Assembly (NCBI GenBank): GCA_030426955.1
Contig: JAUHXS010000010.1
Coordinates: 54,036-118,035 of the forward strand
DNA from: Bacteroidia bacterium
GTDB taxonomy: Bacteria > Bacteroidota > Bacteroidia > Chitinophagales > JAUHXS01
Reading direction: 5' to 3'
Length of the DNA: 64,000 nt
Shown here: positions 1 through 64,000 of the stretch, in pieces
How the letters are laid out: every line of letters starts with the position of its first letter
How positions within the stretch are numbered: position 1 is the stretch's first letter
Notes under the pieces: generated by a model
Told to the model about the DNA's origin: nothing
Database searches by the model: none
The model's input: the letters and a program-made list of their open reading frames with translations, nothing else
Translations under genes and position numbers: made by a program

Positions 1-623
1 CTGTCACTGCAGTAATTGTAAGAACTTCAGCAAATGTTGGTGCAGGCGGTAGAACCAAAACAGCTACGATTACTCATGGAATAATCATGTTGCTGTGCAT
101 TGCATTAATTCCTGGATTATTGAACAAAATCCCGCTTGCTGCCCTGGCTGCCGTATTATTTGTGGTAGGGTCTAAATTGACTAGCTTTTCTATTTACAAA
201 AGCGTTTTTGAGCAAGGAAAAAAACAATTTCTACCCTTTATCACAACCATTTTGGTTGTGATGTTTACCGATTTAATTACCGGCATAATGGTTGGGGGCA
301 GTATTGCTATCTTTTTTGTCCTCAGGGACAACTATAAAAATGCTTATCTACATGACAAAGTATCACACGATAAAGAAAATGAAACAAGAATTAAGTTGGC
401 GCAAGAAACAACCTTTCTAAATAAAGCAGATATTCTATTATTTCTTGATCATATACCAAAAAACGAAAAAGTTATAATTGATGGTAGTGCTGCTAAATTT
501 GTACACCCTGATATTTTTGACATTATTGATGATTTTAAGGAAGGAGCAGTAAATAAGAATATTTCCGTTGAATGTATTGGGCTGGACGACCGTTCCAAAA
601 CAAAGACTTTTTGGAAGGAATAA
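1..623 (+). CDS. SulP-family anion transporter with C-terminal STAS domain, 5' truncated by the window edge
   Basis: Frame is open from base 2 upstream of the tracked ORF (VTAVIVRTSANVGAGGRTKTATITHGIIML...); TM helices followed by a STAS-like region (VIIDGSAAKFVHPDIFDIIDDF). Confidence 0.85.
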   Translation, partial: VTAVIVRTSANVGAGGRTKTATITHGIIMLLCIALIPGLLNKIPLAALAAVLFVVGSKLTSFSIYKSVFEQGKKQFLPFITTILVVMFTDLITGIMVGGSIAIFFVLRDNYKNAYLHDKVSHDKENETRIKLAQETTFLNKADILLFLDHIPKNEKVIIDGSAAKFVHPDIFDIIDDFKEGAVNKNISVECIGLDDRSKTKTFWKE

Positions 624-849
624 TACAAACGTTTGGAGCACCCTATCAGATTGCTTCTTTAAAGGCAAACCATTGTTATTCGAATAATTAAAAATTTTTT
701 TGTGTGTAGATATTTAGGAAAGTAATTTAGGCATGTGAGAGCCTAGGTTGGTGACGTTTCAAACTTATCATTGGGTATTTATTTCATAAGAATATCGGCA
801 TCTGACTTAGATTTCACAGAGCAGCTTTTTATTGAAAGGTAGTTTAAGG

Positions 850-1563
850 CTAACTCTTATATTTCAACCTACTAGATAATTTCTCTTTATACGATCTTCC
901 TACAGGTATTTTAAAGTCACTAGCTAAAAAGACTTGTCCGCCTGATATCTTTTCAATCTTATCAGTATTAATAATATAAGATTTATGTATCCGAAGGAAT
1001 TGATCGGGAGAGAGATTTTCCTCCCAGTAACGAAGTGATTCAAGCGTTAAATGTTTCCGATCAGACAGAATCAATTCTGTATAATCTGCATCTGACTTAA
1101 TGAATATGATATCGTCTATGTGCACTTTAATATATTCATGCCCTGACTTGATAAAAATTTCTTTAGTTGAATCTTGCGCTCCACTACTTCCATTAGTTTT
1201 TATATTTTTTTGATTGACTTTATTAACAGCCTGGATAAAACGTTGAAATGAAAATGGTTTTAGTAGGTAGTCCACTACATTTAGGTCATAACTCTCCAAT
1301 GCATAATCTGGAAAGGCGGTCGTCAAAATAATATTAGGCGGATTGGCTATTGTTTTTAAAAAATCTATTCCCGATATTTTCGGTAAATGAATATCCAAAA
1401 AGATCAAGTCTACTCTGGATGTTTTTAAAAAAGACATTGCTTGAATCGAATCTGAAAAAGTCCCGACTAGGTCTAAACTACCATAATCGTCTATATATTT
1501 TTTTAGCACACGTTGTGCAGGGGGCTGATCTTCTATAATAATACAGCTAATACCCATGGACAT
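850..1563 (-). CDS. LytTR-family response regulator
   Basis: Receiver domain (CIIIEDQPPAQRVL, DLIFLDIHLPKISGIDFL, KPF) plus LytTR domain (ILSDRKHLTLESLRYWEENLSPDQFLRIHKSYIIN). Confidence 0.92.
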   Translation of the reverse strand: MSMGISCIIIEDQPPAQRVLKKYIDDYGSLDLVGTFSDSIQAMSFLKTSRVDLIFLDIHLPKISGIDFLKTIANPPNIILTTAFPDYALESYDLNVVDYLLKPFSFQRFIQAVNKVNQKNIKTNGSSGAQDSTKEIFIKSGHEYIKVHIDDIIFIKSDADYTELILSDRKHLTLESLRYWEENLSPDQFLRIHKSYIINTDKIEKISGGQVFLASDFKIPVGRSYKEKLSSRLKYKS

Positions 1564-2575
1564 TACCTAGTTGAATTATAAGCACAACTTCATATTGATC
1601 ATCCTGCTTAAGGATATTTAACTGATGACTTCCTGAGTAAATAAGCTGTAAACGTTTCTTCACATTATCTAGGCCAATACCTTGGGAAAGGCTTTGAGTA
1701 TTAGATTGTTCATTAAAAGAATTGATACAAGAAAAACGAAGTGTTCCTTTATCTGTTACATCTATATTAACATCTATCTTAATCTTCTCTGATTGACTAG
1801 CAGTACTGTGCTTAAATGCGTTTTCGACAAAAACAGATAGAATTAAAGGAGCTATTTGATAGTTGCCCTTGATATCCGATTTAAAACTAACTACTCCTCG
1901 TTCTTCTATTTGCAACTCATTCAAGTCAACATAGCTTTTTAGCTGTTCAACCTCCTTATCTAGTGGTACGTATTTAGCCTTGCAATCATAAAGCATATAC
2001 CTCAAAACCGAAGAAAGCTGCAAAATGATTTCAGGTGTTTTTGAGGAATTTTCGATCGCATGGGCATATAAGTTATTCATGTTGTTGAATAAAAAATGAG
2101 GATTAATCTGTGATTTAAGAAACTCCAATTCACTTTCATTAATAGCTGCCTGCAACCGCTCTACTTCATTTTGCTTTGTCAATGCATCCCAACCAAACTT
2201 AAATCCTACTAAAATGACAGTTACTGGCAAAATCCCTAATAAAGTATAAAATACTCCTGGAAAACTTGCTCCTCTTGTATTTGGAAAATATATTTGCTCT
2301 AAGACTAGCTCTTCCATCAAAATAGCAATAACTATAATTGCCAGTAAACTCACTAAAAAAGCCAAGTATTTCTTTCTATACAAGAACCGAGGCAATAAGT
2401 AATAATTGATAAGAAAAGCAATCAAAGAGAGGTTGATAAAATAAACGACTTCATACTCTTCTACGTGAGGGCTTCTCCTATCAATAGCATAAAATACAAA
2501 TACGGTCAAGTGCAATATGACCTGAAATATCACTTCCTTTAATAATGCAATTCTTCTATGAAGAGACTCCAACAT
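1547..2575 (-). CDS. LytS-like sensor histidine kinase
   Basis: Multi-TM N-terminus, LKSQINPHFLFNNMNNLYAHAIENS motif, HATPase (LILSVFVENAFKHS); overlaps the regulator gene. Confidence 0.92.
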   Translation of the reverse strand: MLESLHRRIALLKEVIFQVILHLTVFVFYAIDRRSPHVEEYEVVYFINLSLIAFLINYYLLPRFLYRKKYLAFLVSLLAIIVIAILMEELVLEQIYFPNTRGASFPGVFYTLLGILPVTVILVGFKFGWDALTKQNEVERLQAAINESELEFLKSQINPHFLFNNMNNLYAHAIENSSKTPEIILQLSSVLRYMLYDCKAKYVPLDKEVEQLKSYVDLNELQIEERGVVSFKSDIKGNYQIAPLILSVFVENAFKHSTASQSEKIKIDVNIDVTDKGTLRFSCINSFNEQSNTQSLSQGIGLDNVKKRLQLIYSGSHQLNILKQDDQYEVVLIIQLGNVHGY

Positions 2576-2684
2576 AATTCAAAAATATGTGTTACTTATT
2601 ATATTAAAAAAAGTAATCTATCAACAACCAATTAATTCCCATGAAATGCAATTGATTAAGGTTAATTTTTTGTTTTAATAAAAG

Positions 2685-2843
2685 AATCTTCTAAAATCAA
2701 GAATAATAAAACTCGCTTGTCATTTTGAACAAAGTGAAAAACCTGCCTGACGGCAAGGCAGGTCTACCTTGAGTCAAGTGCAAAGTTAGATTTCTCTCCC
2801 GCTTTTTGGCGGGATCGAAAATGACAGTACCTTTAGGAGGTTC
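2685..2843. repeat. MITE/REP-like inverted-repeat element, copy 1 (diverged)
   Basis: Outer arm AATCTTCTAAAATC with degenerate mate CTTTAGGAGGTTC; inner arms GTCATTTT (2719) / AAAATGAC (ends 2825); shares the GTCATT.TGA..AAAGTGAA core with the copy at 7041. Confidence 0.6.
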
Positions 2844-2905
2844 TAATGAGTTCACCTTAAACAAGTTTAATTCGTAAATCTAAATTTGTCAATCGTAAAT
2901 TGAAA

Positions 2906-3229
2906 CTATAGCATACCCAGCTCTAGCCTGGCAGCTTCCGACATCATTTCCTGATCCCAAGGTGGGTCAAAGGTCAGTTCAAGCTTAACACTCTTCACTC
3001 CTTCTACTGCTTTGGATTTATTTTCTACCTCCTCAGGCATACTTTGTGCAGCAGGGCAATTGGGTGAGGTCAAGGTCATAATAATATGTACTTCATTTGC
3101 TGGATTTACATTTACCTCATAAATCAAACCCAACTCATATATATTAACAGGAATTTCTGGATCGAAAACTGTTTCAATAGCTTTGATCACATCGTCCTTG
3201 ATTTCCATTATCGTCTTTTGTTCAGGCAT
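2906..3229 (-). CDS. DUF59/MIP18-family Fe-S assembly (SUF-associated) protein
   Basis: DPEIPVNIYELGLIYEV ... MTLTSPNCPAAQSMPEEV ... LTFDPPWDQEMMSEAARLELGML. Confidence 0.9.
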   Translation of the reverse strand: MPEQKTIMEIKDDVIKAIETVFDPEIPVNIYELGLIYEVNVNPANEVHIIMTLTSPNCPAAQSMPEEVENKSKAVEGVKSVKLELTFDPPWDQEMMSEAARLELGML

Positions 3230-3662
3230 CTGCTTTGGTTTTAAAAGCTAGCGCATAATATTTCATTTGCTTGATCATCGCGACTAGTCCGTTTGACCTT
3301 GTAGGTGACAAATGCTCTTTCATACCAATGTCATTTATGAAGCCTAACTGAGTATCCATAATATCCTGTGGGGTTTGGTTAGACAAGACTCTTAACAATA
3401 AGCTTACCAAACCTTTTACTATAATCGCGTCACTATCCGCTTCAAAGATCACCTTATCATTCCTGATCTCAGCATATAGCCAAACTTGTGATTGACATCC
3501 CCTTACTTTATTTTCATCTGTCTTGTATTGGTCAGCTAAAGGAGCAAGCTCTTTTCCAAGATCGATGATGTACTGATATTTGTCTGTCCAATCTTCAAAC
3601 ATGGAAAATTCGTCGACTATATCAGCTTCTATTTGTTTTATCGATTGTGACATCATTAACAA
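3222..3662 (-). CDS. sufE: SufE-family sulfur acceptor
   Basis: DKYQYIIDLGKELAPL..YKTDENKVRGCQSQVWL; overlaps the DUF59 gene. Confidence 0.9.
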   Translation of the reverse strand: MLMMSQSIKQIEADIVDEFSMFEDWTDKYQYIIDLGKELAPLADQYKTDENKVRGCQSQVWLYAEIRNDKVIFEADSDAIIVKGLVSLLLRVLSNQTPQDIMDTQLGFINDIGMKEHLSPTRSNGLVAMIKQMKYYALAFKTKADA

Positions 3663-3672
3663 AAGTAGGGAT

Positions 3673-4128
3673 TTATTGCTTAGAAACAGATTTATTGATG
3701 CGTGCTAATAATTCTTCAATCGTTTCTTGTTTTTGAGTACCAATTAGAATTTTCTTTCCATTTTTTAATTCTACTTGAAGTCCAACATTACCAGAAACAT
3801 TGTAAGCCCTGCCGCTAGAAGAGAAGAAGCCGCGAACTCCCCATCCACCATATTCTGCAACAGGCTTGTATTCCCGAATATAAGCCTTGCTGATATCTTC
3901 CCACTTCATCAATTGAGGTTTTAAGTGAAAAGGGAAAAACTGATAGCTTATTCCTTCTTTCGAAATAATAGTTACTAATCTAATAAATGAAAACAACACA
4001 ATTAAAAAGATCGGAGCTATAGAAACAGTTATATCTACCGCACCAACTACTAACGCATTAAATATAAAAATGCATGGGATGAGTATCCAAATGATCTTAT
4101 TTTGAAAGAAATGTTGTTTTTCTATCAA
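3673..4128 (-). CDS. hypothetical membrane protein (PH-like)
   Basis: Intact ORF with two N-terminal TM segments, in line with the neighbouring genes. Confidence 0.6.
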   Translation of the reverse strand: MIEKQHFFQNKIIWILIPCIFIFNALVVGAVDITVSIAPIFLIVLFSFIRLVTIISKEGISYQFFPFHLKPQLMKWEDISKAYIREYKPVAEYGGWGVRGFFSSSGRAYNVSGNVGLQVELKNGKKILIGTQKQETIEELLARINKSVSKQ

Positions 4129-4132
4129 TTTG

Positions 4133-7021
4133 CTAGCTTAACACAGCTTCTTCTGCATATGCTTCAACTGGAGGGCAAGTACAGATTAAGTTTCTATCGC
4201 CGTGCGTATTGTTGACACGCCTAACCGCTGGCCAAAATTTATGATCTTTTACAAATGGCAATGGATAAGCTGCTTTTTCTCTTGAATAAGGGTAGTTCCA
4301 TTCATCTGAAACAACAGATGTAGCGGTATGCGGTGCATTTTTCAAAACATTATTATTTGCATCTGCTGAACCGTTTTCTATTTCAGATATTTCTTTCCTT
4401 ATGTTAATCATCGTATCAATGAAGCGATCCAATTCTTCTTTTGATTCGCTTTCTGTTGGCTCAATCATCATCGTTCCAGCAACTGGAAAAGACACAGTTG
4501 GTGCATGAAAGCCATAATCAATCAAACGTTTAGCAACATCTTCTACTTCTACTCCACATGATTGTTTAAACGGTCTGAAGTCAATAATAAACTCATGAGC
4601 AACCCTTCCATTTTCGCCAACATATAAAATTGGATAATGCTCCTCCAACTTTGCCTTCATATAGTTGGCATTTAAGATAGCATTCATAGTGGAAGCTTTA
4701 CATCCCTCTTTGCCTAACATTTTAATATAAGCATAGGAGATTAATAAGATACTTGCACTTCCCCATGGTGCTGCAGAGATTGCTGTAATTGCTTTTTTTC
4801 CTCCCATATCGACCAATGGGTTTCCTGGTAAGTATGGCGTTAATTGCTTAGCAACAGAAATAGATCCTATTCCCGGACCACCACCTCCGTGAGGGATGCT
4901 AAATGTTTTATGTAGATTCAAGTGGCAAACATCTGCTCCAATTGATCCCGGACTAGTTAACCCAACTTGTGCATTCATATTGGCTCCATCCATATAAACC
5001 TGACCACCACGGTCATGAACCACTTGACAAATCTCTTTTATAGACTCTTCATACACACCATGCGTCGAAGGATAAGTGACCATCAATGCTGATAGATTGT
5101 CTTTATGTTCTTCTGCCTTTGCTTTTAAATCAACAACATCAATCTTGCCGTCCTCATCACTTTTCACGATCACGACCTTCATTCCTGCCATGATTGCACT
5201 AGCAGGATTAGTTCCATGTGCTGAAGCAGGAATTAAGACAATATTACGATGCCCTTCTCCCCTATCTTTATGATAAGCATCAATAACCATTAACCCCGCA
5301 TACTCCCCTTGTGCTCCTGAATTGGGTTGTAATGATGTTGCATCGAAATTGGTAATCGTTGATAGATAGTTTTCTAGTTCCTTGATCATATGAAGATATC
5401 CTTCTGTTTGATTAACTGGTGCAAACGGATGAATATTGGCAAACTCCGACCAACTTACAGGAATTAGCTCTGTAGCTGCATTCAATTTCATTGTGCAGGA
5501 ACCTAAGGATATCATAGAATGCGTCAGAGACAAATCTTTATTTTCCAAAGATTTAATATATCGCATCATCTCCGTTTCTGAATGGTGTTGATTGAAAACA
5601 GGATGCGTTAGGTATTCCGTTTCTCTTTGAAGATTGGTTGGCAAGCTCAAGTTTAAGTTATCATTAATTTCAAATGAAGCACTCTTTCCAAGAGCCTCTC
5701 CAAAAACTTGAACGATCTCTTTTACATCTTCGGGTAAAGTTTTCTCTGAAATAGAAACTCCAATGTGATCATTGTCGATTAATCTAAAATTAACACCTTT
5801 GGACTCAGCAACTTTGATAACATCCTTTGCCTTGCCATCAACTTTTATTTTTAAAGTATCAAAGAAGTTTTTGTTTTCCTGTTTAAGTCCAATTGCCTCC
5901 AAGCCTTGAACAACGTTTTTGGCTAATAAATGTATTCTTATGGCAATATCTTTCACTCCTTGAGGACCATGATAAGTAGCATACATTCCTGCCATGATTG
6001 CCAAAAGTGCCTGTGCTGTGCAAATGTTTGAAGTCGCTTTCTCTCTTTTTATATGTTGCTCCCTAGTTTGCAAAGCCATTCGCAATGCATTATTGCCATC
6101 AGCATCTACTGAAACGCCAATGATTCTTCCAGGAATTTGTCTCTTAAAATCATCTTTAGTAGCAAAGTAAGCTGCATGAGGGCCTCCAAATCCCATAGGA
6201 ACTCCAAACCTTTGTGTTGACCCTACAGCAACATCCGCTCCTAATTGCCCTGGACTTTTCAGCAATGCTAAACTTAGTACATCCGCCGCCATCACGACAA
6301 ACGCACCTTTATCATGTACTTCAGCAATGAAGCTCGAATAATCTTCAATTGCGCCATCTGCACAAGGGTATTGTAACAAAGCGCCGAAGTAATTCCCATC
6401 AATACTTGCTTCGTTATAATCTCCTATAATAAGCTCTATTCCTAGTGGCTTTGAACGTGTTTTTAAAACATCAATAGTTTGAGGAAAGCATTGGTCAGAT
6501 ACGAAGAATTTAGGAGCAGCTACCTCTCGCTTGTTCTTTGCATTAAACAACATAATCATCGCCTCAGCCGCTGCTGTTCCTTCGTCTAATAAAGAAGCAT
6601 TAGCAATCTCCAACCCTGTTAAATCAGAAACCATGGTTTGAAAGTTCAACAGTGCTTCCAATCTACCTTGTGCAATTTCTGCCTGATAAGGTGTATATTG
6701 AGTATACCATCCTGGGTTTTCAAATATATTTCTTAGAATCACACTAGGTGTAATACAGTCATTATAACCTAACCCTATATAAGATTTATAGACTTTGTTT
6801 TTGCTAGCTGTTTCTTTAAGTTCTCTCAAGTATTGGTATTCGCTTAAAGCTTGCGGTAAATCAAGTTCTTTTTCAAGCCTTATCTGTGATGGAATAGTTT
6901 GACTAACGAGTTGCTCCAAAGAGTCAGCATTAACTTTATTAAGCATCTCATTTACTTCATTTGCGCTTGGACCGATGTGTCTATTCGAAAACTGATCTGT
7001 TGATTTTAGATTTATCATCAT
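4133..7021 (-). CDS. gcvP: glycine dehydrogenase (decarboxylating), P-protein
   Basis: Full-length P-protein; SHGTNPASA and [17 protein letters not shown]-site motifs. Start placed at MMINLKS rather than the ORF-track start at 7057. Confidence 0.97.
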
Positions 7022-7040
7022 TTTTTTATTTTCATTTGGG

Positions 7041-7164
7041 AATCTTCTAAAAATCAAAAAACATCAAACAAAACCGTCATTCTGAGGTATCGAAGAATCT
7101 ACTATACATAAAAAGGGAGATTCTTCACTTTGTTCAGAATGACGATAAAGATTTTTAGAAGATT
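7041..7164. repeat. MITE/REP-like inverted-repeat element, copy 2
   Basis: Perfect 15-bp outer arms AATCTTCTAAAAATC (7041-7055) / GATTTTTAGAAGATT (7150-7164); inner arms CGTCATTCTGA..AGAATGACG and AAGAATCT..AGATTCTT. Confidence 0.75.
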
Positions 7165-7182
7165 TATAAATGTGTGTCATAA

Positions 7183-8454
7183 TTAACTATATAAAGGAAA
7201 GTCCTTCATGAATTCATTAACCCCTTTCTTTACGCTTTGGATATTGGCTTCATCATCTGGGTTCATCAAAATAGTATCTATCCAATCAACGACCGTTGAC
7301 ATATGTTCTTCTTTCAGCCCTCTTGTGGTAATTGCTGCTACCCCCACTCTGATTCCTGAAGTCACAAAAGGGGATTTATCGTCATCTGGCACCATGTTTT
7401 TGTTGACAGTAATATCAGCTTTTACCAAAGTATTTTCTGCTTTCTTACCTGAGATATCTTTGTTTCGGAGGTCAATTAACATCAGATGGTTATCCGTTCC
7501 GCTGGATATTAACTTATAGTCTTTTTCGACAAAAGCCTTTGCCATAGCTTGTGCATTTGCAATTACTTGTTTGCAATAGTTTTTATATTCATCTGTCAAT
7601 GCTTCCCCGAATGCTACTGCCTTGGCTGCAATTACATGCTCTAACGGTCCCCCCTGTGTTCCTGGGAAAATGGCACTATCTAAAATGGCAGACATCATTC
7701 TTGTTTCTCCTTTAGGTGTTTTCAGTCCCCAAGGGTTTTCAAAATCCTTACCCATTAAAATAATTCCCCCTCTTGGTCCTCTTAAAGTTTTGTGAGTTGT
7801 GGAAGTAACAATATGACAATGAGGCATTGGGTCATTTAAAAGTCCTGCCGCAATCAGTCCTGCCGGATGAGAAATATCGGCCATTAATAATGCTCCTACT
7901 TTGTCAGCGATAGCCCTAAATCTAGCGTAGTCCCAATCTCTTGAATAGGCAGAAGCTCCCGCAATGATCAACTTGGGTTGTTCTTTAATTGCAGTTTCTT
8001 CTAATAAGTTATAATCAATCTTCCCGGTAGTTTTGTCTACACCATAAAAAGACGGTTGGTATAGTTTTCCTGAAAAGTTTACAGGCGAGCCATGCGTTAA
8101 GTGCCCTCCTTCCGATAAGTCCATTCCCAATATCTTATCACCGGGTTTCAAGACAGCCAACATCACAGCAGCATTTGCCTGAGCTCCTGAATGAGGCTGG
8201 ACATTGGCGTATTCTGCCCCAAAAAGTTCTTTCACTCGATCAATTGCTAGTTGTTCTACTTGGTCTACCACCTCGCATCCACCGTAATATCGCTTATTAG
8301 GATAGCCTTCTGCATACTTGTTGGTCAAACAACTACCCATAGCATCCATTACCTGCTGACTGGTAAAGTTTTCAGATGCAATTAATTCTATACCTTCTTC
8401 CTGCCTTTCTAGTTCTAGGTCAATTAGCTCAAATATCTTGGTATCTCTATTCAT
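7183..8454 (-). CDS. glyA: serine hydroxymethyltransferase
   Basis: Full-length [24 protein letters not shown]-lysine motif, [12 protein letters not shown]-terminus. Confidence 0.97.
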
Positions 8455-8623
8455 CGATTTGTTTTATTAAATGATAAAGGACTGCAAAAATACTAAACAA
8501 ATCAATAGAAGAGATGGTTCTTGAAGTATATTTTATATGCAAAATCTTTAAAATTTAACAATTAATTAGTGTTGCTATAATATTTGATTTAAAGACTGAT
8601 CCTATCATTGTAAAAAGTTTTAT

Positions 8624-8740
8624 ATGCAACTAATACTCTACGTTTATATTGGCTTATTGTCGGCTTCATTTATCACAACTGTTGGCATTATAGCATATAC
8701 CCTACTAAGAGATAATGAAAAAGTTAAGATCGGGAACTGA
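8624..8740 (+). CDS. small single-TM protein (38 aa), not in the ORF track
   Basis: MQLILYVYIGLLSASFITTVGIIAYTLLRDNEKVKIGN; stop overlaps the next ATG (ATGA). Confidence 0.5.
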   Translation: MQLILYVYIGLLSASFITTVGIIAYTLLRDNEKVKIGN

Positions 8741-8904
8741 TGACTACTGCTAACGGCAAAATTACTTCATTCAACACACTAATATCGAGATTGCTGGCAA
8801 CGTTGAGGTTTTCTGATGAACAAGAGCTTAAAAAAAACGAGGCCATCTTAAGGAGAAAAATTGAGAATCAGGAAAAAATACTTTCCAAATTACTTGAACA
8901 ATAA
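8740..8904 (+). CDS. small hypothetical protein (54 aa), not in the ORF track
   Basis: MTTANGKITSFNTLISRLLATLRFSDEQELKKNEAILRRKIENQEKILSKLLEQ; ATGA overlap with the preceding small ORF. Confidence 0.45.
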   Translation: MTTANGKITSFNTLISRLLATLRFSDEQELKKNEAILRRKIENQEKILSKLLEQ

Positions 8905-9027
8905 AATAAGACAAGGAGTTGTGCTTTTTCAATGTTAATCCATTATTACCAAATTATTAACACGTTGGTCTTGCGCACAACTTGTCATAGAAACTCTATA
9001 AATTCCCTCTTTTAATGAGTTAATATC

Positions 9028-9525
9028 ATGAAAACACTCTTTATTGTACGACATGCTAAGTCTCCTTGGAAATCTCACGAGGTAATCAATGATTTCGATA
9101 GACCCTTAAAGAAAACTGGGATTTACAACTCACACCTAATGGCAAAAAAGATAAAAAAAGCTGAAGATTTATCAGACATCTCTATTTTGTCAAGCCCCGC
9201 TATAAGAGCCAATTATACGGCTTTGATTTTTTCGAAAACGTTTAAATTTTCAAGCAAAAACATCATTCTAGATGATAATCTATATGATGTTTCCTACAAA
9301 GAAGTTATTGATAGTATTAAATCTTTAGAAACAGTCTCCAACACATTATTTATATTCGGACATAATCCCTCTTTGTATGACCTAGCTTGCCACATTTGCA
9401 AAGACACCATCAAAGAACTACCTACATTAGGAGTCCTCAAATTAAACATCGATATTAGTGATTGGAAAGAAGTAGGTAATGCAAAAGGGAAACTTGCTGA
9501 GTTTTATGACCCCAATAAGCTATAG
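9028..9525 (+). CDS. SixA-like histidine phosphatase
   Basis: KTLFIVRHAKSPWK (RHG-type) and FIFGHNPSLYDLA. Confidence 0.88.
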   Translation: MKTLFIVRHAKSPWKSHEVINDFDRPLKKTGIYNSHLMAKKIKKAEDLSDISILSSPAIRANYTALIFSKTFKFSSKNIILDDNLYDVSYKEVIDSIKSLETVSNTLFIFGHNPSLYDLACHICKDTIKELPTLGVLKLNIDISDWKEVGNAKGKLAEFYDPNKL

Positions 9526-9530
9526 CTAAA

Positions 9531-11609
9531 ATGGCGGGCAAACTTGAATACATTCCGAGAGAAATTAGTTGGTTGTCTTTTAATGAACGTGTACTTCAAG
9601 AGGCAGAAGACGAGAGAAATCCATTAATTGAAAGGCTCAGATTCTTAGGGATTTTCTCCAACAATCAAGACGAATATTTTAGAGTTCGTGTTGCTGACCT
9701 CAGAAGACTATCAAACATTAAGAGAGATGCTAAAAAAGCATTAGGTCGATCACCTAATGATATGCTAGAGGAAATACAAGAAAGGGTAATTGCTTTTCAA
9801 AAGCGTTTTGAAAAGACTTATCAACTCATATTAAAAGAACTCAAAAATCACAACATTCATATTGTCAATGAAAGTCAAGTGACTGAACATCAAAAACTTT
9901 TTGTTGAGGAGTACTTTCATGACCACATTCGATCAAGCTTAGTGCCCATAATGCTTTCTCAAACGGAGCAGTTTCCTTATTTAAAGGACAAGTATATCTA
10001 CTTGGCAGTTAAGCTACATCTTAAAAATGAGAAACATGATAGTGTTGAATACGCTTTGATAGAAGTGCCCTCAGATGTTATCAAGCGTTTTTTGGTGTTG
10101 CCCAACAATGAAAAAGCAAAGTGTATCACTTTATTAGATGATGTGATCAGAGTTTGTCTAAATGATATATTCAAAACTTTTGAATACACTAAAATAGAGG
10201 CCTATACTATAAAACTAACTCGTGATGCAGAACTGGATATAGATAATGACATATCTAAAAGCTTATTAGAGAAAGTTTCGAGTAGTCTTGACAAAAGGAA
10301 GGTTGGTAACCCCGTTCGATTTGTTTATGACAAAGACATTCCAGAAGACCTGTTGGAATACATTATGAAGAAAATGAAGCTAACTAAAAAGGATGCTTTA
10401 ATCCCAGGCGGTCGCTATCACAACTTCAAAGACTTTATGTCATTTCCCAACATAGGATCCAACTCATTAGAATTCAATAAATTAACACCCCAAGAACACC
10501 CCATACTTAAAAAAAGTAAAAGCACTTTTGATACATTAGATCAGCAAGATATACTGCTCAACTATCCTTATCAATCTTTTCAGCACTTTATTGACTTCTT
10601 GCGAGAGGTAGCCATTGACCCTAAAGTCAAATCACTAAAAATTACGCTGTACAGAGTATCTCAAAATAGATCTAAGGTGATCAATGCATTAATCAGTGCA
10701 GCACAGAATGGAAAATCAGTCACAGCAGTTGTAGAGCTTAGAGCTAGGTTTGATGAAAAAATCAATATTGAACTTTCCAATCAGCTAGAAGATGCTGGTG
10801 TAAAAGTTATTTTCGGTGTTCCTGGACTTAAGGTTCATTCTAAAATATGCCTGGTATCAAGACGCTTCGGAAACAAAGAGCGACACTATGCGTGTATTGG
10901 CACTGGAAACTTTAATGAAGATACTGCTAAGGTTTATACCGATAAGCTATTACTTACAGCAGATCAGTCTATAAGCGAGGAAGTAGATAAAGTCTTTAAG
11001 TTTTTTAAAAACAACTACAAAAGATACAAGTTTAAGCATCTCATGCTATCTCCATTTCAATTTAGAAATAGACTAGTACAACTTATTAATAAAGAAATTC
11101 GAACGGCAAAGTCAGGTAAGGTAGCCTATATCATTATTAAAGTAAATAGTGTAACAGATCAAGACATTGTAAGGAAATTATATGCCGCAAGCCAGGCTGG
11201 AGTGAATATTCAGTTATTAGTTAGAGGAGAGTGTTCTCTGGTAGCAGGTGTTAAAGGACTTAGTGAAAACATCAATGTTATTAGCATAGTTGGTCGATAC
11301 TTAGAACATAGTAGGATTTTAATTTTTAGCAATAATAGTAATCCCTTATACTACATCACTTCTGCCAACTTAATGTATAAAAATATGGATAATAGAGTCG
11401 AGGTAACTTGCCCCGTTTATGATCCCAATATTCAAAAACAAATCCTGGATCAAATCAACTTACAACTCGATGACGCTGTAAAATCTAGAATTATTGATGC
11501 AAAGCAGCAAAACAAGTATAAAAACCCAGATAAGCCGTCAAAACCAAGTTCACAAGTGCTCATTCACAGGTATTTTTCGAATCTAAATAAGCAGAATGAA
11601 GATTCTTAA
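9531..11609 (+). CDS. ppk1: polyphosphate kinase 1
   Basis: REISWLSFNERVLQEAEDERNPLIERLRFLGIFSNNQDEYFRVR; VELRARFDEKINI; GTGNFNEDTAKVYTD. Confidence 0.97.
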   Translation: MAGKLEYIPREISWLSFNERVLQEAEDERNPLIERLRFLGIFSNNQDEYFRVRVADLRRLSNIKRDAKKALGRSPNDMLEEIQERVIAFQKRFEKTYQLILKELKNHNIHIVNESQVTEHQKLFVEEYFHDHIRSSLVPIMLSQTEQFPYLKDKYIYLAVKLHLKNEKHDSVEYALIEVPSDVIKRFLVLPNNEKAKCITLLDDVIRVCLNDIFKTFEYTKIEAYTIKLTRDAELDIDNDISKSLLEKVSSSLDKRKVGNPVRFVYDKDIPEDLLEYIMKKMKLTKKDALIPGGRYHNFKDFMSFPNIGSNSLEFNKLTPQEHPILKKSKSTFDTLDQQDILLNYPYQSFQHFIDFLREVAIDPKVKSLKITLYRVSQNRSKVINALISAAQNGKSVTAVVELRARFDEKINIELSNQLEDAGVKVIFGVPGLKVHSKICLVSRRFGNKERHYACIGTGNFNEDTAKVYTDKLLLTADQSISEEVDKVFKFFKNNYKRYKFKHLMLSPFQFRNRLVQLINKEIRTAKSGKVAYIIIKVNSVTDQDIVRKLYAASQAGVNIQLLVRGECSLVAGVKGLSENINVISIVGRYLEHSRILIFSNNSNPLYYITSANLMYKNMDNRVEVTCPVYDPNIQKQILDQINLQLDDAVKSRIIDAKQQNKYKNPDKPSKPSSQVLIHRYFSNLNKQNEDS

Positions 11610-12495
11610 GTTTGCAGCTATTGACATTGGGTCTAATGCAATTAGGCTATTATTCTCTAATGTTGTAGAAAATGGAAGTGGTCGTCCATCATTTAGAAAG
11701 ATTGATCTTATAAGAGTACCTATAAGACTTGGCGATGATGCATTTTCTGATCAAAAGATTAGTAAAAATAAAGAGAAGGCGCTGATTACTGCAATGAATG
11801 CCTTTAAATCGCTTATGGAAGTTCACGACGTAATCGGATATAAGGCCTGTGCAACCTCCGCCATGAGAGAGGCAAAAAATGGTAAAGACATCATTAAGAA
11901 GATCAAAAAAGCTACAGACATAGACATTAAAATTATTGATGGTAAAGAAGAAGCTCAAATCATTTTTGCCACACACATAGCAGAGCAAATACATAAACAC
12001 TCCACCTATTTATACATCGATGTAGGTGGTGGAAGTACTGAGCTATCATTATTTGCCAGAAGAAAATGTGTGGCTTCAAAATCTTTTGACATAGGTACAC
12101 TAAGACTTTTAAAAGACACCGTTCAGGAGAAAGAATGGAAAGCACTGAAAAACTGGGTTTCTCAAAAAACCAAGCCATATCGCTCATCCCTAGCAGCTAT
12201 TGGTTCTGGCGGAAATATCAATAAGCTCTACAAAATGGCCATGAAAAAAAAGTGGGAGCCATTAGGAAAAAAGAAGCTTGAGAACCTCTATGAGCAATTA
12301 AATACCTACACATACGAAGAAAGGGTCACTCAATTGCATCTAAATGAAGATAGAGCCGATGTGATTATACCCGCTGCTGAAATATTCCTAGAGATCATGA
12401 ACTATAGTGAAATCAAAAAGATATATGTTCCCAAAATTGGAGTGGCAGATGGGTTAATACACGAGCTCTATAGAGAGCATAAAAACAAAAAATGA
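11596..12495 (+). CDS. Ppx/GppA family phosphatase (exopolyphosphatase)
   Basis: AAIDIGSNAIRLL, YIDVGGGSTELSLF; overlaps ppk1 by 14 nt. Confidence 0.93.
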   Translation: MKILKFAAIDIGSNAIRLLFSNVVENGSGRPSFRKIDLIRVPIRLGDDAFSDQKISKNKEKALITAMNAFKSLMEVHDVIGYKACATSAMREAKNGKDIIKKIKKATDIDIKIIDGKEEAQIIFATHIAEQIHKHSTYLYIDVGGGSTELSLFARRKCVASKSFDIGTLRLLKDTVQEKEWKALKNWVSQKTKPYRSSLAAIGSGGNINKLYKMAMKKKWEPLGKKKLENLYEQLNTYTYEERVTQLHLNEDRADVIIPAAEIFLEIMNYSEIKKIYVPKIGVADGLIHELYREHKNKK

Positions 12496-12496
12496 A

Positions 12497-13996
12497 TTAC
12501 GATATCTTATGAATTGTATAACCTAACCAATCTTCAAAATCAACCCACTCTGTAATATCATCACGGTTATTAGGATTAGCAAGAATATTACTCATATCCA
12601 GTTTTAGCTCAATAAATGCTTCTAACAATTGCTTTTTCGTCTTAGCTTTTAAAGCCTTCAATCTCAGAAAATCCAGAATCAATCTCTCAAACCTGAAGAG
12701 CTTATTCTTTTTTCTTAAAAGATTGTATGTTGTTCTCACTCGATAACCGATTAAGTCTAGATTACCTAATTCATAGTGAATAATCAAGCTCACTATGTGA
12801 GCAAGGTTTTTATAGTTTGGAGATATGCTGTACTCTGATGCAATAATCTTTTCTGAATAATTAAGTGACGTTTCAAACTTTCGACCATTAAAGTAAACAG
12901 CCATGGACATATATTTAAAAATAAACGTATTGAATGCAGATAGTTTATAATCAGAAGTCTCTATATTAACTTTCATTTCTTCTAAATATTGCAACGCCCT
13001 AGTGTGGGACTTATTTATCACCGCATCGGCCACTTGAACCTGAAAAGTCTTAAAGAGGATGTATGGCAAATAGAACTTTGCTGTTTTTTTATACAATTGC
13101 TTAGGTAATTCCTTAGCTTTAACTAGATATTCTTTAAAACTTTCTTGATCTTTTAACTCAGCGCTTAAGCCCAATATCCTAAAAATAATAACTTCATAAG
13201 CCTGAGTAAATGCATTGATATAGGCAATATCATCTTGCAAAAGACTATACGCTTTCTTATTATATTCTAAGGCTTTACGCATATCACCCTCTATTGTCCA
13301 ATAATAGTTTGCAATACCTACGAGATACATCATTTGAAGATACCTATCATCCGAAAAGTCACCAACTGAAGCTATATCTGTCTCAATAGATTTTAGCAAA
13401 AGAGGTATATCCATATCGTTATACTTATAATAAAAGACCTTATTCAAAGCTGATCGCTGCTTATTCAAGGCGTATAGCTTATCTAGATTTAAATTAATTT
13501 CACGGTGAATATCATCTATCTCATCAACCTCAATCTTCAGTTGAATTCTAGCATTTTTGTTTATCGATTCATCCCACTCAAGAATCTTGCTAAGCAAATG
13601 ATACTGACCATACCTTACGGCCAAAGATTTAGCTTTATTAATTTGTTTGGAGCAATGGCTAAGCAGCCTTTTTTTTTCTAGAATTTCTATATTTCTAAGC
13701 AAATCAAGTATCTGTGATTCTATTGTAAAATCTGTATAAAAATTTCTGAGTGACTTTAATATCAAATCATATAAATATTTTTTTATTACATGAAAGTTAT
13801 TAATAAAGCGCTCATTTCTGAATACTTCTTTTACTTTGGACTCATCATAAGTATTTAGTTTATCTAGCGTATCAAATATTTTGATATACACATTCTTCTT
13901 TCCCTTCACATGCAAACTAGAGTAAACTTTAAAATATCTTTTTTCATTCCGATCTAGAGAATGAATCAAGTCAAATAAATAAGATGATGGTCTCAC
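12497..13996 (-). CDS. hypothetical alpha-helical (TPR-like) protein
   Basis: Intact 499-aa ORF convergent with ppx; helical repeat character; no recognised domain. Confidence 0.65.
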   Translation of the reverse strand: MRPSSYLFDLIHSLDRNEKRYFKVYSSLHVKGKKNVYIKIFDTLDKLNTYDESKVKEVFRNERFINNFHVIKKYLYDLILKSLRNFYTDFTIESQILDLLRNIEILEKKRLLSHCSKQINKAKSLAVRYGQYHLLSKILEWDESINKNARIQLKIEVDEIDDIHREINLNLDKLYALNKQRSALNKVFYYKYNDMDIPLLLKSIETDIASVGDFSDDRYLQMMYLVGIANYYWTIEGDMRKALEYNKKAYSLLQDDIAYINAFTQAYEVIIFRILGLSAELKDQESFKEYLVKAKELPKQLYKKTAKFYLPYILFKTFQVQVADAVINKSHTRALQYLEEMKVNIETSDYKLSAFNTFIFKYMSMAVYFNGRKFETSLNYSEKIIASEYSISPNYKNLAHIVSLIIHYELGNLDLIGYRVRTTYNLLRKKNKLFRFERLILDFLRLKALKAKTKKQLLEAFIELKLDMSNILANPNNRDDITEWVDFEDWLGYTIHKIS

Positions 13997-14126
13997 TAAA
14001 CTACTTCTGAATACTTCGAATTATAAAATCTAAGTTAGTAAAAAAAGAAATCTCCAATTATCATTAACCTAATGAAAGGCACAACATATTCATTATTTAA
14101 CATTAAACATTACATACAGACAATCT

Positions 14127-17100
14127 ATGAGTTGTATTATCGCAATTATGAAGCCCACTTATTTTAGACTTAGTTTTACGCTGATGCTTTGCATCTTCAT
14201 ATTTCAGATAAATGCAGAAAACACAATTTATTTCACTGCCAACAAAGGACAGGTTGTAGACTTCAACAATAAACAACATCCTGAAATTCTATATACCTCG
14301 TCGGTTAAAGGAGCAGATATTTACTTTAGACAAAATGGCTTCAGCTACGCGATAGTTGAACCCAACCTTTCAGATGATCCTCATTCAGAAAACATAACTT
14401 CTTCGAAAAAGGGCATCCACAGAATAGATATGCGCTTTGTAAACATGAGTGATGAAGCATCTTTAATTGCGTCAGACCAACAAACCTGGTATTATAATTA
14501 TTATTTAGGTTATTTGCCCGACAATATTGTCCATGTCCCAAGTTATGCTAATCTAATGTTGCAAAATGCATATAACAATATTGACGTAAACTATTACTCC
14601 ACCAATGGAGGTGAGCTTGAATACGACATCATCGTACACAAAGGAGCAAATACTTCTGAAATACAACTTGAGTGGACTGGAGCAGAAGATGCTTTTATTG
14701 GTTCAGATGGAGAATTAATTCTTACTACAGCATTCAATGAACTAAAGGAGTATATGCCTAAGGTTTATCAGAATATTGATGGGAAGAAAATTGACGTTGA
14801 GGCAAACTACAGATTACAGGAGGGAGCGAGTGCTGAGTCATTTTTTGTCAGTTTTCAAATAGGGGAATATAATCTGGAATATGATCTAATTATTGATCCT
14901 TGGTGTACTTATATGGGAGGAACAGGAGAGGATTTTGGTAAAGCCATCGTAGTCGACCATGAGGATAACGTTTTGATAACTGGAAAGACAAATTCAACAG
15001 CCTTTCCTGAAAAACTAGGACATCAGACATCAAATGCTGGAAGTTTAGATGCATTCATAAGCAAATTTGATAATAAAGGAAATTTACTTTGGTCAACTTA
15101 TTTTGGGGGAAGCTATATAGATGAGGCAGAAGGATTGGAAGTAACCAGTTTTAATGATCTTATAATAGTTGGGAGCACACAAAAGCACTCCTTAAACCCT
15201 GCCGACTTCCCAACCCTAAACGCTTATCAGGATACTTTTGGCGGAGGGTCTAATGATATTTTTTTATGTCGATTTTCTACAAATGGGGTTCTACAATGGT
15301 CAACTTACTTTGGGGGGTCTGGCTCAGATGTACAAAGCGGTATGCACATTGCGTTAAACAGTAATGAGGATGTCGTACTATCAGGAGAAACTGCTTCCTC
15401 TAATTTTGACACTTTAAACGCATATCAAAGTTTATATAATGGTGGCAGAGATGTCTTTTTAAGTAGCTTCACCTCTAATGGAAACCTTACATGGTCTACG
15501 TACTTAGGAGGTAGTAGCTTTGAACACCCCTATTCATTAGTTATAGATAAAAATGATAATATTATTATTGCCGGAAACACGTTTTCACCAGATTTTGACA
15601 CCCTAAACTCTTACATTGATACTATTTCTGGAGGAAGTGATGTGTTTATAAGCAAATTTTTGTCTTCTGGCAGCCTATTGTGGTCAACCTATCTCGGAGG
15701 TAGCGGCTCTGATGAGTTCCCAGACCTAGCTATTGACGATAGCAATAATGTACTTATTGCTGGGTCAACATGGGCATCAGATTTTCCAACATTCAACGCA
15801 TTCCAAAGCACTTTTGGAGGAGTAAAGGATATCTTCTTTGGAAAATTTGATTCCCTAGGAAACCCTAAGTGGTTAAGCTATTTAGGCGGAAATACAACAG
15901 ATGGGGGCTCGGTTAATGATGCTCAGATATCAGTAGATGACAATAATAATATTATTATCTCTGGGCTATCCGCATCTGCTGACTTCCCTACCTTAAATGC
16001 ATTTCAACCCACGCTCTCACCTGCCCCTGGAGCTGATCCATTCATTGCTAAGTTCACTTCAAATCAAACGTTATTATGGTCTACATTTATAGGTGGGTCT
16101 GGGATAGAGGAACTAAACCCTACTATTTTAGGAAGCGATAATGCCATTCACTTAATGGGAGATACCTATAGCGAAAGCTTCCCGACATTAGAATGCTCTT
16201 TCGAAGACTCTTTAAGAGGAGGCGAAGATTTTTTTGTTGTTAAGGTTTCTACTGATGGAGATTTACTTTGCTCCTCATACATAGGTGGCAATGGACATGA
16301 CGAAGCAGGAGAAAACTATAATCACTATAGCATGGCTTTAAACACTCAGGGTCTTATTCACATAATGGGAATTGCAGCATACCATACTGGTCCTTCTAAT
16401 GGTGTTCCTATTACTCCAGGCGCATATCAAACTATTGACAAGGGCGACAAAGATTTAATAATAGCACAACTATGCCCTAACACTTGTGGTCCAAGTATAA
16501 TTACGCCTAATTTTTCCGCAAGTGATACTGTTTTCAATTGTAGTTCGGGGACTAATAGTGCTGCCTTTACTGATATGACTAATCTTTGTGATACATCTGG
16601 TGTTACTTGGGAATGGTTATTCCCAGGAGCTACACCATCTGTTTCAACTATTCAAAATCCCACTGGAATTAATTACAACTCGGGGACACACGACGTTACG
16701 CTAATAGTAAATACACCTTGTGGCTCTGATACTATGGTCAAGTTTGATTACATATCTGTCACAAGCGATCACCCTAATCTTACATTAATAGAGGATACTA
16801 GCTTATGTATTGGAAGTAGCATAAAACTATGGGCAACCGATGGAAATTCAGGTTCAGATTATACTTGGTCTCCTGTTAATAGTCTGGACAACCCTAATAT
16901 AGATAGCCCTACTGCTTCTCCCACAACTGACGTCACTTATGAGGTGATTGCCAATAATCCTTGTGGATCAGATACGGAGTATGTCAACGTAAATATATTA
17001 CCAGCTCCAATGATTTCTGTTCAACCCGCCGATACTACGATCACTTTAGGAAATGCTGTTAACTTAATTGCATTGCCAGATAGTTTGAATTATTTATGGA

Positions 17101-17558
17101 CTCCAGGGAATACACTCAACGACTCTTCTATATATAACCCTTTGGCTTTACCAAATGAAACGACTACTTACAAAGTAATTGCAACTAGTTCAAATGGCTG
17201 TAGTACTGAGGGACAAGCCATAGTAAGGCTGGTTGAAGAGTACGAAGAATTTATTTTTTGGATTCCTAACGCTTTTAGTCCAGATGGAGATGGCTTAAAT
17301 GATTTATTTATCGGACAGGTAATGTCTGGGATATATTCATTTAAGACTTTGGAACTAAGAATCTATGATGAAATAGGCAATAAGATTTTCGTCCAGCAGA
17401 TTAACTCAGGAACGGATAAGGTCTCATGGGACGGAACATATAAAGGCTCCTCAGTGGAGCTTGGAACTTACGTATGGTATGTTAATGTCGTCTTTAAAGA
17501 TGGAGACCCGATCAATGAAGATTTACAACTCTCTGGAAATGTGACACTATTAAATTAG
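14127..17558 (+). CDS. large secreted SBBP-repeat / PKD-like protein with T9SS type B (CHU_C-like) C-terminal domain
   Basis: About seven repeats of the form LLWSTYLGGSGSDE...DFPTLNAFQSTFGG.DIF..KF; C-terminus IPNAFSPDGDGLNDLF...LRIYDEIGNKIF..WDGTYKGS. Confidence 0.9.
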   Translation: MSCIIAIMKPTYFRLSFTLMLCIFIFQINAENTIYFTANKGQVVDFNNKQHPEILYTSSVKGADIYFRQNGFSYAIVEPNLSDDPHSENITSSKKGIHRIDMRFVNMSDEASLIASDQQTWYYNYYLGYLPDNIVHVPSYANLMLQNAYNNIDVNYYSTNGGELEYDIIVHKGANTSEIQLEWTGAEDAFIGSDGELILTTAFNELKEYMPKVYQNIDGKKIDVEANYRLQEGASAESFFVSFQIGEYNLEYDLIIDPWCTYMGGTGEDFGKAIVVDHEDNVLITGKTNSTAFPEKLGHQTSNAGSLDAFISKFDNKGNLLWSTYFGGSYIDEAEGLEVTSFNDLIIVGSTQKHSLNPADFPTLNAYQDTFGGGSNDIFLCRFSTNGVLQWSTYFGGSGSDVQSGMHIALNSNEDVVLSGETASSNFDTLNAYQSLYNGGRDVFLSSFTSNGNLTWSTYLGGSSFEHPYSLVIDKNDNIIIAGNTFSPDFDTLNSYIDTISGGSDVFISKFLSSGSLLWSTYLGGSGSDEFPDLAIDDSNNVLIAGSTWASDFPTFNAFQSTFGGVKDIFFGKFDSLGNPKWLSYLGGNTTDGGSVNDAQISVDDNNNIIISGLSASADFPTLNAFQPTLSPAPGADPFIAKFTSNQTLLWSTFIGGSGIEELNPTILGSDNAIHLMGDTYSESFPTLECSFEDSLRGGEDFFVVKVSTDGDLLCSSYIGGNGHDEAGENYNHYSMALNTQGLIHIMGIAAYHTGPSNGVPITPGAYQTIDKGDKDLIIAQLCPNTCGPSIITPNFSASDTVFNCSSGTNSAAFTDMTNLCDTSGVTWEWLFPGATPSVSTIQNPTGINYNSGTHDVTLIVNTPCGSDTMVKFDYISVTSDHPNLTLIEDTSLCIGSSIKLWATDGNSGSDYTWSPVNSLDNPNIDSPTASPTTDVTYEVIANNPCGSDTEYVNVNILPAPMISVQPADTTITLGNAVNLIALPDSLNYLWTPGNTLNDSSIYNPLALPNETTTYKVIATSSNGCSTEGQAIVRLVEEYEEFIFWIPNAFSPDGDGLNDLFIGQVMSGIYSFKTLELRIYDEIGNKIFVQQINSGTDKVSWDGTYKGSSVELGTYVWYVNVVFKDGDPINEDLQLSGNVTLLN

Positions 17559-17806
17559 TTCTTACTAAGCACTGTTCAATACCCTTTCCAGTTGATTTTT
17601 TCTTATTGCGTTGATGGCTAGACATCAGTTAGTCAAATACGAGTTAGATTTGTTAAGATTTACTGATAATAAGGAGGAGTCCGACCTAAACTACTTAACA
17701 AAAGCATAACGATAATTAAATTTTACAGCAACAAATCATTAATAAGTAGGTAATAACTCAAGCATATTTTTGCATCAAATTTAAACACAAATAAAATTTA
17801 TGCAAT

Positions 17807-19918
17807 ATGAGATATGTATCTATACTTTTTAACATTTTAGTTTACTCTTTTCTGGCAGTTGCTCAGGAAAATGTACAACTCAAACACTTAAGCACATACC
17901 ATACTGGTATATTTGATGAAGCAGCAGCAGAAATTGTTGTGTATGATTCTACCAATCAAAGACTATATTTTGTGAATGCCAATGACGCTACAGTAGAAGC
18001 AGTTGATATATCTATACCTACTGCTCCTGTAAAGGTTTTTGACATTGATGTAACAGGATATGGCGCAGAAGCAAACAGCATTGCTATATGGGATACTATT
18101 ATAGCAGTTGCTGTAGAAAACGATAGCACCCAACTTCCTGGGAAAGTAGTTTTCTACACTTTAGACGGAACGCCTATAAATGATGTGGATGTGGGGCCAC
18201 TTCCAGATATGTTAACTTTTACTCCTGATGGTAATAAGCTTTTAGTAGCTAATGAAGGTGAACCGAGTAACTTACTTGGCCATGATCCTGAGGGAAGTGT
18301 AAGTGTTATAGATGTTTCAGGCGGAAATTTCAGTGCATTAACAAATGCTAATGTAAAAAACATGGGGTTTACACAGTTTAACGGAATGCCTTTAGAAAAT
18401 GGAATACGAATTGTTATCCCTGGAGCTACATTTGCCGAAGATGCCGAACCAGAATATATTGCAGTCGACTCAAACTCAAAAAAAGCGTGGGTGGCATTAC
18501 AAGAAAACAATGCTTTCGCTATTATCGACTTAACGATCGATTCTATCATTGAAATTGTTGGCCTTGGCAACAAAGATCATAGTATAGAGGGAAATGGATT
18601 TGATGCTAGTAACGAAAGCAGTAGTATTCAAATTAAAACTTGGCCTGTTCTTGGTATGTATCAACCAGATGCCATTGCGAGCTACTCAGTTGGTGGTCAA
18701 ACTTACATTGTATCTGCCAATGAAGGTGATGCAAAAGATTATGATGGGTTTAGCGAAGAAGATAGAGTAAAAGATCTTGATCTAGACACCGTTATTTTTT
18801 CAGAATCATTGATTGACTCTCTTCAAAGAGATTCTGTTTTGGGACGATTAAATTCAACTATCGCAAGTGGAGATACCAGCGGAGACGGATTGCATGATAT
18901 TATTTACTCGTATGGCGCAAGATCTTTTTCTATTTGGGATTCTGCAGGAAACTTGATATTTGATAGCGGAGATGATTTTGAGCAAATATTAGCTCAAGAA
19001 ATTCCTGAATACTTTAACTCTACAAATGACGACAACGATTCTTGGAAAAACAGAAGTGATGACAAGGGTCCTGAGCCTGAAGGCATTGCAATAGGAAGCA
19101 TAAATGGTCAAGCCTATGCTTTTATTGGTTTAGAAAGAGTAGGTGGTATTATGGTATATGATATCACTGACCCTAATGTTCCGATTTTCAACCAATATAT
19201 CACAAGCCGAAACTTTGATGTAGAAGTAGACTCTATGAGAGGGGACACGCTCGCCGTACAAGAGCTAGGCCCAGAAGGACTTGTTTTTATTCCTGCAAGT
19301 GGTAGCCCTAATGGTAAGAACCTTTTGGCTGTTGGACATGAAGTGAGCGGTAGCGTTTCTATTTATGAAATTAATGTCAATAGTATTCCTACTGATCTGA
19401 TGCTTAGCAATTCTTCTGTAAAAGAACTATTACCTACTGGAGCAACTATTGGATCATTAACATCAGTTGATGACGATGCTATGGATACACATACTTATTC
19501 ATTAGTAGCTGGAATAGGTGATGATGATAATAGTTCTTTTGCCATTAGCTCAGACGAGTTAAATACGGCTGAAGTATTTGATTTTGAAACAAAAACCAGT
19601 TATAACATAAGAATCAAAACGGACGATGGAAATGGGGGCTATTTTGAAAAATCATTTACAATAACTGTTTTAGATAGTAACGAAAATTCAACTGGCATTC
19701 AGTTTAGTGAGTCCACACCATTAGCACTTACGCCTAACCCTAGTAGTATTGGCTTTATCAAGATGAATAAAACAATCTCGGGAAAAGTATATAATATACT
19801 TGGAAGAGAGGTTGTTACTTTGAGAAATACTAATAGAATAAATACAAAAAATTGGTTACCAGGAATTTACTGGCTAGAATCTAATAAAAGGGAAAGTGTA
19901 AAGTTTATTATAGAGTAA
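17807..19918 (+). CDS. choice-of-anchor I domain secreted protein with T9SS sorting tail
   Basis: LKHLSTYHTGIFDEAAAEIVVYDSTNQRLYFVNANDATVEAVDIS; cadherin-like region; C-terminal LTPNPSS..YNILGREV. Confidence 0.85.
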   Translation: MRYVSILFNILVYSFLAVAQENVQLKHLSTYHTGIFDEAAAEIVVYDSTNQRLYFVNANDATVEAVDISIPTAPVKVFDIDVTGYGAEANSIAIWDTIIAVAVENDSTQLPGKVVFYTLDGTPINDVDVGPLPDMLTFTPDGNKLLVANEGEPSNLLGHDPEGSVSVIDVSGGNFSALTNANVKNMGFTQFNGMPLENGIRIVIPGATFAEDAEPEYIAVDSNSKKAWVALQENNAFAIIDLTIDSIIEIVGLGNKDHSIEGNGFDASNESSSIQIKTWPVLGMYQPDAIASYSVGGQTYIVSANEGDAKDYDGFSEEDRVKDLDLDTVIFSESLIDSLQRDSVLGRLNSTIASGDTSGDGLHDIIYSYGARSFSIWDSAGNLIFDSGDDFEQILAQEIPEYFNSTNDDNDSWKNRSDDKGPEPEGIAIGSINGQAYAFIGLERVGGIMVYDITDPNVPIFNQYITSRNFDVEVDSMRGDTLAVQELGPEGLVFIPASGSPNGKNLLAVGHEVSGSVSIYEINVNSIPTDLMLSNSSVKELLPTGATIGSLTSVDDDAMDTHTYSLVAGIGDDDNSSFAISSDELNTAEVFDFETKTSYNIRIKTDDGNGGYFEKSFTITVLDSNENSTGIQFSESTPLALTPNPSSIGFIKMNKTISGKVYNILGREVVTLRNTNRINTKNWLPGIYWLESNKRESVKFIIE

Positions 19919-19937
19919 GCGAAGCTTAATTACTTAC

Positions 19938-19983
19938 TCAAGAGAGGTATAGGGTGACATTCCTTATACCTCTTTTTTTATTG
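19938..19983 (+). terminator. rho-independent terminator
   Basis: AGAGAGGTATAGGG tgacatt CCTTATACCTCTTTTTTTATT directly after the CDS. Confidence 0.8.
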
Positions 19984-20087
19984 TTTTGCGCATAAACAAA
20001 AGGGTATAAAACAATGACTTTGAATACCATCTTGGACTCTAAGCCTTCATTGCATTATGACGCATAACTTATCGCCCAACAGAAACA

Positions 20088-20127
20088 AAAAGAGGCTTTG
20101 AACATTTGTCCAAAACCTCTTTTTTTG
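20088..20127. terminator. terminator-type hairpin, T-tract on both strands; possibly the displaced terminator of the tRNA used as attachment site
   Basis: AAAAAGAGGCTTTGAACATTTGTCCAAAACCTCTTTTTTT. Confidence 0.55.
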
Positions 20128-20294
20128 GCTCCCCTTAGAGTTATTTTCTCGAACCAATTAGTTGAAGATTTCAAGAAAATCTATGAACTAAAGCCTATTC
20201 TAAAGGTTGTACCCTATCACCCTCCAAAACAATCAGGGTCTCTGAAACGTAGAATTGGTAGTATTTAATATCCCTAGAAGCAATAGAACCAGGT

Positions 20295-20663
20295 ATGAGA
20301 AGAGTAACAAATGCAGGATTAGAGAAAAGAGTCGGAGAAATCATATCAATGATAATCAATGGTGCAGATAGAGGGGATATAGTGCGATATAGTTCTAAAA
20401 ACTGGGGTATTGGAGAAAGACAAATCGATAAATATATAGTAAAAGCCAAGCTCAGAATTCAAAGAGAAATCACTAAGAACATAGAGTTTGACTATGCAAA
20501 AGCAATAATCCGATATGAAACATTGTATAAAAAAGCCATTGAAGTCGAAGATTATAGATTGGCATTATCTATAAATAAAGAACTATCATCAATTCAAGGG
20601 TTGCAGAAGCTAGAAATCAAGCATTCGGGCAATATTGAATTTATATCGAATATTCCCGATTAA
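20295..20663 (+). CDS. putative phage terminase small subunit-like protein
   Basis: HTH-like N-terminus and coil; stop/ATG adjacent to the terminase large subunit gene. Confidence 0.6.
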   Translation: MRRVTNAGLEKRVGEIISMIINGADRGDIVRYSSKNWGIGERQIDKYIVKAKLRIQREITKNIEFDYAKAIIRYETLYKKAIEVEDYRLALSINKELSSIQGLQKLEIKHSGNIEFISNIPD

Positions 20664-21970
20664 TGAAAATTGATTTCTCCAAATACTATCGACCAAAACC
20701 AAAACAAGTCAAAGCCCATTCAAACAGAGCCAAGTACCTTCTGTTTGGAGGGGCAATGGGTGGTGGTAAAAGTTGGTTTTTATGTGGTGAAGCTATTAAG
20801 AATGCCATGATGTTTGAAGGGAATCGGTTAGTCATAGTTAGGAAAGAGCTATCCGTGTTAAGAAGAACAATCCTTATTACTTTTTTTTCTATTTGTCCTC
20901 CTGAAATTATTAAGAGTTATAACCAAAGTTCGTTGGTTATTACTTTCATTAATGGATCGGTTCTTACCTTTTTAGAAGCTAATACTAGTAAAGACCCATT
21001 GTTAAATAAACTAAAAGGGTTAGAGATTGGATGGTTTGGAATAGATGAAGCCAATGAGGTTTCTATTGAGGCTTATCAAATTTTAAAGACCCGATTACGA
21101 TGGACTTTGCCAAATGGGGAACAACCGAGATATGAGGGTAGATTGACGAGCAATCCTGAACAAAGTTGGTTGATTCCGACATTTATTCAATCATCAGACC
21201 CCAATCAGGTTTATATACAATCATTAACAACTGATAATTATGATGAGAATAGCGAATACTATCAGAGTTTAAAGGAGGCATTTGGAGATAATCCTCAGAT
21301 GATGAGGAAGTATCTATTGGGAGATTGGTTTATGATAGATACCATCAATCAGCTGATTCCATCAATGGCTATTGCAAAATGTGAGTCAACCATAACTGAT
21401 GGTGAGGGAATTTCATTAGGAATAGACCCTAGTAGATATGGAGATGACAGAACAGCTTTTATAGTAATAAATGGAGGTAATATTGAGCTAGCAGAAACTT
21501 ATCAAGAAACATCTATTAACCAGATAGTAACTAGAGCTATTGAATTAATTGATTCTTATGATATTCCCAATGACTGTGTTGGAATTGATGGCGTTGGGTT
21601 AGGAACTGGTGTTATTGATAATTTAAAAAGTTTGGGTTATGAGATACAGGAACTGATTGGTGGGGCAAAGCCTATTGACGTCCAAAATGAGGATGCTTTT
21701 CAGCCTTATAATTTACGCTCTCAAATGTATTATCAATTACGCAACGATATAATAGAAGGCTATATTGGTAACCTTAACGATCAAACTTTGAAACTAGAGT
21801 TAGGAGCTATCCAATATGAAATCAATTCGGAAAAGACAGTTAAGGTAATAGGAAAGGAAGCGATTAAAAAAGTGCTAGGTAAGAGTCCCGACTTGGCTGA
21901 TGCGATGTGTTATGCTAATTGGGTGAGGGTTGTTAGGGTACAATATGCTTATGAGTTACCTTTTATTTAG
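20663..21970 (+). CDS. phage terminase large subunit
   Basis: Walker A LFGGAMGGGKSWFL, Walker B WFGIDEANE, C-terminal nuclease signatures GIDPSRYGDDRTAFIV, CVGIDGVGLGTGVID and SPDLADAMCYANW. Confidence 0.92.
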   Translation: MKIDFSKYYRPKPKQVKAHSNRAKYLLFGGAMGGGKSWFLCGEAIKNAMMFEGNRLVIVRKELSVLRRTILITFFSICPPEIIKSYNQSSLVITFINGSVLTFLEANTSKDPLLNKLKGLEIGWFGIDEANEVSIEAYQILKTRLRWTLPNGEQPRYEGRLTSNPEQSWLIPTFIQSSDPNQVYIQSLTTDNYDENSEYYQSLKEAFGDNPQMMRKYLLGDWFMIDTINQLIPSMAIAKCESTITDGEGISLGIDPSRYGDDRTAFIVINGGNIELAETYQETSINQIVTRAIELIDSYDIPNDCVGIDGVGLGTGVIDNLKSLGYEIQELIGGAKPIDVQNEDAFQPYNLRSQMYYQLRNDIIEGYIGNLNDQTLKLELGAIQYEINSEKTVKVIGKEAIKKVLGKSPDLADAMCYANWVRVVRVQYAYELPFI

Positions 21971-22004
21971 ATATTTTGAAATAGCCACTAATATTAAACT
22001 TGTC

Positions 22005-22958
22005 TTACCTAGCTTTTACTTCAATATAGTAGGTCAGAGCAGCTTCCCGATTTATATATACCGTATAATATGATTTACCAATCTTTTCAAACGGGTAATC
22101 GCTGGTAATACGATAATTAGTGGTATATATATCATTATCATTGTTGAAGCGAATCACATCTGAATAATCTTCCTTATCATAAGAAACTTCTATATAACGT
22201 ACTCTTTTCTCACTTCTAAATGACAATTTTAATGTATCTCCAACAAAGAAAGTTAACGTACCTGATTCAGGTGATATAAGAGATATACCTCTTACCAGGG
22301 CGTCAGAATAAATCAATGGGTAGTTTGAAAAGTCTTCCTTACTCCAATTAGTTGATATAAATAGTTTGTTTTCATCTAATGGGTAATGGTTATACTTGAA
22401 TAGCTCTGGGTTACAATAAAAGTAGAATTCGTTAAAATTTTTTTCAAAATCACAATCGCCTGGTGAAGAATATCCTGCTGCCCAAGTAACATCTATTAAG
22501 TGCCATTCATTCTCTGTAAAAACTGCATTCCATGCATGATCTCCCTCCCCCTTGAGTTTTACTCCTATATCCTCAGAGCCATTTCTCGCAAAACCATCAA
22601 TAATTTGACATTTGATATTAATTGAATTACAAAGTTCCTTAAATAAACTTGAGTATCCCGAGCAAACGGCTTTTTCCTGCTTGAGAATTTTGTTGGGATC
22701 AGTGGTTATTAGACTTTCATTTTTTAATGCCTCACAATCGTAAGAAATATGATGTGAAACCCACGTAAAGATTGCTCTAACTTTTACATGCTTTTCATTA
22801 AAGCGATCAGTTAATTGTTTAGCAAGTTTTTCTACGTTTCCCTTGCTGTCTAGTTGTTTTGCAAAGCTGTCTACTTTGTGGTAATTGTAACTTGTGTAAT
22901 CAATGTTTTGTGCAATACAAAGAGAATTAAGAGAAAACAATGCTATAATTATTTTCAT
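22005..22958 (-). CDS. transglutaminase-like domain protein
   Basis: AVCSGYSSLFKELCN (Cys), GEGDHAWNAVFTENEWHLIDVTWA (His/Asp); signal peptide. Confidence 0.88.
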   Translation of the reverse strand: MKIIIALFSLNSLCIAQNIDYTSYNYHKVDSFAKQLDSKGNVEKLAKQLTDRFNEKHVKVRAIFTWVSHHISYDCEALKNESLITTDPNKILKQEKAVCSGYSSLFKELCNSINIKCQIIDGFARNGSEDIGVKLKGEGDHAWNAVFTENEWHLIDVTWAAGYSSPGDCDFEKNFNEFYFYCNPELFKYNHYPLDENKLFISTNWSKEDFSNYPLIYSDALVRGISLISPESGTLTFFVGDTLKLSFRSEKRVRYIEVSYDKEDYSDVIRFNNDNDIYTTNYRITSDYPFEKIGKSYYTVYINREAALTYYIEVKAR

Positions 22959-23905
22959 TTGCTCAAGGCTATATCATTAAATTCTTCAATTAACAACTTT
23001 ATTTTCTGCTCATCTCTCCTATCGTGGTAATAATTAGAATCAGAAAAGATTTTATGGAGAAGCCGCTCTAAGTCTTTATTAGGTTTGTTTTCAACTATTT
23101 TATACATGATATCATGAAGCTCCCATTTTGAGGCTCTAGAAGCACAGTCTACTAGATGCTTGATTAGCTTTTCTCTTTGGTCATTAGGGACAAACTGAAT
23201 GAGCAATAATTCACCGTCTCTTAATTTATCACAGGAGAAAAGTATATTTTGCAACCGTGCTTTCTGTTCACTAGTAATGTATTTGTTATATGCCGTGCTC
23301 TTCGGGTTCTTACTGTAAACGTAATGGCTTATCTGATTAGTAAGCTCAAACGCCCCATCCCACCTAGTCAAGCGACTTGTGCAAAGCTGGACAAGCCATT
23401 CTGTAATAAGCTCATTCCTTCTTTTCTTGTTACTTTGTTTTTGTATGTTAAAATAGGATAAAATACTATTCTTGTAATGATTTAGTTCTTCTTCACTACT
23501 TACTACTTTAGACCCATAAGACAAACCATTCGTGTAAAATAGGTCTGACTCTTTATCTTTATTGATGAAGGCTACTACGGTTTCTCCATCTGGATAACGT
23601 GCTGGTGAAGGACAAATCATATTAGGAGAATATGTGACAATTGCTTGTTGCAACTCCTTCTTTCCTTTTAGCATACTAACGATGTGGAGTTTTGCACGCT
23701 CATCGAAATAACCATTCCAAATTGTATCTCCAGTTAATGAGTCTATTCTAGCAATCGTTAGTTCTCTCTTAATATGCTCTACTTTTGCTATTACAATGTA
23801 ATCACTACTTAATATGAGAGTTTGCAGAGGAACAGGAGTGATTGGATAAGCAAATAGTTCAATCACTAGAAATGATAAGATAAATATAGAAAACAGCCTA
23901 TGCAT
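22955..23905 (-). CDS. hypothetical secreted protein
   Basis: Signal peptide and intact ORF overlapping the transglutaminase gene by 4 nt. Confidence 0.6.
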   Translation of the reverse strand: MHRLFSIFILSFLVIELFAYPITPVPLQTLILSSDYIVIAKVEHIKRELTIARIDSLTGDTIWNGYFDERAKLHIVSMLKGKKELQQAIVTYSPNMICPSPARYPDGETVVAFINKDKESDLFYTNGLSYGSKVVSSEEELNHYKNSILSYFNIQKQSNKKRRNELITEWLVQLCTSRLTRWDGAFELTNQISHYVYSKNPKSTAYNKYITSEQKARLQNILFSCDKLRDGELLLIQFVPNDQREKLIKHLVDCASRASKWELHDIMYKIVENKPNKDLERLLHKIFSDSNYYHDRRDEQKIKLLIEEFNDIALSK

Positions 23906-24123
23906 CCAAAGTTTAAATTATGGTAAAAACTTTTAGTCTCAAATTACATTTTTGGTACGTTGTACGTAAATTTTATTCAAATAGTTGCAACAAGTGTAGG
24001 TTTACAAATCTGCAAACCAGAGAGACCAATCAAACGAAATTTTGTAACTTGTCCCCGTAATAAAAAGATATTATATCGAATAGATAATAAAGACATAAAG
24101 ATTTAATGCGTTAGCGTTATCCT

Positions 24124-24231
24124 AGTTCTTCAAACACCACATTATGAGCTTAACAGGGATAGCCGTTCGTGTTTCGGTATGCGCCGAACACAACGGATTC
24201 TGTTAAGCGGGTTGTGGTGACCTGAAGAACT
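24124..24231. repeat. long multi-segment inverted repeat with single-base bulges on one arm
   Basis: Four nested arm pairs: AGTTCTTC/GAAGAACT, CACCACA/TGTGGTG, CTTAACAG/CTGTTAAG, CCGTTcGTGTTtCGG/CCGAACACAACGG. Confidence 0.85.
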
Positions 24232-24277
24232 GATGATGTTGTCCCTTCGGCGCTGTTGTTTAGATTAAAAACCACAT

Positions 24278-24316
24278 TCATTGGAGGGGGTGAATGACAA
24301 ACCTCAATTCCAATGA
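24278..24316 (+). promoter_or_regulatory. hairpin whose 3' arm contains the start codon of the downstream CDS
   Basis: TCATTGGA (24278-24285) pairs with TCCAATGA (24309-24316); the ATG at 24313 lies in the arm; internal GAGG/CCTC. Confidence 0.6.
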
Positions 24317-25479
24317 GAAAACTATTGATTGTATTATTATTAAGTGGTTGTTTAAGCACTTTTTCACAAACGTATTCAGGACACATATATCATATAGGAG
24401 GGACTTTGCACGCCAGCTATGACTTAGTTGATCGAACACCTCTATTCTCATCTGCTTCAGAATTAATTAAAGACATAAAAAATACTGATTTAGTTGGTAC
24501 TTCCTTTACAGGATCATGGACAACAGGAACAGGCAATAACACAATGTTTGTTAAAGACAATACCATTGACTTTAACACTTTTTCTAGCACACAAATAACG
24601 AATAGTTATAATTCAGGAGTCCCTGCATCAACAGTTACAAACCCTTCTAATGGGGACATATTCATAGCAAAGCTTCGTTCTACTGATAGTTTTGCAGTGA
24701 TCAAAATAACCAATATTGACCCTACTGATAGCACTTGTGCTTGCTCCAATGTAGGGAAGATGACTTTTGACTTTGAAATAGAAGAATCTTGTCCCGAAAA
24801 TATTCCCGAATTACAAGACAACGTTTCAATTTGCTTGGATGATGATGTAATCTTAAACGGCGGTGTTGGATATAGTTCCTATTCCTGGAACACTGGAAGC
24901 AATGCTCAAAGTATTACTGTTAGTGATTCAGGGATGTATGTTTTAACAGTAACTGATGATAATGGTTGTATAACAACAGATACTGCAATTGTAACGGTAT
25001 TATTTCCACCCGATGTTTCTATAGTAAAAACCGATGACTTACTGACTGCCAATGTATCGGAAAGTGTAACAATGTATCAATGGTTATTAAACGGTAATGA
25101 AATTACGGGGGCTAATTTACAATCACACCAAGCAACAGAAAATGGATATTATCAAGTAAAAGTTCAAGGGACAAATAACTGTTGGAATACTTCTGAATCC
25201 CTAGTTGTGGAAGTAGGTAATGAAACCACTATAGCAAGATATAGCAGTGAATCCTCACTTACCATATACCCTAATCCAACAAATGATAAGATTTATTTCA
25301 AGAATTTATCTACCCCAATGAACTATACTTTAATTAACGCTTTAGGGCAAATTGTAAAAGTTGGAATCTTAAACAGCAATGTTTTAGAGCTTGATAACTA
25401 TTCAGCAGGAATATATAAGTTATTGACAATAGATCAAAATAACAAGATTAGATATAGTACCAACCTTATTAAAAACTAA
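24313..25479 (+). CDS. secreted protein with T9SS type A sorting domain
   Basis: Lipoprotein/signal-like N-terminus; C-terminus LTIYPNPTNDKIYFKN...YTLINALGQIVKVG...YSAGIYKLL. Confidence 0.85.
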   Translation: MRKLLIVLLLSGCLSTFSQTYSGHIYHIGGTLHASYDLVDRTPLFSSASELIKDIKNTDLVGTSFTGSWTTGTGNNTMFVKDNTIDFNTFSSTQITNSYNSGVPASTVTNPSNGDIFIAKLRSTDSFAVIKITNIDPTDSTCACSNVGKMTFDFEIEESCPENIPELQDNVSICLDDDVILNGGVGYSSYSWNTGSNAQSITVSDSGMYVLTVTDDNGCITTDTAIVTVLFPPDVSIVKTDDLLTANVSESVTMYQWLLNGNEITGANLQSHQATENGYYQVKVQGTNNCWNTSESLVVEVGNETTIARYSSESSLTIYPNPTNDKIYFKNLSTPMNYTLINALGQIVKVGILNSNVLELDNYSAGIYKLLTIDQNNKIRYSTNLIKN

Positions 25480-25494
25480 TTATCCAAAAAACGA

Positions 25495-25607
25495 ACATGG
25501 CACTTTGCATTGAACGTTTAATAAGTGATTGATTTTTATAATCATACAATAAAAACAAATCATACTTATTAAGGATGCTTTCAAGCATATAACAAATTCC
25601 GCCATGT
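25495..25607. repeat. second long imperfect inverted repeat, downstream of the T9SS gene
   Basis: ACATGGC (25495-25501)/GCCATGT (25601-25607); TTAATAAGT (25518-25526)/ACTTATTAA (25564-25572); GATT/AATC extension; internal ATGCTTTCAAGCAT. Confidence 0.7.
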
Positions 25608-25875
25608 ATATATATGATATTGTTCTTATGAAATTTCGTGGCAAAAACAAATTTGGTGCTTGATTTTAGATCAAGTTAAAACAAAGGTAAGATTGGAAGA
25701 TTGTACTGTTATGGAGATTATTGAGATATAGAGAAGAAAATAATCTGCATGAATAAAGTTTATCATATTTTGCTTCGCAATTTTGTATTTAATATACTTT
25801 AAGATTACTTTTAAGAGTTGTTAGTATATAAATAATCATGTAAAATGATTATCAACAACTCTAGCCAAAGACCTT

Positions 25876-26676
25876 ATGCATAAATTTGAAAAACTTGACT
25901 TCGACTTTTCAGATGAAAAAATAGAAGAATACGCAAGTATATATGTAAAACTAAGGTCTCATCTTAAGAATATAGAAGACATAGATGTAGACCCAAGATT
26001 TAAAAATCTCGGATTCAATACTGATAAAATCAAGAAGATTCTTAAGGCGAATACCATTCCCATTAGGACTAGAGATAAAGGAGTTCATAGGGACATTTAT
26101 AGAAGTGATTTTGGAGAATTATTGTTAACTCTTTTCTTTGACAAAGAATATCACAGTATAGGCGAGTCTTTTATTATTCCAATAAAAAATATTTGGGATA
26201 GAGAACATAATGATCTTCCTGGAAGGGGAATTGACGTGACAGGATATCAGATAGATTCAGGAAAGATTAAGTTGTTACTTGGAGAAGGAAAGGTATCAGG
26301 AGAAAACAATAGTCCTCCTCAGTCTTCTAACGAGATATATAAAGAGCAAAAGAAGTATATAGCTCAAGATCAGACCTATTTAAAAAGAAGATTATCTAAC
26401 TATTCAAAAAAGACAACTGCTGAAGATTCTAAAATCTTAACAATGGTTTTGTTTGCTATTGAAGATAAATTAGACAATGTTTATGAAATAGTTCACGGGT
26501 GTTGCTTAGTTCGAGATATTAATTGCTATAGAGAGGAAGATTTTGGAAAAATGAAGTCTAAACAAAATGAATTTGAAAGCAATGAGATTCATTTTATAAT
26601 TCCTGTGCTAGATAGATCAATCGAAGATACAATAGACGTATTTTATAAAAAAGTTATAGATATAGCTAATGGATAG
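25876..26676 (+). CDS. hamA: DUF1837/HamA-like PD-(D/E)xK nuclease-type protein of a Hachiman-like defence system
   Basis: DFGELLLTLFF, GRGIDVTGYQIDSGKIKLLLGEGKVSGENNSPP (D..ExK signature, E137-x-K139); directly upstream of and overlapping a superfamily 2 helicase. Confidence 0.6.
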   Translation: MHKFEKLDFDFSDEKIEEYASIYVKLRSHLKNIEDIDVDPRFKNLGFNTDKIKKILKANTIPIRTRDKGVHRDIYRSDFGELLLTLFFDKEYHSIGESFIIPIKNIWDREHNDLPGRGIDVTGYQIDSGKIKLLLGEGKVSGENNSPPQSSNEIYKEQKKYIAQDQTYLKRRLSNYSKKTTAEDSKILTMVLFAIEDKLDNVYEIVHGCCLVRDINCYREEDFGKMKSKQNEFESNEIHFIIPVLDRSIEDTIDVFYKKVIDIANG

Positions 26677-29600
26677 TGAGACTTTAAATATTGATAAAAT
26701 TCTTAATCGTCACTCTTCCTTTCAAAAACTTTACGAGGATAGTCAATCCAATTACGTAGAAAAAATACTAACAAATAGCTCCACTGAAACAATTGGATCA
26801 GATAAAGTTCTTAGATATGCTTTTCTACTATATAACAATGCACTAACTAAGGAAATTAAAACAACTCAAAAAGAGGTTGAGTTAGATTTTGAAAAAGTCT
26901 ATTATTTATTGCGTTCACTAGACATTTCAGCCGTTGAAGAGCAATTTGAAACTGTATGGGGTATAGATAACATTGACACAAAGGTTATATACTATTTTCA
27001 TTTAGCTGTAACTGGATTACTTTCAAATAATGATATCAAGGTACAAGTTGACCTAAAAAAGTATAAATATAAATCAAACGATATTACTAATTGGGAAGAC
27101 AAGCTAATAACACAGGTATTTAATGCAGTCATTCTATTGATAAGAAAAGATGGTGTAACTGACATAAAAGATGGACTTTCAATAATAGAAGAGCTAAAAC
27201 AAATTCAAGAAACTTATGAAGATAGCTTTTTAAATGAAGCAGGTGAGAGTAAAGTTGACAAAGCCATTAACCTAATTGGATATTATCATATTTGCAAACT
27301 TCTCATTGAAACTTCTAATTACCTATTGCAAGGATATGGATATGGGGAAAACTTAATAAATATTATTACCCGCCATACAAAATATGCTATTGAGTCACTG
27401 ATTAATAAACCTAGAATACAAAATTGCACCAACGTTATAAGCCAAATCTGTAAAAAGCTTCATAGTAACTGTATATGGACTCAAACAAGCTCCCTTAGTA
27501 CTAATATAAAAGCTCTTTGTAAGACATTAAATGAAAAAAACATCATTGATCTTTTACCTTCACAACAAGAAGCAATAAAAAATAATTTTTTGGATCCTGC
27601 TTCAAGTGCGACAATTCTTCAGATGCCCACAAGTGCTGGAAAAACATTACTTGCTGAGTTTGCAATCTTGCAAACAAAAGCATTGATTCCTGATGCTAAA
27701 ATAGTTTATCTAGTTCCTACTAGAGCCTTGATTAATCAAGTTATGGGTGATCTTAGAGAAGATTTTGAGGGACTAAATATAGACATTGAAAAATGTAGTG
27801 GTGCAATAGAACTTGACCCTTCTGAAGATTTATTCCTCAACTCTAAAATAGATATTCTAATTGCTACTCCAGAGAAGTTTGACCTCTTAATAAGAAAGGA
27901 TCACCCTGTAACGCATGATATTTCTTTAGTTATTGTAGACGAGGCGCATAATATTAGCAATGGGCAAAGAGGAGCCCGACTAGAGCTCCTGCTTTCGATT
28001 TTAAAAAGAGAGAAACCTAATTTAAGATACTTATTATTAACACCATTCATTCCCCAAAAAGAAAACGGTGAAATTATCAGAGATTGGCTTTCTTCTGGCA
28101 AAACTTCAATTCCTCCAATTCTAGTTGATTGGAAACCCTCTGATAAGATTTTTCTCGGCATTAAGGAACATAAAAACGATTTTAAAGCCGAAATTCTTCC
28201 AAGTTTATATGACTGGACAATAAAGGAGACCGATATTAAGTTGGGGAAACCCGAAATACATTCCACTGCAAAAAAAGAGAGGCTATTTGAATTTAATGCC
28301 AAACACTTTTCTAATGAAGATAAGAGTATATTATTTCTATGTTGGGGGAAAGGAACAGCAGATAAGAAAGCTAATCTTCTTTATGAAAATTTGGATGTAG
28401 AAATAAAGAAGTCTGAAAAGGTTAACTTAGTTTCCCGCTATATCGAGGAAGTTGTTGGAGAACCCACTACGATTTCAAAGGTCTTAAAAAAAGGAATTGC
28501 GGTACATCATGCTGGGTTGACAGATGAAATTAAATTACTTGTTGAGCATTTAATTAAACAAAGAGAAGTAAGTCATATTTGTGCTACAACAACAGTTGCT
28601 CAAGGTATAAATTTCCCAATATCAACTATACATTTTGATGATTTCAGAAAAGGTTCTTCAGGAAATTTATCCATAAGTGAATTCAGAAATATTGTCGGCA
28701 GAGCTGGTAGAACATTAGTAGACAATGTAGGAAAAATCCTATTTCCATTTAACTCTAAGACAAATAAAGATAAAGCAAGAGAGTACCTTAAATCTGATTC
28801 AGAGGAAATCACAAGCGCACTACTAGATTTAATTTTGAAGTCCGAAAAAATAGTTAATGCCTTTTCTAATTCAGAAAACAATGAGGAACGGAAGGAATTA
28901 TTTAAAGACAATCAAGCATTATCCTCTCTAATACAATACATTATCCATTTACTCAATATAAGTAATGATGATACATTTGTTGATGAAATTGAAGATTTAT
29001 TCAAAGATAGTTTAGGTTATCATATTGTAGATGATGAAAAGAAAGCAAGGTTTATCCAAATATGTCAGACACTATATTTCAGCTTAAAAGAAAATAGTTC
29101 AAGTGGAATTTTATCTTATGCCGATAAGACTGGCTTTAGTGTTCCATCAGTTCTTGAGATAATGAAAGCAAAAAGCTCAAATCCTGAAATTCTTAATAAA
29201 GAAAATTGGGACCCAAATAATTTGTTTAGTCAGCAAGACTATTCCTCAATGACCAACAAGGTAAGCATAATAGCGCACCTCAGGGAGGTTGGCTTAGGAA
29301 CAGATTCTACATATTCAGCATTTAACCCTGAAACTGTTTCAAAAATATTAGTTGATTGGGTTAATGGAGATAATATATCTATCTTATCTAAGATTCATCC
29401 GTCTTTTAGAAATAAAGGTGAAGATAGAATCAATGACTTTGTAAGTTATTTAACTAGTGCAACGTTTAAGTCGTCATGGGGCTTAAGCGCATTAGAGGGC
29501 ATTGTTAATGCTAAAGGAGACAACATTCAAGATACAAATTCTTACATCCCATCTATGGTTTACTATGGAGTAAGAACTAAGGAGGCTATTGCACTAAGAA

Positions 29601-29794
29601 TGCTTGGTGTTCCTAGAACCTTGTCTGACAATATAGCAACGAATTTGTTTAAGGAAAAGAAGCCAAGATCCTACAACGAAATAAGAAAGTCAATTAATAA
29701 TTTAAGTTTTAATGCTTGGGAGGACTTTAAACCAAATGGGTCTAAATTAAATGGAGACGAATGGAAAGAAATTACTAATATTCTATTGCGTTAA
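26669..29794 (+). CDS. hamB: HamB-like superfamily 2 (Ski2-like) DEAD/DEAH helicase
   Basis: QMPTSAGKTLLAEFAI (motif I), VPTRALINQV (Ia), VIVDEAHNI (II), HHAGLTDEIK..ATTTVAQGINFP..NIVGRAGR (IV-VI). Overlaps the nuclease-type gene by 8 nt. Confidence 0.65.
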   Translation: MDSETLNIDKILNRHSSFQKLYEDSQSNYVEKILTNSSTETIGSDKVLRYAFLLYNNALTKEIKTTQKEVELDFEKVYYLLRSLDISAVEEQFETVWGIDNIDTKVIYYFHLAVTGLLSNNDIKVQVDLKKYKYKSNDITNWEDKLITQVFNAVILLIRKDGVTDIKDGLSIIEELKQIQETYEDSFLNEAGESKVDKAINLIGYYHICKLLIETSNYLLQGYGYGENLINIITRHTKYAIESLINKPRIQNCTNVISQICKKLHSNCIWTQTSSLSTNIKALCKTLNEKNIIDLLPSQQEAIKNNFLDPASSATILQMPTSAGKTLLAEFAILQTKALIPDAKIVYLVPTRALINQVMGDLREDFEGLNIDIEKCSGAIELDPSEDLFLNSKIDILIATPEKFDLLIRKDHPVTHDISLVIVDEAHNISNGQRGARLELLLSILKREKPNLRYLLLTPFIPQKENGEIIRDWLSSGKTSIPPILVDWKPSDKIFLGIKEHKNDFKAEILPSLYDWTIKETDIKLGKPEIHSTAKKERLFEFNAKHFSNEDKSILFLCWGKGTADKKANLLYENLDVEIKKSEKVNLVSRYIEEVVGEPTTISKVLKKGIAVHHAGLTDEIKLLVEHLIKQREVSHICATTTVAQGINFPISTIHFDDFRKGSSGNLSISEFRNIVGRAGRTLVDNVGKILFPFNSKTNKDKAREYLKSDSEEITSALLDLILKSEKIVNAFSNSENNEERKELFKDNQALSSLIQYIIHLLNISNDDTFVDEIEDLFKDSLGYHIVDDEKKARFIQICQTLYFSLKENSSSGILSYADKTGFSVPSVLEIMKAKSSNPEILNKENWDPNNLFSQQDYSSMTNKVSIIAHLREVGLGTDSTYSAFNPETVSKILVDWVNGDNISILSKIHPSFRNKGEDRINDFVSYLTSATFKSSWGLSALEGIVNAKGDNIQDTNSYIPSMVYYGVRTKEAIALRMLGVPRTLSDNIATNLFKEKKPRSYNEIRKSINNLSFNAWEDFKPNGSKLNGDEWKEITNILLR

Positions 29795-30635
29795 TAAATA
29801 ATTCGTCTCTATTATAGTCGTTTAATAAATCGTCATTAATTTCAATTAAAGGATCATACCAATCAGCCTTTTTATTAGCCCATTCAACCCAATCTTTTAT
29901 GTCTTGGCATTGTGAAGTATGCTCTGCCTTTGTCTTAACGTATTCTCTTAATATTTTTGTTTGATGCCATCTGTTTGCTCCATTGAGAAGTTCCTTGAAT
30001 TTATATAGCTCATCTTCCTTCATTTTTTGTGCTTTTAATTCTGCTTCTCGCTCCCTTTCACGTTTTTCATGGTAGGCTCTGATCTCAGCTCTTTCTATTT
30101 TTTTTCTTTGACTTTCGACTTCAAGCCAAGCGACTATTTTAGCAAGCTTATCTTCTAGAGGTATAGTGGTATCTGAAAATTCTCTTACCCAATATGAAGT
30201 CCCAATCTTGAAGTACAAAACATTTGATGGGCTGTACTGTGCTTGTGGATAGTACTTCCCTTGAACCATAGTTCTATTCCTTCTTTCTTTAAGAGCCATT
30301 GGAATCTCTTCTTCAGCTACGATAAGATATGTAAGGTTATTTTTGAATGTTATTTGATGTCCCCTTGCTTTTAATAGTTTAACAAAAGCATCTAACAGCT
30401 TAGTTGCCCTGCCTACATTTTTGGGTGTCACAAGAACATCAATAATACTAGCAGAACTACTTATCATGCCTTCATACCTGAAAGAAGATTTTTTTAGTTT
30501 TAAATCAACTTTAAGTTCTCTTATTAATTTATCAGGATTAGTGAGTCTTGATACTCCTTTAATTATAGAACTATGAAGTTCTGTGATTTCTGAAGTTAGT
30601 TCGTTTACTTTTTTCTGAAACTGCTTATTGTCCAT
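29775..30635 (-). CDS. hypothetical protein with long charged coiled coil; related to accessory-region proteins that usually carry an N-terminal HTH
   Basis: Start placed at MDNKQFQ; body ...RATKLLDAFVKLLKARGHQITF...ALKERRNRT...W...R.REREREAELKAQK. Convergent 20-bp overlap with the helicase gene. Confidence 0.6.
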   Translation of the reverse strand: MDNKQFQKKVNELTSEITELHSSIIKGVSRLTNPDKLIRELKVDLKLKKSSFRYEGMISSSASIIDVLVTPKNVGRATKLLDAFVKLLKARGHQITFKNNLTYLIVAEEEIPMALKERRNRTMVQGKYYPQAQYSPSNVLYFKIGTSYWVREFSDTTIPLEDKLAKIVAWLEVESQRKKIERAEIRAYHEKREREREAELKAQKMKEDELYKFKELLNGANRWHQTKILREYVKTKAEHTSQCQDIKDWVEWANKKADWYDPLIEINDDLLNDYNRDELFINAIEY

Positions 30636-30647
30636 ATTGTATATTTT

Positions 30648-30671
30648 AAAACTTACCAATTGGTAAGTTTT
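30648..30671. promoter_or_regulatory. perfect 24-bp palindrome, probable operator in a divergent intergenic region
   Basis: AAAACTTACCAATTGGTAAGTTTT, perfect dyad centred at 30659/30660. Confidence 0.8.
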
Positions 30672-30697
30672 TTGTATATTAGTTTAAATTTGACACA

Positions 30698-31501
30698 TTG
30701 ACCAAGCAAGAAAAGAAATATTTTAGAGTAACAAAGCAAAAAGGATTTGAATCTAATTTCAAGACATATCACATGGATCCAAGTTATGACCACTTTAGGA
30801 TCTTATTTAATAAAAAAAATTACAGAATAGAACCTACTGTAATATCTTACAGGTTAATAAACCATTGGGATTCGAAAGGCTTGATTCCAGAAAGTTGTCG
30901 AGCTAAAAGTCAAAAGTGGAGGTATTATAGTTTGGTTGATTTAGTATGGATTGCAATAATTAAGGGGCTTAGAGAATTTGAGGTGGGTCTGCCGTTTATT
31001 CAGAAAGTCAAATCCAGCTTGAAAGTACAATTTGGAATAAGCGAATTTAGTGAGTTGGAGTTTTACATATCGTGGGCGGCTGTGCAAAAAGTCCCGTGTG
31101 AAATCTTAATATTTAGAGACGGATCAGCAGAGATAGCAACAATTTATGAAATAGAGGATTCAAAGGAAAAAATTGGTCTTGAAGCCCATTTCAATTTCAG
31201 TTTAAACATGATACTACAAAGCGTTATGCCTGAGTTAGACTTACAGCCCAATTATAGTTTATGGGTGAAATTGGAGCAAGATGTTGCCAAAATTGTGAAT
31301 TACATTAAAACAGGCAATTATAAAGAGATTAGCGTTGAAATGAAGAATGGGAAGGTCGAAACCATCTCTACAACAGAATTACATGACCCTAAGTCACAAA
31401 TACATGGACTACTTAGAAGAGGGGAATATCAAGAAGTTTCACACATCCAGAAAAATGGAAAAGTACTTCATATTAAAAGAAAAAAAACAGAGCGATTATG
31501 A
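30698..31501 (+). CDS. MerR-like HTH regulator (TTG start in the ORF track; true start uncertain)
   Basis: VISYRLINHWDSKGLIPESCRAKSQKWRYYSLVDLVWIAIIKGLREFEVGLPFIQKVKSSL is a MerR-type wHTH pattern; C-terminal duplicated YKEISVEMKNGKVETI / YQEVSHIQKNGKVLHI. Confidence 0.65.
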   Translation: MTKQEKKYFRVTKQKGFESNFKTYHMDPSYDHFRILFNKKNYRIEPTVISYRLINHWDSKGLIPESCRAKSQKWRYYSLVDLVWIAIIKGLREFEVGLPFIQKVKSSLKVQFGISEFSELEFYISWAAVQKVPCEILIFRDGSAEIATIYEIEDSKEKIGLEAHFNFSLNMILQSVMPELDLQPNYSLWVKLEQDVAKIVNYIKTGNYKEISVEMKNGKVETISTTELHDPKSQIHGLLRRGEYQEVSHIQKNGKVLHIKRKKTERL

Positions 31502-31582
31502 TTAAGATCCTTGAAAAAAGGACACATTGCCAACGGAACAGTGACTTAGGAAGACTGAGCGCTATTCGCACCATGATGCATT

Positions 31583-31738
31583 ATGCTATCATTACAAAAA
31601 TGCAGGCAAGTCCTTAACTCGAAAAACAAAAATTATACTGACGAAGAAATAAAAAAGATTAGAGACTTTCTATATAAATTGGGTAATATAAACTTAAAGC
31701 AATTCAAACAAAAATCAACCCACAACTTTAAGTTTTAG
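31583..31738 (+). CDS. small ORF (51 aa) upstream of the recombinase, not in the ORF track
   Basis: MLSLQKCRQVLNSKNKNYTDEEIKKIRDFLYKLGNINLKQFKQKSTHNFKF; 39 bp upstream of the recombinase start. Confidence 0.55.
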   Translation: MLSLQKCRQVLNSKNKNYTDEEIKKIRDFLYKLGNINLKQFKQKSTHNFKF

Positions 31739-31777
31739 CTTATTACTTTAGAATAAGAATAACAAATAAAAAGGCTT

Positions 31778-33322
31778 ATGGAAGGAGTTGTTATATATAC
31801 TCGAGTAAGTACTGATGAGCAGGCTAAGCATGGCTTTAGCCTTGCTCATCAAAGAACAGTACTTAAAAAGTATTGTGAAATCATGAATTTAAATATTTTG
31901 GAACATTTTGAAGATGATGGATATCCCGCGAAAGATTTTAATCGTCCAGGATTTATTAAGTTAATGCAATATTGCAAAGAAAATAAATCTACCCTTTCAA
32001 AAGTTCTTTTCACCAATTGGAGTCGATTTTCAAGAAACCAAATTGCGGGTTTAATGATGGTAGAGGAAATTTTATCTCTTGGCATTGATCCCAATGCTGT
32101 TGAGCAACCAATTGACCACTCTATTCCAGAGCAAAAGTATCTATTAAGCATCTACTTAACTGGTCCAGAAGTAGACAACGATATAAGAGCACGAAATACA
32201 ATTAACGGTATGGAGCGTTCAAAAAGGGAGGGAAACTATGTAGCAAAACCACCAAAAGGATATAACCCACGAAAAAGAAGTTTAGACGATGTCATTGAAC
32301 CAAATGAAGATGCTCACTTTATTCTAAAAGCTTTTGAGGATGTAGCAAATAACGATTCTCCAATCGATCACGTAAGGCAATCGCTCAATAAGAAGGGCTT
32401 TAATTGTTCGAAAAATCATTTCATAAACAATATTCTTAAAAATCCAGTGTACATTGGCAAAATTGCTATACGAGACAAAGATGGAGTGTTAGAACTTATA
32501 GAAGGAAAACACAAAGCTATTGTTTCTGAAGAATTGTTTGAACGCGTGCAGAACATTTTAAATAACAAACAAAGAAGGGTTCAAAAAACAAAATCTATTG
32601 ACCCAGATCTTGTTCTTAGAGGTTTCTTACTTTGCAACAATTGTGGGAAAAAGTTAACTGGAAGCAAATCAGGAGGCAATGGGGGCAAGTACGCATACCA
32701 TCACTGTGCAACACCCTGCACTACAAGATTTAGAGCAGATAAAGCAAATGAAGATTTTATTTCATATTTAAATTCTCTTAACATTAGCGAGGAGGTAGCT
32801 TCTTTGTATTCCCATGTATTAACAGATATATATAATAGTGAGATAGAAAATCAAGCGGACAAAGTAAAAAAAATAGAAGAGGAAATTTACAAATGCAAAT
32901 CTTTTATAGAAGAAGCCCAATCTAAACTTTTACAAAACACTCTAAGGGATGATGAATATAAATCTCTTAGAGATAAATACGAGGGTAAAAATAAGAAATT
33001 AGAATCTGAACTAGCTCGTATTAAAGAAGGGGATTCTAGTTTTTTAAACTATTTAGATTTCGGATTATTACTATTTCAAGATATAGGCAAATACTATCAA
33101 GAATCAAGTATTGAAGCAAAACAAGCATTAATTGGTTCGATGTTCCCAAATAATTTAGAATATTTCAAAAACAATTATCGAACCAGTTCAATGAATAAAG
33201 CACTTGAGCTAATAGTCAATAATAATGCGCTTACAGACAAAATAGAAAGAGGACTTGAAGTCGAAAAAAACTCCAAGTCCTCTAAAGCTCCCCCTCCTGG
33301 GCTCGAACCAGGGACCTATTGA
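31778..33322 (+). CDS. large serine recombinase (resolvase domain, recombinase domain, zinc ribbon)
   Basis: VVIYTRVSTDEQAKHGFSLAHQ; LRGFLLCNNCGKKLTGSKSGGNGGKYAYHHC; C-terminal coiled coil. Confidence 0.93.
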   Translation: MEGVVIYTRVSTDEQAKHGFSLAHQRTVLKKYCEIMNLNILEHFEDDGYPAKDFNRPGFIKLMQYCKENKSTLSKVLFTNWSRFSRNQIAGLMMVEEILSLGIDPNAVEQPIDHSIPEQKYLLSIYLTGPEVDNDIRARNTINGMERSKREGNYVAKPPKGYNPRKRSLDDVIEPNEDAHFILKAFEDVANNDSPIDHVRQSLNKKGFNCSKNHFINNILKNPVYIGKIAIRDKDGVLELIEGKHKAIVSEELFERVQNILNNKQRRVQKTKSIDPDLVLRGFLLCNNCGKKLTGSKSGGNGGKYAYHHCATPCTTRFRADKANEDFISYLNSLNISEEVASLYSHVLTDIYNSEIENQADKVKKIEEEIYKCKSFIEEAQSKLLQNTLRDDEYKSLRDKYEGKNKKLESELARIKEGDSSFLNYLDFGLLLFQDIGKYYQESSIEAKQALIGSMFPNNLEYFKNNYRTSSMNKALELIVNNNALTDKIERGLEVEKNSKSSKAPPPGLEPGTY

Positions 33323-33361
33323 TTAACAGTCAACCGCTCTAACCAACTGAGCTAAGGAGGA
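33288..33361 (-). tRNA. tRNA-Asn (GTT anticodon)
   Basis: Reverse complement TCCTCCTTAGCTCAGTTGGTTAGAGCGGTTGACTGTTAATCAATAGGTCCCTGGTTCGAGCCCAGGAGGGGGAG folds as a cloverleaf: acceptor TCCTCCT/AGGGGGA, T-arm CCTGG-TTCGAGC-CCAGG, anticodon GTT. Confidence 0.95.
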
Positions 33362-33686
33362 ATGTAAATAGATTGCAGGTTGTAAAATTACAAGATTGCA
33401 AATTATTTAAAAACTAATTCCTATTTACTATTCACTAGTGCCTTCGTGCATAATGACATAGATACAATCTAGAAAACAATAAAAGGGAACACATAAAGAA
33501 CTTCCCTATTTCAAGAATAAGGAATGCAAAAATAAGCTTTATCAATAAATTATTCAATACAATTGAAGTAAATATTGTTCAATAATATCTAAAACGCAAC
33601 AAAATCAACTATTCTACGTAAAAGAAGTATAGAATCAAGATAAAAATCTTGTAATTTTTAATTTTCTAATCTTAAAACCTAAAGTT

Positions 33687-33833
33687 ATGGCACAAGGATA
33701 TTGCGTAAAATGTAAAGACAAAAGGGAAATGAGTGATGCAGAGGAAGTGACTATGAAAAATGGCAGAAAGGCTATGAAAGGAAAGTGTCCAGAATGTGGC
33801 ACGGGAATGTATAAAATTTTAGGGAAAGCCTGA
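33687..33833 (+). CDS. small zinc-ribbon protein (DUF5679-like)
   Basis: MAQGYCVKCKDKREMSDAEEVTMKNGRKAMKGKCPECGTGMYKILGKA; the ORF track instead lists the opposite strand. Confidence 0.85.
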   Translation: MAQGYCVKCKDKREMSDAEEVTMKNGRKAMKGKCPECGTGMYKILGKA

Positions 33834-33849
33834 TCAGTCAAAAATAGGC

Positions 33850-33911
33850 AATAGCCAAAAGGCAGTAGTTAAATAATACTTTTGCTTACTGGCTACTGTC
33901 TTTTGGCTATT
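33850..33911. terminator. bidirectional terminator-like hairpin between convergent genes
   Basis: AATAGCCAAAAGGCAGTAG (33850-33868) pairs with CTACTGTCTTTTGGCTATT (33893-33911), 19-bp stem with one G-T wobble. Confidence 0.65.
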
Positions 33912-36174
33912 AATTAATATGAACCAGTTCTTTGGTAAATATTTGGCCATTCACTTTTAACTCTACCCAATAGATACCTTCACTAAATCCTAATGATTGT
34001 GCATTAAATCGTGCTACATATCTTCCCGCAGATTGACTTTCATTCTTAGCAACAATTTCTCTACCCGAAATATCTAAAATACTTAAAGCTACCTGGCTTT
34101 CACGGATTAATTCATATTGAATCTTCACTTCATCCACAAATGGATTGGGTACAATCTGGAAGAAATCATTTTCAGCCAGACCAATGCCTGAAGGAGGTGA
34201 AGCTGTGTCAAAGGTAATTCCACTAGAATCTACAAGTACAATAATATTATCTACCTCTTGAGATTCTTCTGAAATGGTATATGTTGTATTGGTATCGATA
34301 GGAATCCCGGGTAAGTCTAGGTGCACCCAATATTCTCCATTACCAATGTTTTCAAACACGAAAGTTCCGTCTTGTCCTCCCTCGTTATGTGTTTCATCAA
34401 AAGCTACTGGGCTAGAAGTTGACTTATCAATTAACGAAACATCCAAACCATTCAATGGATCTCCTGGCCCTTGTATTTTTCCTGAACCAAGCCCTTCTTC
34501 TCCTTCACGAATGATACCTGTAATAGTACCTGTTCCAGGGTTGGGAATTAATTCTTTCACAACAACATCAAAACCAAACTCTGAATATCCTGCAAAGTTA
34601 ATCACACTGGCATTTTGCCATTTCAAGCTACTTTCATACCATGTTTTTAAAGCATTGGGATATTCCGTTTCATCTGCAATAATTTTCACTAAGTATTGCG
34701 AAGGATATAGATTAGAAAAATCATAAACACCAATACCTGTTCCAGCGTTACCATCTATGTTGTAAGTGTTTAATAGCTTAAGTACTCCTGAGCTTTGTTT
34801 TAAATACAACTCCGCAATACCGTTTTTAATTGTATCTGTTGAATCAACATAATAAGCCATTCCATAAATATTGTTTCCATGGTATGCAGATAATGGAGAA
34901 GAGTTTCCCATAAAATTCTGCATTACGGTTATCTTAAGTCCATGAGGCAGATTTGGCATCTGAAAACTCCAATTACCACTCGTATCTGCAGTCGTTTCGC
35001 CAATAAAATTTTCAGCTTGTTCTGCAGAATCTGTAAAAATCTGTATAAGTGCATCAGTTTCTGCTGTTCCAAAAATCATACCATCCATCGCCACACTATC
35101 AATGTAAGGAGCAAAAACCCCATTTTGAGGTTGAGCCGAATAATTAAACTGAATAGCTGCATCATACTCTGCTTGGTTTTCATAAATAGCGTTTTGATTG
35201 AAAATATTACCAAAAGTTTGGCTTCCTGAAACATAGATACCTGCATTTCCATTGTATGCAATAATATTTTGAGCGATGGTATCATTTTGAGAACCATCAA
35301 TCAAGGCAATACCATCTTTCCCATTCCCTAGAGGGCTATTCCCATCGGCTCCTATACCTATGTGGTTATTTAAAATATTAACTTCAATAGGCCCACTACT
35401 AGCATCCCCTATCACTAAAACTCCGTTACTGTCATTCCCAGCAATAATGTTAGGTGCAAGTGTTAATTGACCAATTTGTATATTATTGATCGAAGCATCT
35501 CCCTCAACCTTAATGCCATTTTGACCATTTCCGATTTTAGCATTCCCAGTTTTATTGACACCAATGTGATTGTTTAATATTTTAATATCTGAGCAATTAC
35601 TAAAACTATTGGCAATACTGATCCCATTTTCGGTGTTACCAGAAATAACATTGTTTTGGATTGTATTATGCTGTGCATCGCTGACATAAATACCTGTTTG
35701 GTTGCCCTTCCCTTCAATTAAACCATCTAATGCCGTTCCAAAGTAACATCCAGTGATCGTATTATGTTTCCCTCCTCCATAATAGCCATCAACTGTAATA
35801 CCCTTGATAAAACCATTAAACACTATACCACGAATAGTATTTTGGTTGGTCTCTAAGTTAATTCCATTCATATAAGGAATAGAATTGGTATCGAGGAGAA
35901 TAATGCCAGGAGATTGAGCTGTACCAATATATCCATCAATAAAGGTTGAGTCTCCAGTGGACAAATTTAAACTGTACATTAAGATGATAGTGTCGCCTTG
36001 TAAAGAGGGGTCGAATATAATAGTATCAAATCCTGCATGATTACTTGCACTATCAATATATGCTCTTAATGACATAGGGCTATTATCATCTAAAGCAGTT
36101 TGTACTTCATATTTTTTTGCAAAACTACAAGTAGCTAATCCAATAGCTAATGCTGATATTAAAACCTTTTTCAT
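33910..36174 (-). CDS. secreted right-handed parallel beta-helix protein with T9SS type A sorting domain
   Basis: NTIQNNVISGNTENGISI..NHIGVNKTGNAKIGNGQNGI repeats; C-terminal QIVPNPFVDEVKIQYEL...SEGIYWVEL. Confidence 0.9.
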   Translation of the reverse strand: MKKVLISALAIGLATCSFAKKYEVQTALDDNSPMSLRAYIDSASNHAGFDTIIFDPSLQGDTIILMYSLNLSTGDSTFIDGYIGTAQSPGIILLDTNSIPYMNGINLETNQNTIRGIVFNGFIKGITVDGYYGGGKHNTITGCYFGTALDGLIEGKGNQTGIYVSDAQHNTIQNNVISGNTENGISIANSFSNCSDIKILNNHIGVNKTGNAKIGNGQNGIKVEGDASINNIQIGQLTLAPNIIAGNDSNGVLVIGDASSGPIEVNILNNHIGIGADGNSPLGNGKDGIALIDGSQNDTIAQNIIAYNGNAGIYVSGSQTFGNIFNQNAIYENQAEYDAAIQFNYSAQPQNGVFAPYIDSVAMDGMIFGTAETDALIQIFTDSAEQAENFIGETTADTSGNWSFQMPNLPHGLKITVMQNFMGNSSPLSAYHGNNIYGMAYYVDSTDTIKNGIAELYLKQSSGVLKLLNTYNIDGNAGTGIGVYDFSNLYPSQYLVKIIADETEYPNALKTWYESSLKWQNASVINFAGYSEFGFDVVVKELIPNPGTGTITGIIREGEEGLGSGKIQGPGDPLNGLDVSLIDKSTSSPVAFDETHNEGGQDGTFVFENIGNGEYWVHLDLPGIPIDTNTTYTISEESQEVDNIIVLVDSSGITFDTASPPSGIGLAENDFFQIVPNPFVDEVKIQYELIRESQVALSILDISGREIVAKNESQSAGRYVARFNAQSLGFSEGIYWVELKVNGQIFTKELVHIN

Positions 36175-36183
36175 AAAAATAAT

Positions 36184-39100
36184 TTAATTGATCTTAGTAA
36201 TTCTTTGTTCTAAAATATTGTTTCCAGACACAACTTTTAATAAATAAATACCATCTGCTAAATGTTCCAGATATTTATACCTGTATGTATATACTCCTGA
36301 GCTCGTTACCTTATCACTGCTTCTATGAACCACATTCCCGTTGAGATCATAAAGCTCAAATTTAGCTAGCCCTTTTTCAAGATACAACTGAACCTTAAAT
36401 GCATCATTGAATGGATTAGGAGAAATAACTATGTTATTTAAATCTTGATTCTCCTCCACAAAAGGAGTTGTTGTATCACCAGTTGTATCCTTGCCAAAGT
36501 AAATGAAGTTAGAATCCACCGTTACAATTATATTGGTAATGCTCTGAGTATCATTAGAAATAGTATAAACTGTGTTTGTATCGATAGGAATACCTGCCAC
36601 GTCAATATGAATTAGGTATTCTTTATCCTCCAACCCAGTAAACTCAAACACACCAGATGCTCCGCCATTATCTCCCGTTTGAGTAAAAGCTACGGTTTTA
36701 GTAACAGACTTATCTATCAACGAAACATCCAAACCATTAAGTGGGTCTCCAGGACCTAATACCTTGGTATATCCTAATCCCTCTTGCACTTTACCTCTTA
36801 TAACTCCTGTCCCAGTTGGAGGAGTGATATCTGGAGCTATAATATTTTTTTCAGTCGCAATAGAGTCTACCAACAACGGTTTGGCATTAAACCATCTTAC
36901 TTTATCTCCAAAGTAGGTTGGCAATGTATTAGGGAAACTTGTTTTATTAGGCTTAGCCAACAGCATATATTTTCCTGGAAAGACGTTATCTATTTTATAA
37001 CTACCATCTGGAACGATGTCAACAGAATCGATAACTTTCAAAGCAGCCGTTGACGATGAGTCAAAAGGATATAAATACACAAAACCCTCTGTAATGTCGG
37101 TACTAATATCACCTAAATAAATGTTCCCCTCTATATCGTACCCATCAAACGCTTCACTAAACGCGGAGGTATTCCCTGCACTGTCCTGTGTTGCGGTAAT
37201 ATTTAGTGAATCGACGTAGTCTATTTTCAAAGACCAATCTCCGTTCACATTTGCTACAGTATTTCCTAGATATATTTCACCTTCATTTTCTTTGTCTTGA
37301 TATACATTAATGAAAGCAAGTGGAGCGGATTTGCCTTTTAGCATTGAGTCGATTTTCAACTGAGTAATCACAGGAGGCAAGACATCTTCCTGAGTCGTAT
37401 CTTTTCTAAAAATACCTTCCCTTACATTGCTGTGAATGGAGTTTTGCCAAAAAATATTATTACGTGTGGTATCCCCGTCATTTGGAAGAACTGATATACC
37501 ATGCCCTGCATTAAAAGCAATTATATTTTTATATATAGTATCTTTTTGTGTTCCATAGGCCACAACAATACCTGCTAACGGAATTATAGTCCCTTCAACA
37601 TCGTACTCAAAACCATTATTGGGCATTGGATTCTCGCCTGTAAAGTCAGTGCCAATGTAATTACCAACTACTAAACACTTGTAGCTTCCTTCATGTAATA
37701 TACCAGCTAGCTTGTTTCCAGAAAGCACATTTCTATATTTTGCACTGTCAGCTCCTATTAAAATTCTAGAAGAACCTCCTAATACTATCCCAACTTCATT
37801 AGGGATACTATCATTACCCTCCTTATTCAGACCGATAATGTTGCCTAATACATGTCCGCCATAAGCACCATTCATGTTAATGCCATTATTTGCATTTCCT
37901 GAAATCAGATTTCCTTTTGATACAAATTCACCTCCTATGGATATTTCATAACATCCATTATCTATATCAATACCGCTTTCCCTATTGCCCAAGCCAATCA
38001 TCCCACTAGTATCTGTACCTATATAATTTCCTGTTATAAATATGCTATTACAAGAGTCTGCAAGAGCAATACCCAGTGTATTGCCAGATATGGTATTCTT
38101 ATTGATATAACTATTAGCTGTAGAGCTATCCATAAAAACACCATGCTCTCCATTAGCTATGGTATCATTTCCTGATGCATTTAAGCCAATTAAGTTCCCT
38201 TCAATAATTATAAAACGCCCCTTGTTTACATCAATGGCATTATCAGAATTCCCAGAAATAATATTGTAGCCTTTTAAGGAATCAGTACCTACATAGATAG
38301 AGTCTGATTTATAAATATTAACGCCAACCTCGTTAGGGATAGAGTCTGTGCCATCGATATTTGTTCCGATATAGTTTCCTGCAATGAAGATATTATTAGT
38401 CTCATCTATATCTATGCCGTATTGATTACCACTAATGATATTTCTATCTGCAATTTCAAGACCTCCAATATAGTTGTCATTTGTCTGACTGCTACCCACG
38501 TATATACCTGCAAAGCTGTTGCCTCTTTTTAACATACCTGCAGAGTCAGTGCCGATTAGGTTGCCACGTATGATGGTTTCGTTTACATTATCATTAATGT
38601 GAATACCATCTTCCCCATTATTTGAAATGACATTGCCATCACCAGGCTGATCTCCTCCAATCGAGACACTATCGGAATTATCGTCTAGCCTTACTCCATT
38701 ATAAGCATTTCCCAACATTTTGGCACCATTACTGCCTATGCCAATAAAGTTGTTCACAATATTGATTTTATTAGAAGCATCGTCTATAAAGATTCCGTCT
38801 AGTTGATTATCACATATTAAGTTCCTTCCTACACTATTGTTTTCTCCGATTTGAATGTTATCAGAACCCTGAACCCAAATTCCATAACCTTGATTTCCTC
38901 TTGATAGCATACCAGTGGTATCTGTACCAATATAGTTTCCAGCAATCCAGCAACTATCAGAGCTAGTTATATGAATGCCATTACCATTGTTCAAAGAAAT
39001 AACGTTTTTCAAAGTACCACCTATGACATTGTTGGATGAATTAGAAATGTTAATACCTCCTGACATATTCTCTAAAGAGTCTCCTGTCAATCCTAATCCA

Positions 39101-40485
39101 ACATAAGTATTACGAATCAAATTGTAACTTGAAAATACTGAGATACCGATGCCATTACCATTATTGCCAGAGATGATGTTTCTACTACCTATATTTTCAT
39201 TTCCGATGTTATTTGTATCTGAGTGATTCGTAATTACCACTCCCTCATTAGTATTGGGAATGCTAGATGTTCCAGATTCATCAGCACCTATAATATTACC
39301 TCCTAAGAAGTTTTGTGAGGAAGAGTCTATCAAAACCCCAACCCCATTGTTGCCTGATATCAAATTGCCTTCTCCAGACTGATCTCCTCCTATTTCAACA
39401 TGATGAGAGCCTGATAAAATCATTATCCCATTTGCTAAATTTCCTCTAGGCAGTGTTCCCGAAGAGTCTGTACCTATATAATTACCTTGAATAGTTTGAT
39501 GATGTGAATTTAATATTTCGATCCCTGTCGTCGTATTCCCTGAAATCACATTACCCTCTAACGCATTGCTTCCTCCAATTTGATTGTTATTATTATCTTG
39601 AATAACGATTCCTTTATCGTTTGCTAATGACATATCTCCATTTTGGCCAAGTCCAATAAGATTGTTATAAATTTTATTGCTTGTAGCGCTTAGCCCTAAG
39701 TGAATACCTGCATTTAAATTGCCAGAAATGATATTTCCTCCACCTACATTAGGATCGCCAATATGATTATTGATAGCATTATCTATAATAATTCCAAAGC
39801 CATTAGATAAGGTATCGTTTCCGTTGATGTTTACACCAATGTAATTGCCAAAAACATCATTATTTGAAGACCCACCGTGGATTTTTACTCCGGCATTACC
39901 ATTTTTCGAAATAATATTTCTGCCATATGGCAGCCCCGGATCACCAATATGATTGTTGCTACCATTTAATATTTCTACTCCATTTTGATTAGAATAAAAG
40001 TTGAAGCTTTGCGCAAAAGCATCTAAACCACCAATATAACAACCGATGATGGTATTTTCGGTGCCTCCATTTTGAATTTTTATTCCTGCCCCTGAGTAAC
40101 AACCATATATTCTAAGATGTTGAATCCAGTTAAAGTTTGAGTTGATTACAATACCATCTGACGCTGTACCTGAAAAATTGAATCCAATGTCTGGAATATG
40201 ATCCCCATTAATATCTCCATCTATGAAAGTTCCATTGAAAGGATCATCTAAAATAAGCGAATCCATAGAAAAGAAAGTAATTTCTGTTCCAAACCATCCT
40301 GTCGTATCAAAAAGAATAGTATCTGCACTTGATTGCATATTGGCACTATCAATAGCAGCCAAGATACCGCCTGCACATGTATTGCAACCTTGGTTATTAA
40401 CAGTAAATGTTTTTGAAAGTCCTTGAAAACTAATCAGTAAGAACGCTGATATTATTGTAAAGTAATGTTTAGAATTGTACTTCAT
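36184..40485 (-). CDS. giant secreted parallel beta-helix repeat protein with T9SS type A sorting domain
   Basis: More than a dozen GNYIGTD..G....GN..NGI.I......IGG....GN.ISGN repeats; C-terminal ISPNPFNDAFKVQLYL. Start placed at MKYNSKHYF. Confidence 0.9.
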   Translation of the reverse strand: MKYNSKHYFTIISAFLLISFQGLSKTFTVNNQGCNTCAGGILAAIDSANMQSSADTILFDTTGWFGTEITFFSMDSLILDDPFNGTFIDGDINGDHIPDIGFNFSGTASDGIVINSNFNWIQHLRIYGCYSGAGIKIQNGGTENTIIGCYIGGLDAFAQSFNFYSNQNGVEILNGSNNHIGDPGLPYGRNIISKNGNAGVKIHGGSSNNDVFGNYIGVNINGNDTLSNGFGIIIDNAINNHIGDPNVGGGNIISGNLNAGIHLGLSATSNKIYNNLIGLGQNGDMSLANDKGIVIQDNNNNQIGGSNALEGNVISGNTTTGIEILNSHHQTIQGNYIGTDSSGTLPRGNLANGIMILSGSHHVEIGGDQSGEGNLISGNNGVGVLIDSSSQNFLGGNIIGADESGTSSIPNTNEGVVITNHSDTNNIGNENIGSRNIISGNNGNGIGISVFSSYNLIRNTYVGLGLTGDSLENMSGGINISNSSNNVIGGTLKNVISLNNGNGIHITSSDSCWIAGNYIGTDTTGMLSRGNQGYGIWVQGSDNIQIGENNSVGRNLICDNQLDGIFIDDASNKINIVNNFIGIGSNGAKMLGNAYNGVRLDDNSDSVSIGGDQPGDGNVISNNGEDGIHINDNVNETIIRGNLIGTDSAGMLKRGNSFAGIYVGSSQTNDNYIGGLEIADRNIISGNQYGIDIDETNNIFIAGNYIGTNIDGTDSIPNEVGVNIYKSDSIYVGTDSLKGYNIISGNSDNAIDVNKGRFIIIEGNLIGLNASGNDTIANGEHGVFMDSSTANSYINKNTISGNTLGIALADSCNSIFITGNYIGTDTSGMIGLGNRESGIDIDNGCYEISIGGEFVSKGNLISGNANNGINMNGAYGGHVLGNIIGLNKEGNDSIPNEVGIVLGGSSRILIGADSAKYRNVLSGNKLAGILHEGSYKCLVVGNYIGTDFTGENPMPNNGFEYDVEGTIIPLAGIVVAYGTQKDTIYKNIIAFNAGHGISVLPNDGDTTRNNIFWQNSIHSNVREGIFRKDTTQEDVLPPVITQLKIDSMLKGKSAPLAFINVYQDKENEGEIYLGNTVANVNGDWSLKIDYVDSLNITATQDSAGNTSAFSEAFDGYDIEGNIYLGDISTDITEGFVYLYPFDSSSTAALKVIDSVDIVPDGSYKIDNVFPGKYMLLAKPNKTSFPNTLPTYFGDKVRWFNAKPLLVDSIATEKNIIAPDITPPTGTGVIRGKVQEGLGYTKVLGPGDPLNGLDVSLIDKSVTKTVAFTQTGDNGGASGVFEFTGLEDKEYLIHIDVAGIPIDTNTVYTISNDTQSITNIIVTVDSNFIYFGKDTTGDTTTPFVEENQDLNNIVISPNPFNDAFKVQLYLEKGLAKFELYDLNGNVVHRSSDKVTSSGVYTYRYKYLEHLADGIYLLKVVSGNNILEQRITKIN

Positions 40486-40523
40486 CGGTTGATTTTTATC
40501 TTGCAACAAAAGTAACACAAATA

Positions 40524-41339
40524 TCAACGCAAGTCAACATTAATCATACCGATATGCTCAATGAACTTATTAATGGAACAAATAAAATCGCTAGGAGACT
40601 CGATCATGCTCATATGCCCTGAGTTTAACAAATTGAAATGTGTCATATCGGCTAAACTTGCTTGAGATAATGTACTCTCTAAGGTATACGTTTCATCATA
40701 TTTGCCAGCAATTAATGTAAGCGGCATTTTGCTCGCCTTAATTATCTCCGATTTATCAGGCCGATCTTTCATACTTGCTAAAAGGCTGGTGATTGTCTCA
40801 TCTTCATATTTGAGGGCTCTTAATTTATATTTTTCGACAGTCTTAGAATGAGACGATTGATAGCTTTTAGAAAAGATTTTTGGGATAAGCTCATTGATAT
40901 ACCCTTTGCTACCATGTTTCTTAATAAATTTTATTGCTTTTGTTCTATCTATTGCTCTTTCCTCTGTATCTGATTGAGCGGTGGAGTTAATCAATCCAAA
41001 ACCTAAAAGCTTACCTGGATATCGCTCTGCAAATGCAAGTGCAATATACCCTCCCAAAGAATGGCCTAGCAAAACACAATGCTCTATTTCGTTATATTCT
41101 AAGAGTTCCTTGAGCATATCAACATACCAATCAATAGTAAAGTCTTTCTTATCTGAAAAAGAATTTCCAAAGCCTGGAAGATCGGGCAGCATCAAACGAC
41201 AGCTCTTAGACAACTGACCTTTTACTTCATCCCAAATAGAGTTATCCAAACAAAAACCGTGGAGCAGAATCACAGGCATTCCCTCACCTATATCTTCGTA
41301 TTGGCAAATAACCCCTTTGTATTTAACATCCTTTAACAT
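40524..41339 (-). CDS. alpha/beta hydrolase
   Basis: VILLHGFCLDNSIWDEV, LLGHSLGGYIALAFAERYPGKL. Start placed at MLKDVKYK. Confidence 0.9.
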   Translation of the reverse strand: MLKDVKYKGVICQYEDIGEGMPVILLHGFCLDNSIWDEVKGQLSKSCRLMLPDLPGFGNSFSDKKDFTIDWYVDMLKELLEYNEIEHCVLLGHSLGGYIALAFAERYPGKLLGFGLINSTAQSDTEERAIDRTKAIKFIKKHGSKGYINELIPKIFSKSYQSSHSKTVEKYKLRALKYEDETITSLLASMKDRPDKSEIIKASKMPLTLIAGKYDETYTLESTLSQASLADMTHFNLLNSGHMSMIESPSDFICSINKFIEHIGMINVDLR

Positions 41340-41378
41340 TTCAACCCTGTATTTAATCGAAAGATAACAAGTATATTT
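41317..41378. repeat. direct repeat copy 1 (62 bp), start/promoter of the hydrolase gene
   Basis: TTGTATTTAACATCCTTTAACATTTCAACCCTGTATTTAATCGAAAGATAACAAGTATATTT; matches 49936-49996 with one 1-nt indel. Confidence 0.9.
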
Positions 41379-41705
41379 TTCAAGCATTGCTATTTAGCAA
41401 TAGAAATCCTATCATATCTCCCATTTTATAGGCAAAAAAATGCTTTTATTTAAGTTTTTTTAAAAATACCTAAGTATTTATACCTAAGTATTATAAATTC
41501 CTTAAATATGTAAGAATTATGTAAATGTTTTACTAAAAACAATATTTCTGCAAGTTGTTTATTTTTTTACATAAAAACTATCGTTTAACAACCTACTCCC
41601 CCTTTCGAAAATGCTCACAAATGCATATCTTTGGCTTCCCACAAGATTTTTTCACGATAAATGTCTTGTCTTTTTTTTCGCATTACCACAACAAAATAAC
41701 ACATT

Positions 41706-43619
41706 ATGACTTCGCAAAAATCAAAGAATGAAGAAGTAAGAAATACTGAATATCTTGAAGCATTAAAAAAGACGGTAGATATGTCTTTTGCTAGAATTAT
41801 GTTTGAGCCTAGTGGAAACATTAAAGATGCTAATGATAACTTCGTCAATGCTCTAGGTTACGGATCTCTAAAAGAAATCGTAGGTAAGCATCATGAAATA
41901 TTTGTTGATCCTGAATACAAAAATTCTTCGGAATACAAAGACTTTTGGAACGATCTTCGCAAAGGGATTACACAAGAAGGACAATTTAAGCGTATTACCA
42001 AGGCGGGGGAAGATATCTGGATACAAGCTGCTTACACCCCTATTGTTGATCAAAATGGAAAGGTAACAGACATTATCAAAATTGCCATGGACATTACCGA
42101 AGAGGTCAATACAAAGATTAATATGCAAGGCCTGACAAACACTGTTGATAGCTCGTTTGCTAGAATTATGTTTGAGCCTAGTGGAAACATTAAAGATGCT
42201 AATGATAACTTCGTCAATGCTCTAGGTTACGGATCTCTAAAAGAAATCGTAGGCAAGCATCATGAAATATTTGTTGACCATGAATACAAAAACTCTTCGG
42301 AATACAAAGACTTTTGGAACGATCTTCGTAAAGGGATTACAAAAGAAGGGCAATTTAAGCGTGTTACTAAGGCGGGGGAAGATATCTGGATACAAGCTGC
42401 TTATACCCCTGTTAAAGATGACTCAGGTACTGTTATAAATATCATTAAAATAGCAAGTGATATTACGGCTCAAAAGAATGCAGAAATTGAAAGAGATGCC
42501 ATTATTACGGAAACAAACCGAGTCTTAAAAGCCATGGCAAATGGCGACATGAGTGAATCATTCGAACTAGAAGCAACTGGAGACTTAAAAGATATAGGAG
42601 ATAACTTAAATATTGCAATAGGCAATATGAACGACCTGTTAAGAAACATCACAGATTTATCAAATCTTATTGCAGCTTCTTCAGAAGAAATGCTATCAAA
42701 AGCAGAAGAGATGAAAGGAAGCACCCAAGAAGTAGCAACTGCTATAGTACAAATGTCCGAAGGAGTTCAAGATCAAGTGAAACAAACAGACGAATCATCC
42801 AAGCTAATTGAAAGTGTTTTAGACAATTCTAAGGAAATGGGTGAAAAAGCTAATATCATTAATCAGGCAGCAGAATCAGGCAGTGCAAGTGCAAAAGAAG
42901 GTGTGGCGAGCATAGAAAAAGTAGTAGAATCAATGAAAGAAATTGAGACTACAGCTGAAACTACTAATAACTCCATAGTTGTTTTAACGAAACGATCTGA
43001 GGAGATTGCCAGAACTTTAAATGTGATTACAGATATTGCAGGCCAAACAAACCTTTTAGCACTTAATGCAGCAATAGAGGCTGCAAGGGCAGGTGATGCA
43101 GGTAGAGGGTTTGCCGTTGTTGCAGAAGAAATAAGAAAGTTAGCAGAAGATTCAAGAAATTCAGCATCTGACATTGATAAAGTAATTAGTGAAGTTCAAA
43201 AAGATATTGCAGAAGCAAGTAAATCGATGGACGGAATGAAAAGCAGTGTTAAAAATGGAAATACTGCATCAAAAAATGCCGAGGAAGTATTTAAGACGAT
43301 TGAAGACTCTAGTAGTAGTACCTTAGTCTTATCACAAGAGGTAAGAGAGTCTACGCGCCAACAAGAAGCATCAATCAATGAAACTGCGAAAAATATTGAA
43401 AAAATAGTTGTTGTTTCTGAAGAAACAGCTGCGGGAACAGAGGAAATTTCAACTTCTGCGAAGCAATTAAGTCAAGGAATGGATGAAGTCTCTGCAACGA
43501 GCAAAGACCTTGCTGACGTTGCTTACCAACTACAGACAGATGCCGCAAAGTTTAAGCTGAAAGATAAAAATTCTATCCAAGAAGAACAAGTTACGCTAAA
43601 GGCGGTATCTAATGAATAG
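41706..43619 (+). CDS. soluble methyl-accepting chemotaxis protein with two near-identical PAS domains
   Basis: Tandem PAS ([36 protein letters not shown]), HAMP-like segment, MCP hairpin [45 protein letters not shown]; no TM segment. Confidence 0.95.
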
Positions 43620-43637
43620 AACTTAATCGTTTAAAAT

Positions 43638-44165
43638 ATGGAAGATATTCTAACAAAAACTCAGCGAGGAGGAGGGTCCACTGAAGACTTGACAGACGAC
43701 CAGCTTCAGTTAATCGTATTCAAACTTGCAAAAGAAGAGTATGCACTGAGCATTGACCAAATTAAAGAAGTTGTTCAGACTCCTAATATTTCAAGAGTTC
43801 CTAGGTCAGAACCTTATGTCAAAGGAATAGCAAACATTAGAGGTAGCTTGATCGCTATTCTTGATTTAGAAGAAAAGTTTGGTCTCATTTCCGAAGAGCA
43901 AAAAAGCGATAGCCAACAAGGTAAATATACCCTTGTAATAGAAAGCGAAAAATACAAAATGGGCATCTTAGTTAAAAAAGTACCGAACACATTAACGGTA
44001 AATAAAGCTAATATCGATGACTCTTCAAGTATTATTCAATATTCAGATGTAGACAAAACCTCAATGATTGGCATTGTTAAAGATGGTGATCGTATGATAA
44101 TATTATTGGATATGGTAAAGATGATGGATCATATGGAATCAAATAGTCTGATTCCACAAAAATAA
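43638..44165 (+). CDS. cheW: CheW coupling protein
   Basis: LQLIVFKLAKEEYALSIDQIKEVVQTPNISRVPRSEPYVKGIANIRGSLIAILDLEEKFG. Confidence 0.94.
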   Translation: MEDILTKTQRGGGSTEDLTDDQLQLIVFKLAKEEYALSIDQIKEVVQTPNISRVPRSEPYVKGIANIRGSLIAILDLEEKFGLISEEQKSDSQQGKYTLVIESEKYKMGILVKKVPNTLTVNKANIDDSSSIIQYSDVDKTSMIGIVKDGDRMIILLDMVKMMDHMESNSLIPQK

Positions 44166-44169
44166 ACTT

Positions 44170-44538
44170 ATGAAAAAAAAGGTATTAGTAGTAGATGACT
44201 CAATGTATATGCGTACTTTAATTAAGGACGCCCTTTCAGAAGATGCGTCTTATGAAGTTGTTGGCGAAGCGGCAAATGGTGAAGCGGCAATTGATATGGC
44301 ATTTGACCTACAACCTGATTTAATAACATTAGATAATATCTTACCAGATATGATTGGGTTGGATATCTTAAAAACCTTAAAGCAAGAAGGTCTACCTTCA
44401 AAAGTAGTAATGATTAGTGCCGTAGGTCAAGAATCCATTATTAAGGAAGGTCTTGATCTCGGAGCAGAAAGTTATATTACCAAACCATTTACAACGGAAG
44501 ATTTACTTTCAGAGATAAATAAAGTAATGGCAACATGA
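44170..44538 (+). CDS. cheY: CheY-like response regulator
   Basis: KKVLVVDDSMYMRTLIKDAL...DLITLDNILPDMIGLDIL...MISAVGQ...ITKPF. Confidence 0.92.
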   Translation: MKKKVLVVDDSMYMRTLIKDALSEDASYEVVGEAANGEAAIDMAFDLQPDLITLDNILPDMIGLDILKTLKQEGLPSKVVMISAVGQESIIKEGLDLGAESYITKPFTTEDLLSEINKVMAT

Positions 44539-45602
44539 GCAATCTTGCTCAAAACTCAGTCTTACGAAAAAAAATCAAGCTGCTTATTGCCGATGACTCA
44601 AGTGTCATGCGACTATTAATCAAGGATCTACTAGAGTCAGAGGGTTATTTTGAAATTGTAGGCATGGCAAATAATGGTAAGGAAGCTGTTGACAAAACAC
44701 AAAGCTTAAAGCCAGATGTGGTAGTGTTGGATATGATCATGGGAGAATATGACGGTTTATATGCTGTTAAAAATATTATGAAGTTCACCCCTACTCCTAT
44801 TATCATATTGAGTTCTATGGGAAATAATGATATGTCCCCAATATTAGAAGCTCTTGAAATAGGTGCAGTAGATTATGTCAATAAACCTCAAAAAAGCAGC
44901 CTTGAGGTAAGAAATGTAAAACAGGAGCTTGTAAAGAAGATATTAGTTGCAGCAGATGTAAACTTAGGTTTATATACTGAAGACTCAAAGACCGTCAACC
45001 TTCATCCCCATACTTTTGAAGAGGAACAAAGATATGAGGTCGTTGCAATTGGAGCTTCTACAGGAGGCCCTTCAGCTATTGAGAAAGTATTGTCCAAGCT
45101 TCCTGTGAATATGAACATACCAATTATCATTATCCAGCATATGCCACAAAGGTTTATAAAGTCTTTCACAGAAAGACTATCTAGCCTAACACCTTTGGAA
45201 GTGGTTGTAGGAAAAAAAGGAATGGAACTAAAGCAAGGACAGGTTATCATTTCTCCTGGCGACCAAAATATGATTATAAGAAAAAGAAGTGATAAGAAGG
45301 TAATCATTGATTTCACAGACGAGACTTATAAAGAGTATAATTATCCTTCCGTTAATTCGCTGATGGTATCAGCAGCAAAAGTTTTTAAAGAAAAAACCAT
45401 TGGCGTAATACTAACAGGAATGGGAAAAGATGGCACCATAGGAATGCAAGCAATAAAACAAACTGGAGGATATACCATTGCTCAAGACAAAAGGTCATCG
45501 GTTGTATTCGGGATGCCTGGTCATGCTATAGAAGCTGGAATAGTTGATAAAGTTGCTCCCATTAATGATGTTGGTGCCTGCATTGTAGGCTGTTTATCTT
45601 AA
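44535..45602 (+). CDS. cheB: CheB protein-glutamate methylesterase
   Basis: Receiver domain plus VVAIGASTGGPSAIEKVLSKLP, IIIQHMPQRFIKSFTERL, GVILTGMGKDGTIG. Confidence 0.96.
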   Translation: MSNLAQNSVLRKKIKLLIADDSSVMRLLIKDLLESEGYFEIVGMANNGKEAVDKTQSLKPDVVVLDMIMGEYDGLYAVKNIMKFTPTPIIILSSMGNNDMSPILEALEIGAVDYVNKPQKSSLEVRNVKQELVKKILVAADVNLGLYTEDSKTVNLHPHTFEEEQRYEVVAIGASTGGPSAIEKVLSKLPVNMNIPIIIIQHMPQRFIKSFTERLSSLTPLEVVVGKKGMELKQGQVIISPGDQNMIIRKRSDKKVIIDFTDETYKEYNYPSVNSLMVSAAKVFKEKTIGVILTGMGKDGTIGMQAIKQTGGYTIAQDKRSSVVFGMPGHAIEAGIVDKVAPINDVGACIVGCLS

Positions 45603-45605
45603 AAT

Positions 45606-47357
45606 ATGACAGAAAAAGAAAAAAAATATCAAGAGATGTTTTTGGCTGAGGCTTTTGAAAGCCAAGAAGAGCTAAACAATCTGTTTGTTCAATTCGAAAA
45701 GGATCATGATAATGAAGATACTATAGAAACTATCTTCAGGATTACTCACACAATGAAAGGAAATGCTATGGGCTTAGGGTACGATGGCATTGCCAAACTA
45801 AGCCACCTTTTAGAAGAAATCTTTGGTCATATTAAGCAAAAAAATATAACAGTCGATCAAGAACTGTATGATGGTCTTTTTAAGGCGAATGATAAGCTAC
45901 AGCAGTTACTTTTCGGATTAAAAGATGATAAAAAAGTTACTTATCAAGGCATCAAGACAAAACTAGAGGTCATGCTTAAAAAAAAGCTAGAAGACAGTAA
46001 TGGTAATGAAGGCGAAAAAGAAGAAGCTCCCCCTAGTCCATCAGCTCCAGTTGAAGATACAGCAGCAGAAGAAGCAACTCCTGAAAGTGAAGTAAAAGAA
46101 GAGGCAGATACTGAGGATAAAAAAAGTACTATTGTATTTTCAGATCAGATTAGTATTCCTATCAGCAAATTAGATGGCCTTTTAAACCTTGTTGGAGAAC
46201 TCATTATTGAAAAGGACAGCATTATTGCAAAAAATAATGGGAGTAGTGGTCATAATTTTAGTATGCTCCATCGAATCACATCTGACTTGCAATATGGAAT
46301 AATGAATATTAGGTTGATACAAGTTGGCTTTCTGTTTAACAAGTTTAATAGAGTAATTAGAGATGTATCGGCAATTGAACAAAAAGAAGTAGAGTTAGAA
46401 CTAGAAGGAACTAACATTGAAATAGATCGTAATATCTTAAAAATCATGAGTGACTCTTTGGTGCACTTAGTTAGGAATGCGGTAAGTCATGGGATTGAAT
46501 CAAAAGAAGAGAGAGCAAAAACAAATAAAAAACAAAAAGGAAAGGTCTATTTAAGAGCAAAAAATGAAAAGGATACCGTAATTATTGAAGTAAGTGACGA
46601 TGGTGCAGGCATTGATGCTGAAAAGATAAAAAAGAAAGCAATAGAAAAGAACGTTATCTCAAAGGAGATTGCCGAGCAAATGAATAAGCACGAAATATTA
46701 AACTGTGTTTTTGAACCTGGCTTTTCAACCTCAGATGAGGTCACAGCAGTTTCTGGGCGAGGCGTAGGAATGGATGTTGTCAAACGTGCTGCCGAATCAA
46801 TTGGTGGTAGAGTAGAAATTTCTTCAGAACTAGGTAAGGGAACGACAACTACTATGTTCTTACCCAGCTCAATGGCAGTTAAAGGAGCATTATTGTTTAA
46901 TCTGTTCGATCAAGTTTTTGCAGTTGCCCTATCTTATACCGAAGCAGTTGTCTCCTATAATAAGGAACAAATTCGAAAAACAAGTAGTGGATTAATAACA
47001 AGTTATTTGAACAAACCCATCTCCTTGATTTTTATTAGAGACATCTTTCAAATGGAGGATCAGTCAATGGATCAAAAAATCGATACTCGATATACACGTT
47101 TCGATCAATTGCCTGAAGACAAGAAGATCGATACACTTATAGTTAACCACAACAATAAAATGTTTGGGCTAGTAGTCGATAAATTTTTACAGCAAAAAGA
47201 AATTGTAGAAAAGAAATTGGAAAAGCCTTTAGATAGCAATCCCCTTCTGAGCGGAGCGACCATCATGGGAAATGGAAATGTTTGTCTGGTTATGGATGTG
47301 GCATCCATCTCAAACATTTTGAGCAAGGAATTGATAAGAGAAAAAGTTGTACTGTAA
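45606..47357 (+). CDS. cheA: CheA chemotaxis histidine kinase
   Basis: Hpt RITHTMKGNAMGLGYDGIAKLSHLLEE, HATPase LVHLVRNAVSHGIESKEER, GRGVGMDVVKRAAESIGGRVEISSELGKGTT, CheW-like C-terminus. Confidence 0.96.
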   Translation: MTEKEKKYQEMFLAEAFESQEELNNLFVQFEKDHDNEDTIETIFRITHTMKGNAMGLGYDGIAKLSHLLEEIFGHIKQKNITVDQELYDGLFKANDKLQQLLFGLKDDKKVTYQGIKTKLEVMLKKKLEDSNGNEGEKEEAPPSPSAPVEDTAAEEATPESEVKEEADTEDKKSTIVFSDQISIPISKLDGLLNLVGELIIEKDSIIAKNNGSSGHNFSMLHRITSDLQYGIMNIRLIQVGFLFNKFNRVIRDVSAIEQKEVELELEGTNIEIDRNILKIMSDSLVHLVRNAVSHGIESKEERAKTNKKQKGKVYLRAKNEKDTVIIEVSDDGAGIDAEKIKKKAIEKNVISKEIAEQMNKHEILNCVFEPGFSTSDEVTAVSGRGVGMDVVKRAAESIGGRVEISSELGKGTTTTMFLPSSMAVKGALLFNLFDQVFAVALSYTEAVVSYNKEQIRKTSSGLITSYLNKPISLIFIRDIFQMEDQSMDQKIDTRYTRFDQLPEDKKIDTLIVNHNNKMFGLVVDKFLQQKEIVEKKLEKPLDSNPLLSGATIMGNGNVCLVMDVASISNILSKELIREKVVL

Positions 47358-47367
47358 ACTATTTTAG

Positions 47368-47994
47368 ATGATAACGCTTAATTCAACTGAACAAGACGTA
47401 CTGAGAGAAATTGCAAATATTGGTTTATCCAAATCTGCAGACGCACTGTCCTTTTTTGTAAAAGAACGCGTACTCATAGAAGACATCAAAATCTCTATCG
47501 GGAATCCTTCTAGCTTACCCAAGTTCTCAAGGACCAAGGCTGAAAAGCTATATATTCTAGAAACCTTGCTTAAAGGAGAAATGAAAGGAGGCTGTTATTT
47601 AGTATTTGACCCCAGTGAGGTTTCTTTGTTGAATAAAATCTGTATCCCAAACTCCATGGCCAACTCTCAGGCAAACGATTCAATTACTCACGAAATATTA
47701 TTGGAAATTGATAACATTGTTTCCGCATCAGTTATAACTCAGTTTTCCAATTTGCTTCAATTAAAAATATATGGGCATGTACCTAAGATGATGAGGTGGA
47801 ATAGCAACGAAGTTGATAAAAATCTACTAGCCGTTGCTAAAGAGTTTGATGCAGAGGGCATTTTACGGATCAGCACAACTTTTAGAGTTGAAAAATCAAA
47901 GATTTCTCCTGAATTTATATGGATTTTAGACAATCACTTTTTAGATAAGGTCAAAGAGTTCAGTGGCTCATTGGCTGATAAGCTTATAAAGTAA
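47368..47994 (+). CDS. CheC-like chemotaxis phosphatase
   Basis: DVLREIANIGLSKSADALSFFVKERVLI and ITHEILLEIDNIVSASVITQFSNLLQ, CheC-type helices. Confidence 0.75.
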   Translation: MITLNSTEQDVLREIANIGLSKSADALSFFVKERVLIEDIKISIGNPSSLPKFSRTKAEKLYILETLLKGEMKGGCYLVFDPSEVSLLNKICIPNSMANSQANDSITHEILLEIDNIVSASVITQFSNLLQLKIYGHVPKMMRWNSNEVDKNLLAVAKEFDAEGILRISTTFRVEKSKISPEFIWILDNHFLDKVKEFSGSLADKLIK

Positions 47995-47997
47995 AAA

Positions 47998-48834
47998 ATG
48001 TCATCTACCAAGGATATAATAACGATAGAAGAGCTGGAGTCACTGACTAATGTTATTAAAGTAAAGTATGGTATTGATTTTACTAATTATGAGAAAAAAT
48101 CATTACAACGTGGATTTGCAAGGCTGATTCGAAAAAACAACATGGATTCAGTCTTAGATCTGTGGACAAAGATAATGCGCGATAGAGATTTTTTAATAAG
48201 CAACATAGATGAATTATTAATTAATCTAACTGAAATATTCAGGAATCCAGACCTTTGGATATTTTTAAGAGATACCTTATTACCCTCCTTCCCAAAAGAA
48301 GAGAAACTTAAAATTTGGCATGCAGGCTGTTCCACTGGAGAAGAAGCATATACCATGGCTTTTGTATTAAAAAATCTAGACCGACTAAAGCAGACAGATA
48401 TTTTAGCAACAGATTTGAGTAAATCAGCATTGACAAAGGCCATTAAAGGAGACTATTCTAAAATATTAATGACCAAATATTTTAGAACTTTCAAGGCTAG
48501 TTTTTCAAATGCAAAACTTGAAGATATATTCAAAATCAATGATAAATCAATTAGCATCATTGACGACCTAAAGCAAAACATTCATTTTAAGCAACATAAC
48601 CTTGTATCCGAAAATATAAATCAAAAATTCGATGTCATTTTTTGCAGAAATGTAATGATATACTTTGATGATCCTCTAAAAACGAAAGTATTAAAGCTAT
48701 TTTTTGATAGTTTAAATAAAGGCGGGTATTTAATTGTCGGATATTATGACATGCTTCCCACTGCAACAAGGAGCCTCTTTGAAGTATACAATCAAAGCAA
48801 ACGTATATATAGGAAGATATCAGAAGAAACTTAA
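47998..48834 (+). CDS. cheR: CheR protein-glutamate methyltransferase
   Basis: LLINLTEIFRNPDLWIFLRDTLLPS, LKIWHAGCSTGEEAYTMAFVL, FDVIFCRNVMIYFD. Confidence 0.96.
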   Translation: MSSTKDIITIEELESLTNVIKVKYGIDFTNYEKKSLQRGFARLIRKNNMDSVLDLWTKIMRDRDFLISNIDELLINLTEIFRNPDLWIFLRDTLLPSFPKEEKLKIWHAGCSTGEEAYTMAFVLKNLDRLKQTDILATDLSKSALTKAIKGDYSKILMTKYFRTFKASFSNAKLEDIFKINDKSISIIDDLKQNIHFKQHNLVSENINQKFDVIFCRNVMIYFDDPLKTKVLKLFFDSLNKGGYLIVGYYDMLPTATRSLFEVYNQSKRIYRKISEET

Positions 48835-48844
48835 CATTACTGAA

Positions 48845-49828
48845 CAAAATTTAATACAATTGTCTGAAAAAAAAATCATCAAAGAAGATTCAAACAAAGT
48901 ACAAGCGCTTGAAAAAGAACTTGCATTAATGAAGCAACAAATTCAGGAATTTTCTGAAACTCAAGATCATTTAGTCCAAGCAACATTTCGTGAACGAGAA
49001 ATGAAAAAAACGCTGGTAAATACATTAAAAGAGTTGCAGGACAGCAAAAAGCTTATAGAAACTCAAAACAAAAAAATTTCTGAGAGCATTCAATATGCCC
49101 AGAGGATACAACAATCAATCATTCCGAGTAGTGATCTAATAAAAAAGTTCTTGCCCGAGTCCTTCATTTTATACAGACCCAAGGATGTAGTAAGTGGCGA
49201 TTTCCCTTGGTTTTTTGAAAAAGGAGATGACATATATATTGCAGCTGTAGACTGTACTGGTCATGGCGTACCAGGCGCTATGCTATCCCTCATAGGATGT
49301 TTCCTTTTAAATGAAATCAATAGTCATGCTTATAGTTTGAATCCTAATGAAATTTTGGACTTATTGCATACCAAGGTTATACATACTCTAAAACAGCATG
49401 GAGATAATATACAATCAACAGATGGAATGGATATCGCACTTTGCAAAATCAACCTAAAAGAAAACGAAGTCCAATTCTCAGGGGCTTATAGACCGCTATA
49501 TTTGGTAAAAGGAGATATGCTGGAACAGTTTAAAGGAGATCGTAAATCCATTGGTGGACGAGATATAAAAAAAGAAATAAAATTCACGAACCATCAGTTC
49601 AAAGTTCAAAAGGGCGATACCTTGTACTTTTTCTCTGATGGACTTCCTGATCAATTTGGAGGATCTGAAGAATTAAAATACGGTCCCAAAAGAATTAGAG
49701 ATCTAGTTGTTCAGCACAGCAAAAAGGAAATGAATGCTATTTACAACTTGCTTGAACAGGACTTATCACAGTGGCAAGGAGATGGCCCTCAAATTGATGA
49801 TATTCTCTTATTTGGAATTAGATTTTAA
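48845..49828 (+). CDS. coiled-coil SpoIIE/PP2C-type serine phosphatase; start codon not determined
   Basis: ESIQYAQRIQQSIIPS, PKDVVSGDFPWF, AAVDCTGHGVPGAMLSLIG, FFSDGLPDQFGG. The ORF-track ATG at 48734 lies inside cheR; first later in-frame ATG is 48929. Confidence 0.85.
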   Translation, partial: QNLIQLSEKKIIKEDSNKVQALEKELALMKQQIQEFSETQDHLVQATFREREMKKTLVNTLKELQDSKKLIETQNKKISESIQYAQRIQQSIIPSSDLIKKFLPESFILYRPKDVVSGDFPWFFEKGDDIYIAAVDCTGHGVPGAMLSLIGCFLLNEINSHAYSLNPNEILDLLHTKVIHTLKQHGDNIQSTDGMDIALCKINLKENEVQFSGAYRPLYLVKGDMLEQFKGDRKSIGGRDIKKEIKFTNHQFKVQKGDTLYFFSDGLPDQFGGSEELKYGPKRIRDLVVQHSKKEMNAIYNLLEQDLSQWQGDGPQIDDILLFGIRF

Positions 49829-49935
49829 TTCCAAATTGCAACTAATTAAAGGAATTTAAAATCAAGTCTTGAGACAAATTCAAAGTCTCCTAATACAGTA
49901 ATCTAGACACTTCGTGTTTATACTATTGAGTAATA

Positions 49936-49996
49936 TTGTATTTAACATCCTTTAACATTTCAACCCTGTATTAATCGAAAGATAACAAGTATATTT
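49936..49996. repeat. direct repeat copy 2 (61 bp), upstream of the amidohydrolase
   Basis: TTGTATTTAACATCCTTTAACATTTCAACCCTGTATTAATCGAAAGATAACAAGTATATTT; same orientation as 41317-41378. Confidence 0.9.
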
Positions 49997-50020
49997 GTTT
50001 TTTAGCATTATCCCTTAGTT

Positions 50021-53000
50021 ATGAAAAAAGCACTCATCGCATTATTATTTATCGCAACGTTTTTCCAACCATTTGCGCAAACTACTTTTCCCGTCAATGG
50101 TACGCACGACCAGAGAGAAGGGAAGTACGCTTTTATTAATTCAACAATATATAAAGACTACCAAACGAAGCTGGAGAATGCCACACTTATTATCAACGAT
50201 GGCAAAGTTGAAGCAATAGGTCAAAACCTAAACATACCCAAAGGAACTATAATCAAAGACCTCAAAGGGAAATTTATCTACCCATCGTTTATCGAACTAG
50301 ATTCAGATTATGGTATTTCTCCCAAAAAGCAAAATAGATCTAAAGGCAGGCATGCACAACAGCAAATCTCTAAAATAGATGGAGCATATAACTGGAATGA
50401 AGCTATCACACCAGAATTTAACGCACATAATGAATTTACCGTAAATGATGGGGCAGCAAAAAAGTTACGAACGATTGGCTTTGGAGCTGTACTTGCTCAT
50501 CGAAAAGATGGCATTGCTAGAGGAACAGGAGTGGTTGCAACGCTCTCAAATAAAAATGAACACGAGGTTGTAGTGAAAGAAATAGCGAGTAGTCATTTAT
50601 CTTTCAACAAAGGCACCTCACCTCAAGCTTATCCCGGTTCACTTATGGGTGCAATAGCATTAATTAAGCAAACACAATACGATGCAGATTGGTATGCCAA
50701 AACTCATGAGGAAACTAATCTCTCACTAGAGGCATGGAACAATAATAAAAAGCTACCTCAAATATTTGAAACAAGAGATCGCTTAGAGGTTTTAAGGGCT
50801 GACAAATTAGGAGATGAGCTAGGCGTGCAATATGTCTTCAAGACAAATGGCGATGATTACCAAAGAGTAGAAGCTATAAAAAGTACAAACGGCAAGTTGA
50901 TTATTCCGATAGACTTTCCTAAAGCTTATGATGTTCATGATCCTTATGATGCAATGAGTGTTGATCTTTCACAATTAAAACATTGGGAAATGGCTCCTGC
51001 TAATCCTGCAATTTTAGAAAAGAATGGTATCGACTTTGCTATTACTGCAAAAAATATGAGTTCAAAAGATTTTTTGGGGAATTTGCGAAAGGCCAACCTA
51101 TGCGGCTTGAGCAGACTGCAAGCATTAAAGTCGCTCACTAAAATTCCTGCAGATATAGCTGGTGTTAGTGATCAATTAGGAAGTTTGGAAAAGGGGAAGA
51201 TTGCCAACTTCTTTGTTTCCACCTTAGATATTTTTGAACCCGAAGCCTTGATAGCTGAAAACTGGGTAAATGGTGAGCAGTACGTCATCACAGAAAAAGC
51301 TGATGCTGACCTCAGAGGCACTTATGATCTCCTAGTTGACAGTAGAAAATACAAATTTGTAATTGGAGGAGGGCTTGAAAAGCCAAAATTTAACATAATG
51401 TTAGAAGATAGCAGTAAGATAAAAGTAGATGCAAAGATCATGAGCAACTTAATTACACTTAATTATAAAGAAAGCAAAAAGGATACTTTACAAACGAGGT
51501 TGAGTGGAACCATTGGTGAAAGTAAGCTTGAGGGTAAAGGGCAAGCAGTTGATGGGAGTTGGATTTCCTGGAATGCAGTTAAAGTTTCAGATGAGTTTGA
51601 TGAAAAGAAAAAGAAGAACAAAGATAAAGAGCCTAATTATGGCGAAGTTACTTATCCATTTTTGCCTTATGGTTGGACGTCAAAGCCGGAAGCTCAGACA
51701 GTACTTTTTAAAAATGCAACTGTTTGGACCAATGAAGAGGACGGTATCTTGGAATCAACAGATGTGTTGATTAAAAATGGAAAAATTTCGAAAGTAGGGA
51801 AAGGGCTTTCTGCTGAAGGGGGCATAACTGTTGATGCAACGGGGAAACACATTACTTGCGGCATCATCGACGAGCATTCTCACATTGCTATTTCAAGAGG
51901 AGTTAACGAATGTACACAAGCGGTAACTGCAGAAGTAAGCATTGGAGATGTTATCAACTCAGAAGATATTAACATTTACAGGCAGCTATCCGGTGGTGTA
52001 GTTGCTTCTCAACTTTTACATGGATCGTGTAATCCTGTAGGAGGAAGATCTGGAATTATAAAATTACGCTGGGGCTTTACGCCTGAAGAAATGAAAATCA
52101 AAGATGCAGACGGTTTTATCAAGTTTGCATTGGGAGAAAATGTAAAACGTTCCAACTTTGGAGATCATGCCGTTGAACGATTTCCTCAAACAAGAATGGG
52201 CGTGGAACAAGTTTACATGGATGCCTTCACGAGAGCGAGGGAGTATGAGCAAGAATGGACTTCCTACAATAAAATGTCTAAAAAAGACAAAGCAAAAAAG
52301 GGTGCCCCAAGAAGAGATTTAGAACTAGAAGTGCTTTTAGAAATTATCAATTCCAAGAGATTTGTATCCTGTCATTCTTATGTTCAAAGTGAAATCAACA
52401 TGCTGATGAAAATCGCGGAACAATTCGACTTTCGAATTAATACATTTACACACATTTTGGAAGGGTATAAAGTTGCCGATAAGATGAAAGCACATGGTGT
52501 TGCGGGCTCTACCTTCTCAGACTGGTGGGCATATAAATATGAAGTGATTGATGCAATTCCTTATAATGGAGCTATCATGCATGAACAAGGTGTATTGACA
52601 GGTTTTAACTCAGATGATGCAGAAATGGGAAGAAGGCTGAATCAGGAAGCAGCAAAGGCAGTAAAATATGGTGGTGTATCAGAAGAAGAAGCCTGGAAGT
52701 TTGTTACCCTTAATCCTGCTAAGATGTTGCACTTAGATGACCATATGGGAAGCATCAAAGTTGGCAAAGATGCAGATATTGTGCTTTGGAGCGATCATCC
52801 ACTATCTATCTATGCTAAAGCAGAGCAAACTTATATAGATGGCATGAAACTGTTTGATCGAGCAGAAGATCTTGAGAAGAGAAAACAAATTCAAGAGGAA
52901 CGCAATCGAATAGTTCAAAAAATGCTTTTAGCTATAGAAAATGGAGAGCCGACACAAAAGCCTAAGAAGAAAAAGGAAAAACTATATCATTGCGATGACG

Positions 53001-53032
53001 GGGAAGATGAAATTTGCGGTACGTGTGAATAG
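50021..53032 (+). CDS. secreted amidohydrolase family protein (1003 aa)
   Basis: Signal peptide; GKHITCGIIDEHSHIAISRG; GVLTGFNSDDAEMGRRLNQEAAKAVKYGG; GSIKVGKDADIVLWSDHPLS. Confidence 0.9.
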   Translation: MKKALIALLFIATFFQPFAQTTFPVNGTHDQREGKYAFINSTIYKDYQTKLENATLIINDGKVEAIGQNLNIPKGTIIKDLKGKFIYPSFIELDSDYGISPKKQNRSKGRHAQQQISKIDGAYNWNEAITPEFNAHNEFTVNDGAAKKLRTIGFGAVLAHRKDGIARGTGVVATLSNKNEHEVVVKEIASSHLSFNKGTSPQAYPGSLMGAIALIKQTQYDADWYAKTHEETNLSLEAWNNNKKLPQIFETRDRLEVLRADKLGDELGVQYVFKTNGDDYQRVEAIKSTNGKLIIPIDFPKAYDVHDPYDAMSVDLSQLKHWEMAPANPAILEKNGIDFAITAKNMSSKDFLGNLRKANLCGLSRLQALKSLTKIPADIAGVSDQLGSLEKGKIANFFVSTLDIFEPEALIAENWVNGEQYVITEKADADLRGTYDLLVDSRKYKFVIGGGLEKPKFNIMLEDSSKIKVDAKIMSNLITLNYKESKKDTLQTRLSGTIGESKLEGKGQAVDGSWISWNAVKVSDEFDEKKKKNKDKEPNYGEVTYPFLPYGWTSKPEAQTVLFKNATVWTNEEDGILESTDVLIKNGKISKVGKGLSAEGGITVDATGKHITCGIIDEHSHIAISRGVNECTQAVTAEVSIGDVINSEDINIYRQLSGGVVASQLLHGSCNPVGGRSGIIKLRWGFTPEEMKIKDADGFIKFALGENVKRSNFGDHAVERFPQTRMGVEQVYMDAFTRAREYEQEWTSYNKMSKKDKAKKGAPRRDLELEVLLEIINSKRFVSCHSYVQSEINMLMKIAEQFDFRINTFTHILEGYKVADKMKAHGVAGSTFSDWWAYKYEVIDAIPYNGAIMHEQGVLTGFNSDDAEMGRRLNQEAAKAVKYGGVSEEEAWKFVTLNPAKMLHLDDHMGSIKVGKDADIVLWSDHPLSIYAKAEQTYIDGMKLFDRAEDLEKRKQIQEERNRIVQKMLLAIENGEPTQKPKKKKEKLYHCDDGEDEICGTCE

Positions 53033-53079
53033 GTTGCAGATTAAGAGGTTTTAAGGTTAGAAAATTAAAAGATTAGATA

Positions 53080-54405
53080 ATGCTACTTGAAAAGTTTAAG
53101 ATAAATACACTTGGTTTTTTTCTTGCCATTGGCTATTGGCTATTGGCTATTAACTCAATAGCCCAAGCCTCAGTCCCTAGTCCGGGAAAGGAGCAATCTG
53201 AACCAGTACTGCTTATTGGGGCTACGGCTCATATCGGGAATGGAAAGGTCATTGAGAATGCTGCGATTAGCTTTGAAAAAGGAAAAATTACTAAAGTTGT
53301 AAGCGCTGAACAAATTACAGACAAAAGTGGTATGAAAGTAATTGACGTTTCAGGGAAGCATATCTATCCAGGGTTAATACTACCTGTAAGCACACTAGGA
53401 TTAGTGGAGATTGGAGCAGTTCGACCAACTAGAGACTTCAGAGAAGTGGGCGATTTTAAGCCTCATGTAAGATCTTTGATCGCATACAATACCGACTCAA
53501 AAGTTATTCCAACAGTTCGCTCAAATGGTATACTTTTAGCTCAAATTGTTCCACAAGGTGGTACAATACCAGGAACTTCCTCCATAGTTGAATTTGACGC
53601 GTGGAATTGGGAAGATGCTGCTTACAAAGCTGATGACGCTGTTCTTTTAAACTGGCCTGCAGTTACCGTTAATAAAGGTTGGTGGGGAGAGCCTCAAGAC
53701 GATGAACAAAATGATCAATATACACAACAAGTCAATAAAATTGTTGCCTATTTTGAAGAAGCTCAGGCGTATAGCCAAACTAGTCACAAAGAGAAGAACC
53801 TAAGATTCGAAGCAATGAAGGGTTTATTTGATAAGTCTAAAAAGCTAAACATACAAGCAAATCAATCTAGGGCTATTTCAGATGCTGTAAATACAATGTC
53901 TCGCTTTGATATCGATGTTGTCATTACGGGAGGAAGGGATAGTTGGATGGTAACTGACATTTTAAAGCAAAAAGAGGTTCCAGTTATTTACATACAGCCT
54001 CACAACCTTCCAAAGCTAAAGGAGGATGATATTGATCTACCCTATAAAACGCCAGCCTTACTTCAAAAAGCTGGAGTTAAATATTGTATTGGAATGTCTG
54101 GAAGTTGGGATCAACGGAATTTGCCTTTTAATGCTGGAACTGCTGCTGCATATGGCTTATCAAAAGAAGAAGCTTTATCTGCAATAACTTTAAATACAGC
54201 CGAAATTCTTGGCATTGATAAAACGGTAGGCTCTTTAGAAGTTGGAAAAGATGCAACTATCATTATATCAAAAGGAGATGTTTTAGATATGAGAACCAGT
54301 ATTATTGAGCAGGCTTTTGTCAGAGGAAGAGTTGTTGACTTAGATGATAAACAAAAAGCACTTTACAGAAAGTTTAGCGAGAAATACGCTTCAGAGGGTA
54401 ATTAA
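53080..54405 (+). CDS. secreted amidohydrolase family protein
   Basis: GKHIYPGLILP; ALSAITLNTAEILGIDKTVGSLEVGKDATIIISKGDVLDM. Confidence 0.88.
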   Translation: MLLEKFKINTLGFFLAIGYWLLAINSIAQASVPSPGKEQSEPVLLIGATAHIGNGKVIENAAISFEKGKITKVVSAEQITDKSGMKVIDVSGKHIYPGLILPVSTLGLVEIGAVRPTRDFREVGDFKPHVRSLIAYNTDSKVIPTVRSNGILLAQIVPQGGTIPGTSSIVEFDAWNWEDAAYKADDAVLLNWPAVTVNKGWWGEPQDDEQNDQYTQQVNKIVAYFEEAQAYSQTSHKEKNLRFEAMKGLFDKSKKLNIQANQSRAISDAVNTMSRFDIDVVITGGRDSWMVTDILKQKEVPVIYIQPHNLPKLKEDDIDLPYKTPALLQKAGVKYCIGMSGSWDQRNLPFNAGTAAAYGLSKEEALSAITLNTAEILGIDKTVGSLEVGKDATIIISKGDVLDMRTSIIEQAFVRGRVVDLDDKQKALYRKFSEKYASEGN

Positions 54406-54452
54406 ACTATTTTCTTTATTTTTACGTTATTATTTCAAGTAAAGTTTGGTTT

Positions 54453-55001
54453 ATGCAAAGAAGATACCTATATGCTTTTCTCATTTTAACCTCAGTCGTC
54501 CTCTGTAGCTTTATATTCAATCAGTATAATTATAAGATTGTTCCAAAGGCAGGAGACAAAGCAATAGATTTAGCCTATCCAAATCCTCAAGGTGAGGTTA
54601 TGGAATTATCTTCCCTTAAGAAAAAGATTGTGTTAATCGATTTTTGGGCATCTTGGTGTGGACCTTGCAGAAGAACCAATCCGTCGTTAGTAAAACTTTA
54701 TGACAAGTATAAAGACGCTAAGTTCAAGGATGCGAAAGGCTTTGAGATCTATAGTGTTTCACTAGATCGTAACAAAAAAGCCTGGGAAGCAGCTATATTA
54801 AAAGATGGTTTGGTTTGGGACTACCATGTGAGTGACTTGAAAGGCTGGAGTGCTGAAGGTGCAGCAAAATATGGCGTTCGTTCAATCCCTCAGACATTTT
54901 TAGTAGATCAGGATGGTTTTATAATCGGAAGGAATCTTCGTCACCATGACTTGGATTTTGAACTGAACAAACGTCTTAAAAAGCCACTGGGAAGCCACTA
55001 A
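54453..55001 (+). CDS. TlpA-like thioredoxin family protein
   Basis: IVLIDFWASWCGPCRRTNPSLVKLYDKY; GVRSIPQTFLVDQDGFIIGRNL. Confidence 0.93.
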   Translation: MQRRYLYAFLILTSVVLCSFIFNQYNYKIVPKAGDKAIDLAYPNPQGEVMELSSLKKKIVLIDFWASWCGPCRRTNPSLVKLYDKYKDAKFKDAKGFEIYSVSLDRNKKAWEAAILKDGLVWDYHVSDLKGWSAEGAAKYGVRSIPQTFLVDQDGFIIGRNLRHHDLDFELNKRLKKPLGSH

Positions 55002-55090
55002 TTTACTGACAATTTGTCTGCCTTAGTCATTTGGCAAAGTTTTTGATAATCAATTATTGAGTTTAATCTGTAATATTTTATTCGATCGGT

Positions 55091-55615
55091 ATGGAAGAAA
55101 AGAATGTTGTTGAAGAACAGGAAAAAGAAGAGAAAAAGTCCAAAAGGGGCTCTAGAGGTGGTAAAAAGAAAGGAAACAATAAAGAAAATCAACTCAAAGA
55201 AGAGTTAAAAGAAGCAGAAGACAAGCACTTAAGATTGTTTGCTGAGTTTGATAACTATAAGAAAAGAACCGCTAAAGAACGTATTGAATTAATTCAAAAT
55301 GCTTCAAGAGAACTTGTCGTAGAATTGCTTCCTGTATTAGATGATTTTGAAAGAGGCTTAGGTCAGGTGAAAAGTGAGGATGATGGCAAAGGAATGGAGT
55401 TGATCTATAACAAACTTAAAACAACTCTTGAAAACAAAGGTCTTAAACCTATGGATGCTGTTGGACAACCTTTTGACACAGAATTACACGAAGCTATTAC
55501 AGAAATCCCTGCTCCAAGTGAAGAGCAAAAAAACACGATCATTGATGTGATAGAGAAAGGCTACTACCTCAATGATAAAATCATTCGCTACGCAAAGGTT
55601 GTTGTTGGTAAATGA
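55091..55615 (+). CDS. grpE: nucleotide exchange factor GrpE
   Basis: HLRLFAEFDNYKKRTAKERIELIQNASRELVVELLPVLDDFERGL; FDTELHEAITEIPAPSEEQKNTIIDVIEKGYYLNDKIIRYAKVVV. Confidence 0.96.
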   Translation: MEEKNVVEEQEKEEKKSKRGSRGGKKKGNNKENQLKEELKEAEDKHLRLFAEFDNYKKRTAKERIELIQNASRELVVELLPVLDDFERGLGQVKSEDDGKGMELIYNKLKTTLENKGLKPMDAVGQPFDTELHEAITEIPAPSEEQKNTIIDVIEKGYYLNDKIIRYAKVVVGK

Positions 55616-55681
55616 TTGAGATTAGAAAATTAAAGATTAAAAATTAGCTGTTAGCCAACAGCTAGTAGCTATTAGCTAATT

Positions 55682-56848
55682 ATGTCAAAAAGAGATTATT
55701 ACGAAGTATTAGGTGTTTCAAAGTCTGCCTCAAAAGATGAGATAAAAAAGGCGTACCGAAAAGTGGCCCTAAAATATCATCCAGATAGAAATAAAGACAA
55801 TAAAGAAGCTGAAGAGAAGTTTAAGGAGGCTGCTGAAGCTTACGAAGTATTGAGCAATGAACAGAAGAAAGCTCAATATGATCAGTTTGGCCACGCGGGA
55901 ATGCGAGGCAATGGAGGCTTTGGAGGAGGAGGCATGAATATGGAAGACATCTTCTCCAACTTCGGTGACATTTTTGGAAATGCCGGAGGTGGTGGATTTG
56001 ATCCATTTGAATCTTTTTTTGGGGGTCAAAGAAGCAGAAGGCAGAGAGGTCAAGGACAAAGAGGATCGAACCTAAAGGTAAATATTAAGCTCAGCTTAAA
56101 AGAAATGGCCAATGGAGCCAAAAAGAAAATCAAAGTAAAAAAATATGTAGTTTGTCAAACCTGTGGTGGAAATGGCGCAAAAGATAGCAATTCTTTTCAA
56201 ACGTGCGGCACATGTAACGGATCGGGACAAGTAAGACAAGTGACTAATACCATATTAGGACAGATGCAAACAACTACAACCTGTCCCACTTGCCATGGAG
56301 AAGGGAAGATAATCACCGCTAAATGTGGCAGCTGCTCTGGGGAAGGAAGAGTGTATGATGAGGAAACTATCAATATAGATATTCCTGCTGGGGTGAGTGA
56401 AGGGATCCAACTATCTATGAGTGGCAAAGGGAATGCCGGTATAAGAGGCGGAGCTGCTGGAGATTTAATCATTACTGTTGAAGAAATTGCAAATGAAGAC
56501 TTAAAACGGGATGGAGATAATGTTATTTATGATTTGCACATCAATTTTGCAGATGCTGCACTAGGCACGTCTGTTGAGGTCCCTACTATCGATGGGAAAG
56601 TAAAAGTCAAAATTCCACCAGGCACTCAAAGCGGCAAAGTTTTTCGTCTAAAAAACAAAGGCTTTCCTTCACTGAATTCTTACCACAAAGGGGATCAGTT
56701 AATTTATGTACGTGTATGGACACCAAAAGATTTATCATCTGAAGAAAAGGCTATTTTAGAAAAGCTCCGAAACTCTAAGAATTTTGTTCCTAGCCCTACT
56801 GCAGAAGACAAAAATATCTTTGAAAAAATGAGGGACTATTTTGACTGA
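55682..56848 (+). CDS. dnaJ: chaperone DnaJ
   Basis: J-domain with HPD, G/F region, four CxxCxGxG-type zinc motifs. Confidence 0.98.
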
Positions 56849-56856
56849 TCGATAGT

Positions 56857-57750
56857 ATGCTCTCACTACAAAATATTAAAAAAAGCTACGCTACTCATAA
56901 TGCTGTTAATGATGTCAGCTTTGAGGTTCCCAATAAAGCTATTTTCGGTCTTTTAGGGCCAAATGGTGCAGGCAAAACAACCCTGATCAGGATTATCACT
57001 AACATCATTGGTGCTGATTCGGGCGATATTCTTTTCAATGGAACACCTCTATCAAAAGACCATACCATTAAGATAGGCTATCTTCCCGAAGAAAGAGGGC
57101 TATACAAGAAAATGAAGGTAGGGGAACAACTGCTCTATCTTGCTCAACTGAAAGGACTTTCTAAAAAAGAAGCGAAAAATAAAATCCAACATTGGCTGGA
57201 TAAGTTTGAGATTACTACTTGGAAAGACAAAAAGATAGAGGAGCTCTCTAAAGGGATGCAACAGAAGATTCAGTTTATCGCAACTGTTGTTCATGAACCA
57301 GAACTAATCATTTTAGATGAACCATTCTCTGGGCTAGATCCTGTAAACGCTGAGCTGATAAAAAATGAAATTTTTGAACTCAACAATAATGGAACCACCA
57401 TCATTTTCTCTACTCATCGCATGGAGCAGGTAGAAGAAATTTGCAAAAGAATCGTTTTAATCAATTCGGGTAATAAAATTTTGGAAGGAGAGGTAAAAGA
57501 CATCAAACAACAGTTTAAAAAGAACCTTTTTAAAGTTGTTTTTGAGGGCAATGCGCCTAAAATAGATGAGACCGCTTTTGAAGTCAAAGTTTCAAGCGAG
57601 AATGAACTACTAATTGGCTTAAAAGAAAAAAGCAGTAGAGACTTACTCAAGGAATTGGTAAAACAAAATATCAACCTGATATCTTTCAATGAAGTGTTGC
57701 CAAGTTTAAATGAAGTATTTATTGAGCAAGTAAAGGAGAAGCATGCGTAA
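56857..57750 (+). CDS. ABC transporter ATP-binding protein
   Basis: LLGPNGAGKTTLIRII, LSKGMQQKIQFIATVVHEPELIILDEPFSGLDP. Confidence 0.95.
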   Translation: MLSLQNIKKSYATHNAVNDVSFEVPNKAIFGLLGPNGAGKTTLIRIITNIIGADSGDILFNGTPLSKDHTIKIGYLPEERGLYKKMKVGEQLLYLAQLKGLSKKEAKNKIQHWLDKFEITTWKDKKIEELSKGMQQKIQFIATVVHEPELIILDEPFSGLDPVNAELIKNEIFELNNNGTTIIFSTHRMEQVEEICKRIVLINSGNKILEGEVKDIKQQFKKNLFKVVFEGNAPKIDETAFEVKVSSENELLIGLKEKSSRDLLKELVKQNINLISFNEVLPSLNEVFIEQVKEKHA

Positions 57751-59038
57751 AATATCACTCATCATATTACGTGAATACTTAACGCGAGTAAAGAAAAAGT
57801 CTTTCATCGTAACTACTTTGCTTGTGCCATTGGCAATGGTGATCTTCTTTGCCTCAATGATTTACATTTCTAAATTCTCCAACGAGGAACAGTTTATTAT
57901 TGCATTAGACGAAAGCCATACTTTCGAAAATAGGATTCCCGATACAGAAACATTGTACGTCAAGTTTTCTGATTCGAGCTTAACTTATTTAAAAGAGAAT
58001 TACGATCAGATGGGGTATGATGCATTGCTATATATTCCTCCTATTGATATCCAACGACCAACAGGTATCAAGTTATATTCTCGACAAAATATTGGTCTTC
58101 AGGCAAAGTCGCACCTAGAAAAACATTTAGAGAAAAAGATAGAACGACTAAAGCTAAAAGGAGCCGGAATAGATGAGTCGGTATTAAAAGACCTTAAAGT
58201 CAATATTGATATCCAAACCATTATCAACAAAGGGGAAGAAGAGCAAGATAGCAATACTGGTATTGCCACCGTTATTGGTATGATCATGGGCTTTATTATT
58301 TATATGGTGCTGATCATATATGGTACTGTTGTGATGAAAGGAGTAATGGAAGAAAAGACGAATCGAATTGTTGAAATTATGATGTCTTCTGTCAAACCGT
58401 TTCAGTTGATGATTGGTAAGGTTATTGGTTTAGCAGCTGTTGGACTTACCCAATTTATTTTATGGGGTATATTGATTACACTTTTGCAATTTGCAATGGG
58501 CATTTATATGGGGCAAGAAATTTTAGAAATGCAACAAATGGCAGCAACACAGCAAGTCAATGGTCAACCAGACATGGATGAGGTACTATTGCTCATGAAT
58601 AACATTCAAAACATCAACTTCTTGCAACTCGGCAGCACATTTATCTTCTTTTTTATCGGTGGATACTTTTTATATGCTTCCCTTTTTGCAGCTGTTGGCT
58701 CTTTGATAGATGAGCAAAGTGATCAGCAATCTTTTGTATTTCCAATCACAATGCCAATCATCATATCGATATTCATTATGATGACGATCTCTCAAAATCC
58801 GAACTCCGACTTGATTGTTTGGGCATCTATCATACCACTGAGCTCACCGATAGTCATGCCTGCTAGAATTCCTTTTGGTGTTCCTGGATGGCAACTCGCC
58901 ATCTCCTGTATCATGTTAGTTTTAGGCTTTCTTGCTGCTATATGGGTGGCAGGTAAAATCTATCGCACTGGTATCTTACTTTACGGTAAAAAAGTGACTT
59001 TTAAGGAAGTAGGACGTTGGATTTTTTACAAAGGCTAA
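57743..59038 (+). CDS. ABC-2 type permease (NatB-like)
   Basis: EEKTNRIVEIMMSSVKPFQLMIGKVIGLAAVGLTQ; multi-TM; overlaps the ATPase gene. Confidence 0.92.
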   Translation: MRKISLIILREYLTRVKKKSFIVTTLLVPLAMVIFFASMIYISKFSNEEQFIIALDESHTFENRIPDTETLYVKFSDSSLTYLKENYDQMGYDALLYIPPIDIQRPTGIKLYSRQNIGLQAKSHLEKHLEKKIERLKLKGAGIDESVLKDLKVNIDIQTIINKGEEEQDSNTGIATVIGMIMGFIIYMVLIIYGTVVMKGVMEEKTNRIVEIMMSSVKPFQLMIGKVIGLAAVGLTQFILWGILITLLQFAMGIYMGQEILEMQQMAATQQVNGQPDMDEVLLLMNNIQNINFLQLGSTFIFFFIGGYFLYASLFAAVGSLIDEQSDQQSFVFPITMPIIISIFIMMTISQNPNSDLIVWASIIPLSSPIVMPARIPFGVPGWQLAISCIMLVLGFLAAIWVAGKIYRTGILLYGKKVTFKEVGRWIFYKG

Positions 59039-59042
59039 TAAG

Positions 59043-60266
59043 CTATCTAGCCAACCAATAAGCAGGATTTAGCTTCTTAGTTCCTTGCCAGATTTCAAAA
59101 TGGATCTGGGTTAATCCATCATCATCTGTATAGACTGTTCCTAAATCTTGCTTAGGACTCAATTTATCTCCAGCTTTTACAAAGGTTTTGTCAATATTGG
59201 AGTAAACAGAAAAGTATTCTCCATGTTTTACAATAATAGCATTGTTAAATCCTGGATTATAAACAATATTTACAACCTCCCCATCAAATACAGCTCTTGC
59301 AATAGATCCTTTAGGAGATTTAATATCAACTCCATTATTCTTGACTTTAACACTCGGCAGTACTGGATGTGGATGTTCTCCAAACGTCCCGATGATAACC
59401 CCACGCTCTACTGGCCAAGGGAATTTCCCTTTATTGGCAACAAAATCTTTAGAGAGCTTAGCCGCCTCTGGTGTCAAAGTCATAGCGTTTTTGCTCGCTT
59501 CTGCCTTTTTTCGTGCTAACTCAATTTCCTTTTTAATGATATCTTCTATAGCCTTATTCAGTTTCTCCGCATCTCTTTTCTTTTTCTTAATATCAGCTAA
59601 TAAGCTAGATTCTTTTTTCTTGAGCGTTTTTATGAGATCATTCTTTTTTTGCTTTTCACCGCTTAAAAGTTGTTTTTGTTCGGTCTCGCTATCCAGTAAA
59701 GCTTTCTTTTCTTGCTTTCTCTCTTCCAATTTCTCTACTTGCTTTGACAAAGACTTCTTGGTAAGATCAATCAGCTCTACCTGCCTTTTTCTATGGTCAG
59801 CATAGCGTTGTAAATACTTTATTCTTCTAAAAGCATCATTAAACGTCTCTGAAGAGAAGATGAAGAGTAGCTTACTGTATGCATTTCTTGTTTTATAGGC
59901 ATAATAAATCATTTTGGCATACTCTTCCTTAAACTTTTGCAAGTCACGTTCTAGAGATTCAATTACGCTATTATTTCTATTGATATGCTCATCCAAAAAG
60001 TCTATTTGATCAGAAATATTTTGAATTAATTTATCTCTTGTTTCTATTTGTTTGTTGAGTGTCTGTAATGCAATAACGGAAGACTTTCTGTTTTTTTGGG
60101 TATTGCTTAGCAATTCAGAAGTAAGCTTTATTTCCTTTAAAAGCTTTTTTCGCTTATTTTCCAAACTCGACCTAGACTGTGCAATGGCTACTCCCTGGCA
60201 CAATAGCGTAAATAGGATTGCTATTAAAAAGTACTTAACGAATGACTTTATACTTCGAAGAAACAT
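59043..60266 (-). CDS. M23 peptidase / EnvC-like murein hydrolase activator
   Basis: Signal peptide, long coiled coil, LytM domain (GVDIKSPKGSIARAVFDGEVVNIVYNPGFNNAIIVKHGEYFSVYSN). Confidence 0.92.
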   Translation of the reverse strand: MFLRSIKSFVKYFLIAILFTLLCQGVAIAQSRSSLENKRKKLLKEIKLTSELLSNTQKNRKSSVIALQTLNKQIETRDKLIQNISDQIDFLDEHINRNNSVIESLERDLQKFKEEYAKMIYYAYKTRNAYSKLLFIFSSETFNDAFRRIKYLQRYADHRKRQVELIDLTKKSLSKQVEKLEERKQEKKALLDSETEQKQLLSGEKQKKNDLIKTLKKKESSLLADIKKKKRDAEKLNKAIEDIIKKEIELARKKAEASKNAMTLTPEAAKLSKDFVANKGKFPWPVERGVIIGTFGEHPHPVLPSVKVKNNGVDIKSPKGSIARAVFDGEVVNIVYNPGFNNAIIVKHGEYFSVYSNIDKTFVKAGDKLSPKQDLGTVYTDDDGLTQIHFEIWQGTKKLNPAYWLAR

Positions 60267-60996
60267 TGAACGGGAAAGATAATGCTTTATCTACTTCTAC
60301 TTTTGTAAAATTGATATTTATTTGTGACTTTGCATTTCCCCTAGATGCTTCTATAATCCTGTCATGTGAAAATCTTTGCTGATCAACATCTAGGTAATTG
60401 TGATACTGTAGCGTTACCGCCTGATCATATACAACATCTTGTATAATAGTGCTTACAATGTCAAAGCTTCCAGGATTAATCTTCGTTGCGTTTTGGTAGT
60501 GACTTTTTTTAGACTCAACTAAATAAACTCCACTATCTATTTTAACAGTCGCATCTGCTGGGTTATAGTACATTAAATTACCAACAAGAAGATCTTGAAG
60601 AGTTTTGAAGTCCATTTCAGGCAAAGCATACGCTTTTGAAATGTAGTCAAAAGGTTTAACAACATAGTTTTTATTCAGTCTATCTAATATTTTTATAGAA
60701 TCTTTACTAATCAAAGCTCTCCCTCCTTCAATTCCTAAAAGCGATGCAGAAAGCCATATAAGACTATCTTTTTTTATTCTAAAGCTAACATTAAACGATT
60801 GTGCATTACCATTAAAAGAAGCATTTACCTTTGATTTTGCAGATAATGCATCAAATTGAAATTGACGGAGGTCAATTTTTTTATTGACCTCTTCTAGAGA
60901 TATTTTTTTTGTCTCTACTCTTTTTTTCTTAAACGTTTTACACGAAGAAAGTATAAGGAGTGATACTATGATTAGGTACGATAGGCACTTACTCAT
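60235..60996 (-). CDS. DUF4292-like lipoprotein
   Basis: Lipobox-like LLILSSCK; LolA/DUF4292-type beta-rich pattern; start placed at MSKCLSY. Confidence 0.8.
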   Translation of the reverse strand: MSKCLSYLIIVSLLILSSCKTFKKKRVETKKISLEEVNKKIDLRQFQFDALSAKSKVNASFNGNAQSFNVSFRIKKDSLIWLSASLLGIEGGRALISKDSIKILDRLNKNYVVKPFDYISKAYALPEMDFKTLQDLLVGNLMYYNPADATVKIDSGVYLVESKKSHYQNATKINPGSFDIVSTIIQDVVYDQAVTLQYHNYLDVDQQRFSHDRIIEASRGNAKSQININFTKVEVDKALSFPFNVSSKYKVIR

Positions 60997-62740
60997 AAAG
61001 CTTTTTATCTGCAATTTTTTGGTCAATAACTTCAGAGTCCAAGCCTGCCTCTTTTGCTTTCTTCCAATATTCTATAGCCCTATCTGTTTTACCCAGCTTA
61101 AACAATACATCCCCATAGTGGTCTAATACAACAGACTTTTCATCCTCACTGTTATCTAAAGATTTTTTCACCCATTCCTCTGCCTCCTTATAGTTTCCCT
61201 GCTTATAAAGAATCCATCCATAAGTATCTAAAAAAGAAGCATTTTTAGGTTCTAACTCATTTGCCTTCTTTGACATTTTCTCCGCCTTGTCTAAGTTATC
61301 ACCTCTTTCAGAAAGATAGTAGCTATAATTATTCAGCACATAAGCATTATCTGGCTGAAATGCCAATGACTTATCAAAACAACTGTCAGATGCTTTAGGA
61401 TTCTTTAAATTATAATAAACATCTCCCAGATTGGAGTATAATTGGCTTTTCAGAATGGGATTGTCTGTACCAATCTCAAGTGCTTTTTCAGCTGGTATGA
61501 TAGCAGCTTCATATTTTTTCAACAATAAATTGGAAACACTATTAAAGTAATAAGGTAAAATCTGATTAGGAAATAATTCTATTACCTGATTACTATGCTT
61601 TAACAAGGAATCATTTAATCCCAACTCAGAATCAATGAACATGATTTGTTGCCACACCGTAAAATTATTATTATCGGTTTTAGTAGCCTTCTTATACTGC
61701 ATCAATGCTTCTTTGGACTGATCATTCTGATATAGCAAATCTCCGTAAAGGGCATAGGCTTTAGCATCGTTAGAATGTGCCTCAACCATCCTTTTGGCAA
61801 GTTCCATCCCTTGCTCAATTTTAACTGTATCTTCTTGCTTGGCAGTAATTTGAATGTAAGGGTATAATATCTTAACCTTCGTATCGATATCCACTTCATC
61901 ACTGCTAATCACCTTCTCGATTGCTTTTAGATACCTAGCGTCGTCCCCCTTTTTTCTATAGTATTCAGCAATCAGTAAATTGGACTGAGGGTTGTCACTA
62001 TCAAGGCTAAGCATCTTTTCGTACATTTTGGCTGCCTTTTCATCCATATCATTGGCATCGTAAAGCTCAGCCATTAACCCATAGTATGTTGGGTCTTCTG
62101 GATCCAGATCGATTAGCTTCTGAATCTCATTAGCTGCTTCCTCTATTTTCCCTTGCTTTAAGTAAAATTGCTGCTTTTGAAGTACAATTTGCTCATTGAC
62201 TCCTATCACCTCTTCCAGTTTATCATATACTTTCAACGCCTTATCTACTTCTCCCGAGTTGACTAGCATATAGGCCCATTCCAAGTAATACTCATGGTAG
62301 TTAGGATGCTGCTCACTTAGTTTTTCATATATCTTTGCAGCCTCTTTAAAATTGTTGTTTGTAGCTAATGCCTCAGCATAAAGTTGTTGATACCACTTAT
62401 TTTTTTCGTTTAGCTTTGCTGCACTTTGAGCAAAAATTAAAGCAGAAACATTTTGTCCACTTTCAAGATAGATTTTTGCCAACTCGTACATTGCTGCATG
62501 ATTGGAAGGATCTTGTCTTATACATTCATTATAAAGAGACAAGGCTTTTTGAACATCACCTGAAAGTTTTGCTGTAGTTGCCTTTATGTAGACGTTTTGA
62601 TTTTTAAGAAGTGTCGACTTATCTACTTGTATTTCATTACTAGCAACACTAGACTTCTCAGACTTTTTTGATGAACTACAGCCAATAAAAAATCCGATTA
62701 AGGCTAATAAAATGAATAAGTTAAACTTTCTTTTAATCAT
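60989..62740 (-). CDS. TPR-repeat lipoprotein
   Basis: LIGFFIGCSSSKK lipobox; multiple TPRs; start placed at MIKRKFN. Confidence 0.9.
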   Translation of the reverse strand: MIKRKFNLFILLALIGFFIGCSSSKKSEKSSVASNEIQVDKSTLLKNQNVYIKATTAKLSGDVQKALSLYNECIRQDPSNHAAMYELAKIYLESGQNVSALIFAQSAAKLNEKNKWYQQLYAEALATNNNFKEAAKIYEKLSEQHPNYHEYYLEWAYMLVNSGEVDKALKVYDKLEEVIGVNEQIVLQKQQFYLKQGKIEEAANEIQKLIDLDPEDPTYYGLMAELYDANDMDEKAAKMYEKMLSLDSDNPQSNLLIAEYYRKKGDDARYLKAIEKVISSDEVDIDTKVKILYPYIQITAKQEDTVKIEQGMELAKRMVEAHSNDAKAYALYGDLLYQNDQSKEALMQYKKATKTDNNNFTVWQQIMFIDSELGLNDSLLKHSNQVIELFPNQILPYYFNSVSNLLLKKYEAAIIPAEKALEIGTDNPILKSQLYSNLGDVYYNLKNPKASDSCFDKSLAFQPDNAYVLNNYSYYLSERGDNLDKAEKMSKKANELEPKNASFLDTYGWILYKQGNYKEAEEWVKKSLDNSEDEKSVVLDHYGDVLFKLGKTDRAIEYWKKAKEAGLDSEVIDQKIADKKLYE

Positions 62741-63740
62741 TAATTGTAGAAAAGTCCCCAATGCTTAGCTCTAATGAATTTTTGTTGAGTTTAACATCAT
62801 TACCCAACATGGAATTCGATAAAACCGCGTTTCTTACATGAGTGTTTGTTTGTATAATTACATTATTTATAACGCTATTTTCCACGGTCGTATTGTCTCC
62901 TATTGAAACATGAGGACCTACAACAGAGTTCACTAAAGTGACACCTTTTCCAATAAAACAAGGCTCTATGATTTGGCTATTTTGATTAACCATCGACTTA
63001 TCAACCAAATCCTCAGTATCCTTTTTTAGTTCTAGTATACGCTGATTTGTGTAAACCGTAGCATCTTTATTCCCACAATCAAGCCACTCCTCTACTGTTC
63101 CGGGAGCAAATTGGCTTCCTTTTTGCTTCATGTTTTCCAAAGCATTGGTCAATTGGTACTCTCCTTTATCTTTAATGTTGTTATCAATTAAATACTGCAA
63201 CTCATCTTTCAGGTACCCGCCATCTTTAAAATAATACACTCCGATGATTGCAAGATCCGAAACAAACTCGGTTGGCTTTTCTACAAAATCGGTAATAACA
63301 TTATCATCATTAACTTTTACAACACCAAATGCTGATGGATCATCAATCTTTTGTACCCAAATAATTCCGTCTTTGTTTGTATCCATTTTGAAATTGGTCT
63401 TAAACAAGGTATCTGCAAAAGCAACAACGACATTCCCTTCTAAAGAGTCTGCAGCACATAATATCGCATGTGCCGTACCTAATGCCTCTTTTTGATAATA
63501 AATCGAACCTTTAGCCCCTAAGCTTTCAGCTATACCAATTAATTTTTCCTCAACAGCTTTTCCAAAATCACCAATAATGAAAGCGATTTCTTCAATTGTA
63601 TCTTCAAAAGTTCCCGCAATATCTTCGACCAGCCTCTGAACTATTGGCTTCCCTGCTACTGATAATAATGGCTTAGGAGTTGTAAGCGTATGCGGCCTCA
63701 TTCTCTTCCCCATTCCTGCCATCGGAATTATTATACGCAT
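62733..63740 (-). CDS. nucleotidyltransferase (sugar-1-phosphate type) with left-handed beta-helix tail
   Basis: MRIIIPMAGMGKRMRPHTLTTPKPLLSVAGKPIVQ; hexapeptide-like C-terminus. Confidence 0.92.
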   Translation of the reverse strand: MRIIIPMAGMGKRMRPHTLTTPKPLLSVAGKPIVQRLVEDIAGTFEDTIEEIAFIIGDFGKAVEEKLIGIAESLGAKGSIYYQKEALGTAHAILCAADSLEGNVVVAFADTLFKTNFKMDTNKDGIIWVQKIDDPSAFGVVKVNDDNVITDFVEKPTEFVSDLAIIGVYYFKDGGYLKDELQYLIDNNIKDKGEYQLTNALENMKQKGSQFAPGTVEEWLDCGNKDATVYTNQRILELKKDTEDLVDKSMVNQNSQIIEPCFIGKGVTLVNSVVGPHVSIGDNTTVENSVINNVIIQTNTHVRNAVLSNSMLGNDVKLNKNSLELSIGDFSTIND

Positions 63741-63877
63741 AATGTTTTAGATGTTTTCTTATGATCAAATAAGGCTTGCTAAGTTACCAAACTTTTTGGT
63801 CACTATGACATTTGCAATAGCAATTATCTCAATGAGCCTGTTTGCTTGTTATGAACGAATATTTTTTTAATATTTAA

Positions 63878-64000
63878 CGTGAGTTCGGGATAAGAAAAAG
63901 AGGAAGAAGTTATAAAAAGAGAGCGTTTTTGACTATATTAAAGTGTTGAATCTCAATATTTTAAAATCAAAAACGACTCTCGATGTTAAGAGACAAAATT
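63878..64000 (+). mobile_element. left end of an insertion sequence, possibly IS982 family (truncated by the window)
   Basis: Terminal-like AACGTGAGTTCGGGATAAG and a new ORF start MLRDKI at 63983; only six codons are visible. Confidence 0.4.

Follow-up and report, generated by a model that had tools for sequence, protein, structure and literature searches.

Results

Gene content of the tRNA-Asn locus

The window, by which we mean the whole stretch of 64,000 nucleotides that was analysed, carries a tRNA-Asn(GTT) gene on the minus strand (33287..33361) into which the end of an integrase gene on the plus strand (31778..33322) runs. The latter encodes a large serine integrase of 514 amino acids whose final residues (PPPGLEPGTY) are antisense to the tRNA; the initial annotation had described this arrangement, and both genes are present. 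A resolvase catalytic domain with its serine, a recombinase domain and a zinc ribbon identify the protein as a large serine integrase; the Pfam zinc-ribbon model scores 22.0, below its cut-off of 25.3, and the integrase profile matches structures of the A118 integrase. The RVSTDEQ motif and four cysteines are invariant, and the catalytic and zinc residues are intact. The integrase gene is adjoined by that of a MerR-like HTH protein (30698..31501, plus strand), a candidate directionality factor, and a MerR-like gene beside the integrase recurs in several related elements.

The remaining genes of the island are cargo or relate to DNA packaging. A small ORF (20295..20663, plus strand) that matches phrog_34910, and by its position probably encodes a small terminase, precedes the gene of the terminase large subunit, terL (20663..21970, plus strand); together (20295-21970) they directly follow the detached integrase tail described below. 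They are succeeded by a transglutaminase-like protein (22005..22958, minus strand), a hypothetical protein of no family (22955..23905, minus strand), a protein with a secretion C-terminal sorting domain (24313..25479, plus strand), a defence pair, and a second hypothetical protein of no family (29775..30659, minus strand). The defence pair consists of a PDC-M23A/HamA-like protein (25876..26676, plus strand) and a PDC-M23B/HamB-like DEAD-box helicase (26669..29794, plus strand). This pairing resembles Hachiman and PDC-M23 as defined in PADLOC, but the best models are those of the candidate system PDC-M23 and the Hachiman models fit less well, above all HamA (HamA 18 bits, HamB 222 bits, PDC-M23B 649 bits). 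Sister elements bear other cargo, such as a type I restriction-modification system with GmrSD or an LRR-Roc-TIR protein.

Two hairpins with a T-run lie on the minus strand. One, at the left junction (20088..20127), is present where the initial annotation had placed it and is probably the original terminator of tRNA-Asn, since the tRNA-Asn genes of relatives show a hairpin and T-run directly after them. The other (33248..33283; 15-bp stem, -22.7 kcal/mol, z -7.9) lies inside the integrase coding sequence, in its last stretch before the att core, and would be the replacement terminator of the tRNA. Such an in-gene hairpin with a T-run on the tRNA strand was found at 95 of 100 loci, as compared with 18% in shuffled sequences, and its folding z averaged -5.5. 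This suggests a double use of the stretch, as protein-coding sequence on one strand and probably as a terminator of tRNA transcription on the other.

Element ends and reconstruction of attP

Two blocks occur at both ends of the island, as had been noted from the start: CTCGAACCA (20148-20156 and 33302-33310) and GCTCCCC (20128-20134 and 33287-33293), separated by 13 nt on the left and 8 nt on the right. The proposal of an integrative element of about 13 kb at the tRNA-Asn 3' end is borne out by the common core, by the joined integrase ORF and by a lower GC content, the comparison with the flanks that the initial annotation had called for giving 31-35% inside and 36-37% outside. Its left boundary at 20148 needs to be moved. 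The boundaries are set by the core that is common to the tRNA 3' end, as in tRNA-targeted elements: the right copy of GCTCCCC (33287..33293) is the tRNA-Asn 3' end and the left copy (20128..20134) gives the left end, so that the element spans 20128..33293, with 13,159 bp from core to equivalent core.

When the ends are joined at GCTCCCC, the resulting attP contains CTCTAA-AGCTCCCC-TTAGAG, a 6-bp inverted repeat without mismatches. The crossover site most likely lies within GCTCCCC, and because the repeat flanks the core we infer TC (20130-20131 in the left core) as the central, crossover dinucleotide. The sequence predicted for the circle junction is AAGTCCTCTAAAGCTCCCCTTAGAGTTATTTTCTCGAACC and that for the empty tRNA-Asn site is CCTCTTTTTTTGGCTCCCCCTCCTGGGCTCGAACC. 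In the reconstructed attB, tRNA-Asn is followed directly by the hairpin and T-run, a layout that resembles island-free tRNA-Asn loci in other families of the same order, whose genomes are the nearest to this draft genome; the suggestion that the old terminator of the tRNA was left at the far end fits this layout.

Once the ends are joined, the integrase ORF runs past the junction to 20268, and a 503-residue body is continued in frame by a 46-residue C-terminal tail (SNQLVEDFKKIYEL...; 20132..20268, plus strand, stop included) to give a protein of 549 amino acids. The reconstruction thereby places attP within the integrase gene itself, a point that the initial annotation had missed. The 503-residue body retains the catalytic, recombinase, zinc and coiled-coil regions, and the enzyme is presumably catalytically active on attP x attB.

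A 5-bp offset between attP and attB

The attP copy of CTCGAACCA (20148..20156, plus strand) is a putative zinc-domain site whose distance from the core exceeds that in attB by 5 bp (PMC3783163), and the attB copy (33302..33310, plus strand) is the antisense of the tRNA T-loop. The same geometry was found in 15 of 15 att pairs, which were reconstructed for 14 related elements: counted from the start of the core, AAC lies at 24 nt in attP and at 19 nt in attB. Right-arm identity reaches 0.56 and peaks only at a shift of +5, while 2000 shuffles gave a maximum of 0.37; together with the agreement of all 15 pairs, this indicates more than chance. The choice of att core demanded an in-frame match and thus forced the shift to 2 modulo 3, yet shifts of 2 or 8 were equally allowed and 5 alone was observed. 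The 9-bp block, named as the weakness of the initial annotation, is indeed weak when taken alone; it is its recurring geometry that goes beyond coincidence. In the left arm no clear 5-bp shift appeared across the family among the att pairs compared; the left arms of the window, GGAGTTTTT and AGAGGTTTT, look compatible by eye and are T-rich.

In the A118 integrase, the zinc-domain motif occupies positions 16-24 of attP and 11-19 of attB, and is thus displaced by 5 bp between the two sites (PMC3783163). The spacing of 13 nt against 8 nt appears to be this zinc-domain offset of large serine integrases and not the product of tRNA decay, and the second copy of TGGTTCGAG would be the attP arm motif, situated within the 3' portion of the integrase gene that has become detached. 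A shift of 5 alters the reading frame, so that the TCGAAC motif reads SN in attP and GFEP-like in the tRNA. The identity of the attB motif with the tRNA T-loop would also explain the use of many tRNA isotypes by this family.

Conservation of the tail in related elements

The 46-residue tail was used to seed a jackhmmer search of all stop-to-stop segments in 36 related regions and the window (1.15 Mb). Homologs were found 5-42 kb upstream of the integrases, and all matches with E < 0.01 were on the integrase-sense strand, none being antisense; the three weaker matches G395, G174 and G091 were accepted solely for their position directly after an in-frame core. Each tail adjoins a core matching the tRNA 3' end (GCTCCCC, GTGACCCC, GTGCCC, GTGAACCGG) and is in frame with its own integrase. 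Tails measure 21-46 residues and follow a pattern like SN-x-[FL]-x-x-D-[LF]-K-x-[IL]-x-x-L, in which SN is partly fixed by the TCGAAC DNA motif. Identity by codon position (0.47/0.53/0.30) argues for selection on the tail as protein, and its frame stays open across elements that are 31-40% identical. In about 20 of the 36 related elements the tail was not found, some of these regions being only 20 kb long or ending at a contig end. In the IMG/VR contigs L183 and L186, the tRNA-like core that ends the integrase is longer and a tail could not be recognised; their subfamily may have lost the tail. At another locus (L040 / G331:C1, composite positions 27987-31753), three serial tail copies stand left of one integrase, one of them preceded by a 41-bp copy of the right end of the element, an arrangement that we read as insertion at one tRNA-Asn more than once or in tandem.

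Four relatives (G047, G361 and the more divergent L123 and L169) have an unsplit integrase gene, the tail being fused to the body, and no tRNA was found where their integrase gene ends. The AlphaFold model of the unsplit L123 integrase has a pLDDT of 81 overall and of 35-55 in the tail, and carries no information on tail packing. The integrase body of G361 shares 98% DNA identity with that of G377 and 87% with those of G101 and G323. The similarity ends at the core, beyond which the tail stands in G361, tRNA-Arg in G377, and tRNA-Lys in G101 and G323. It is also worth mentioning that G101, G323, G361:C5 (L290) and G377:C68 (L291) possess another serine recombinase gene, related to the first and immediately upstream of it, whose conserved C-terminus differs (ESVHLHRKHAV...LRNRM).

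Distribution and tRNA targets

Relatives of the integrase occur in 74 of 399 genomes of the order at E < 1e-30, more distant ones included, and hosts among the relatives include Flavobacterium, Chryseobacterium, Chitinophaga and Niastella. The integrase ends inside a tRNA of one of many isotypes in 88 of the 119 relatives examined. The tRNAs used by the family are those for Asn, Arg, Leu, Lys, Met, Glu, Pro, Gln, Val, Ala, Phe and His. Related islands across the phylum Bacteroidota share the layout with attP in the integrase gene. The GFEP-like frame is common across relatives and not universal: in a minority, including L110, L279 and L043, the tRNA is entered in another reading frame (SPGRNRT, RARTSDP). 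As the sole query, the window integrase retrieved no relatives in a scan of viral_contigs; the family alignment retrieved distant and some close ones, and among INPHARED phages relatives were found only at about 28% identity or less.

Discussion

Our analyses lead us to propose, with high confidence, that a large serine integrase, which carries attP in its own gene and has its C-terminus exchanged on integration, placed a 13.2 kb island at the tRNA-Asn 3' end. The target, attB, would be the tRNA 3' end, with the core at the acceptor end and the near-universal T-loop TTCGAAC as one arm motif; in attP the T-loop motif would lie 5 bp further out, as zinc-domain binding expects. The circular form would encode the 549-residue integrase with its C-terminal tail. 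To judge from the sequences, recombination would then leave the tail at the far end and fuse the 503-residue body to antisense-tRNA residues. Integration would likewise part the tRNA from its own terminator, a new one being provided by the integrase coding stretch. It is tempting to suppose that the tail favours integration and that its loss makes insertion self-limiting, while the integrated form would be fit for excision together with a directionality factor, a role that the neighbouring MerR-like protein may fill, and excision would restore the tail.

The same features can be read in other ways. The initial annotation had taken the left block for the 3' end of a tRNA that was displaced when the island inserted and has since decayed, with the crossover in TGGTTCGAG and the left end at 20148, and the 9 bp of CTCGAACCA are indeed the longest exact common block; this block is nevertheless wrongly spaced and out of the integrase frame, the 5-bp offset returns in all 15 pairs with spacers that are intact and unrelated, and the motif belongs to the integrase ORF in unsplit genes, so that we regard decay as very improbable. 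Hardly more credible is the view that there is no mobile element at all, the integrase being a degraded relic or an ancestral chromosomal gene and the joined ORF a coincidence. Open frames of 46 codons may arise by chance and the comparison genomes come from other families, none being of the same species, yet such a coincidence would have to accommodate intact catalytic and zinc residues, tail homologs in many elements, the near-identical bodies of G361 and G377 as a before/after pair, and the GC shift at the element.

What the exchange of the tail does is a more delicate matter. Integration may act as a switch on the recombinase, the tailed enzyme of the circle integrating and the tRNA-ended enzyme being integration-impaired or biased towards excision; we advance this tentatively, conservation being the one basis for such a role and AlphaFold confidence being low in the tail. 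It is also quite conceivable, if short of probable, that the structure is as described and the swap has no functional consequence, att and int being linked for joint travel and the tail being a tolerated extension. The variable length of the tail (21-46 residues), the apparently tail-less subfamilies and the retention of all recognised domains in the body speak for a tolerated extension; conservation at the protein level beyond the DNA motif and a frame kept open between such divergent elements speak against it. Another question, compatible with the attP-in-integrase explanation as it concerns transfer and not integration, is whether the island, instead of being a self-contained defence island, is a phage satellite or what is left of a prophage. 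The terminase genes near the left end possibly represent a satellite packaging function or a remnant, and packaging into helper particles would follow from the pair; the element has no capsid, portal or tail genes, however, and the sister elements examined carry different cargo with no terminase homolog, so that we hold this rather unlikely.

Like the large serine integrases of the A118, phiC31 and Bxb1 type, the enzyme combines resolvase and recombinase domains with zinc-ribbon cysteines and a coiled coil, and its sites have their 5-bp zinc-domain offset (PMC3783163), here in the right arm. It would differ from them in having attP within the integrase ORF, in taking the T-arm and acceptor end of nearly any tRNA as attB, and in changing its C-terminus on integration. 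An att site within an integrase gene that is split by integration is a property of the archaeal "suicidal" tyrosine integrases (SSV1, pTN3, pT26-2), which are described as confined to archaea and are broken into two inactive parts (PMC8371274), whereas the present enzyme is a bacterial serine integrase that keeps all core domains and exchanges only its tail. In the integration-dependent immunity of mycobacteriophage BPs, attP likewise lies inside a coding gene and integration alters a protein so as to act as a switch; there the protein is the repressor (PMC4557955), here it would be the integrase. The islands catalogued by Islander (PMC4383910) are also inserted at tRNA genes that are left intact, but they have tyrosine integrases and a displaced tRNA fragment, in contrast to the serine integrase and short duplicated core seen here. 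A tRNA-Arg island of Riemerella was considered as experimental support and rejected, its integrase being of the tyrosine type (PMC6764341). In the open-access literature, a scope without most subscription journals, we found no paper that places attP within the ORF of a serine integrase, and novelty is thus unproven.

In practice, the att sites of such elements in Bacteroidota could be located by a simple rule, with the core at the tRNA acceptor end and the T-loop AAC at +19 in attB and +24 in attP, which should be useful for mapping element ends and choosing integration tools. Database integrases of this family that end in GFEP-like residues would be integrated forms, and cloning them probably takes the wrong C-terminus. 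If our interpretation is correct, directionality would be written into the position of attP, and an attB based on the T-loop would let the family move between tRNA isotypes. Such a milder version of suicidal integration, in a widespread family of bacterial serine integrases, would offer a new and directly testable route to the control of directionality.
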